Shown one piece after another: positions 1 through 64,000 of a stretch of 64,000 nucleotides of DNA (within the stretch, counting starts at the first letter, position 1; each line of letters opens with the position of its first letter). The position numbers and the translations under genes are program-made. Origin of the DNA: Halichondria panicea. Lineage: Eukaryota; Porifera; Demospongiae; Suberitida; Halichondriidae. Location of the stretch: assembly GCF_963675165.1 (NCBI RefSeq), contig NC_087385.1, positions 4,030,501 through 4,094,500 of the forward strand. Direction: 5' to 3'. The notes under the pieces are model-generated. The model was not told the DNA's origin, ran no database searches, and was given only the letters and a program-made list of their open reading frames with translations.

Positions 1-194
1 TGACATCTGTCCACTGGTAACGTTGACAACCGTTGAAAAGCCATACATAAAGAACTAATGTTCGGACGTTAGCTACATGCACATTACATGACATAATTAT
101 AACAAGAATGTTTCATAGATGACACAATACCTATTGGCGATATATTATTGAAAACTACACATTTAACACACACACACACACACAAAAACGCTAC

Positions 195-2698
195 CTCTTT
201 CCCTCCAGATGGCTGCGATCTTCCCAATGTAAGGTCTCTCATCCGTGCCTGCTCTCAGAGTCACGGTGTCCCGAACAAACACCATCTATAGACAAGACAA
301 ACAACAAACATTACAGCACATGACGTAGCGACTATAAGGCTACAGGAAGATAAACACTTCCAAAGGAATTCTTGGTCGGTCAGATGCAATGATGACTAAG
401 GACATGGTTTCTCACCTTTCCCTTCCTTTGTATACCAATGTAGTGCTCCCGTGTATTGATGACAGTATCCTAGAGAAATGTACAGTCATGGAATCAATAC
501 CACAAGCATTCTTACAGTAGCTTTGATCGCTTTTCAGCAATGTAAGCGCTTACATACAACGCGTAACAAAATCTACCATGATAGAAATTGTTGCGGTAAG
601 GCTATCCATGCTGTAAACGCAGCGTTCAGGCAGCCAGGTGAGCAGACTAGGAACGCAGTTCTATATAGTGCGCTTCACATAGCTAGCACGTGGTTAACAG
701 GATGATTACAGTCCTGATCAATAGAAAAGTATGCCCAGAGTAAAACAGACTATTAATGAGAAACAGCAGGTATACGAGACTACCCACTTGTCATGAATGT
801 TTATTAGCAGGAAAGTACCATATAGTGCAAAATTTTCGCTTTTTCAAAGGTTAGCGATCTAGGTTCACAAAATGGATAACGGAAGAAGCAACGTCATTTT
901 ACCAATGACTCGTGTGCCATAATTTGAGGATACAAATGATGTAATATTGTGCTTATCTAGTTAGCCAATGACCATAGACACCTCATGCATGATCTAACTA
1001 AAATATAGTCAACGCACAGACATACCTCTGTGTATTCGATCGTCTTTATTGGACTTCCAATAGTCATCCAGCCATTGTTGCTCTAATAGGGTTTTACAGT
1101 ACATAACAGACGAGCACAAACTATGCATAATGAGCTGCCATAGTCTCCAGTGCAAGCTATTCTCTTGCGTAACAACATAGTTACAAGTAAATCTACAGCT
1201 CTTAGTAAACATGTATAATTATAGTAATCAATACCCGGCTTGCAGGTTTTGTGAGAGAGCGGTGAGCAGCAAGTGACTTCTCCACCTCTTTACCGACTGT
1301 ATTAGCCATGGAGGGGACAATCATAGGTAGGATGAACTTGGGCAGGTACAAACCATCATTCGTAGTCGAGTAAAAGACCTTTATTGCAGTTGGATGGACT
1401 GTCGACCCATCATACAGCAGTCCTGATCTGTTAAAATCAGGAGGTATCTCCACCTCAGGGTGCTGGATGGCAACGTATTCCCCAGCAGGGAGATTTCCAC
1501 TCCTGGCGAGTTGGCTCAATGCAGCTGTTAGTCTATCTTTCGGTTTGACTTTCAAAGATTTCACTGGTAGTTTTCTTTCTGGTTCCATCATAGCTGTAAC
1601 ACGAGCTCTCGCATTCAAACTGGCCATTCTCTGTGACCCTGAAGTAAGTCGTAGTTTTTTGGGTTCAGGTTCGTCCAGATATTTCTTTCTCTTGTGATTG
1701 GATTTGTGTTGATTTAATTTTGCTCTATGGAGCTCAGGTACTGAGGTATCTTCGAGACAGTGGAACTTCTGCTTTCTCTTCCTTGGTTGTAAGCTAACTG
1801 ACTGAAGGGTAGGCAAATCAGGTAGCAGCTGCTCCTTGCACACCAAACGCTCCTCAGAAGTTCTTTTCCCTAATTCTTGCTTCTGTGGTACACTTACAGC
1901 ACTTGAAGACTCTGATGAAGATTTTTCACGTGGTTCTTGAGGCTTCTCACTGTCTGATGGAGTGCCCCCCTCTAATTTTTCTCTCGGACTCGGATCTAGG
2001 GAATCAGTTGGACGTGGAATACATAGAATCTGATGAAGTGTGTTTTTATTGTCCGACTCTTGTTCTATTGCTCGCATACATTTCTTAGTTTCTTGTACAT
2101 CATTCTCTGTCTCGTGTGAACTTTTCTGGGCCTTGTTGAAGGCAATTGGAAGTTTTGAAGGATTCCCTATGAGTGCTGGTGACTGTATATTAGGTGGAAC
2201 TATACTCGGAGCTTGGGATAGAGGAGTTGCAGTTGATGAACTGGTACAGGGGCTAGTGTGAGGTAATCGAGGTAATATTAGTCGATCTTGTGAAGGAGAC
2301 GTTTTGGGAAATTGGAGGTTCTTAATGTACTGTAGAGTTAATTGAGTTGTATAGTTAAAAGCCTTTATCGCTTCTATAGTTGTTGGCAACACTTTTTTTA
2401 AAGCAGACTGTATCTCAGTACTGTAACCTGACACTCGACTAACATGCACTCCATTCGGCATGACTCCTATCAGAGACGCTGAACTGCTAGGTTGTGTGGA
2501 AGAGGACATATCAGTCATCAGTTGTGAATTGTGCACTGGTGGCTTTGCATTTTCAATCCCAACAGTTTCTGGTGCAAGGATGCATGCACGATTGTGGTTG
2601 CTGGCAACTGGGAGTGTAATAGGTTTTTCCAAAGAGTCCATTTGCGATCGTGGCTCATACACTTGATTCGTACTATTGGCTGATGCCATTGCCAGCAT
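195..2698 (-). CDS. BAH-domain chromatin protein, BAHD1/winged-eye-like (partial, 3' end outside window)
   Basis: Exons on the minus strand: 2698-1235, 469-416 and 285-195, all joined in phase 0; the last ends in phase 1 at a GT donor, so the gene continues past the left edge. The first 488 residues are low-complexity (Ser/Pro/Lys rich), with a basic patch followed by RMASLNARARV and a segment containing GLLYDGSTVHPTAIKVFY. The two small exons encode REHYIGIQRKGK and then VRDTVTLRAGTDERPYIGKI, which is the start of a BAH domain, a module that binds modified histone tails in nuclear silencing complexes. Order and content fit BAHD1 or the BAHCC1/TNRC18 group; I cannot separate these. The first ATG sits 4 bases after a splice acceptor, so a 5' UTR exon is likely upstream. 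Readthrough past 1235 would add about 11 residues before a stop and is probably intron. Confidence 0.75.
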
Positions 2699-3348
2699 TG
2701 TCTATATCTGTGGTATTAGAGCAAAAAATGGATAATTATACAGTTAAATTCAGCTATACGCAAAGGAACCTATCTGTGTAACACTGATCAGAACAAGCAC
2801 ATGCAAAGGAGCTAAATAGTTAGTGTATGAGTCCAAATATAGGAGATCTAACTTTAATCTAACAAGACTTTTGTTTGGGAATTCAGTCTTCTTTTTTAAT
2901 AGTTGGGATCCGGGAACGAGTGACACAGTGGTTATGGTGTAGTTCTTTAACTTAGAATCTTACGTTTCTTGTCCAAGAGACTGTACTGAGTATACAGCCC
3001 TGATTGATACTATCTCTAGCTAGTTAGCACTATGAGTTGATATTCTGTGCTGACAGTATTACTTTAATTTCAACAGAGCTATAATCTAATATACCACACG
3101 TGACCCTATTTGCGGGCGAGGTCATCCGTTGAACCGAATCACGTGTGGTGTTTTATTGCTTAGTCAGCCAGAGTCAGCAGATCCATAAAGAAAGAAAAGA
3201 TGAATCCTTCAAAGAATGTAATTAAAAGGTCACGATAATTAGCTAATTAGAGCTAAGGTTAATCGTGTCCTCCCTGGATCCAGTCAAAAGGTGAAAAGGG
3301 CATGGCACAGTGGGCGTGGTGTTACAGTTCTCGATCTCCGGCCTGAAG
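2699..3348. promoter_or_regulatory. Shared promoter between the BAH gene and TACO1, with two CACGTG boxes
   Basis: The two genes diverge from this 650-bp interval. Two CACGTG hexamers lie at 3097-3102 and 3140-3145, inside opposite copies of the 11-mer ACCACACGTGA, making an inverted pair about 43 bp apart. CACGTG is the core site of bHLH-zipper factors (Myc/Max, USF, TFEB classes). No TATA box is obvious. The promoter role is inferred from position and from the symmetry of the motif pair. Confidence 0.45.
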
Positions 3349-5691
3349 ATGAAGTTTTCACTGTTCTGCTGTTCCCAACTAACAAGACGTGTCAAAGCCA
3401 GTCTCGATTTATTTACATTACAATATATGCATACAACTTCACTGGAATGTGCTGGGCACAACAAATGGTCAAAGATAAAGCGAAAGAAAGCAGTTGCAGA
3501 CATGGAACGAAGTCAATACACTCATAAATACGTCCAGAAAATAATATCCGCCATTAAAACAGGAGGAAGTACTGATCCAGACAAAAACTTGAAACTTGGG
3601 AGTGTTGTTCAGCAGGCAAAATCTGCCGGTGTTCCAAAGGCGAATATTGATAGTGCAATGAAGCGAGCAGTAAATAAGATGGGTAGTGGATCAGCAGAGG
3701 CTATTTTACTGAATGGAAGGGGGTCCAGTGGCTATCTCCTGTTGATTGAAGCAGTGACAGATAATATCAAAAGAACACGACCCCAATTGAAGAGCCTCTT
3801 GGAAAAGAATGGGTGAGCAATTTATAACAGTTGTCTGGTTCTCCCAGCATCATTTTGTCTGGATATGGAAACCTAGTAGATCTGTCACGATACCCGTAAA
3901 ATAAGATCCCCTGGAACAAATTTTACAGCAAAATATGCACCCCCTCAGCAAAATGTGGACCCCCTCATTAAAACACTGTCTAACATCTTATTTAGCTTCT
4001 ATAATTAGCTAGTATCCTGCACACTTCAAGTTCTCTGTAGTACTGGAGTTTGCAGAATCTTTGCAACACATGAATAAAAGTGTTAAGCACTGTGGTTCCT
4101 TATATGGGAAATGCTCACACATTTAAGTAGTAAAACAGACCACAGTATGTACACAAAATCCATATAAGGAACGCGTAACGCTCTACGCTTTTACTGGTGT
4201 GTTGCAAAGATTCTGCAAACTCCAGTATATTAGCAACTACCGAATTATTATAATATTTTCCGGGTGAAAAACCTTTGCGAATGAGCCAAATCAGCAGAAA
4301 ATTTGACCCTTTGCAATCTAACTATTGCGTTCTGGCAAGGATCGCGTGTATTTACTAGTAATAATTTAGGATTTTATTGTTGCAAATTGATCAACCATCG
4401 CAAAGCTCGCAAAACATTAGTAGTACGGTATATAGTGTGATCCTGCAATGGCAGTGCTGCATGCATGAGCCCCTGGCCCTATATAGATCTAGTAGTGTCA
4501 TATCCCAACTCCAGGAAGCTATGGAAGAAACCAACCTGTCCAGAAGACCCTATTCTGGACTTGGCTACCAGTTCTTGTATCCAGTATGGTGTACCTACCC
4601 AGGGCTTAGTCTAGAGCTGCCAGAATGAAAGTTAAAATGAAGATGTGTTTTTTGAAAAGAAAAGAACAATAAGATGACGGTTGCATGTGACATCCATAAA
4701 CGGTACCACCTCTCCGTCAATGGTAAATATTTCCTCAGGTGTCAAAGGTTCTATATGAAATATTTACCATCGACAGAGAAGTGGTACTGTTTATGATCTA
4801 CAACTTCACCCACGGCTTGCCAGAGTCATCTATCGGAAGAGAAGAGAACAAACACTGTATACAGGTTTGAGCAAACAAACAGGGCACCATCTTCTCTGCC
4901 TAGAAAGTAAAAAGATGGAATCAATTCCACTGAATTAATGTTGATAACAAGAAGGCTATATAATTATACTGCAGCAAACAGTTTTTTATGACTGTCATGC
5001 ACTCGCCAAATAATTACTGTGCTAAGTGCAAGAGATGGTCCCATGTACATGTACAGATTTACCACAACTATTAATGTGATGCTGCTTTACACTATATCAC
5101 TTGCTGCTTTAAATATGGATTTTGTGTGTTCCGGGAGTCCAAATTTGGTGTGACATATCTATATAGTATTAATTGCCGGGATAACATTAATTTTAATGAC
5201 TGTATATTTCTCTAACACTTTGCAGTGCTGTTCTTAGTGATCCGGGCTCAGCTACCTTTAACTTCGAGCATAAAGCTCTTGTCCAAGTACCAATCTCTAT
5301 CTTTCCTTCATTGACAGACCCTCTTGAGCTTGCCATTGAGATAGGGGCTGAAGATGTAGACATAGTCAACAGGGATGAAGCAAGCAATTCATCAGAAGAT
5401 GAAACAAACAATAAGAGTGAAAGAACCGCAGATTACAACTCAATTTCATCAAACTCTAGTTCAGATTATCAGTTTAAATGTGACATCACTGATTTGCGTC
5501 AGGTTTTGAAGTCACTCCGAGAGAAAGGAGTAAATGAATTGACAACCAGCTTCGAGTATCTACCCAAGATATTAGTGGAATTGTCAGATGAAAAATATGA
5601 GCAAGCGAATCAGCTGGTGGATGTTGTTAGTGAACATGAAGATGTTGTTGAGGTTTATAGCAACTTTGCATTGGCTGAACAGACCAGTTAA
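3349..5691 (+). CDS. TACO1: Mitochondrial translational activator of COX1, YebC/PmpR family
   Basis: Two exons, 3349-3812 and 5226-5691, joined through a GG|T codon, giving 309 residues (human TACO1 is close to this size). The ATG at 3349 starts a basic, hydrophobic leader that fits a mitochondrial presequence. It is followed by the YebC hallmark AGHNKWSKIKRKKAVAD and then RAVNKM and LLIEAVTDNIKRTRP. The second exon carries the C-terminal YebC domains (LVQVPISIF, EIGAEDVD, FEYLPK) with a Ser/Asn/Glu-rich insertion. TACO1 supports translation of the mitochondrial COX1 mRNA. The intron of 1.4 kb holds two hairpin repeats. Confidence 0.93.
4041..4227. repeat. Inverted-repeat MITE in TACO1 intron
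   Basis: A segment starting TACTGGAGTTTGCAGAATCT is repeated in opposite orientation at the right end (ending AGATTCTGCAAACTCCAGTA). The arms are about 69 bases with a short centre, and TA flanks both sides. It looks like a small non-autonomous DNA transposon. No coding potential. Confidence 0.7.
4695..4795. repeat. Hairpin repeat in TACO1 intron
   Basis: Left arm CATAAACGGTACCACCTCT pairs with right arm AGAAGTGGTACTGTTTATG, and the complementarity continues inward through TGGTAAATATTT. About 40-base arms with a short loop; probably a foldback or MITE remnant. Confidence 0.65.
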
Positions 5692-5960
5692 TTATCACTT
5701 ACTGTTGTCATAAATTAATTATACTTGCAATGTTTTGTGTGATTTGAACGTATGAGACTACATATAATTTATTGGTGAATATATATTTTTATAGCCACTA
5801 GAAGAATATATATGTACATATACTACATAATTGTAAGAACTGCACGATTGTTACAGCTGTTGTGTACTATTATGTGCACAATTTCTCTGCATGTTCAACG
5901 TTAGGTTGCAATGTGAACAACTAATTAAGTGGTTTCCCCTTGTAATTGTGTACGGTTGCA

Positions 5961-5966
5961 AATAAA
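5961..5966 (+). terminator. Polyadenylation signal of TACO1
   Basis: A canonical AATAAA lies 270 bp after the TACO1 stop codon, in the tail-to-tail interval between TACO1 and the kinase gene. Nothing else is recognised between 5692 and 6311. Confidence 0.6.
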
Positions 5967-6311
5967 GCTTCATTCTCGTTAATATACATGTATCGTAAGT
6001 TCAAAATTAATTGAAATACATGCACAAGGCAAAACAAACAAACTTAAAAATAACAAAACTATAGTTTATATCTCATTATGCTACAATTCTACAAAACTAT
6101 ACACTTTCTTACAAATACCAAAACATGAACACTATTGCAGAAGTTGGTACACAAGAAAGTAAAATTGCTGACTACTACACACAGTGCAGTTGAATGAACT
6201 ATAATTACTGAGTGCAATGTCAATACACTCAATAAGCACACAATAGATTACTGAATTACTGAGCAGTGTACAAAGAATTACTAAAGTGTCACAGGAGAGG
6301 GGAAATTTGAT

Positions 6312-14193
<7,882 letters not shown>

Positions 14194-17100
14194 GCTTAGC
14201 CTCTGTGTGCACAACAAGCAGTTTTAGATGGACGCTGGTCCACAAGCTGGACTAGTGTGACCAATAATGAGTGATGTTTTCTGCAGGAGAGAAAACAAGT
14301 TCTATGACCAAGGGATACATCCTAAGAAGTAATACAGAATCCATCTAACTACTTAATTCTGCCCAAAAATGAGTATTTTCACAGATCACATATCCGTATT
14401 ACGATGAATCTTTAGGGGGTCCTATCAACAAGGTTTCACTGTATCTTGATCCAGGTACAAATACATGTACTGCATGTTGTAAATGTAGAAAATATATTTG
14501 CAACCCTTCATGTTTTAGGAACTGAGGTCCAATATAAAGAGCAACTGAATGTATAAAAGATTCACAGAAGCAAACGATATCTATCTAATGCTTCGACAAG
14601 GCAGTTTACAGTAGCTATTGGCATAATTATAATACATTGCACTGTACATGTACAGATCCAGCTTAGGACTGGCACTGACTTCCCTCCTACTAGCAGGGTT
14701 TCATCGAGTGAGGGGGCAGGAGTAACCCCCCCCCCCCCACAGCAATGTGTGGTAATAACATCACCAATGAGACATTGTACATAAAATTACTTACACTATT
14801 TGATTTGTGACCCAACTACATGTAATCTGTAACCAATACTGTGACACACTGCTAGTATAATCTATATACTGAGGGTGTTGTGGCCTCAAAATGTTTTATG
14901 CATGCGATAGCGTGCCAAATTCTTCCTTCCCAAAACTTTTAATCCTAGATAAAATCCTGACTAGGAATACCATCAGGGAGTAATTTAAAATGCACATAAC
15001 ACCACGATTTTTGTTGCAACATCCTTAATTGGTCGACCATGCACCAGTGGACCCACTTATACAACTGGAATTATAAGGATGTTTGACATTTATGTGCATG
15101 TAGACAGAGTCCCTTGCTAACCAATGGGGCCTACAGAAACATGCAATACAATGAAGAAGCCCAGCAAAGTACAGCACACTGACACATTACCAATAAGGAA
15201 TTGAATGAAATGGGGATACTCCAGACAGGACAGGGCCCTATAATACAATAGACATGTACATGTAACTTTAAATACACAGAAAAACCATAATATAACCGTA
15301 GAATAACCATAATATTAGCGGGTATATTTCGAGGGTATACAGTTTCGTGGACTATCACTTCTCTATCAGCCTTATGCAATATTAATGTTCGTAGGTATAA
15401 CATTTTATGTTCGTACATGCTAAATCAGCAAAAAACGCATAAGTTTATATGCTCGAAATATATCCGCTATACGGTATCCCACGAAAATGAACACAGCAAG
15501 GAGCGTACTTAACTAACTACATATATCAGAAGAATCGACACTACTAAATGCAGTAATTCGAACAAGGCCAATGGGGAACAAACACAGCTGTGTTGTGTTT
15601 ATTATTGAGCATTACAACACACATATACACATCCTGAAAATGAAGCATCCCAACCAAAAAATGTATAAAACACACACATGCTTGAGGTATACCAATAAAC
15701 ACAGTATGCACTTGTACACAATACAGAGACTGTGTGTAGAGGAACCGTCCGCCAGCTGTAATGTGCTGTAATAAGAAACAGACACAAATTGTATATGCAA
15801 TGCATTATACACACAGTACACACCACCACGATACAAACTACAGCCTGATAATAAAGCGTTGGTTCAATGAGAATTGTTGCAATGACTTCCTGGTTTCAAG
15901 TGACTATTCCTGGTTTCAAGTGACTAATCCAATATCCAGTTATTAGAGATCTGAGGGAGGCTCTGGCTTTGCCTTTCAAGTGCTCCTTCATTTTAACACC
16001 ACAACTTTGTATGGCTCCCCATGAATGTCCAATACAAGCATGTTTACAGTAAATACAGCAGGAGGCTAGCTACAGTGCATGAGAACTCGAGTCCATACAA
16101 ATTATTAATAGGCACTAGAAATTGCCATGCGTGATGGTATCACAGTACAATACTTTACAGCACTATATAGCTTAAAACAACAGGAAGGTAAAAGTACACA
16201 TTAAGGATTCCATAAAGGGACAAACAAACAATAATCTTACCAACAATGATATCTTTGTTAATGTCATATGCTAACAGCTTTTGTATGGCTACGAGTATAA
16301 TTAGGAATCTAGGAAATGGATCATACCACAGTAACTATGCACATTCCACGTTCCAGTATACATGTAACACAAACCAACCGTACAAAAAAATAAGTGAAGG
16401 TCACTGGGGCCACTAATTTCTGAACTGTTAGCTAGCTAGGACAAATGAAGGCAAGGGATCTTCGTACTGGGACTTGACGGCACAAAATCAAAGAGAACAA
16501 TAATTATAGTTCCAGCTATAATTATACCGTTTTTACACTCAATTGTATACTACATACGTGTAGACACACCAGAGCACCAATTCACTTTCAGTGAAATAAG
16601 CAATACAAAGGTCATTATTGTATATTGGACTACTACCACCCTTGCTCAGTAAAGAGTTCAAAACACGACTACATAAGATATTCTTTTAGTAGACGAGGCA
16701 CAATAGATAATAATAGTTCATTGTGTGAAATTTAATACCCTGACCACAACTGTAACTGTAACGTTACCTTCTCTTACCTCACACAGAGATGTGATACACA
16801 ATATAACACAAGTCTGTTAATCATACAATCACACAACCGAAAATTCACTGCGTATGTTATTGCGTGTGGTATGGTATTCAAAGTTCATCTAGAAAAAACA
16901 GCAACGTTTATTTAAAGTGTTAATTGGAATGCATCTGATGGAGCACACAAACGGATTACCCACTCACATACACACGCATGCACACACACGCACGCACACA
17001 CGCACGCATGCATGCACACACACATGTACTCACACAAGGATTGTGTAGAATATCAAGCTTGCCTCTAACGGCAGATGAAGGTCTACATAATGATAATAAC

Positions 17101-18407
17101 ACTTTAAGGGGCAGTTAGTACATACAGCACCTTTTTTACCAATGCAGTTCAAGAGAACTACAAATCTCAACTAACCTGTGGCACTGAATGTTTACATGAA
17201 CAGTGTAATGTAAATCCATCATAAACAGCTACGGAGATACCAAAAATGGCTCAAGCTATTAACAAAATGGTATCACAGTCCATGGAGTTCAATTAGCCCG
17301 CAATACCTCATACCCAGCCGTGTGTGCTCTAATCATGAAAAATTGAACGCGAGGTACAAATTCGTGTGCATACACACGTAGATAGAGAACATGTACTAAC
17401 AAACTAGGCTAATCCGTGCATATTTTTTACTTGAACCAATTAACTATCGCTATCCGTGGGTCTCACTATAACATTGTACGTCAAGTTATCCTACAAAGCT
17501 CAAAGTCTTGATAGTATGCAAATTTGTTTGGATGCCCAATAGAAATGATTTATAAGTTTCATGACGCACACTTAAGGGATTATATACACTAGTTAATGCT
17601 TATCAGACCAGACTGTGAGATACCAAACTAGCTACCGAGAGAATTGTGCAGCTAGCTCGAATAGGAGCTCGAGTGTTATAATTAAAAGTTAGCCCATAAA
17701 TAAAACGCATTGACAGAATGTGCATCAAACTTCCAGTATATGCTTGTAAGGCATTTTAAAAGAAACACTTCCAGTACTAAATAACTGACATGATATGTAT
17801 AAAGCTAGAGGTTGTATCAGTGGGTGTGTACCTGGCTACATGCTTAAGCAGCCCATAATCATAAAAAAACTAATGCACGTTAGTGAGAACAGCACTGGGT
17901 CTAAAAACGACCGACACAACACTGCTAAAGCTTGGCTAGCTAGCTAGCACCCTGTTTTAATATAATTACCATAATTATCAGTTACCTCAAATGGATTGTG
18001 GCTGAAGGTGCAGTTGATACGTCTTTAGAGACCTCTTAGCCCCTAGTGAGAGATCCGACAAAGCGTGTTAGGCTTGCTGCAGACTCTAGAAGACAAGCTG
18101 GCTACTCTGTACTGTATGTACATGTACTTACGTATGTGTCAGATAGAGACAATGGCATGGCAGATGGCTAGGCTGGAATCCAGAGTTTACGGGGGTGTGC
18201 CAGGAAGTTTACGATATTACTGTATGACATCATCATTACACTGCGGCTACTTATTAAGAACAGCCGCGGCTATTAATGTATTAGTACTTTCAGTGGGACT
18301 TAGTGGGGACAAGGCTATAGACTCACCACATGTACATGTAGAGTCAATGAGATTATTATGCAGGGGAAAGTCAGTACAATAGTTATAGTCTACTATATGT
18401 AGAATCT
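14194..18407. other. Gene-poor interval upstream of the MAP4K gene
   Basis: No coding exon could be supported in this 4.2 kb. It contains a poly-C run near 14731, CA/GCAC-rich simple sequence near 16970-17030 and many short ATGTACATGT palindromes. Because the MAP4K start exon follows a splice acceptor, part of it is probably a long 5' UTR intron. Confidence 0.5.
15296..15475. repeat. Imperfect inverted repeat (possible MITE)
   Basis: Sequences near the two ends, TAGCGGGTATATTTCGAGG on the left and CTCGAAATATATCCGCTA on the right, are near reverse complements, with CCGTA/TACGG at the outer edges. Only moderate similarity; likely an old MITE. Confidence 0.4.
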
Positions 18408-21400
18408 CTATTTGTTTCTGCATTTAATGCACATGTAATTTGAGTTTTCTTCTGATAGTTTTTCATACTCTTGCACTGATATTCCATCACAACCTGCAGT
18501 AAATACCAATAGTCACGATAGTCACATAAAAATCACTACTCAAACGCACAAAGCTACCGCAACACCAATACCCAGTCCTATACCGAAAACATGAACAGGC
18601 AAAGTATGGTGTGAGGTAAGTGGAAATGACATCGTTCACACCAGGTTTTGCAACAACTCCCCAGGGGCATGGGCAAGGAAACGACCACTTTATAGATTAG
18701 CCGACCTCATCACTACAAAAAAATAATTCAAACTACAGCTCAGCTTTGGCATGGATCAGGTGCAAACAATAAATGTTTGCTGCTTAGATCAGTAGTGTGC
18801 ATTAGAGGGAGCCGCTCTACTTTCCATCATGTGCCTGAATCGAAGCTAGCATCGTACTAGGCGTTGCTGAAAGCCGCCTCACAAAATACAGTGGAACCTC
18901 CATTAACAACCACCTCCGAAGAGCAACCACACGCTATAAAATGGCCCAAGAGCTCAGGTCCGGATTGAAACTGCAATGACTTCGATGTAAAGCAACTTCT
19001 CAGGAACGGCCACCTCTCTACTCTGTATAACGAGCAGCTTTCTAGCACCCAATCAGCTTTTTAGCAATGGAAAAACGGACAGCCACACCCAGAATTAGCA
19101 TAAAATTATTGCTGATATTTGCCAATTGTGAAAACCTAGCTCTAGGTTTTCACAATTGTGCAAATAATGCTATATATATCTCAGCAATAATTTTATACTT
19201 TTTTTTTTCTCATACAAGCTTTGAAAAGGCTGTAGGGACAAGCTACAGAGCTAGAGAAGCAGTTAGCAAAGCTCCAAGATTCATTTGCAACAGGGATTGA
19301 CTCAGAGCATACATGTAGTTGGCATTCGAAACCTCTCAACAAAAACCACCTCTCTATAATGGCCAAAAGGCTGTTCCCCAATGGTGTCCGTTTTATGAAG
19401 GTTCCACTGGAACTGAAAGTGCCTTACTACTTGTTAATTAAACATTATTATAGACTTACTCCACATTTGTATATACCTGTGTGGATCCAGCGATCACATG
19501 AGTCACAGCAGACCATAGGACTGTCTGTGTGGTCATCTTTATACACCTTATAACAGACGGGACAGTAGCAGCCTTGCCTGAAGTAACTGGAGCACTCCAC
19601 ACACAGTGTGTGGATAAACCGACCTTCAATGTACTGCATAGGGGAGTGAGGGAATACAGTAGAAATAACGTAGACACTGAGGTAGAATGAGACAAACAAA
19701 CCATGGCCAGCTTCAGAATACCAATTCAGTACCAAAGTACAAAGGTGGGTTTATCAGGTCAAGGGCTGCTCTTACATACACACCGTATATGCTTGATCAG
19801 AAGCCACGGCTACTAAATGTTTCATTTTGCTGGCACAGGAGGCTACAATTCGAGAGAGGCGATTGTTCAAGAGCGGTGTTTATTAGCTCCAGCGAATTCA
19901 ACAACCTTTAGTTTGTCATCAAAAGTTATTTTCACCTCCATAAACTCAAACTCTGCCATGAGAAAGTCTTTATGAAGCAGCTGCTACCTGTACCTATAGC
20001 TACGTACATGTACAAAATGTAGCTAGCTGTTAAGTATTAATAATTTTTTGGGAGCTGCCACGTGCAGAAATGCTAGAGTCAAAGTTCCCTGAGGCTACTA
20101 CATTTATTTGAGAGCGGCTACTACATTTATTTGAGAGCGGCTACTAAATGTTTCATTTTGCTAGCAAAGGAGGCTACTATTTGAGAGCGGCCTCTGATCA
20201 AGCATATACGGTAATTCTAAGAGTCCATAATAAAAGAGAGAGAGTATCGCACGCATGCATACTGTGCATTGGAAAGTAATGTGACTTCCTGTCTGAAATG
20301 CATGATCAATTTGGCTTATTGCTGCCTCGAGGGCAAGTGGCGGCTCCAGGCGCTCGGATTGGTCAGTTACCAAGCAGGAAGTCACGTTACTTTCCGAATA
20401 CATCTGATACAAGGTAATGCTCTGGTTCGATATCCTCTCTATTTTTTTACTATGGACTCTTGATAATTTTCAAGCACACACTGTATACAAGTGAAGTATC
20501 TACATGTAGTGGCAATATGCATGAGTTGCAGTTCTAGTAAAGAAGACACGTACACGCTGCATTCACCTCGTGCTTCCACTTAGACTCAGCTGTAGGCCCT
20601 GCCTTATCTTTGTCGCAACTTCCACATCTACCACACAGCGGGCACAGCCAGTTGCCTGGAAAGTATAGGAAACCAGTGATAAACAATGACATTGCGCACA
20701 GTTACCACATGAACTACATTGTGTTGTAAACAGTTATCTCACCAAAGTGAAATACAAGAAAGTGAAACACACATACATGTACATGTAGCTATGAAATCTT
20801 TTTTACCTGAGGGCACTTCATCCAGTCCGACACAGAACGAGTGGTACCCTCTGTCACAATCATCACAGAATACCATCTTGTCTTCTTCATGGGGACTCTT
20901 ACACACCTACACAGGGAAGGTGTTAAACTAGCGTGAAGTGTACTGTATGCTCCAGACTATTGAAGTAACGTTCATAAGAGCTTACAGTGCATAATGACCG
21001 CAGCTAATTTTTCAAGCACTAAAGGTGGGTATCAAAAAGGCATAAGCATAAGCATGCACCTGACAGGTTTTGCATTCCAGGCACTGCCAATCATAGAGCT
21101 TCAGAACAGAGAGTATGGTGGAGGGAAGGTTGTAGCAGGTCGGATGAGCTGTGTGTGTGTGTGTGGGTGTGGTAGAGGGGCATGTCTCAATCGTACAATA
21201 CAGTAGGAATTTATAACTTGTTTACCAAATGTGAAACACTGACTACATTGCACTAAGTCCTCGGCAACACCCTTCATGTTAGAGCCACGCCCCTTTCTGC
21301 AAACACTACACAAGGCAGTCCTCATGTTAGGCTTCTGTAAGGAAAAAAGAACGTAATATGTAATAGGAATGTGTTCAGAATATTCAAGAGGCTACTCTCA

Positions 21401-24149
21401 ATCATGAAACACACAATAATTATAATATTTCATGACAAGATTTATAGTCTAACATCGTGTGGTGACCATACCGACCAATGTCCCTGGCAACAACTTAGTC
21501 ACATTCACAAGCACCGTGATACACACAGGATACTATCACATTTTCATTCGATGACCCTTTTACTCCTTATAGAATGTTACTGATTGGTTACATTATTGAC
21601 CTTTGACTTGTTTGAAGGCTTTTCAATGGTAGCCGTCCTCTCAGGCTTAGTATCAACATTTGCTTGATCACTATTCAGCATTTCTGAGACGGTTCCCTGG
21701 ATAATACCACGATTCTTTTCCTTAGCATCTTCTAACAACTCTATACCAGACTGATCCTTTTCCTCAACTCGAATCTCTGAAGATCCATCTTTGTTAGTTG
21801 CTTTACTAGCTTGTTCACTCGATGATCCCATACCAGACTCACCACCCTTGAGCAGTTCCGATAGGCTTGATCGACGTGTACTAGAAACAGACGTTTGTTT
21901 TGACGACTCCACACTCATAGGTTTAGCGCCAGTTCTACTGCCAGTTGCATAAGCAGTCAATAGTTTCTGAATTGAGTTCAGCAGAGAGACCTGTCTTCCT
22001 TCACCAACAGGTGTAGATGGTTGCGATTTGGATTTCGACGACTTTAAAATTTTCAGCAAATCGTCAGCGGCAGCTTTAACAACTGTCGAGTTTGGTACCC
22101 CAGGGTTTGGATTTGCCTGCACCCCCAAGCTGTTCCCGGCTTGTGGTTGAGCTTGAATTTTTTTAGCCATGTACTCGGGCACACCTGAAATAATCACCAT
22201 CGTTACAAATGTTTACGTGTGGACACCGGGTATATTGTATAGCCAATCAGGATGCGGAGGATTTCAGTCCTAGATAATACATGTATCTTAAATTACTGAA
22301 AGACCACCAAATGTCTCTGTCAGTGAATGAAGCTGAGCAATAACCACACGTATGCTCTAGAGATGCACTCACCAGAAACAGTGTTGAGAGGTAGCTGGCT
22401 GAGTTCCTGTGAAGTGAAGATGGGGTAGTTGTCACTGTACTGACCGGGGAGGAGGGCGGCAGGGTAGCGGGTCTTGACAGGGACTGGGCGGAGCTTTGTA
22501 GGGGAGCGAGGGAAGTGATGGAGCTATGGGTGTAATGCAGGGGGCACAGTAATCGGATTGAATACACTGTACATGCAACAAGCATATAAGGAGGAACGTG
22601 GAAAGGGAAAGATATTGAAGACAATTTACACAGTTCTGTGACCCACATAATAAAATGTACATGCACATGCACATGCATTAGTTCTACATGTACTTCACCT
22701 TTGTGTGAGGATCAATGTATCCCTTTGTCAGAGTCTCTCGCTGTCTGGCTAGCTGCTGGTTGAACTGGCCCACCATCCTCAGTGCTCCACTCCTCACGTC
22801 AGCACGAGCCACATCCTGAAGAGATCGAAATAAACACAATGTCAACAGTAAAAGTTAACAATACACTATACCACTATCATTCTCTAGTTCCAGTGTCTCT
22901 CCAATAAAAGGCAACCTTCAGTGGACACTTAAACCACTTACATCAGACTCGAGCTGTGCTGTGACCGCTGCCATTCTTCGTGCTTCAATCATCTTGTTTC
23001 GTAGCGTCTGCTGAAACTCTTTCTCTTTGAGTACTTGCACATACTCTGAGTACTTGTAAGGATAGTCTGTTGCCATTGACTCCAGCACCTCCTCACTTTG
23101 CAGCGCTACTAGTCCTGCAGTTGTGTGTTTGTGTGTGTGGAGGAGGGGAGACGATTGGTGTCACTGTATTATCTGTAGTTTACAAATGCATTCATAAAGA
23201 TTGGCAGGTCTCAAAAAGAAGATATTAAGCTAGCCTCGTCTCCAGGCCGAATAGAATGGAAAAAGACAAATAGTCCTCGTATTGATTGTATCTGGGTGTG
23301 GATGGTGCGCCTGTTTAGACAAATTTCAGAGCAAATACTACTACCTATTTTTCTCCTTCCATTCTAATAGAGAAAAATCAACCTGGAGAAGAGGCTACAT
23401 ATTACTTGTACAGTAAGCCTGCCCCGATATAAATAGATAGACACTTAGTCTGCATTAGCTGAGCTTCCATACAGTAAACTGATACTCTTCTACGTCCTTC
23501 TGCGTCCCCAACCTCACCCATGTTACTGAGGGTCTCAGAGACCACACTCATCCCCACTAGGAACTCCCTCTCTTCCACTTCCAAAGCCCTCCTCCTCCAG
23601 TCTGGATATTTCCTCTGGATACCCCGAATATCCAAGAACTCTTTCACCTACAGGGAAAACCATTTAATAATACATGCTACCGTCTTTCTTCTATTTACAT
23701 CGCCACCCTCTATCCTACGTATGTACATACGTACACATGTTACCTGTTCTTGTAACATGAAGTAATCTGCTGTAGTATTTCCTAGCGGCCACTGATACTC
23801 GAACAGCTGGGAGGCAGGGAAATAATCGGACCTGACAGAGTGAGGAGGGGGTGAGCCTTTGTTGCCACGGTAACTCGGGTCATTCTTGTCATCCTCCCGA
23901 CTGTCAGAGCGTACTTGACGTTTGGAGGGGGGAGGGGTAAACTGTAGTTTTTTGGCCAGGTATAACACATTAGTACTGTAGTACACAATTAATTTAAGTC
24001 TATTCTAGTCTATTCTTGTAGTCTACTTTCTATCTATGATTGGACTATTAAACCATCATAGTATCAATAGCTGGAGAGAAATTAGGGCCTAGTTATAATA
24101 TCTATGCTAGGGCCTAGGGGTGTACCTCTTCACCAGAGCTGTCCCCCAT
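18408..24149 (-). CDS. PHF10: PHF10/BAF45a (SAYP)-like subunit with SAY domain, tandem PHD fingers and an extra MLL-like PHD cassette
   Basis: Thirteen exons: 24149-24126, 23941-23744, 23647-23518, 23114-22942, 22815-22699, 22493-22373, 22184-21601, 21334-21226, 21148-21060, 20906-20807, 20655-20567, 19633-19477, 18493-18408. Sum 1977 nt, 658 residues. The N-terminal half matches PHF10: [16 protein letters not shown], then [49 protein letters not shown] and LSQLPLNT (SAY region). A Ser-rich linker of about 190 residues follows. PHD1 starts near Cys458 ([14 protein letters not shown]), PHD2 near Cys517 ([21 protein letters not shown]). After this, where human PHF10 stops, the protein continues with [32 protein letters not shown] and CDRWIHT, a pattern like PHD2-PHD3 of KMT2A. 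PHF10 is a PBAF (SWI/SNF) subunit acting on nucleosomes. The donor at 21601 is uncertain; one 10 bases further also keeps the frame. Confidence 0.88.
18889..19409. repeat. MITE with CAGTGGAACC ends in the last PHF10 intron
   Basis: The element begins CAGTGGAACCTCCATTAAC and ends GAAGGTTCCACTG, giving short inverted ends of the pogo/Tigger-like type. Inside it, 19100-19197 is a near-perfect hairpin (TAAAATTATTGCTGA against TCAGCAATAATTTTA), possibly a second nested MITE. Confidence 0.6.
19783..20211. repeat. MITE family A, copy 1 (CCGTATATGCTTGATCAG ends)
   Basis: It starts CCGTATATGCTTGATCAG and ends CTGATCAAGCATATACGG, exact inverted termini of 18 bases. The internal sequence (GAGGCTACAATTCGAGAG, TTTATTAGCTCCAGC, GCTGCCACGTGCAGAAATG) recurs in the copy at 38489-38869. 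It lies in a PHF10 intron. Confidence 0.8.
23231..23397. repeat. Small MITE in PHF10 intron (TAGCCTC ends)
   Basis: Left end TAGCCTCGTCTCCAGG and right end CCTGGAGAAGAGGCTA are near-inverted, with TTCTATT-type complementarity inward. A related inverted pair is at 28329-28409. Confidence 0.6.
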
Positions 24150-24503
24150 CGATAGTAGCAGAGCACATCCTGGTAAAGATCGACAATTGAAGTTTGTTAG
24201 TCTCGCGGGGGGGGGGGTTGTGCGCGCATGCAAAGTTGTGCTATATGTATAATTATCAGTTGTACTCTTCGACAACAATGCAGACTGAGAGGCAGACTGA
24301 GAGGCAGGAATCTTGCCGAGATGCACCCATTGCAAAAAGAGGTATAGTTTGCTAGCTTTGCTTGTGTGTATAATAATTTTAGACAATCATCTATTGTAGT
24401 GTAGGCAGCACAGCCACTGCACCATGTGTAATTGTTGAACTAGCTACATACTTCGAACCAAGTTAGTACTGCATGTGATGAATTTACTAAGGAAATTTTA
24501 GTA

Positions 24504-25248
24504 GCGCCACATGTTTATTAGACTTGCAAGCCGTCACTGTTGCACGGCGAACAGTATACAGTAGATCTAGACTCTCGCTATTCCGGCTCTCTGAAGTACG
24601 GCCACCTCGATATACCGGCCATTTGGCTTGGCACGGAATGCTAGCTATATGTTTACTGTACAAAACTCACCCTGAAGTACGGCCACTCGCTATTCCGTTT
24701 ATCGGCCAGTGCTGGCTGTCCCAAACAAGGTTTTCAATGTAATTTTATACGTGTATTACGGCCGGATATGACGTTTTGGGTGTGGTTTAGCAAATAAAAT
24801 TGGATTACACTTAAATAGAGAACAGCATTATCCTACATTATCCTCGAGACAAGAACCGCAAAAGTAGTCATTAGATTCGAGGTAAGGTCGTTTTTAAGCC
24901 GCGGCTATTTCCTGAGCTGCAGCCACCTCGCTATTCCGGCCAAGCTGCATGGTCCCAAGGGTGACCGGATTAACGAGAGTCTACTGTAGACTGGTCAAAC
25001 TCCGCATAGAGACTCGTGTTGAACAGTCAGTATAATTATCAGATAAGATTCTAAGTGGCTGTGGTTTTCAGTATGATACCTAGTGCTACGTCACTATCAA
25101 TGATCTTGTGATAACCGCATGCAGTCTAACCACTTGAGTTGCCACAAATATCGTGGCAAACGTTGCACGAGTCTCTCACGGGAGTTGACCAGTCTACTGT
25201 TCACCGTGCAACAGTGACGGCTTGCGAGTCTACATGTTTATTGGCCGC
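24504..25248. repeat. Element with ~50-bp terminal inverted repeats enclosing a pogo-like MITE
   Basis: The left arm (24504-24557) contains GCAAGCCGTCACTGTTGCAC and the right arm (25195-25248) contains its reverse complement. The arms differ at a few positions. The second element at 24559-24986 lies directly inside. The whole block sits between the divergent PHF10 and vWA-peptidase genes. Confidence 0.65.
24559..24986. repeat. pogo/Tigger-like MITE with TA target duplication
   Basis: The ends are CAGTAGA...GACTCTCGCTATTCCGG on the left and CCGGATTAACGAGAGTCTACTG on the right in split form, flanked by TA on both sides (24557-24558, 24987-24988). A related element is at 38924-39302. No transposase inside. 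Confidence 0.65.
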
Positions 25249-25495
25249 ACTAGAATAATTAGTGGAATTTGGTGTAATTATAGGGAGGTCAGGCCGCCAT
25301 CACTAATTACTAACTATGATGTAAAATGGAAGCATTCCAAATACTGACACTACTGCCTGGAAACCAGACAGATCATTTTTTCTCTATAATAGTTGTACAG
25401 TCATGCATGCAAAGCTTCTGTCTGAATCATAACTATAGATCTATAGCAAAACTCGATTATTATTTTTTTATTATACAGATGCACTGAGTCAATCC

Positions 25496-27582
25496 ATGGT
25501 TGGGATACTAGTGGATGTATCAGGATCCATGGAAAGAGCATTTGATCTCGATAGCTCAAAAGATGCCACTGTGGAGCGTGTTCATACTATTTTAACAACC
25601 GTTCTCAGGATTGTGAAAGCAGAATTGAACCATCATAGCAACCGATCAGATGAAATTTTTGTAACTGCGTTTGGGCTAGACATAAAAGTTAATACCTGTG
25701 ATCTGGTTGCTGTGTTAGACCTTATTGCTGGTCCAGAACATCTGCGCAGATTAGAACCGCACGATGCATTAGTTAAACTAGCCAAAAATCATGGAGCTGC
25801 ACATGCTGAGCGATGGATTCGAGAGCACCTGAACAAAGAGGAAGCTAGAGATCTCTTTAGGGTTTTATGTTTTGATGAGGATCTTGTACCAGAATTGATA
25901 CAGAAAATACCCCCAGGCAGATCTAGATCAAGCTCTATCTTGTCTGTACTAAGGAATAATTTACCAGGAGGTAGATATGTCGAAGGGTTTGTTGTACATC
26001 AAACAGAAGCTTACTGCTATGCCCAAGACCTTGTTAAAAGCAAAGATAAGGTCATCCTACGAAAGCTTGAGTCGATAGAGCATTCTTTCCCCAAATCTGT
26101 TTTGTATGTTTCCCAGCTCTTGGATGACCTAAACTTGATAGACGACGACTCTTCTTGTGCTTCCAGCTCTCTTCATTCTCGAATTAAAGAGCTCATTGAT
26201 CCCATTAGGCCTTACATATTTGGTGGCACTCCAATGTGTAAGGCAATCCGCAGAGCTTCTCAAGTGTTTCGTTTTTCTGGAGCTAGGTCCAAAGTGTTGC
26301 TCATTCTTTCTGATGGTGAATCAGCTGATGGAAATCCGCGATTCATTGCTAGAGATCTGAAAGATTCCATTATAGTGTCTTGTTATCTCACAGACGCACA
26401 TATTTCCGATCCAAGATGCCTGATGGACAAGGCCTCTCCTGATTGGCCAAAGAGTGATGGCCGACAGACACTTTTTGACATCAGCTCCACTGTGAAAAAT
26501 GTTGATCCTCCAGTTTCATTTCTTATTGATTTTGGCTGGAAATTGCCACCCTCGGGAGAAAGCCGCTTGTTTGTTCAGGCAAACAGCTTGGATGTGGTAG
26601 ATGAGCTGTGCAAAATTGTCGTCGCTGAGCTGACAAACCCTTGTGATGCTCTCGTGGATCTCTTGCAAAAGGTGCCACTGAGTCTGTACATTAACCAAGA
26701 AAATGCGAGTTTCAAACCTGAGAAGCAAGTCGGCGGCACATGCTATGCACATGCTGTTGCTACTGTGTTTCACCTTGCCATGCATCGGATTGTTGGTCGA
26801 GACGGAGGGCACCCAGAGTTCAAGCAAATCAAGGACCGATTAATTGCGGACTACGGCAAAGACGGGGCTTTTGCAGAAAGAGTTCTTGAACGAGTTGGTC
26901 CTGAGTATCGCTTGCACTTCAACAAAGTCGATGAGATTCGTGCCCGACAAGCACTCAACCACAGGAGGCCGCTTGTTGCAATGTTTTTCTTGAGAAAGAA
27001 CCAATGGGACAAGTTTCGTGAGTTCTACGAGAAAACGCCAAAGGAGGTCCTGCAGAGGGATAATCTTGGCGGTGAGTAATCTCAATTAATTATATACCAA
27101 GTATGACTTTTTTGTGCATGCATGTGCAATTCTAATTCTGTATCTATATTTCTACAGATGGGTCTACTGTGGCAGGCGTGGGTGACGGTGGTCATGCTGT
27201 GGTTTTGATCCGGTGTAGCCCTGATTATCTTCTATTCATGAACTCCTGGGGCCTAACATGGGCTGATGGTGGATTCTTCAGAGTAAAAGATGCCTCTGTG
27301 CTAGACAGAATGACCTTTTATGATGTCTACTGGACGCTGAACGATCTCAAACAGAGCGAAAAGGATGCCTATCAAATTGAGGCGATCAAAAAAGCAAAAA
27401 ACCTGACAGCTACATTTCCCAGTATTAACAGCTTGCTATTCGAATGTCCTAAGTGCCGAATAACGTCGAGTGTGAAAGAATTCGAAGGTGATTTGATCGA
27501 GGCGAATTGCCCGAAGTGTGAGCATAAATTCAGGCCTACAAACGATGACCTTGTGAAGAGTCTGTACCTTAGAAATGTTTAA
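25496..27582 (+). CDS. von Willebrand A domain fused to papain-like (C1) cysteine peptidase and zinc ribbon
   Basis: Two exons, 25496-27071 and 27158-27582, give 666 residues. The N-terminal vWA domain has a full metal site: DVSGSM (Asp7, Ser9, Ser11), Thr245 in FGGTPM and Asp273 in LSDGES, with a long insertion between the first strand and the rest. The peptidase part has the oxyanion Gln and nucleophile in QVGGTCYAHA (Cys416), His538 in DGGHAVVL and Asn554 in NSWGLTW. The Cys-His spacing of 122 and the His-Asn spacing of 16 are close to papain (134 and 16). The C-terminus holds two CPKC knuckles (622-625, 643-646), a likely zinc ribbon. There is no signal peptide, and no propeptide is evident, so it appears cytosolic. 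The start is uncertain: an acceptor at 25477-25478 leaves an open frame of six codons upstream, so a 5' exon may exist. The function is unknown to me; a regulated intracellular protease is inferred. Confidence 0.85.
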
Positions 27583-28033
27583 CCCCCGGCTGATCGATGA
27601 ATTAACTGTCTCTAACTAAATAATAATATCTTGAGTATGTATAAAAATGATTGAGCCTTATTAGTATTGTTAGCTGTTTATTCCCTCTTCTTGAATTGTG
27701 CTACTGTTTTGACTTTGATGTTGCTGCACTATATAGGTCTTCATAATCAAGTACAGGTATGTAGCTATATATAAACCTGACAAGTGTTTTCAATTCATTA
27801 TTATTATATGACCAAGACTGTTGACAGTCTTGTCACTTGGTATATACACTATATATCTCCATGCATGCATGCTTTTAATATATATAGGGGTAATGCAATG
27901 AAACACACTGATTTTTTTCACAAATTGAATTTACATAATAGTGAAACAGCGAGTGAACCCAGGTATATAAACAACTTAGGAGATAAGTATACAATTTAAT
28001 AGAGAAAGAATGTATGTACAACAACTCAATGTT

Positions 28034-29168
28034 CTAAACAGGCACTGAAGTAGTCTGGTCATCAGGCACAGCAAACTTTCTCTCACTGCATAAAAAAACA
28101 GGGGGAAAATGTTCATAAAACACTGACACTGCAACTATGTCTATACCATAATAGTTCTACATGATGGGTGCATGTGCATGTATTTATTTTGTATCTGCTC
28201 ATAATTATTGTTGCCTTGTTCCTAGGAACAGGAAAAGAGGGAACAATGCTGACTTCAGCATATTTTGTGAGGTTGTACCAGAGGGAGCCAGGACAAGGGT
28301 GAACTGTTACGTAACAAGATTGAATTCTTAGCCTCATTCCAAACCGATTCTTCTCCAATACAGGCATTTTTGCTAAAATAGGGGAAAATCGGTCTGGAAA
28401 GGAGGTTTACAAGCCTTTGTACCACAACTGAAGCTATCCGTGAGATTTTAAGCTGGTCCAATAGGTTTGTGAGCTATATATATACTACTAGACTGAATGT
28501 CTGGAGCTAAGAGAGATTCTACTGTCGATGACTCTCATCAGCCTGTAGCATCACAAAACAAGTAGGCCAGTCGGGGCAAGGTACTTCAAATAGTACTGGG
28601 AAGCTACACTCTTACTTTCAGACTTATCTGAATAACTAGTAACGAGTAATTTACTGGAAGCTACACTCCTACTTTCATTGATTTCCAGCCTATTAGCTTA
28701 GCTGAAAGCAGTCACACATGACCGTGCTAATAAATTAATCTACACTTGGATGAGATTTCTTTAAAAAAAAATGTAAACAGGTACAAAACTTGTTTAACAG
28801 GGCAAGCTGTACACATGACAGGCTATAAACGAGGCTAGAGATCACGTGCTTTAATGCTGGTACACTCTAACGGGCTCTTGGTTTGCCTCGTGCACCACAT
28901 TAACCTCGATTCCATTCTTGGCTCACATAATTATTATAACACTTTATCTTGGCTAGGTGTGTTAGGGGAGTATAGACCACCCTGTGTGTACCCCTGGTAT
29001 GAGATTTGTAATGGTAGTATAGTGGTTTAAGTAACGATGTTCATTCACTTGTCAATTGTACCAGGAGTGCTAATAGTTTACCTGTTGTGTGGGCTCTTGT
29101 TGGGTGTCCAGGTGAGAGCTGACTTCTCAGGAAATTTTTGACCTCCACCAGATGAGGACAAGTATGAG

Positions 29169-29170
<2 letters not shown>
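28034..29170 (-). CDS. Two candidate C-terminal exons (gene uncertain; possible 3' end of ZC3H14)
   Basis: Minus-strand segments 29170-29082 and 28085-28034 are each bounded by good splice sites: CACACAG acceptor, AG|GTAAAC donor, TATGCAG acceptor. Joined, they read FSYLSSSGGGQKFPEK... and then SERKFAVPDDQTTSVPV followed by a stop at 28034-28036. ATTAAA on the minus strand lies about 35 bp after the stop. The first exon is in phase 0, compatible with the phase-0 donor at the end of the ZC3H14 exon 32886-32834, with an intron of about 3.7 kb. No similarity to a known protein is recognised. Confidence 0.4.

Positions 29171-29171
<1 letters not shown>

Positions 29172-29219
<48 letters not shown>
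29172..29219. repeat. (GT)n microsatellite at a candidate splice acceptor
   Basis: A pure GT run of about 48 bases directly abuts the acceptor of the candidate exon 29170-29082. Confidence 0.85.
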
Positions 29220-29220
<1 letters not shown>

Positions 29221-30191
29221 ACGTGTCTGGGTGGGGAAACATAATAGGTACAGAGGAGGTTGGACGTGCGTCATCATTCACATGACATTCCTAAGGTTCT
29301 TGGCTCACATTACCATAGAACAACTGTAAAGGCTACCTCTGGCTTTACTGAGCTTAATTCTATGACACCCGACTTGCTGTGTCTGTTGTCTGGTTGGACC
29401 AAGATTAGCTAGGCTACTATATAGTTCAGCAGTGCTGTACGTAGCTTGCACTGTACTGGCTGACAAGAATCTAGTAAACACTCTTATGCACACAACTGCA
29501 AAGGATCGCTGGGAATCGCATTGGTTAATGATATTGTAGTAAGTAGCTAGAGAGTAACAGAAATGTTGTGTAATACCAGCTAGGAAAATCGTTGTCAATA
29601 AGCTGTGCAGCTCAGTAGTGCACGTGATCCTGTCCAACCTCCTCTGGGTATACATCATGGTACAATAATGTGTTTACTTGCATGTGCACATATTTGGCTG
29701 TAAAGAGACTACTTAGCAGATTTCTGTGTGTGCATTGGAGTGACTATAGAAGGCGCATCCATACACGAACACTTCATTCTTTTCAATGGCCATGGAATAA
29801 ATAAAAAATTAACCTTAATTAACTGACCTTTGGCATGCTATGTATGAATATTAAATCGAAAACCACAAAATACTTGATGTGCAAATCCTGTACCCACTAG
29901 CCCAACAGGTGCATCCACCACTGGTATTTCAGTGATTCTAAGGTTATGGGCCACATGTATATATCAAGAGCAGGGCTCGAAATTACAGTCTGACACATGA
30001 CAAAATCCAGTCATTATGTGCACGTGACAGATCATTGCACGTGTTAGTCAGATATTTTGTCAGAGCATACATGTAGAGCTAGCCAGAGATCGCTATAGGG
30101 GTTAGCTATTATAGCACTAGTAAGAGCCCTTGTCAGAGTTTTAGTAGCTCAGAACAAGAAGTGTGGATAAATGGATCAGTGCAAGAATTAC

Positions 30192-30388
30192 AAATTGCCT
30201 CATGGCTGTACATGTACATTGAATGTAGTTAGCTAGCTGAGAGCAAGCAAACTATATGTTTGTTCTCTCTCGCTGGCTGAAGGGTCTTAAATTGCCTCAT
30301 GGTTGTACATATACATTGAATGCATGTAGTTAGCTAGCTGAGAGCAAGCAAACTATATGTTTGTTCTCTCTCGCTGGCTGAAGGGTCT
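30192..30388. repeat. Tandem duplication of ~97 bp
   Basis: The block beginning AAATTGCCTCATGG and ending GGCTGAAGGGTCT occurs at 30192-30287 and again at 30289-30388 with a few differences. Both copies contain GAGAGCAAGCAAACTATATG. Confidence 0.9.
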
Positions 30389-30666
30389 CTCACTTTGGCT
30401 GGTGTGTCTCTCTCTAAACTATCAGGCCTAAGAAACTTGAATGAGTTTATTGATGGCTCAAGAAATATTTGAGCGTCCAACTTCGAAGATCATGCTGCCA
30501 GCCTCATGCACAAGAACCAATGACTGTGTGCCTATGATTATCTGATTTTGAATATGGCCAACTTGATGTTGATTGAATGTCAGAGCAAATTACATGTTGG
30601 CGGATCAAAACATTAATTGGACTGACATTTTGACAGTCATGCTAATATTTTTAGCGTGAGCCCTGA

Positions 30667-30708
30667 AGAGTAGATAAGAGTATCTCTTATCATACTCTTA
30701 TCTACTCT
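30667..30708. repeat. Perfect short hairpin
   Basis: AGAGTAGATAAGAGTAT pairs exactly with ATACTCTTATCTACTCT across an 8-base loop. Confidence 0.85.
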
Positions 30709-30781
30709 TGGTTATGGTTATACTTACACCATGGTTCGATTTATGGCAGTAAATCCACCAAGCCCAAGGGCAAGTTGTTTT

Positions 30782-30925
30782 CAGTGTTAGAAATAATTTT
30801 TATTGACTGTATGGTCAAATATTATTTGTGCCTGGTCATACTGACCAGACACATGGAGGAATGCATGGTCATTCTAATTAAACGTCCGGTCAATGACCGA
30901 TGGCAGTGAGTAATTTCTAACACTG
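30782..30925. repeat. Small MITE with CAGTGTTAGAAAT ends
   Basis: Begins CAGTGTTAGAAATAATT and ends AATTTCTAACACTG, with inverted GGTCA/TGACC segments inside. Non-coding. Confidence 0.65.
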
Positions 30926-32773
30926 CTAGCCATAAATCCCTAGTATCCATGGTATGAGTGTTATAATCTTACGTGATTGGCTACACGTTGTGAATTTACT
31001 CCTCTACCATGGTAACTCCCAATTTAAAAAAAAGCATCGTGGTACAAAGCTTGCTCTGTCAATAGCTAGCTACACAGGTACCGTATATCTAGTTTGACAT
31101 CTCTGGTTCGACGCTCCCAAAGAAATGCTGATCTAGCAGACACTCTGAGCACTGCTCTGAGCCACTTCCTCCTGCATGGTCCTCCACTAAGACTAAGCCA
31201 CACTACCAAGTATTAAATACCACCTGACTCCTACCCATACAGCTAGACATGGTGTTCTCATTAGCTCTAGCTTGAGAATACGAATGACCGGAGCTCCACT
31301 CTGCTTGCAGAACAAGAGCCTTACTAATATATTTCTTGTCTCCAGCTATAGATTTAGTATATACAGCAACTAAATACTGGTTAATGGGTTGTTTTCGTAT
31401 GGTGGAAATTTTCGTATTTTTCGTATTGTAATTTTCGTATTGTAAATATATGAGCAGATATGAAAATCGAACTTATTCTATCCTGAGCTGTACAAAATTC
31501 AAAACGTACCAACGAAAATTACCGCTATGCATTATAGGCCTAGCCTACACAAAGTATAGAGTAGATAAAATTATCTACAAGATCTACATGTCTGGGGAAA
31601 TATCAGAACATGAGCCATGGGCATATCCTAGCAACTGCATGAAAGTAGTATTAATTGTGGTTTGACCCACTCTACGCATTTCAAGGGCTCCTAATACATG
31701 TGCGACTAATTTATGGTGTTACATTCGTATATTGTAATAGTAAAAATAATCACAATCATGTTATCAAAAGTATATAAGAAGAGAAGAGTGTCAAACTACT
31801 GATAGCTCTACACAAAACTGTACACAAAACTAGAGCACTAAAGTACAAACCCTCGGCTGGTGACATGACATGATTATAAAGAAACCAGAAGAGTTATATA
31901 ATGCAGTGCATGTAGTGATGAATAATTATCATGTATGACTTATTGAACTGTGTAGCACAGAAAATCAGGAGCTAAACCAGACTGGAGGCAGGCTGAAACA
32001 TTTGAGAACAGGATATTTATATGCACTGTGGACTAGGATCACAGCAAAGAAGCCTGGAGTCTCATGCAGAGAAGTATGGCTCCTGGAGTAGGATTCCAGA
32101 GTCACAGAGACAAACCAGACACAATTCTAGCTTTCTATCGCATCGACCCTTTTCCACAAACAATCAGTAATTATTGGCCTATGTTTCGAATTATAGCCGC
32201 ATCTAATTATATTTCAAATAATAGCCGCGTTTAGTAGTACGCAAAAAGCTTCTTAGCTTTAGCTCGCTGCGAAACAAAGACTTCTTTGCAAAATCTGCCA
32301 AATTTTAAGCCTTAGTTTTAATGCTACAAGTTTCCCTACATACAAATTGTGATGCCTAAATCACCAGGTAAGCCAAACTGAGCGACAGACACACACACAG
32401 ACAGACTGACAGACTACTGTAACCGAGGCCGCCTACGCACCTCGGGTTAATAACGTGACTGACGTTTACACAAGCTTGCGTATCCATTATGCAATGCACA
32501 GTGAGTAAAGAGTGCAAGTGAAGAGGATTCGACTATTGTCTCTGTTGAGCTGATTTTTGTGAAAAGATTGTTTCCTATCAGTGTGCAGTGAGCAGCTCTG
32601 AACGTTGAACAACTAGCTAGCATCAGATGTCATAATTATGTTCCATACCCTAAAAACGTCACGATTAACAGGAGATTACTAGTAAGTTTACAAGACGTGC
32701 GAGTAATTTTACTTTGTGTACAGTTTTCATGTAGAGCTGCATGTAGTTTGGGGTACTCTTCATTTCTTATAAA

Positions 32774-35700
32774 TTATACTCTTGATACAAGTAGACCTTT
32801 GTGTGACTGACTACAAAAACAGTATTCACTCACAGTTGGGCCGAACTTTGGTTTAAACATTGGCACTGGAGAAGGCATCGGAACAGCTGCATTGTGTGTG
32901 TGTGTGTGTGTGTGGGGGGGGGGGGGAGACAACATATTATACAGACTGCAGGATTTCCAATGAAGCTTAGCTGGGTACATATCAGCTGCAAGTAAATGTG
33001 CAATGACGGTCAAAGTACTCTTCCATATGTACGTAAAGATGTGACTACTGACTATACAATGTAGGCTACTCACCTGTCGGCTTGAGTGCCAAGTGCCTGG
33101 GTGCCGTGTGGAGGTAGGGGCAATCGGAGCGAGTACACCTCGAGTCAAACTTGCACTGAGGGTGTACGTAGAGACACCTCTTCCCGTACTTGCAATCAGG
33201 GAAGAGCTTACACGGGACGGTGGGGTGTATGTAGGAGCAGCTGTCCCCGTTCTTACAGTTGGGCCAGAACCGACACCGTTCTCGCACATTGCCATGAGCG
33301 TCTTGCTCATTTTGAGTGCCTTTATCTACATGTGGTGTTGAATCAATAGTACAACTAAATCCACACGCATATAATTATGTAAGAAAAATCTCAAGAGTTA
33401 ATCAGTCTATACAGGCCACAAGTCATGTGCAGCAGTGCTCACCTTCAAGATCATCATCTTGGTAAGGATCATCTGTTCCATCCAGAGTCACCACAAACCG
33501 AGTGCTGCAATTGGGATACCATGGTGCACTCGATTTCCATTCCAACCACATAATTATGTGCAACACTATCTAGATGTAACTTATCTTTGTATGGTGGCCC
33601 TTACATGATATTCAAATAAAGTAACAAGTCCATTTCAGAGTAATATTACAGACTTCCGTGCAAGTACCTTTCAGAGCTGCTGGTCCTCCTGCGGATGAGT
33701 TCCCTCAGATCTGCCTGCTCAGAGCTCTTTCTCTTGCGTCCCAGTCTGGCAGCCATTGGTAGAACACTCTTTACTGCTGCAATTGTCGCCCTCTCTATGA
33801 TTTGATCTAGGGGGAGACACAAATACATAACAAGCAAATATCAACACTACTGGTATGTTGTTACAATGTCATTCTGAATTACTGTTGAATATAACTTTAT
33901 GGCACTCAAACACAAGTACTAAACTGCACTAATGTACAATTTCTGCTCTCAACCATACCTTGTATGTCATCGCTGTCCCGCTCCAATTCAATGACCACCT
34001 GGTCACCAGCATCACTACCCTCACTAGACTCCACCCCTTCACCACGCCTTACTTCCTGTGGCTCAGTAGATGATACCTGGGACACTGTATGTGGCGGGGC
34101 AATGAGTACATACAGTGAGTCGACAATTTACAGTCATGTACACAGCTACTGGAATTTTCTATTAGGAACATTTATGCACACAATTATGCCATGCACGAGA
34201 TTACAAGAATCCTCATTACTTGAGGCCGTGCCGCGGCCATATTAGTCTGCTGGTTTGTTTGTTTGTTTGTGACAGGTGAATCTACTCACCTGGGTGCCAT
34301 ATAGCGCTGCGTTTACAGCATGGATAGCCTTCACACAAGTTATTGGTAGCAGATTTTGCTTTGAAAGCTTTTTTGTTGGATAAAAGCGAGTAAAAGCTAA
34401 GAAGCTTGATTTTTTGTACGTGGCAGCTTCATGTAGCCATAGATTGAAGAGTTAGAGGGATAGGAAACGGAGTGGTGTACGTGATGATTTTACATTGAAT
34501 CTGCAGTGGAGCCTCGAAAATTATCCGCGCTACGCCCTATGAACGAGGCTATTAAGCACACTTTTGCCGGGTAACTCCCAAAGCTGTGTTTCCTCGAGAC
34601 ATCATCTCTTTCAGCAACTTAAAACACGCCTAGTCCATGAGCCACGTGTAGTACTTGCTAATGACTGACCACACCCAGTAAAAAGAGACTTTCCAATAAA
34701 GTTATATGTTCCCAAGGCTGTTTTAGAGCTATTGGAACATGTAACGTGTAAGCGTGTTGGTTATGACTACTACAATAGGTATAGACCTTGAAATATAAGT
34801 GAGTTGCACGGACTAAGCACAGTTACTTGTAGTTTATTATGCACTGAGTGTAGAAATAGATATTGTTGTGATGGCCTCGATTAAACCGCAGCGTAGCGCG
34901 GATGTTACTCGAGATACCAACCGTTTCCTATCCCTCTAACTCTTCAATCTATGACGTAGCTAACTACACGCGGCCTTTATCCTTTATTTGAGATAGCGCA
35001 GACTACATATTTACAGCTGCAGTGATCCCGTACCAGGAACAATGGAACAGGGTCACTAAAGTAGAAAGCTGGAATTATGATTGTGGATTGTGAGCATACC
35101 CCACAGGAGGCATTCTAAGACTCCAGGCTTCTTTGCACTGCTAGCACTACTAAAACTCTATTCTCACATTCTCAAAAGTCTCAGCCTCTGAGTCTGTAAT
35201 TGCTCCCGTACGTTACTTGCAGCTTCCATGATCATACATACTATTGTAATAACACTCTTCTGGTTTCTACAGATCTTTGTGATTTATGTCAATAACCGGA
35301 TTAGCACTTCAGTGCTCTAGTTATAATGATTTGAACACAAAGGGCAATCATGTAAACAATACACTGCACCATGTACATGTAGAGCTACAGTTTACGTGTT
35401 ATAGCACTTATATAATAATTATACCTGCAGTTTTCTTCGGCGACTTCTTAGTTGACAGAAACTTGTCAAGGTCTTCTTTCTTCACTCTGAGGACCCTCTT
35501 GACAACGCCTCCTTCCTCTCGCCGGGCAACTAAAGCATTAATTGGTTGTGTTATTCAATATGCTGTCCTATAATAATATACACACACGATGATACATGAT
35601 GAGCACACACTGTACCTTTAACCTTAGGTACATGTACATCTTCCTCAGTCTCGTCGCTGGGTCTCTTGCGGCCCAGTCCTAGGAGGGCCTTTTGAAGCAG

Positions 35701-37852
35701 GCGTCCACCACCTTTCTCACCAAGCTGAGGTCTGTGTGTGGGTAAAGGGTGTGAATTGCATGACATCGTAATGAATGTGTACATGCTTGTTTTCACCTTA
35801 CATTATATACAAGTACAATGTAGCAATTAGCTTTGTTTAAACTGAAGATATTGATTAGTACAACACTACACGAGAAAGCTAGTACACATGCATGTATGTA
35901 CAGCCGCATGCATGTAGTTTTGTGCATCAATAATAGCATAAATGCACCGTTTCATGATCTTGACCACACTTGACAGCGAAGTGGACACTCTCTCCTTCTC
36001 GTCCTCACTTGACTCAGAATCGTTGTCATAGTGACCATACCGTCCACCCTTGCCCTGTTTATTCCTCTCTTCACGACGCTGGGCTATGAAAGCACGGAGG
36101 TCCTGGTCACGAGTGGAGTCAGGCTGTAACGATGTGTGGGTGGCGGTTATTGAGGGAGCAGTGTGCATGTGGTTTTTGTTAGGGATGGGACAGTGTAACG
36201 AAGGGTGGATTTTAGTTCACAAAGGGATATAGCTTAAAAAAAGCATTTCACAGAGCTCAAACTTGCAGTCTGTCAACAGATAAATGTCAATTATCTAACC
36301 ATTATGCATCGTGTGTGACCGCTCATTGAATGTCTTTTAGTCAGACAAAATGTCAGGTTCAGCAGCTGCTGTTCTATAGTTCTAGCACTAATAAGAAGTC
36401 TTAGAATACGTTCTAGTAGCTTAGGCGTACATGTTTAATATACTCAAGAAGTTTAGAAAACTGTATGACAAAGAATTCCATACTGCCATGCAAACGAAGA
36501 AGGTTCAATCAGAGACAGATTCCAAAGAGGTAAGCCTACTTCACAGGCCAAGGACACAAGCAATGATCAAGTTGATTTTTAGGACTAACAATAGTCACTG
36601 GATACTCTTAGATTCAGATGCAGACTGTTGATTAGTATGGAGGGTTTACAATGTATATCACACAAAGGCCCATAATGTTAAAAAACAAAAAGCTCACTTT
36701 AACATTGTGGCTCCTCTTTTTCATTGTCAACCTTGACCTTTGACCATCACGTTCACTTCTAAGTCTATCGCTTCTTCTACTCTCATCGACAATTTCCCCT
36801 TCTGCTGTATCACGTGACATCATTGACTCGCCTTGTGATTCTCGGATATGCAGCTCAGAAGATGCTTTCTTCTCTTTGGTTCCAGGAAGGGTGATCACTT
36901 TTGGTTTAGAATCATCAACTTCTTCATCAGAAACTGAGTAAATTCGTGTTGTGTGTGCGTGAGTGTAGGGGGTGGGGGGGAGAAGAAAGTCATAGCACTG
37001 TGAATACAGTATGTCACCAGGCTTTGGTGAGAACATTGCACTCCTTGCTTTTACAAAAAGATTACGATATTGTACATTAAAAAAATGTAGAGTCTAAGTA
37101 AGTACCAATTTCACAATGTAATAACACTCGTAAACACTCGTAGCTTAGACCACTAGCCCCACCATAATTGCCACTAAACTTTTTGCCATCTTTACCTGCC
37201 TTCAGCTCTCCCTCATCAGTATCCTCTAACAACTCAGGAGTGCTCGCGACCCTCTGCAGCCAATCACTGAACGCATCCGTATTGTTCCCTAGGAACAGTT
37301 GCAGGTCATTCTTAATCTGCAGCATGGTCTTCTTGTTGGCCAACATGACTATGATGTAGTCAGGGAGCTCGTTGTCAATGTACGCATTGTACTGCTTGAG
37401 CTTGGCGATAATACCATCCTACATGTATTAGTATGAAGGGTAAATTGGCAAATGAGGCAATTAATTGAACTAAGAGCAGCAATTTTTAATTTGACGATCA
37501 TGCTGTATGGTATTATTGATCACGTGTGATATACTGAGGACTATAATTTATATTATATAAAAACCCTAACCCTCTGGGACTGAGTATTACCAGGAGTCAA
37601 GCTATAAAACATTGGCAATAATTTTGGTGACTCTCACCTCGATTCTCGCCAAATTACGTACTTACGGTACATAATTGTGCGGTGATAGGTTCACAAATAA
37701 ACATAGAGCTCAAAAAGTGAGACTATGAATGACTACTACTGTATGTACGTATATGTATCAGTAAAAAGCACAAAGAACCATAATTATGGTGTCTGAATGT
37801 GTGCATCATACACAGTAATACATACTCGAAGCTTTTGATTATTGATATCCAT
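32774..37852 (-). CDS. ZC3H14: Nuclear poly(A)-binding CCCH zinc-finger protein, ZC3H14/Nab2-like
   Basis: Exons: 37852-37826, 37418-37196, 36933-36698, 36123-35948, 35731-35616, 35529-35425, 34084-33959, 33806-33668, 33504-33443, 33325-33074, 32886-32834 (or to the stop at 32774 by readthrough). The N-terminal PWI-like fold is clear: YNAYIDNELPDYIIVMLANK and LFLGNNTDAFSDWL, as in ZC3H14. Short tiny exon 1 (MDINNQKLR) was chosen by phase and family fit. A charged Ser/Glu/Arg/Lys middle follows with basic nuclear-localisation-like patches (LGRKRPSDE, RLGRKRKSS). Three CCCH fingers are visible: Cys421-427-433-His437, Cys442-448-454-His458 and Cys461-467-472-His476. The family binds poly(A) and limits tail length. 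Vertebrate members have five fingers; fingers 4 and 5 were not found. The frame is 524 residues with readthrough, or 551 if spliced to 29170-28034. Confidence 0.87.
34438..34953. repeat. MITE family B with CATAGATTGAAGAGTTAG ends
   Basis: A 516-bp block in a ZC3H14 intron. The left end CATAGATTGAAGAGTTAGAG and its continuation GGGATAGGAAACGG are repeated in inverse orientation at the right end (CCGTTTCCTATCCC...CTATG). The same end sequence occurs at the duplication breakpoints near 43503 and 46887, and a related end bounds the insert 54336-63886. Confidence 0.85.
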
Positions 37853-38080
37853 TCCTTCACAATTTGACAGCCAATGATCCTTTTTATAAAGCAATGCAGT
37901 ACAGTGTGGAATAAAATGTAGCTAGAGTTGAACACGTGGGTCACGTGAATTCGACACACAGACACAAGATCCAGATTGTCACATGATTTCAATTATAATT
38001 ACGTGTCTTGCTAGCTCTGCTGTTTTATAAAATAATAGCTAGCTAGCTCATATACAGGTACGTTAGGTAGGTGGCTAAAG
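37853..38080. promoter_or_regulatory. Bidirectional promoter of ZC3H14 and the LAMP-like gene with CLEAR-like E-boxes
   Basis: The start codons of the two divergent genes are 228 bp apart. CACGTG occurs at 37933-37938 and 37942-37947; the second sits in GGTCACGTGA, nine of ten positions of the CLEAR consensus GTCACGTGAC being matched. CLEAR sites bind TFEB/MITF factors and mark lysosomal genes, and one of the two genes is a LAMP-like protein. The regulatory role is inferred. Confidence 0.5.
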
Positions 38081-40546
38081 ATGTCATCAATCTGGCTAGG
38101 GTGTTGTGTAGTCATCTTGACAGTCCTGTCACAAACACAAGGTACTATAAAATCACAGCATACATTTATATTATTATTCAGTATTTTATATAAATAATTA
38201 TGACTTACATACACTGTCTGTTGCATATGCACACACAGCTAAGGAACCAAATCTAGCTGGTGATGAGTATGTGTTCGAGTTGAATGACAGCGATGGTTCT
38301 GTTTGTTTCTACGCATCATTTCAACTGGACTACAAAATCTCTTACCTTCAGTACCCCAACATTAGTAACAAGTCTATCAAGCATGTCATGGTAGGTTGCA
38401 TAGGTACCAAGATACATGTAGCTCATAATTATAAATAGTATGTGTGCCTGCTTGTGTGATATGGTATTCCTAATATATTGTACGTATACCGTATATGCTT
38501 GATCAGAGGCCGCGGCTACTAAATGTTTCATTTTGCTGGCAGAGGAGGCTACAATTCGAGAGAGGCCATTGTTTAAGAGTGGCGTTTATTAGCTCCAGCT
38601 ATTTCAACAATCTTTAGTTTCTCATAAAAAGTTCTTGTCACCTGCATAAACTTGAACTCTGCCATGAGAAAGTCTTAGTGAAGCACTTAACAAGCTGCTA
38701 CCTAGCTACATGTAACTAGCTGCTAGTATAAATATGGCTGCCACGTGCAGAAATGCTAGAGTCAAAGTTCACTGAGGCTACTATTTGAGAGCAGCTGCTA
38801 AATGGCTTGCAAAGGAGGCTACTATAGCGGCCTTTATACAAGAGCAGCCTCTGATCAACCAAATATGCCAATAACGATACACCCTGTGCATATCTTTCCT
38901 ATTGTTTAGCATAATACATGATACAGTAGACCCTCGCTAATCCAGACCCCTTTAGTCTGAAACCTCGCAAATCCAGACAAAATGAAAAGGAGGAGCATGT
39001 CAATAGATAGACTACTGTGCATATGCACTATAACTTACTTTGCCGAATCAGCATTAATAACGCGCTCTCAGTACATGTACAATGGCCACTGCAAATAAAA
39101 CTAAGAGAGCTCACAACTCAAGACTCACTCTATTGGAGAGAAAGTTGAGGGAAAATACTATTCTAGCTATAGCAGCTTCCCTTTGGCCAAAGTAATAGCA
39201 TAAAGACGTGTACACAAGTGTCTTCATTAGTGTTATTCATAATCACTCTGGAAAAATGTTTACGATGGAGTCTGCTCTATTCGGATTAGCGAGAGTCCAC
39301 TGTATTGTATTTCATCACACGTAGTAATTCGCCATTGCTTGTTACTCGTTCTATTAATCCTATCAGTCCATTATTGTGTAATAATAACCAGTGTGCTGAT
39401 GTTTGGCGTACATACATGGTACACGTACAGCCAATCTCCCAACCATTTAACACTGCCACCCCCTCCCCTCCCCTCTTACACTAATAGAGCACAGAAATTA
39501 AACTCCCAAACAACACCCAAGTCCTGATCTCAGGAGATTGTGGCGTAAATGAGACCAAGCTGTTGTTGTCATGGGAAAATGGCGAACAAAGGTACAACTC
39601 TTCGTTTTTGTTCACACTAACAAACAGCACTTGGTATGCCAACTTCATCTCGTTCTCATTTGACCTTGCGAAGCTCCCCCAAAATCCCGTGGGTGAGTAT
39701 GCTCTGAGGTGATTGTTGTGTGTGCACGATCTTTACAGTGTACATGTACGTGTAGTTTTTGGTTTGATTGAAGGCAGTGTACCTGCATACTGTATCTGTC
39801 TGGCACAGTTGTACCTTATTATGAGGTACTCGTTCAACATCCTATTATAGTTGTCCACCTAAATCATACACTGTCTCTACCTCGTCAGATATGGGAGTCC
39901 AGACTTATGTCACTAATATCACCAACCTCTTCTCTCGAGATTTTACCAGAAAAGATTTCTTCTATTGTGAGAAATGCAAAACGTTTGCTTTCGCCAACTG
40001 TTCAGAGGATACCCTGGGCTGTGTGGACCCTTGTTCCAAAAATGAAAAAAACAAGACTGAGTGTAACAATACACTGGAAATGATGCATGCTGTCATATAC
40101 CCAGGAGACATTCAAGAGCAATCAGCAAACAGTGAGTTGTGGTTTTTGGTTGCACATGCGCAACGAGGTATACGGTAGCGTATCTGTGTGTAGAGTGTCT
40201 GATAAATGATGCAAGTAAGAGTTTCTATAGGCTTTAGTGACGTTTTCTTGTATAGCAATTTGTAAAATAGCGTAGCAAAACTTGTCCATATAAAGTGTTG
40301 CTACTCTACTTAGTAGTTAGCCACTAGAGCTAGCTACATGTAATGGTAGCTACAAGAGTGAGAAAAGAGCTGCAAAGCTGCACTTGGCTGTTCATGCAGC
40401 CATTAATTTTCTGGGCTTCGAACTTTTGGTTTCCTTTTTAGCAACGATCATGGTCGATCATTTCCCACTTTCTGCACCAATGCAAATTTTATTGTAGCTT
40501 CATGTTTGGTGCCTTTTTAGTTTCTACATACCTAACTGCCCCCCCC

Positions 40547-40583
<37 letters not shown>

Positions 40584-40759
40584 CAGGAAAGCTATGTATT
40601 GAGGACTACATTGCCTTGCAAGAGCTCATAGTACCCATTGTAGTGGGAGGAATCCTGGCTATCCTACTGGTGCTGATATTTGTGGCCTATATCATAGCCT
40701 ATATCCGTAGGCGTAGGAGAGAAGGAAAGTATGAACGATTAAGCGAAACGACATACTAG
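38081..40759 (+). CDS. LAMP-like lysosomal membrane glycoprotein
   Basis: Five exons: 38081-38141, 38239-38390, 39488-39692, 39889-40131, 40587-40759; 834 nt, 277 residues. Exon 1 encodes a signal peptide (MSSIWLGCCVVILTVLS). The lumenal part has several N-glycosylation sequons (NISNKS, NNT, NETK, NSS, NST, NIT) and the LAMP-type pattern WYANFISFSFDLAKLP, plus a Cys-rich segment (FYCEKCKTF, NCSEDTLGCVDPC). Exon 5 gives a membrane helix (IVPIVVGGILAILLVLIFVAY) and a basic tail ending KYERLSETTY; YERL fits the YxxPhi lysosomal sorting motif. Family assignment rests on architecture: one lumenal domain, one helix, short tail. The shared upstream promoter has a CLEAR-like box. Exons 4 and 5 recur in degraded form downstream. 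Confidence 0.72.
38489..38869. repeat. MITE family A, copy 2, in LAMP intron 2
   Basis: The start CCGTATATGCTTGATCAG matches the copy at 19783, as does the interior. The right end is degraded (CTCTGATCAACCAAATATG), so only the left terminus is intact. Confidence 0.8.
38924..39302. repeat. pogo/Tigger-like MITE in LAMP intron 2
   Basis: Begins CAGTAGACCCTCGCTAATCC and ends GGATTAGCGAGAGTCCACTG, with TA on both sides (38922-38923 and 39303-39304). Ends resemble those of 24559-24986. No transposase. Confidence 0.8.
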
Positions 40760-41040
40760 CGTTTGTGTTATTTTTAAAGGATGTGGCAGTGTTTATATCG
40801 CAATTCATGTATTATAACACATCTTCGAGCACTTTATTCTATTGTGTGTTTAATCTATTGTGTGATCACAACCACTATGATTGTATCAACTGCATGTGTT
40901 CAATGTTGAAAGGGGACGCACATTATTCAATTAGATCTATACACCACTCCCATCTATATAATTATGTGGAGTCAGTGTTGTCAATAGTATTATCAAGAGT
41001 CCATGATAAATGGGACTCTTGGTATTATATAGACTATACA

Positions 41041-41206
41041 CAGGGCTGTATTGAGGGGGGTAATTCTCCCCCCCCCCCCCCCCCCCCCTAGGATCTGGCA
41101 GATTCATTTGTACTGCTATAATTCTGATGACTTCACCGCCTCCTACAATTTTAAATTGCCCAATTCGCCCCCCCCCCCCTGATCCAAAATCCTGGATGCA
41201 GCCCTG
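41041..41206. repeat. hAT-like MITE with CAGGGCTG ends and poly-C/G runs
   Basis: Starts CAGGGCTGTATTGAGG and ends CCTGGATGCAGCCCTG; ATACA flanks both sides. It carries C runs of 22 and 13 bases. The homologous site in duplicated copy 2 (about 44590) lacks it, so it probably arrived after the duplication. Confidence 0.65.
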
Positions 41207-41771
41207 ATACAGTATACAGTATACAGTATTATGGTCATTCACGTATTAAATAATATGCACACGAAAAATTAAAGCCTAGGACTAATATTTATTATAAGCT
41301 TACCAGTAATCTTTAAAGACAATCAACTATTATTAAACATTCATTAAAGTTCACCCACGTAATTAATACCTCACCTTTATGTTCAATGCAAATGCAGTCA
41401 AAGTGTGATACAGGCCTCCCCATTTTTGGCTGGTTTTCCTGAAAAAATTCAGTGCTTAGTTTTGAGCCAAAATAACCTATCAGGATTTTTACAGCATAAA
41501 TGTTACACGAAAAGATTCATCTTCATGGTTATAATTATAATCTACAATTGCAGTTAATTATGGGTACATATCAGTGTGACAAGTTTGTGTGTACATCTAT
41601 ATAAATAATCATGAATTTACGCATTAGTCTGACTTTGTGGTGTGAGTTAAAATTATAGCCTATAATAATACAGAATTGAACTCAACACATAATTGTGGCT
41701 TGCAGAAACTTATACACTGCATGCTTACAATGAATATTGTATTAAGAGTTCTGTATACATTTAGTTTGTGG

Positions 41772-43341
41772 CTAATAATTATAATCGAGTCCAACTCGGT
41801 AGTTCTTGCCGTAATTATTGTCCCACCAACTCTTTCCATCTTCAGACTCTAAACACAAGGCAAAGTCAGTGCAGCCAGGGTTAAAGTACGGTAGGTCAAA
41901 CGCGTATCTATTCATTTGCTCTCCTTTGTAATTAGTCCTAATCAAGGTGGCTGAAACGTCTGTGCATGATTTCCATTCATCAAGTGTGTAAAACACAAAC
42001 AACTTTTTTGCTGATACAGAGTCAGACACCCGTACGAATCCCGTGAACTCATTTCCACATCCATACAAGCAGTATTCTAAAGATATCTTTTTTCTGTGAA
42101 CACGGGATGCAAAGCAACCTTCACGAAAGAGTGGATGGTCAAACTGGAAGATAGTAGGACTTGAGAGTTTGGTATCGATAACGATGTACAGAGGTTCTCG
42201 TTTGATAACACCCCCTTGGAATCTGTCCATATGATCCGCCAGGTCCTACATAAATGAGAGACACACTACTCAATACTTTTTCTATACCATCTTTTGTAAC
42301 TTACTGGATCATTCTGAATGCATAACATGTCTGAAACAGAGAGTTTCAATGGTTCGTCTTGCTCAGTGTCGCAAGGCAAGGAAGCATCGACAATCTCACA
42401 ATGATCAGGCAAAGGCCGGCTGGTAACCTCCTGATTCTCTATGAACTTCTCGAGTTTTTCCAAGAGCTCAGCGGAAGGTATTCTAGGGATCACAACAGGT
42501 TCACTTGCTACACTCAGCATAACAGTGTTTTCATTGGTCTGAGATTCCGCAGGGAAAATTGCAATAAAGGGAAAGTACAAATAACATCCAGGTCTCACCT
42601 GTAGATATTCTTGATCTACTGTATTTGTGTGAGTGGAGGCATCAGGAGAGCATCTATCTGGCCCAGTGGTCCTTGCTGAACTAACAGTGGCTGCCACAGT
42701 GGTTGAGGTCTCACCATGAGCTGGCCCGATACTGGTCCTTGCTGAGGTAAAATGACTGGTGGTAGCAATCGCCGCTATTATAATAGTAGTGGGAGTGGGA
42801 GTTTCACTATCAGCTGGTCCGATACTGGTCCCTGCTGAGGTGGAGTGACTGGTGGTAGCAACTGCAGTGGTGGTCTCACTATCAACTGGCCCGATACTGG
42901 TCCCTGCTGAGGTGGAGTGACTGGTGGTAGCAACTGCAGTGGTGGTCTCACTATCAACTGGCCCGATACTGGTCCTTGTTGAGGTAGAGTAATTGGTGGC
43001 AGCAACCACAGTGATGGGAGTGGAGGTCTCATTGATTGGCCTCTCAGCTCGATTTTTTGCAGACCTTGACATTACTTTTTGCTTGAGCTTTTCCTACAAT
43101 TTCACAAGGATTAAAAATGTTACAGCTATAGGTCTAACACTGTAAATTATAATCTCCCGATACTGAAATGGCTAGTATATCGGTGTCAATGAATGATTAC
43201 CTTCATTTTGGAATGTTTAGGATTTGTATCAGTTTGATTGTCATCAATGGGGATGACTTGAGTTGAGCAACCTCTACAGAAGATGATCTTGGTAACAGTC
43301 TTGATGACCTTCTTGAACCTTCGACGTATTCTCTTCCCCAT
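41772..43341 (-). CDS. CBM21 glycogen-targeting protein, PPP1R3-like, copy 1 (intact)
   Basis: Four exons: 43341-43201, 43093-42599, 42538-42305, 42245-41772; 447 residues, all junctions in phase 0. The C-terminal domain is CBM21: ISLEYCLYGCGNEFTGFVRV, FVFYTLDEWKS, YAFDLPY, FALCLESEDGKSWWDNN and GKNYRVG. WDNN-x-GKNY is the family signature. PPP1R3 proteins bring protein phosphatase 1 to glycogen. The N-terminus is strongly basic (MGKRIRRRFKKVIKTVTK). Exon 2 carries a Thr/Ser-rich repeat of about 24 residues (TTSHSTSAGTSIGPVDSE), four units here. No clear RVxF phosphatase-docking motif is seen, so PP1 binding is unproven. The start at 43341 was preferred over 43446 because the upstream extension is out of frame in copy 2. 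It is convergent with the LAMP-like gene. Confidence 0.82.
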
Positions 43342-43502
43342 CTTCTTCTTGACAATACTTGCATGAATAAATGAAATTCTCTGCACGCTAGATCTAATTG
43401 TTGCTATCGGAGACCACACAGGCAAACGCATGCGCGATGGATCCAAGTAGCACGTGATGAGTATCGTAACTCCAAGTGCTCAATCAAGCAACTTCATTTG
43501 GT

Positions 43503-44362
43503 CATAGATTGAAGAGTTATTATGAGAAATGCAAAACGTTCGCTTTCTCCAACTGTTCAGAGGATACCCTGGGCAACTGTGTGGAACCTTGGAACAAGAA
43601 TGAAAAAAGCAAGACTGAGTGTAACAGTACACTGGAAATGATGCACGCTGTCATATAGATCTACCCAGGAGACATTCAAAAGCAACCAGCAAACAGTGAG
43701 TTGTGGTTTTATTTTATGCTTGGTTGCGCATGCACAGCGAGGTATACGGTAGTTTGTAACTGTTTGTGCGTCTGTGTGTAGAGTGTCTGATAAATGATGC
43801 AAGTAAAAGTTTCTATAGGCTTTATAGTGACGTTTTTTGGTATAGCAATTTGTAAAATAATGCTTCGTTCTCGAGTTATAAGCTAGGTTTGCTTACTTGC
43901 ATTGCAGCCTTTTCAGAATAGTGCATAGCAAAACTTGTCTATAGAGTTAGCCACTAGAACGCTAGCATTCTAGTGGGTAACATGTATTGGTAGCTGCAAG
44001 AGTGAGAAAAGCTGCAAAGCTGCACTTGGCTGTTCATACAGCCATTAATTTTAACTTTTGGTTTCCTTTTTAGCAACAATCATAGTTGATCATTTCTCAC
44101 TTTCTGCACCATTGTAAATTTTATTGTAGCTTCATGTTTGGTACCTCCACCGAGGCATCAGCACCCGCAGTGTTTTAGTTTCTACATACCTAACCCCCCT
44201 CCCCAACACACACACACTACAGGAAAGCTATGTATTGAGGGCTGCATTGCCTTGCAAGAGCTCATTGTACCCATTGTAGTGGGAGGAATCCTGGCTATCC
44301 TACTGGTGCTGATATTTGTGGCCTATATCATAGACTATATCCGTAAAAGTATGAACGATTAA
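43503..44362 (+). pseudogene. LAMP-like copy 2: exons 4 and 5 only, broken
   Basis: The first 17 bases (43503-43519) match the end of MITE family B; LAMP exon 4 sequence follows at once (YEKCKTFAFSNCSEDTLG). An early stop follows HAVI near 43656, where a small insertion changed CATATACC. Intron 4 is largely conserved. Exon 5 (44223-44362) keeps the membrane helix but lacks 16 bases of the tail, so it ends YIRKSMND with no YERL motif. Exons 1-3 are absent. Confidence 0.85.
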
Positions 44363-45167
44363 GCCAAACGACATACTGTCATTTTAAAGGATGTGGCAGT
44401 GTTTATATCACAATTCACATCTTCGAGCACTTTATTCTATTGTGTGTTTAAACTATTGTGATCACAACCACTATGATTGTATCAACTGTGTTCAATGTTA
44501 AAATGGGACGCACATTATTCAATTATACACCACTCCCATCTATATAATTATGTATAGAGTCAGTGGTCAATAGTATCATCAAGAGTCCATAATAAATGGG
44601 ACTCTATCTGCTTACACAAGCTTACCATCTATAAACTAACATTCATTAAAGTTCACCCACCTAATTAATACCTCACCTTTATTATGTTCAATACAAATGC
44701 AGTCAAAGTGATACAGGCAGGCCCCCTTTGTGGCTGGTTTTCCTGAAAAAAATCTACTGAGTAAGTGCTTAGTTTTGAGCCAAAATAACCTTATCAGGAT
44801 TAATTTTTACAGCATAACTGTTACTGTCACGAAAAGAGTAGATTCACCTGCATGGTTATAATTATAATCTACAGTTGGGTACATGTGAGTCATCAGTGTG
44901 ACAAGTTTGTGTGTACATCATTATACACTTAATTACTTATGAATTAAAACTCCACCTGGCTCTATAGCTACTCAACTTTTTTCTCCTGGAATGTTGCTTA
45001 TAATTATGCTAATTTTGTACATGATGTAGTCTTCAACTAGCTTGACGTATTAGTCTGACTTTGTAAAATTATAGCCTATAATAATACAGGATTGAACTCA
45101 ACATATAATTGTGGCTTGCAGAAGCTTATACACTGCATGCTAACATGAACATGAATTGCTGTATTAA

Positions 45168-46705
45168 TTAAGAGTTCTGTATAACATGTAGTTTGTGGCT
45201 ATCGAGTCCAACTCGGTAGTTCTTGCCGGAATTATTGTCCCACCAACTCTTTCTATCTTCAGACTCCAAACACAAGGCGAATTCAGTGCAGCCAGGGTTA
45301 AAGTACGGTAGGTCAAACGCGTATCTATTCGTTTGCTCTCCTTTGTAATTAGTTCTAATCAAGGTGGCTGAAACGTCTGCGCATGATTTCCATTCATCAA
45401 GTGTGTAAAACACAAAAAACCTTTTTGCTGGTACAGAGTCAGACACCCGTACGAATCCCGTGAACTCATTTCCACATCCATACAAGCAGTATTCTAGAGA
45501 TATCTTTTTTTCTGTGAACGTGGGATGCAAAGCAACCTTCACGAAAGAGTGGATGATCAAACTGGAAGATAGTAGGACTTGAGAGTTTGGTATCGATAAC
45601 GATGTACAGAGGTTCTCGTTTGGTAACACCCCCTTGGAATCTGTCCATATGATCCGCCAGGTCCTACATAAATGAGAGACACACTACTCAATACTTTTTC
45701 TATACCATCTTTTGTAACTTACTGGATCATTTTGAATGCATAACATGTCTGAAACGGAGAGTTTCAATGGTTCGTCTTGCTCGGTGTTGCAAGGCAAGGA
45801 AGTATCGACAATCTCACAATGATCAGGCAAAGGCCGGCTGGTAACCTCTTGATTCTCTATGAACTTCTCGAGTTTTTCCAAGAGCTCAGCAGAAGGTATT
45901 CTAGGGATCACAACAGGTTCACTTGCTACACTCAGCATAACAGTGTCTTCATTGGTCTGAGATTCCGCAGGGAAAATTGCAATAAAGGGAAGGTTAAAGC
46001 AATAATCCAGGTCTTACTTGTAGATATTCTTGATCTACTGTATTTGTGTGAGTGGAGGCATCAGGAGAGCATCTATCTGGTCCAGTGGTCCTTGCTGAAC
46101 TAACAGTGGCTGCCACAGTGGTTGAAGTCTCACCATGAGCTGGCCCGATACTGGTCCTTGCTGAGGTAAAATGACTGGTGGTAGCAATCGCCGCTATTAT
46201 AATAGTGGTGGGAGTGGGAGTTTCACTGTCAGCTGGTCCGATACTGGTCCCTGCTGAGGTGGAGTGACTGGTTGTAGCAACTGCAGTGGTGGTCTCACTA
46301 TCAACTGGCCCGATACTGGTCCCTGTTGAGGTAGAGTAATTGGTGGCAGCAACCACAGTGATGGGAGTGGAGGTCTCATTGATTGGCCTCTCAGCTCGAT
46401 TTTTTGCAGACCTTGACATTACTTTTTGCTTGAGCTTTTCCTACAATTTCACAAGGATTAAAAATGTTACAGCTAAACACTATAAATTATAATCTCCTGA
46501 TACTGTATACAGAAATGGCTAGTATATCTACTTATTTTATATAATGGTGTCAATGAATGATCACCTTCATTTTGGAATGTTTAGGATTTGTATCAGTTTG
46601 ATTGTCATCAATGGGGATGACTTGAGTTGAGCAACCTCTACAGAAGATGATCTTGGTAACAGTCTTGATGACCTTCTTGAACCTTCGACGTATTCTCTTC
46701 CCCAT
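45168..46705 (-). pseudogene. PPP1R3-like CBM21 gene, copy 2, with a one-base frameshift
   Basis: Exons match copy 1: 46705-46565, 46440-46018, 45956-45723 and 45663-45168. Exon 2 is 72 bp shorter, one Thr/Ser repeat unit fewer. In the last exon a T run of seven (45505-45511) replaces the six T of copy 1, so the frame closes at 45466 just before the CBM21 core. The CBM21 sequence downstream is otherwise intact to the stop at 45168 (C-terminus VGLDSHKLHVIQNS differs from copy 1). Either a recent pseudogene or a homopolymer sequencing error. Confidence 0.8.
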
Positions 46706-47004
46706 CTTCTTCTTGACAATACTTACATGAATAAATGAAATTCTCTGCACGCTAGATCTAATTGTTGCTCGGAGACCGGCACAGGCAAACACATGCGCGA
46801 TGGATTCAAGTAGCACGTGATGTGTATAGTAACTCCAAGCACATTGAGGGCGTATTATATAGATCAATCAAGCAACTTCATTTGGGCACAGATTGAAGAG
46901 TTATTGTGTGAAATGCAAAGTGTTCGCTTTCTCCAACTGTTCAGAGGATACCCTGGGCAACTGTGTGGACCCTTGTTCCAAGAATATAAAAAAAACAAGA
47001 CTAA

Positions 47005-49102
47005 TGCACCTATCAATGGCAAGCCCCCCCCCCCAGTACGGGCATAGGTGGGGATTAGAAACATACATATTTCAATTGCACCACATCTGGGGGCAACCTC
47101 GATGTCAAATCCCTAGGTAAAACCCGTAGTTCTACCTGGGGAATTGACACCTACAATGAGCTATAAATCATAATTAATACGGGTTGGCTATAATTATTAT
47201 CTCTTTATACAGGCAAACAAAAGATTCAATCCACTTTATTACATGGTACAAGTGCTACACACATACTTATCAGGTTCAGACAAAAGATTCACACATTTCC
47301 AACTGTCACACACATCACATGCAATCCAGTTTTCAACTTCTCCTGTCTGTTCTTCATAAACATTTCTACTTGTTGCCCAGTGAGTGGGCAGATCAAAGCA
47401 ATCCAGTGCTCAGTATATGGCATGTTGCATCACTGCCATGGTTACCATATATTGCACTGCATTATATGGCATGCACTGGATTATATGCACTTGCACTGTG
47501 TGTAAATGCAGTAGATTTCTTTAACCCATTTGGGACTTATGCCCCACCATCCCACGCAATACTCAGTTGGTCCCTTTTATAGGCTACTACCTTTACAACT
47601 ACTAGTGGGAAGAAAACCTAAAAAAATTACTATGGAATTCAGCAAAACTAATGAATACACTAAATTCCTTCAAAACACATGTCTTTTATTACGATTTATA
47701 TGACCAGTCAGACGAGTTTAACGTCATTGGGCAACAAGTTAGTTATTGCCGGCGCCCTCGTGCAACATGCCATATATTGCACTGAATGATATAATGCCCT
47801 CGGGGCCGCAGCTGGGCAATAACTAATACATATCTCACAGCTATACAGGACATCTTCTTTTTTTTTCTTTCTTCTTTTTTCTGCACCAAGTTTTCGGTTA
47901 TCTTTTACTGTTTGTAAATGTTTGAGCTAAATTTCAACTTCTGCCTCTGGAAGACAAACAGCCTCAGCCAATTGTTCAGGCTCTAAGGTAGACGTACTGT
48001 TAAAAGCTTTCTGCAATGTTGCAGATGGGGGTGGAGCGTAACTTCCATCCGAGCTTTCCACATAGTGACCATTGCAGATCCCCTTACAGTCTTTACAATT
48101 TTCTTTTCCCCATGGTCTTTCTGGATCTATGTGAGGCATTGGGAGTGAATTTAGAGGGGGTCCTCCCAGATACCACTGCAATTTGTCTGCTGATGCACCG
48201 ACAGACTTTTGGCATACTGGGTGGCAACAACTTGCTTTAAAACATGGCAAAAGAAAAAACACGTACTGCGGAGGGTACCCAGTTACCATAAGGTTGGATC
48301 GAACGGTCCATACTTTTTCAAACATTTCGTAAAGGTTGGGTTGACTAATCCGTAAACGCTCCTTTTTCGTTTTACTGCCTTTCAAAAATACCTTCAAGTT
48401 CTCACGATATTGTTGAAACTCTACTGAGTCGGAGCCAGAATACAGGTTTATTACCGTTCTTCCACAGGGACTTTTGTTCACACGATTTATATACACGTCA
48501 ATAGACACGTCAATGACACATTTATCAGGAATGACTTCATCCGGTTCCATATCAACAAATATTCCTCCCCACTCTTCGGACTTTATTTGAAGAACAATGG
48601 TATCGTCTTTCTCTATCCCACAGTCTGAAAAACGTTCCTTGATCTTTAACGTTAGGTTAGTCACCCCTCCTTGGAAAGAAACTGGACGCCGATTGTCTCC
48701 AAAGGTCACTAGGACCTTTTTCTCATATTGTGACATCACCTTCGGCTTTGAATGTAAAAAAAAAATTATTAAAGCCAGACAATAAGTTTAATACAGGCTT
48801 GCTACAGAGCACCATGCACCAGACAGACACTCACTTGTTTTATATTAGCTGATAGATTTCTTCACAATAACACTTCTTCTTGCAGCTAGATCTTCAGAGC
48901 TTCTATATTTAGCCTTCTCTAGCACATTTTATAATATTTTATTAATAGAGTTGCAATTAGCACATGGCTAATTTTTACTGCGCATGCGCAGAACAGTATT
49001 ATCAAATTCCCTGCATCTGGGGCAAAATGTATAATCAAATCCCACATAAGCCCCACCTAGTGCCCGTACTGGGGGAGGTGGGGCTTGCCATTGATAGGTG
49101 CA
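47005..49102. mobile_element. PIF/Harbinger-like element with TAA target duplication, carrying one gene
   Basis: The left end TGCACCTATCAATGGCAAG has its inverse at the right end (CTTGCCATTGATAGGTGCA), and the similarity continues inward through the C-rich stretch and GTACGGGCA. TAA flanks both sides (47002-47004, 49103-49105); the uninterrupted LAMP copies read ACTGAGTG at this place. Length 2098 bp. No transposase is seen; the only gene is 47927-48739. The superfamily is inferred from the TAA duplication alone. Confidence 0.75.
47927..48739 (-). CDS. Uncharacterised single-exon protein carried by the TAA-flanked element
   Basis: A single open frame of 270 residues. Residues 6-80 (KKVLVTFGDNRRPVSFQGG, KIKERFSDCGI, DDTIVLQIKSEEWGGIFVDM, IPDKCVIDV) look like a ubiquitin-fold domain of the PB1 or CIDE-N kind. 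The C-terminal part has a Cys/His/Pro-Gly pattern (CFKASCCHPVCQK, LQWYLGGPP, LPMPHIDPERPWGKENCKDC, GICNGHYV) that may bind zinc. I do not recognise a family. It is intact, with no stops, although its host element is inserted in a pseudogene. The element's 5' flank to the gene (47110-47920) shows no other coding sequence. Confidence 0.65.
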   Translation of the reverse strand: MMSQYEKKVLVTFGDNRRPVSFQGGVTNLTLKIKERFSDCGIEKDDTIVLQIKSEEWGGIFVDMEPDEVIPDKCVIDVSIDVYINRVNKSPCGRTVINLYSGSDSVEFQQYRENLKVFLKGSKTKKERLRISQPNLYEMFEKVWTVRSNLMVTGYPPQYVFFLLPCFKASCCHPVCQKSVGASADKLQWYLGGPPLNSLPMPHIDPERPWGKENCKDCKGICNGHYVESSDGSYAPPPSATLQKAFNSTSTLEPEQLAEAVCLPEAEVEI

Positions 49103-49106
49103 TAAG

Positions 49107-49933
49107 CAGGGGCGTTCTAGAGATTGAAGCAGGAGGGTGCTCAAGAATACAGAAAAAATGGGGCCGCGAGCATAGCGCGCGCGATTTTACGCCCCCTCAT
49201 TTATTGTGGCGCATCTTTCATACATCCAGCTCCTCCCCCATGCAGCCTTGCAGCAAAAAAGTACAGCACACTGCCCAAGAAAAGAGCGGCTCCTACTATT
49301 CTCCTCTAGAGCTTCTCTCTTCCATTCTATAGTTCTGTTACTATGTTACTAGATAAAGCATCTAGCTACAATAATTTTTATGTTATTACATGTGTATCTT
49401 CTTGTAAATGACAATACAATGTATAATGTTGTAGTTTGTAGCCCAGAACAATCTATAGTACCGGTACTATAGCTCATAGTTCCCTGCTAAATACACTCAA
49501 ATGGGATCTAAGACATGCATAGCGTGATAATTATGAGTCAGTCATCTGTAGGATCTCCATGCACTATTCTCCTGGGGTACATCCTAGCAAACTGGTCAAT
49601 CACTGCAATGGGGATGTCCAGTCATTCTGGTGTTAGTCATTGCTTCTCAGTATCTCTCAGTGGAGCAAGAGGTGACTGGAAGGGTGCAGAGGATCTTGAT
49701 CAGCTATTTAGCATTACATTAACCATTGGAATGGCAATACTGATTGCGCATGTTCAATAATATTGGGCATGGTGGATCATGACTTGTCGTTGTCATGAGA
49801 TAGAGCTGCACGTATCTCTGGAGCTGCACAGTTAGCTAGCTAGCTATACTGAGTGATAGGATTAGTTTCATGGTTGTCTGGGAGGACAGGGAGGTGCTCA
49901 AGCCCCCAAAGCCCCCCATTGTACACGCCACTG
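49107..49933. mobile_element. hAT-like non-autonomous element next to the Harbinger-like right end
   Basis: Starts CAGGGGCGTTCTAG and ends GTACACGCCACTG; CATAAG (extendable to TGCATAAG) occurs on both sides (49099-49106, 49932-49939). CAG...CTG ends and a near 8-bp duplication suggest hAT. No convincing coding frame inside. Confidence 0.65.
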
Positions 49934-50318
49934 CATAAGTGTAACAGTACACTGGATCCATGGAAATGATGCACGCTGTCATAATTATAGTATATGATAT
50001 ACCCAGGAGACATTCAGCAAACAGTGAGGTGTTGTTTTATTTAATGCTTGGTTGTGCATGCGCAGCGAGGTATACGGTAGTGTGTTTGTGTAGAGTGTCT
50101 GATAAATGATGCAAGACTGAGTGAAGTAAGAGTTTCTATAGGCTTTAGTGACGTTTTCTTGTATAGCAATTTGTAAAATAATGCTTCGTTCTCGAGTTAT
50201 AAGCTAGGTTTGCTTACTTGCATTGCAGCCTTTTCAGAATAGTGCGTAGCAAAACTTGTCTATAGAGTGTTGCTACTCTACTTAGTAATTAGCCAGTAGA
50301 GCGCTACGTAGCTACATT

Positions 50319-50494
50319 GTACACAGTAAAAACAGATTCGTTATAATAACATAAAACATCTCAAATAAAATGCATCATTTGAAATTTAATGTAGAAATGA
50401 CATAAATTTCTGTCATTTCTACATTAAATTTCAAATGATGCATTTTATTTGAGATGTTTTATGTTATTATAACGAATCTGTTTTTACTGTGTAC
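50319..50494. repeat. Near-perfect long hairpin MITE in LAMP copy 3 intron
   Basis: Arms of about 80 bases, starting GTACACAGTAAAAACAGATT and closing with the exact reverse complement, around a centre at about 50405 (GACATAAATTTCTGTC). Copies 1 and 2 lack it at this place. Confidence 0.9.
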
Positions 50495-50659
50495 CTAGCG
50501 TTCTAGTGGGTAACATGTATTGGTAGCTGCAAGAGTGAGAAAAGAGCTGCAAAGCTGCACTTGGCTGTTCGTGCAGCCATTAATTTTAAATTTTGGTTTC
50601 CTTTTTAGCAACGATGATCGATCATTTCCCACTTTCTGCACCATGTAAATAATTTTATT

Positions 50660-51350
50660 GGGGCGAGCGAAGCGAGTCCCTTAGTTAGTCATGCACGTGG
50701 TCCGGGTAGGTGTATGTATGTATGTATATATGTATGTATGTCTACCGTGGACCGGCAGGCCGGCATGGACCGGCATACGATATTTGCTTTTGTGACTCGT
50801 GATCCTTTACCAATTTCTACGTGAGTCAATAACTTTAGCTCGATAAAGATATGAATAGTGACAAAACTAGTGATAAGGAGGATCCTCAGAAACAGCTAAA
50901 AAGAGGGAAAGGAGGCTTGCTAGACCCAGAGAGAAAGATACAGGGCACACAGGAGCAGCAGGAAGTGAAGGTAACTGACTCAAATTGTGTTTGCCTAAAA
51001 TAAATAAATGTTGTGTAGAAAGTGCACAAGCCAGAAAGTGGCCAAACATTATTAAATGTTCATTACACTTACAGAGGCCACACAGGCACGCTTGAAGCAA
51101 TACATGCAGGCATAGGCATACAGAGTGAATCCCGACATGCCTCTATTCGAACAATCTGCTGTTCAATCCAAGATGCTGTTTATATCTGCAGTCATGCATG
51201 CCAATAATGTCCATCTATCGATTACCACTTGGACAATATGAATACGCAGGCCATGTCATCAACCTGCCACAAGATGTGGTGTCATTTGCACAATATCTTT
51301 CAGCAGAGTTGGATGCGTCGCTTGCCCCATGGCGCTTGCGTCACCCTAGT
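50660..51350 (+). mobile_element. Insert with a Helitron-like N-terminal fragment
   Basis: About 690 bp interrupt intron 4 (TTTATT...TGTAGC in the intact copies). It opens with a GC-rich palindrome (GGGGCGAGCGAAGCGAGTCC) and ATGT tetramers. A short exon-like frame starts at 50851 (MNSDKTSDKEDPQKQLKRGK) and ends at a GTAACT donor; further on is IYRLPLGQYEYAGHVINLPQDV, which resembles the segment before the helicase in Helitron proteins. Only a fragment; the assignment is weak. Confidence 0.4.
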
Positions 51351-51370
51351 TGTAGCTTCATGTTTGGTAC

Positions 51371-52448
51371 TCCTAGCCTCGATCCCAGGCCAAGTTTTCG
51401 CTTTTATAACGGTTAGGTGAACAACTAGGCCTGGTACTAGTTGTCTGCGCATGCGTCAGTCGTTCGTCAGATTCTGACTAATGGATATTCTCTTTCACTT
51501 TCGTGACATTTATATTTGTGTACTATCGTGTACTAGAAGTCAGTTCCCGTTTTATCATTATTGGAATCGATTGGAATGGCTCTTAGCTGAAGCTTCTCTC
51601 TTCTCTGAAGCTTAGAAAACATTATTCTGAAGACTGAACAACAAGGGAAGAGGTATAAAGCTTTGTCAAGCTTGTTAAGGTCAGATATTTTTGTGTGGGC
51701 CCTATGCTATCAAGTCTTGTTCATGTTTGGTAAGATCTAGGTAGACTATAGTATCATCATTAATATGGTGGATCAAGTGAAGAGTGTGATCTAGAGAACT
51801 TGGTGCTGCCATCATCAGCTCGTCGACAATGACACTATAACCTGTTTAATATGATATGTATAGATCTACACGTATTTAGAATGTCTACTTCTCTGTACAG
51901 GAACAATGGCTACTATCCAGCTATCCCAACATTGTTCCTCTTGGCTATACTAACAGACGAGACTGGACAGTTTGAGGTAAGGGTTTAACTGTGTTTGGTT
52001 TCTTTTAATATTGTCCTATACTTACAGGACTGGAGTATGACCTGCTCATTCGAGCGTTGCTGGGTAGCTCAGAGGCATCAAGAGAATCTACATTTTCTCA
52101 AGCAAAGTTTAACTGAGTTACGAGTTGGGGCCTAGAATCAGAGAAGTCCAGCACCCTGCTAAATCGTTTTGAAACGTAATTTGAAGGCATTCAATCATCT
52201 TGAAGTTGCCCTGATCGTGCTGCAGCACAACTGGCAACTCCCCAGGCCCTTGTGAAGCAGCTCCCTATATATGTGCATCTTTGTGTACTCACTCTGTGCA
52301 TTTTCTGTGTACAAATTTCGATTATAAATATTTTTGCCGACCACAAATACAATGAAAATTTGACGCATGCGCGCAGACAACTAGTACCAGGCCTAGTTGT
52401 TCGCCTAACCCTTATAAAAGCGAAAACTCGGCCTGGGATCGAGGCTAG
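51371..52448. mobile_element. Foldback element with ~85-bp terminal inverted repeats and GTAC duplication
   Basis: The left arm (51371-51455: CCTAGCCTCGATCCCAGGCC, GCTTTTATAA, AACTAGGCCTGGTACTAGTT) is mirrored at 52361-52448. GTAC flanks both sides (51367-51370, 52449-52452), matching the single GTAC of the undisturbed intron in copy 2. Length 1078 bp; no coding frame supported inside. Confidence 0.8.
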
Positions 52449-52591
52449 GTACCTCCATGCACCGAGGCCGCGGTGCTTTTACATTAGTTTTAGTTTCTAC
52501 ATACCTAACCCCCCCCCCCCACACACACACACACTACAGGAATGCTATGTATTGAGGACTACATTGCCATGCAAGAGCTCATAGTACCCAT

Positions 52592-54148
52592 GTCAGAGGA
52601 ATGAATGACTCCCCGGTGGGAGTGACCCCCCGGTCATTCCTGCCTAAGGTGTGGGGGACTCCCCCAGGAGTGAATGACTCCCTACGCGCATGCTTGTTTG
52701 TTCGGCCAATGTGACATGAAGAGCCAAAGAGCAAGGTTAATAGCAAGGTAGTAGAAGTAGTAGACAGCAAGTGACAGCTGGAATGTAGACCTATGCATGT
52801 GAATGAAGAGCAAGGTTGCAAGGTTAATATGGGAAAGAACTGGAGCCAAGTGCTGAGCTGCAAATCGCCCAAATGTACAAGTGCACAATGGGTTATTACT
52901 GTCTGTGGTCTCTATTCAGTAGCAGAACATGCTGTGGGGGATCTCTACAGAACATAGCAGAACATGCAGTGGCAGCAACAACTGTGGTTTATTTGCTATT
53001 GCCGCTGCAGTGGAGTAGGAACAGTTAAAAGGTTGGAGGGGCCCACTTGGGTGGTGCTCCCTGCGCTGGAAATTTTAAGACAGGAAGCTACACCCTCATT
53101 ATGACATCATAATTAGCTGCGGCCTAGCTACAAGCTTATTACCTCTGAACAAGAACTAAAGTCTATAATAATATACAGCAGAATTGCTAAAACATGTTAC
53201 TGTAAAACAAGAGTATTATCATTCAGCGGTAAAAAAAAGCGGTTCTTCATTTCTGCTTACAAATTCATGCTTTATCCTTGTCAATTGATTGGTTAAAATA
53301 CCTATCCAACTCAGAAAGGGTGGGCTGATATTCAATGTTGAGGGGCCACTGGCCCCCTGGCCCCCCTGTTCCTACTCCACTGCGCTGCATATATACCACG
53401 AATTACAAGGAGACAATTTGGATCACATCATCCTAAATGAAAATGAGACACCACAATTGTACGTTGTTTTGAAATGAGAAAACTGAAGAAGATTTTCAAA
53501 GTCAAAAGAACTGAATAGTCACAAGAGACCTGAGATTTTCCAGCATTGTTAATTATACTGCCCTTGTCTCCACCCTGACTCCTACGATGAAATGATACAG
53601 TGTGATACGTGGAACTCGTGGTATCATTATAGTATCTCCACTCAGTTGGAGAATATATATAGCTAGTTGTAGATTGAATTTTTAGGCTTTCGTTAATATC
53701 TTCTACTGCTGTTTTTGTTTTTCATGCACTATAATAATTATTTGCACTGTGTTATTTTTGTTTTTCATGCACTGTAATAATTATTGTGATGGATGTTGTT
53801 GTTTCAAAATTATATTGCAGACTATAAAATTATAAGTGAAGTAACGATAGTTTTTTAAAGGAACAGCTATAGACAAACACTTGTAACAGGCCTCTCATAG
53901 ATAACAGTGATAAACTTGATTGTATATACTAGACTATAGTATAGTCACTGCATAGGCAGCAGTCTTTTGAGGATGTACTTAGCAGCCCTCGATCCGCTGA
54001 AATCTCAATTTGTGGGGGAGTCATTCGTGACTAGGAGTCAGTGACCGGGGGAGTCATTTATTCCTAGGCATGAGTGACCGGGGGTCACTGGTGACTAGGT
54101 AGGAGTGACCGGGAGTCATTATTTGGGGGAGTCACTCGCGCCTATGAC
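52592..54148. mobile_element. 1.56-kb element in LAMP copy 3 exon 5 with 6-bp ACCCAT duplication
   Basis: Inserted into the exon at GTACCCATTGTAG. ACCCAT is present on both sides (52586-52591, 54149-54154). Ends are imperfect inverted: GTCAGAGGAATGAATGACTCC on the left, GGAGTCACTCGCGCCTATGAC on the right in two pieces, and both termini have repeated GGGAGTCA/TGACTCCC motifs. No open frame of interest. A 6-bp duplication does not point to one common superfamily. Confidence 0.8.
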
Positions 54149-55369
54149 ACCCATTGTAGTGGGAGGAATCCTGGCTATCCTACTGGTGCTGATATTTGTG
54201 GCCTATATCATAGCCTATTATATCCGTAAAAGTATGAACGATTAAGCGAAACCACATACTGTTATTTTTAAAGGATGTGGCAGTGTTTATTATCACAATT
54301 CACATCTTCGAGCACTTTATTCTATTGTGTTTAATCATAGATACACGCGCGAAAGAAAGGGATAGGCAACACCCAGCACTTCCGTTCAGGGCCATAGCCA
54401 CCAACTTTAGAGTGGTCAGGTTGTTATGAAATCGGCGCGCGTAGCGAGCCGAATTTTTTGAGGCCACGCCCATTCCCGGTATCGTTGGTAACGCCCCTTC
54501 TCTACTAGATTCTGTTCAGCTTTAAAGCTTAGCCCTAACACAAATGTTACAGAACACAACATTGATTCTTATCATGATGGAGAAACAGCAAAGTTGTATT
54601 TGGCAAGACCACAGAACTGGTTTGGACTTTCCAAATGATCGCTTGGGGAACAAAAAATGGTTAGCTGGATGGTGAGCTTGGTCTGGAAGACTTGGAAGGG
54701 ATTCTCTCTCGCCATAGCAATGATAGCATGTAGATTAATAGTCTTGATCACTTATAGTTCTAGCATGCTTGCATGTTTTGCACTGCAGAAGAAGTTCAGT
54801 GCATTTTTTGTCCATTATGTGTTTACTGTAGTGACGACCATTGCCTATTCACCTCGGAAAAAGTGGTCGGGTTGAAACCTGACTGGTGGCTACCGAGGGG
54901 TCCGCCACTCCTTAAAATCTTGTACGCCTGTGGGCAAAATCTCCTTAAAATCTTAAAATCTCGAAAAATCATCTTAAAATCTTAAAATCTCGCGAAATCT
55001 CCTTAAAATCTTAAAATCTCGCAAAATCTCCTTAAAATCTTAAAATCTCTCAAAATCTCTCCCTAAAATCCGTAATCTATGTTTCCATCTCCGTAAATCT
55101 TGCTACGTTACAGCATGCAGCTGCAGAGTGTTGCAATGGTCTCGAGAGCCCACTGAATAGTCTGTCATTGCTGTTTCCTCTACTGCAACTGCACTGTAAG
55201 TCAAGTAGACTTACTAGCAATGGTGTATGGACTGGTGTAAATCTAGCTCTAAAAGTAATGTAGGATGCTTAAAGTTTATTTGCATATAATTATTATTATT
55301 GCTAAAATAGTTGATACAATTGCAGGAGTTCACTGTTGCACAGCTATAGGTTGTCTTTATCACTGGATC

Positions 55370-56366
55370 CTCCTCCTAAAAGTGGGCTGCGCATGAAGCT
55401 AAAGAAGCTTATAGCAACTAAACAGGTCAGTAAAAAGTCATTTACCGGTATGAAAACGTAGTCTCACCATTTTAATAATTAATAGCACTCTCTATTTTCT
55501 TCTTCTCTATTGCACAGGAGCAAACACCGCAGTCACTACCTGACATATATACACAAGTAAGTTTAACTGAGTTCATTTTAATTACATACAGCTCTGAATA
55601 TTTTACAGGGAATTGCTGGTGATGAGTCTGCGATGAGTGACCAGATAAGTGCAAGCTTCAGCATGGTTACCGACTACGCATACGACTGGCATAGTGATGA
55701 AAGTTTGGTCATGGACCACAGTGACACCCTTACTGCTGGACTTGATCTGTCGGCAACTGATAGTGTGACACCACACGACGATGGTGATGGTGATGTTGTG
55801 CAGAAATTAGTAGCTCGTGAGCCGGCAATTATTAAAACGAGTTGCAGTCCACTTCCAAACCCTTGTCCTGTCCCAGAAGTGTTCAGTCTAGTAAGAGGGT
55901 AATGCTGGCCCTGAGTAGCAACAAGCTTCAGGGGAATACGAAACTGTCATTGATTCGGGAGGCGAGTCAGTTCTTCTACGGTTTATGCCCCAGACCAACT
56001 GCAGCAGAATATGACATCATGGCCAAGACTCTAAGTGGCAAGTACCCGAATCTCCGCAACAAAATACTCGTAAACGGATGTGACAATGTGAGTTTGAAAT
56101 GATATTTTGTATAAAAATGCATGTGGTGTTATATACTGATTATACAGATACCCTTATATTCTACACACAACATGCAGTACTCTCTTCGACAGCAGTTGAG
56201 TATGGCATATCGGAACAAACGAAGGACTTCGACACCAATTCCGAAGAGTAGCAGGTCAACGTTAGTTGTATTATCTGCAGCAAAACCAGCAGCTAAGGTG
56301 GTCAACGGTGATCCTCCAGTTGTTAGAGATGAAGCTGCCTACGCCAGATTTTCGATTCAGTCCTGA
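55370..56366 (+). pseudogene. SAMD3-like transposon protein, probably broken
   Basis: Small exons can be read: around 55370-55425 (DPPPKSGLRMKLKKLIATKQ), 55518-55556 (EQTPQSLPDIYTQ), then a longer stretch from 55609 (MSDQISASFSMVTDYAY...PNPCPVPEVFSLVRG). The frame then changes near 55890 to ALSSNKLQGNTKLSLIREASQFF and PTAAEYDIMAKTLSGKYP, and continues after a possible intron with LRQQLSMAYRNKRRTS. This order (acidic region, PVPxFS, LIREA, PTxxEY...KYPxL, basic RNKRR) resembles proteins annotated as SAMD3-like in many animals with active transposons. The frame change suggests decay, but an unrecognised intron is possible. Confidence 0.45.
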
Positions 56367-56370
56367 GCAC

Positions 56371-57285
56371 CACAAACTAGCAATGGCTCAAGAATTTGTT
56401 CTGACCAAAGAATGTGAATGTTTTATAAACAGTTCGACAGTAACCATCGACACAAGCACAAATTCTGATATTACTATCATTTCAGACTCAAGTGATTCAT
56501 CCGAGTCAACTATCTGGAAGAAAATTGATCATTTTCATCTCTACCACCAAGACCACAGTATTCTGCTAAGCCGTAATGCCTGGTTGAACGACAATCATGT
56601 AAATTGTGCCCAATACTTGCTAAAAAAGCAATTCACTCATCTGTATGGCCTACGGTGCTCTGTGTTACAACAGTCGCAATATATCAGTCCTCTCTCACAG
56701 GAGTCTCTACAAATTTTGCACGTTTCTAGCAACCATTGGATAGCTCTGTCTACACTTCAGTGCAGTACCACAAATTTGATTCCCACTGCATGTCTATACG
56801 ACTCGTTGTATAGGGGAATAAGCATGGACACTCAAACACTTTTGGCCAAGTTTCTAGCAAATGGAACAAGAGACTCAGAGCAACAACTTTCCGTCGCTGT
56901 AGCAAATGTGGCACAACAATCAGGCGCTTCAGACTGTGGATTGTTTGCTATCGCTTTCGTTACGCATTTAGCACATAGCCTAAACCCCTGCTACTGCAAT
57001 TTCAAACAAAATGCAATGAGAGAGCATTTCTTGAAATGCATTGACCAAGCAACCATGACACCCTTTCCGACTAACTCACAAAGAACAGCCAGATTAGCGA
57101 TAACAAAGGAAATAGTAGAGATTCAATTGTATTGCTACTGTAGACTGCCTGATAATGGCTCAAAAATGGTTGAGTGTGAGAGCAGCGGGTGTAAACTGGG
57201 AGGCTGGTTTCACCTCAAGTGTGTCAATGCTTTCGAAGTGAAGAAAAACAATAAATGGATCTGTAACAATTGTAGAGGAGTATAA
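56371..57285 (+). CDS. Ulp1/C48-type cysteine peptidase with C-terminal PHD finger (transposon gene)
   Basis: An intronless frame of 304 residues from the ATG at 56371 (an upstream ATG at 56266 overlaps the preceding gene). The peptidase core has NAWLNDNHVNCAQYLLKKQF, VSSNHWIAL (catalytic His), YDSLY (Asp) and GASDCGLFAIAF (Gln region and Cys), the C48 order His-Asp-Cys. The C-terminus is a PHD-like zinc finger (YCYCRLPDNGSKMVECES...GWFHLKCV...WICNNC). Ulp1-PHD proteins occur as accessory genes of several eukaryotic DNA transposons; cellular SUMO protease function is unlikely here. Confidence 0.7.
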   Translation, partial: HKLAMAQEFVLTKECECFINSSTVTIDTSTNSDITIISDSSDSSESTIWKKIDHFHLYHQDHSILLSRNAWLNDNHVNCAQYLLKKQFTHLYGLRCSVLQQSQYISPLSQESLQILHVSSNHWIALSTLQCSTTNLIPTACLYDSLYRGISMDTQTLLAKFLANGTRDSEQQLSVAVANVAQQSGASDCGLFAIAFVTHLAHSLNPCYCNFKQNAMREHFLKCIDQATMTPFPTNSQRTARLAITKEIVEIQLYCYCRLPDNGSKMVECESSGCKLGGWFHLKCVNAFEVKKNNKWICNNCRGV

Positions 57286-58133
57286 TTTTTATGTACATTT
57301 ACAATTCATAATGCAATGCATTTTCATTTCACAATGCCCCCTATAATTATACTTTAAATTCATAATAATTATACATAATAGTTTATATATATAAAGCTAT
57401 ACCTATACTATAGCTATAGACTTATAATTATCAGTATAGCTATAGTGAAACCCATAATAACTAGCTAGCTAGCTATAGATCCACTGCACGTCATGCAGGA
57501 GAATTTGGAAGAGCTGGAATAAGAAGGACAGCTGGTAGAAGAATAGTTTAAACCTGGAACAACATGAACAATATGTTGCCGTGATGATATAGACTTTATA
57601 GAGCTGTTATGGGCACCCTGCAGTCCTTGAAATCTTCTAAAATCTTTTGAAATCTTCTGAAATCTTCTAAAATCTTCTAAAATCTCTAAAATCATTGAAA
57701 TCTTCCAAAATCTTCTGAAATCTCTAAAATCTTCAAAATCTCTGAAATCCGTAAAATTTCCCGAATCTCGAGATTTTAAAATCCCGTACACAAATTGTCA
57801 GTGTCGGACCCCTCGGGTGGCTACGGCCCTGCCGTTGGATGAGGCGAGTTGCTAAAAAGGGGCGTGTAATGAGCAAAAAGGGGTGTGTGCACTCAAAATG
57901 ATAGTTTGTAGTATTATAGCAAACTGTGCTCTTGAGGAGACACCAGATACACTTAGACATAGGCTATTAATCTTTTAGAGCTACTATATGCAAAGTGATG
58001 AGAAAGTGAGCTCCAAAGGGGGTGTCAGTACACTCTACAAACCTAGTCTGGGGGCCAGACCTCTTTCTCAGAGGGGGAGGGGGAAGAGAGAAAGAGGTCT
58101 GGAGACTCTTGCAGCACTTGGATTTTTCCATTT

Positions 58134-60365
58134 GTGGGGAGCATGATCTCAACAGCTCAATATGGATTTTTAAAGAATCACTCCTGTCTCCAACAACTGC
58201 TTACATTTCTAGATAATGTTATCAATTCCCTCACCTGCAATGAGCAAATAGACACTGTTTATCTGGACTTCCGAAAAGCATTCGATAAAGTTCCCCATAC
58301 CGAACTATTACACAAACTGAAAAGCATTGGAATTTCAGGAAGCCTCCTAAAATGGTTTAAAACATACTTATCTAATCGTCAGCAATTAGTATCCATCAAC
58401 GGCTCCCAGTCTTCAGTTGTACCTGTTTCATCAGGTGTTCCTCAAGGTAGCACACTTGGCCCTCTTCTGTTTCTAGTTTATATCAATGACCTTCTTCAGT
58501 GTGTACCCAACGGTAAAGTATATCTGTTTGCTGATGACACAAAATGCTCTCATTCAATCTCATCTACTTCAGACTGTGATCAATTACAAGCCAATTTAAC
58601 AAGCCTCTCAGATTGGAGTACTAAATGGAGTTTACATTTCAATGCCTCCAAGTGTATTATAATGCAGTTCCATCGTGCTAATCACTCCGTTTTAGACTTT
58701 AACTACAAGCTAGGCGACCAGACTATTTCATCTAAAACTACCCTTAACCCTTCCTTACCATTCGTGAAAGTCTGGAACAGGAGCGTCTTGGTCGATCAAT
58801 TAGTGTGGATCCGGCCTCACCACGCCTCCATGTCATTCTATTAGTCTAGATCCGGCTAGCAATTCTAGCTGGGACTCCCAGTTCTAGCTCCTTTTGTTTA
58901 GCGTGTCAGAGACTGGGAGAAGATGATTGGCACTCCCTGGCTCCTTTGGATGTACAGCTGTCCAGATCCCTAGAACATACCCTACATTCTGACGAGTTAT
59001 CAGTGCATAGGGTGCTTACTAGATTCTTGCCAGCCAGTACAGTTCAAGCTACACACAGCACCGCTCAACTATTCTCTACCCCATTATCTAGCTAAATCTG
59101 GTCCAACTAGACAGCAGACACAGCTAGTTAATTCAGTAAAGCCAGGGGTAGCTGTACTTCTACGGTTGTTCAGTACCCACGGTAACAATTCCACTGGGCT
59201 GGGCTAACTAGTTGAGCCACGCTTCCCAATTCTCAAGGCTAGGTACATGTCTCTGTCTAGCTGCTTCTTCAGCTTCTTGCTCAGTTTTATGGCTTAGAGA
59301 AAGGCCAGCTACTCAGGGGGAAGAGTCCAGATGAAAGTCTGGCAGCCAGGTGACGTCCAAACGGTCAGTTATTCCTTCCACCAACTTTTTAATCTAGTCT
59401 AGTCCTGCTTGCACTGCTACTCTTCCTACTACTACTGCTGCTACTCTTCCTAGCTAGTTAAAGGTTTCTTTTTTTTTTATATAACTACATATGCACAAAG
59501 AGACATCAAAGCTTACATCAAAGGACACAGATTTTTAGCCTACTTGACTGATAAGGCCGTTACCTAGACTACAGTTTGTTTGTCAGGGAGGAGCTCACAT
59601 ACCACTTCATCTAATTCATCATAACGATTCGTTACCGTTGTTGTAATTTCTACAACAGATTGCCAAGGAAAGAGTTAAAGACCTAGGACTAATTCTTAAC
59701 AACAACCTTAACTGGACAAATCACTATGAGCACATCTGCTCAGTGGCATATCATATCTTGGGTTTGCTAAAGCGTACATTTTCATTAACCTCAACAGTTT
59801 CAGTGAAAAAGAAATTATTTATATCCCTCGTTCGATCACAATTATCGTATTGTTCTCAGATATGGCGACCTGCTCTGATCAAAGACATCCGCAAACTAGA
59901 AACAGTACAGAGAAGGGCAACCAAGTTTATTATAGGAAACTCAATGGACTACAGAAATCGCCTGATAACACTTGAAATAATGCCTTTAATGTATTATCTT
60001 GAAATGGAGACATCATGTTTCTAGTTAATTCGCTAAAAAAACCCTCTGTGCGATTCAACATTCGTAGTTATATAAATTTTCAAGATAACACCAATACCCG
60101 TTCGTCCAGCAAGTTAACTTTAAAGCACGTCCTCTCTTCCTCACACCTACAAAGTCACTTCTATTTTAACCGCTTACCAAAACTATGGAACAAGCTACCT
60201 CCTATTGACTTAACTCTATCATCAGAATGTATAAAACACGTCATATTTAAATATCTCTGGTCTCATTTCATAAAAAACTTCACATCTGACAATCCTTGCA
60301 CCTACCATTTTTCTTGCCCTTGTAATAAATGTTCAGCCATGCCATCATCATTCAGGCCCACTTAA
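58134..60365 (+). pseudogene. 5'-truncated, interrupted LINE (L2/CR1-like) reverse transcriptase
   Basis: The sequence starts inside the reverse transcriptase (QYGFLKNHS), then motif A (YLDFRKAFDKVPH), motif B (SSGVPQGSTLGPLLF) and motif C (LFADDTK). It is split at 58744 by a TTAA-flanked insert and resumes at 59675 in frame (DLGLILNNNLNW, FISLVRSQLSYCSQIWRPA, LETVQRRATKFI). A second frameshift lies near 60010; the C-terminal end follows in another frame (FYFNRLPKLWNKLPPIDL, CPCNKC) to the stop at 60363. The endonuclease and 5' part are missing, so it is dead. Confidence 0.85.
58748..59674. mobile_element. TTAA-flanked 927-bp insert inside the LINE
   Basis: TTAA is present at 58744-58747 and 59675-59678. 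The ends are imperfect inverted repeats: CCCTTCCTTACCA on the left, TGCCAAGGAAAGAG on the right. Removing the insert and one TTAA leaves the LINE reading frame continuous across the site. No coding frame inside. TTAA targets are typical of piggyBac and Kolobok groups. Confidence 0.8.
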
Positions 60366-61292
60366 TTCTTATAGTCATCTGGTATCATTTTTGTTTTTTT
60401 GTTTTTGTGTATGTCCATAATTATTATTATTGTAGTTACGGCTAACTGACAAGTTCAGTTTAGCCTTCAACTCACCCTTTTGTTAAATCATAACCCATAA
60501 TTGCACTTCATTATAATGTGTTGAGAAACCATAATTACTTCCGTGTGCTCTTGGAATGTCAATAGGGAGGAGACTGTGATATTGGAGGTTATAAAGAAGG
60601 AGTAGATGTAGTAATACTCTCATTTCATTGGCTGTATCTAAATTCCATTGGCTGTAATCCAAATTCCACAAAGGCAATACTCGCATTTCATTGGATTAAA
60701 AATCACATGACATAGGATATGCATTTCATTGGCTCTGGCCACATTCCGCTAGAGCACACGGAAATGCTGCAAGAGTCTCCAGACCTAATCCTACTGTTAA
60801 TTTCCCTTGGCTTAGAATCTCGTGCTTTGTTTCCGTAGTGATTCACCGTTTCCCGGCGTTTCCTGAGCCACGTGGATCCAGTGTTCTGAAGCTCATGAAG
60901 CTGAAGCTAGCCTAGTTACGTTTGTTCTCCCTAGCCCTGCAACCTATTTGATGCTATTTACATGGACTACTCGAAAGCTGAATTCTTCGCTGAGGAAAGC
61001 CAATCTTCTGCTTGTAGACTGGTCATTTCTCAGTCTCAACCATGTGTGTCTGGCCGTGTAGTGTGTTCTGGTAACTCAACAAGTGTTTCTGTGCAGCAAT
61101 AATTATGTTGAAAATGAGGAAATCAAGGTGACTAAGCTATTACTAGCTAGATCTAGATGTCTAGTTAACAAATGATATCTTTTTCACTCTAGGCCTATAT
61201 TCTTAGATAGTCCCCCACTTTTAACCATGCATAACTCCACACGTACCCCTCCCATGGCCCAGCAATTGATTGATTGCCTTGTTTGTGTGCAG

Positions 61293-62007
61293 ATTTCATC
61301 AGCTGATGGTGGTGGTGGTGATTCTGCTACATACGTATTGAAGATCATTAATCCAAAGAACAAAGGAGGTGAAGTACTGGTCAACGACATCGACATGAAG
61401 GAAGTTTTTACATCAGTAGACGCTCTAAAGAGTAAACTGTGTCATACTTTTTCTGAATACACTGAAGGATACGATACTTTGTTTGGGTACATACCCCCAG
61501 GTCACGGAATGAAAGGAAAACAGGAAAAGATTACCACAGATATAGAATTGTCAGACATGTATGAGACTCACAAGAAGAAGAAAAAGGATCATGCTATGGC
61601 TTAAGTGCAGGCCAACAAAGAAGCGAGTGGAGCACCCTGAGTCAAGTGTTCCTTCATCAAAACGGCCAAGTCCTGCTCACACGTCTCTAATTGATGTTAT
61701 GAGTGCAGTTGAAAGCATTGTAGATAGCCTAAAGGAGAAGCATGGTCAACGGTACACACCTGTGCAGCTGAATTGCTGGGCACATATGATCCATACCCAC
61801 AAGCATGATTCATTAGATAAGCCGTTCTTTGGGAAAAAGAAATCCACTGATGCTGTTGCAGTATCTCCAGGAAAGCGAATCAACCTAAGGTCGGAGTGTA
61901 TTACCCAATTGGATAAGTGGCATCAGCTGAAGGAGCGAGGGATTATATCTGAAGAGGAGTACAAAGAGCTTCAGAAGACAATTCTCACAGACATAAAAAA
62001 ATTTTGA
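61293..62007 (+). pseudogene. Transposon accessory protein of a sponge-typical kind, frameshifted
   Basis: The first part, after an acceptor at 61291-61292, reads VLKIINPKNKGGEVLVNDID, MKEVFTSVDALKSKL and FGYIPPGHGMKGKQEKIT. In the Lys run near 61581-61587 one extra base shifts the frame to a stop at 61604; the continuing frame reads IMLWLKCRPTKKR, then LKEKHGQRYTPVQLNCWAHM, KPFFGKKK and SPGKRINLRSECITQLDKWH to the stop at 62005. I recall proteins of this layout as common in sponge genomes, function unknown. Basic and coiled-coil rich at the C-terminus (EERGIISEEEYKELQK type). Confidence 0.6.
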
Positions 62008-62138
62008 GTACAATTTGAAGAGTAAGAAACAGTGGCGTGTGTGTATTGAGTATTGACTGTTACTGAATTTGATTGTTAATGTATGTATAATTATATGATG
62101 GTATTATGTGGCCATGCAATAATTTTGTGGAGTCAAGT

Positions 62139-63206
62139 CTATGTGCTGTATCCACTGTGATTTATCCAACCATTGCACTTTGAACTTGTCACACTGTTTA
62201 GACCTTCCTGTATGATATGCACAGGGCTAGGGACTGCTTGTATTAAATCTTCATGTTCTTTCAAATAGTACTTTAAGTAACTAAACAGCTCCTCAATGGG
62301 GTTGTAGTCAGGGCTGTATGGTGGTAGGTACACAAGAAGAACGCCAAAGCTATCAAATAGGTCCTTGACTGCCTGTATGTGGTGGATTGAGCAGTTATCC
62401 ATAATCACTATAGAGTGTCTGTCAGGGAATGGTTGAGTGACTGGTATTAAGCTTCCTCTCACAAAGTCTACAAATTTTTCACCATTGTTTGAACCAGAAG
62501 TTAGTTCATAAGCCTCAACACCCTCAGATGACATAGCAACCACTGCAGATATCCTTTTCCCACGTGTAAAAAGTTGTGTACAAACAGCTGGTTGCCCTCT
62601 TATAGCATACCCAAACTTGCGCAGCTGATCTCTTCTGTCTGTACCAGTTTCATCCACCCATACAAAAAAATCTCGAGGATACTGCAACATATTAGCCATG
62701 AATGCTGCTCTATGTTCAAGTGATCTTTGAAGTGCAGCTTTGGTCAGCTTCTTCCTGGTAATCCCATTTCGATGGATTACCTTGCACACCGTTGAAGTAG
62801 ACACTCTTACTCCCGTTACTTCAAAAATTTTTCCACAGACTTCGCGAAGGTATATTGCTGGATTCTCACAAATCAATCCAATGATATAAATCTCATGTAA
62901 ATTATCTAGCTTCCTCAACTCATATCTTTCAGCTCTCTTCAAGGGAGCAACATCACCAGTTGATTCATACATTTGAAACAATCTGTGAGCTGTACCAACT
63001 GCAATCTGAAGCCTGTAGGCAATCTCTTTATAAGTGAGACCCATTCCTATTCTCTGCCAAACAACCCTCCAGCCAATGTCAGTGGAGTAAGCAGAAGTCC
63101 TTGAAGGCTCGGCAGAAGTCATATTATCTGTAGTCGTATCTGTAGCAAACTTTTTTTGAATCAACGAAAAACGGAAACGGAAACGATCACGAATATTCGA
63201 AGTCAA
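62139..63206 (-). CDS. Tc1/mariner-IS630-type DDE transposase
   Basis: An intact frame of 355 residues. The N-terminal helix-turn-helix includes GLTYKEIAYRLQIAVGTAHRLF and a second DNA-binding segment (VRVSTSTVCKVIHRNGITRKK). The DDE catalytic core shows Asp in FFVWVDETGTDRRD, Asp in HSIVIMDNCSIHH and Glu in PPYSPDYNPIEELFSYLK, the DDE_3 pattern. Length is normal for the family and no stop or frameshift is seen, so it could still be active. Upstream residues MTSNIRDRFRF to TDNM may be untranslated; MTSAEPS is an alternative start. Confidence 0.88.
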   Translation of the reverse strand: MTSNIRDRFRFRFSLIQKKFATDTTTDNMTSAEPSRTSAYSTDIGWRVVWQRIGMGLTYKEIAYRLQIAVGTAHRLFQMYESTGDVAPLKRAERYELRKLDNLHEIYIIGLICENPAIYLREVCGKIFEVTGVRVSTSTVCKVIHRNGITRKKLTKAALQRSLEHRAAFMANMLQYPRDFFVWVDETGTDRRDQLRKFGYAIRGQPAVCTQLFTRGKRISAVVAMSSEGVEAYELTSGSNNGEKFVDFVRGSLIPVTQPFPDRHSIVIMDNCSIHHIQAVKDLFDSFGVLLVYLPPYSPDYNPIEELFSYLKYYLKEHEDLIQAVPSPVHIIQEGLNSVTSSKCNGWINHSGYST

Positions 63207-63892
63207 GAGAAATCAACAGTAGCTCTCTTGATTTTGCCCCCGAGCTATTAGGTCTGGCCCCCAGACTACTACAAACCATAACAGGTCTGTTCCCAAGTCC
63301 TTCAAATGCCATCACTTCGATCACACACTACAGACAAAGATACTTGTGTTCCACTTTCTAATACCTAAACTGTGTCTTAGAGCACTTCAAACTAGATTAC
63401 CATGTACAGTAAGAGCAGGAGAGGTACGCAAACTTTCTGGACTTCGGACAAACGTTTCATGGTGCTGCTACTACTTCACTGCATTGAGAGCTGGAAAATA
63501 TGCTTTGTTCCATGCAGTTATAAACACACTTTAATTCTGTGAAACGTACATGTGTTTAAGTTATAAAATTATTTCATATTGGAGATATAGGTACATAAAC
63601 TGACAAATCGGTGTTTTTTCACACAAATCAAGCTGAATAAAAGAAAGCTGGGCACTAACATGGCAACTGTAGCTATCAGTAGTGCTAGGTGTATGTGTGC
63701 ATGATGCCTGATTGCTTTGAATTTCTCTTTTAGGCCTCCTACGAGAAAAATAAGCAGATATAGGGATCATTGTGTACTTTCTTGAGCGCAACTCGCCTCC
63801 AACCAGAGGGTGTGACGTCACACACTGCATTTACCTAGCATCACGTGGGGCGTTTCCTATCCTTTTCTTTCGTGTATATATCTATGGTTTAA

Positions 63893-64000
63893 ACACCACC
63901 CCCATCTATATAATTATGTGGCAGTCTTAAGTTTACCAACATAATTAATACCCCACTTTTATGTTCAATACAAATGCAGTCAAAGTGATATATACAGGCT
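63893..64000. repeat. 3' flank of the duplicated LAMP/PPP1R3-like unit, copy 3
   Basis: CATCTATATAATTATGTGG and ATGCAGTCAAAGTGATA match 40945-41405 (copy 1) and 44535-44712 (copy 2), the stretch between LAMP exon 5 and the end of the PPP1R3-like gene. In copy 1 the PPP1R3-like stop codon lies about 370 bp further. Confidence 0.8.

Follow-up and report, generated by a model that had tools for sequence, protein, structure and literature searches.

Peptidases of the papain family (C1) are mostly secreted or lysosomal and are held inactive by a propeptide. In this family the oxyanion glutamine usually lies six residues before the catalytic cysteine, a spacing more relevant to activity than to family membership, and the catalytic histidine and asparagine of papain are 16 residues apart. 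Among vWA proteins, copines and RGLG are of the intracellular type. In the bacterial vWA-MoxR conflict systems, effector domains are found C-terminal to the vWA domain in the same polypeptide, as set out in excerpts of the report (PMC8195603). The main texts of two reports on such systems mention papain once each, in one case for a papain-fold transglutaminase-like domain and in the other for a papain-like peptidoglycan peptidase, with no link to vWA in the passages concerned (PMC8195603, PMC7159879). The gene described here lies in a window of 64,000 nucleotides from the sponge Halichondria panicea (contig NC_087385.1) and is considered a well-founded gene prediction in which known domains are combined in an unusual way, namely a split vWA domain, a papain-type part and a putative C-terminal zinc ribbon. 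Among the matches listed in a search of the open-licence literature, no title or abstract opening names a vWA-C1 protein. With moderate confidence, we infer that the product is a cytosolic papain-type (C1) cysteine protease that would be docked to its partners by the split vWA domain.

Splicing of positions 25496-27071 to 27158-27582 gave a translation of 666 residues followed by a TAA stop, in which Asp7, Ser9, Ser11, Thr245, Asp273, Cys416, His538 and Asn554, the eight residues named in the preliminary description, were all present at the positions given there. Exon 2 corresponds to a single 527-codon frame in the ORF list; the vWA domain and Cys416 thus share one open exon, which excludes a two-gene reading for that pair. 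His538 and Asn554 are encoded by exon 3, past an 86-base GT-AG intron that had already been proposed and that is matched in place and length by an intron of the paralogue L017. The start assigned earlier, at 25496, is probably internal: the upstream frame stays open as far as an acceptor ending at 25478, and a short exon of 64 bases, predicted to be the true first one and in phase 1 at its GT donor, fits this acceptor in frame, giving a protein of 693 residues that begins MQTERQTERQ (Table 1). An alternative in-frame ATG is located 11 codons upstream of the predicted exon 1 start. The paralogue can be read likewise, its first exon being short (MCQNPPQE) and its first intron in phase 1; since the first exons of the two genes are dissimilar, the support comes from phase and layout, not from sequence.

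Table 1. Features of the vWA-C1 gene (positions in the window) and of its relatives in the genome.
Feature	Location	Strand	Evidence or remark
Predicted first coding exon, MQTERQTERQESCRDAPIAKR + 1 base	24278..24341	+	donor GTATAG at 24342; phase fits acceptor
Predicted intron 1	24342..25478	+	GT...AG, phase 1
Exon 2: split vWA, linker, first part of C1 with Cys416	25479..27071	+	open frame; paralogue
First part of vWA (residues 1-67) with metal-site motif DVSGSM	25496..25696	+	Pfam VWA_2 E=5e-4, residues 4-60, below cut-off
vWA insert, residues 68-224	25697..26167	+	excision test and controls; modelled as helical, at low confidence only
vWA second part, residues 225-345, Thr245 and Asp273	26168..26530	+	Pfam VWA E=9e-4, residues 228-292, below cut-off
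C1 domain first part, Gln411 and Cys416	26672..27071	+	motif QVGGTCYAHA; MAFFT alignment; outside significant profile matches
Intron 2, 86 bases	27072..27157	+	GT...AG; identical place and length in L017
Exon 3: C1 second part (His538, Asn554, NSWG), CPKC...CPKC putative zinc ribbon, TAA	27158..27582	+	
Paralogue L017	contig C1 17626411-17628755; exons L017:4412-4436, 4539-6245, 6332-6756		intact
Truncated tail copies	L018:6827-7030, L019:3098-3301, L020:3039-3242		5'-truncated, 82-88% identity

Several other open reading frames were noted in the window. Two very similar ones at 41772-42230 and 45168-45629 (minus strand), as judged by eye, suggest a local duplication; the former, which was the one scanned, matched the starch/glycogen-binding module CBM_21 (E=4.7e-16). 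The frame at 56266-57285 on the plus strand encodes a Ulp1-type peptidase (C48, E=8.5e-7) and, behind it, a region resembling a PHD finger (E=2.4e-4, below the cut-off). Mobile-element sequences are represented by a long DDE_3 transposase frame at 62139-63206 (minus strand, E=5.9e-29), presumably Tc1/mariner-like, and by a LINE-type reverse-transcriptase-like frame at 58134-58844 (plus strand), recognised by eye only.

The genome searched for relatives of the gene comprises 131 Mb in 39 contigs. With the whole protein as query (E<=0.001), eight places were found, two in the window gene, three in L017 and three in tail-only pieces (L018-L020) that match just the last 69 residues; with the C1 part only, even at E<=10, all five places fell in the window gene and L017. 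The two genes are 74% identical across 662 aligned codons. L017 keeps the layout, the place of the second intron, the metal site, the Cys/His/Asn residues, the NSWG motif and both zinc CxxC pairs, and Pfam recovered in it the same three domain families as in the window gene. Comparison of the pair by NG86 gave dN 0.141, dS 0.304 and dN/dS 0.46 (bootstrap 95% range 0.36-0.63; 0 of 300 replicates at or above 1). Higher ratios were obtained by YN00, 0.59 overall and 0.89 for the vWA insert, so that by YN00 the constraint on the insert is weak. The paralogue pair is under purifying selection. It is very improbable that two neighbouring genes, or else a decayed copy, have been taken as one, given the open exon shared by the vWA domain and Cys416, the conservation of intron position and phase in L017 and a dN/dS below 1. 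The single fused protein of the preliminary description is accordingly borne out, and a paralogue has the same layout; its claim of a new system went too far, what was found being two intact genes in one genome.

The vWA assignment was evaluated against the Pfam gathering cut-offs (VWA 23.8 bits, VWA_2 27 bits, Peptidase_C1 20.7 bits), below which all matches of the whole uncut protein remained. The two vWA matches on the whole protein correspond to opposite ends of a single domain. When residues 68-224 were excised, VWA reached 32.5 bits (E=1.3e-7, profile positions 4-131 of 174) and VWA_2 reached 32.0 bits (positions 3-107 of 107). Four control cuts of equal size gave VWA scores of 24.0 and 24.1 bits, narrowly above the cut-off, in the two cases that retain both metal-site segments, and no match at E<=0.01 in the two that remove the Thr segment. 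Since neighbouring control cuts also reach 24 bits, the correct excision adds about 8 bits. At the level of profiles, the vWA domain is thereby shown to be split by an insert of about 157 residues (68-224) that separates its first part from the metal-site Thr; the insert alone matched no Pfam family at E<=5. A vWA domain with a complete metal site had been claimed before, and the five residues of the DxSxS, T, D pattern are indeed present and are the same in L017, but the domain is not continuous.

Other searches with the vWA domain gave lower scores. The joined vWA of L017 scored 22.8 bits (18.3 bits uncut), below the cut-off of 23.8. Against the PDB, the joined domain of the window protein found a weak vWA chain, 4fx5, at E=0.18, ranked behind unrelated proteins, and against PHROGs it had no match at E<=0.1. 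The PADLOC model for TerY, a bacterial vWA protein, weakly matched residues 239-290 (E=1.8e-5, library of 5027 models), and NCBIfam returned neither a vWA nor a peptidase match on the protein at E<=1. With its metal site intact and the insert of about 157 residues, the N-terminal vWA domain could serve as a docking module for a partner or substrate; a linker would then carry the papain-fold enzyme with Cys416, His538 and Asn554.

In the C1 part, Pfam Peptidase_C1 matched residues 479-570 of the whole protein with 18.4 bits, below 20.7; the C1 part alone passed this cut-off narrowly (21.5 bits), with its C-terminal half the only region aligned. A profile built from the two paralogues matched in the PDB 3ioq (E=2.5e-5), which we take to be CMS1MS2, a papain-family plant protease, and papain itself (1bp4, E=1.3e-4), again over the C-terminal His/Asn part. 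Profile-profile comparison with a small C1 set (four of its members, L001, L002, L003 and L005, in wrong frames) likewise gave a local match in the His/Asn part only, with a global probability of 34, and in PHROGs the C1 part found a peptidase family at E=0.015. A papain-type nature of the C-terminal His/Asn half is thus supported by profiles. Cys416 lies outside every significant profile match (Pfam, PDB); in MAFFT it was aligned to the catalytic Cys residues that L004, L008 and L021 carry, and the half of the domain that carries it is assigned from its motif and this weak alignment. Cys416, His538 and Asn554 occur in the order of the papain family and are kept in L017, so the earlier statement that all catalytic residues are present is right by motif, although profiles match the His/Asn half alone. 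The His-Asn spacing is 16, together with an NSWG motif, as against 20 in four distinct cathepsin-type frames of the genome. Single-sequence structure predictions, in which the parts encoded by exon 2 and exon 3 were modelled separately, had mean pLDDT values of 37 and 45, respectively; at these values the predictions are unusable and confirm no fold.

The presumed oxyanion Gln precedes the Cys by five residues in both copies; the distance is six in the four cathepsin-type frames and, by eye, in L021. This altered spacing would agree with a pseudo-protease scaffold, in which the papain fold is inactive through a changed oxyanion loop and the vWA domain and zinc ribbon work as an adaptor. Two further observations point the same way. 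In L017 the 12-residue repeat IVGRDDxLDxER occurs four times in tandem and in frame (L017:5843-5986), from 16 residues past its Cys (a single comparable stretch, IVGRDGGHPEF, is present in the window gene), and by NG86 the tightest constraint is on the last 65 aligned residues, the zinc ribbon, at 0.12 compared with 0.46 for the C1 part. Such a scaffold is nevertheless unlikely, as both copies retain Cys, His, Asn and the NSWG motif. Two other C1-like sequences of the genome are probably inactive. L006 (contig C9 2570213-2570782), in which Ser replaces the catalytic Cys and His is missing from its usual position (RSVLVVGYG), is probably an inactive cathepsin relative; L007 (contig C17 4223908-4224465) has the Cys region QGQCGTTAAFA and one TGA within its match.

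No signal peptide was recognised by eye, the start being without a hydrophobic stretch even when the predicted extra exon is included, and the same applies to the start of L017; on this point the preliminary description holds. No propeptide family was found among the Pfam matches of the whole protein. That the vWA domain replaces the propeptide, as had been proposed, is a description of its position only. The C1 part has two Cys, compared with 7, 8, 7 and 9 in the four distinct cathepsin-type frames and 12 in L008, and so few suit a cytosolic protein. The predicted enzyme is therefore likely intracellular, and a cytosolic C1 enzyme behind a split vWA domain would need other means of control and aiming. 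Provided that it is active, it would bring a member of the papain type into the set of cytosolic proteases with a potential part in signalling.

The C-terminal CPKC...CPKC stretch comprises two CxxC pairs whose four Cys are kept in L017; the listed Pfam zinc-ribbon matches were below the cut-off, and the isolated tail gave an IBR-like match (E=5e-4) of 20.3 bits, where the cut-off is 27. In a protease docked by its vWA domain, this ribbon may supply a second binding surface. Its IBR-like match also fits a deconjugating or ubiquitin-linked enzyme, in which the vWA domain and the zinc ribbon would bind ubiquitin-type modifiers and the C1 part would cut them. Intracellular vWA proteins do exist in the ubiquitin system, reportedly in studies of Rpn10 and of a Dictyostelium vWFA/VIT protein. 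This function is improbable, considering that the Pfam matches include no deubiquitinase family and that the IBR match stays below its cut-off.

The three tail copies are each situated downstream of kelch-like and kinase-like frames, for which Pfam on L019 alone gave E-values of 2.1e-26 (kelch) and 1.7e-37 (kinase); a preceding frame of L019, death-like by eye, had no Pfam match at E<=0.01. A zinc-ribbon tail common to kinase/kelch proteins was rejected, since the copies begin inside the tail sequence, beyond the kelch stop codon. In L018 and L019, which were inspected, no clear splice acceptor into the tail copy was seen, although an AG a few codons upstream might allow a join, and the copy in L020 has lost one zinc Cys. 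The three copies are treated as relics. These truncated copies, without a clear join to the kinase and kelch frames, argue against the vWA-gated protease suggested in the first description, in which a metal or ligand at the vWA domain would activate the enzyme as a sensor-effector in immunity or death. The domain layout itself is in its favour, as is the placement of effectors C-terminal to vWA in bacterial conflict systems, so far as the excerpted report covers it (PMC8195603); on balance such gating is distinctly unlikely. A bolder version is a long shot: a lineage-specific family of cytosolic papain-type proteases whose vWA domain would be split by a new helical recognition insert and whose cleavage would be switched on when a partner binds the metal site, making it a protease-based animal sensor unrelated to caspases.

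Genome-wide, 29 VWA_2 places and 77 C1 places were listed, and a single vWA place has C1 places less than 30 kb away, on contig C7 at a distance of 8.6-9.4 kb. This neighbourhood was rejected as a second fusion and is read as separate genes, because other frames lie in between and the frame just before the vWA place (L032:637-1245) has a signal-like start by eye. The window gene is absent from both lists, so equally diverged genes would be missed.

Outside this genome, pattern searches suited to close relatives only gave no confirmed match, neither in IMG/VR, where the C1-ribbon part had 11 pattern matches and the two-sequence full alignment 32, nor in GTDB genomes, where the C1 alignment had 51. 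A motif search with the vWA insert had no match, and phage and plasmid records searched with the C1 part gave none at E<=1. The DNA pattern GTCYA[H/N]AxAT retrieved one phage-type C1 protein, L021, from an IMG/VR contig, and a Niabella reading frame, L022, that was dismissed as a relative because it looks unrelated by eye. The architecture thus appears unusual, with no relative found in viral, prokaryotic, phage and plasmid collections; these hold no animal proteomes, and their null results say little on other animals.

The predicted protein shares with the papain family (PF00112) the Cys/His/Asn motifs, the NSWG motif and the profile match of the C-terminal half, and differs from it in its few Cys, in a Gln-Cys distance shorter by one residue and in the fused vWA domain and putative zinc ribbon. 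Secreted and lysosomal C1A cathepsins have a signal peptide, a propeptide and disulfide Cys, whereas the window protein has no signal by eye, no propeptide match and two Cys in its C1 part. The phage-type L021 (Peptidase_C1 E=7.9e-17) has GTCYANA...GGHAVV...NSWG motifs akin to those of the window C1 part; unlike the window protein, it is only 259 residues long and matches neither vWA nor zinc ribbon. With intracellular vWA proteins the DxSxS...T...D metal site is held in common, TerY of PADLOC being weakly matched, but these proteins differ from the window protein, whose vWA domain is interrupted by about 157 residues and has a predicted protease fused behind it. In the vWA-MoxR systems, as excerpts of the two reports describe them (PMC8195603, PMC7159879), the vWA domain stands ahead of a possible effector in one polypeptide, and the same arrangement is found in the window protein.
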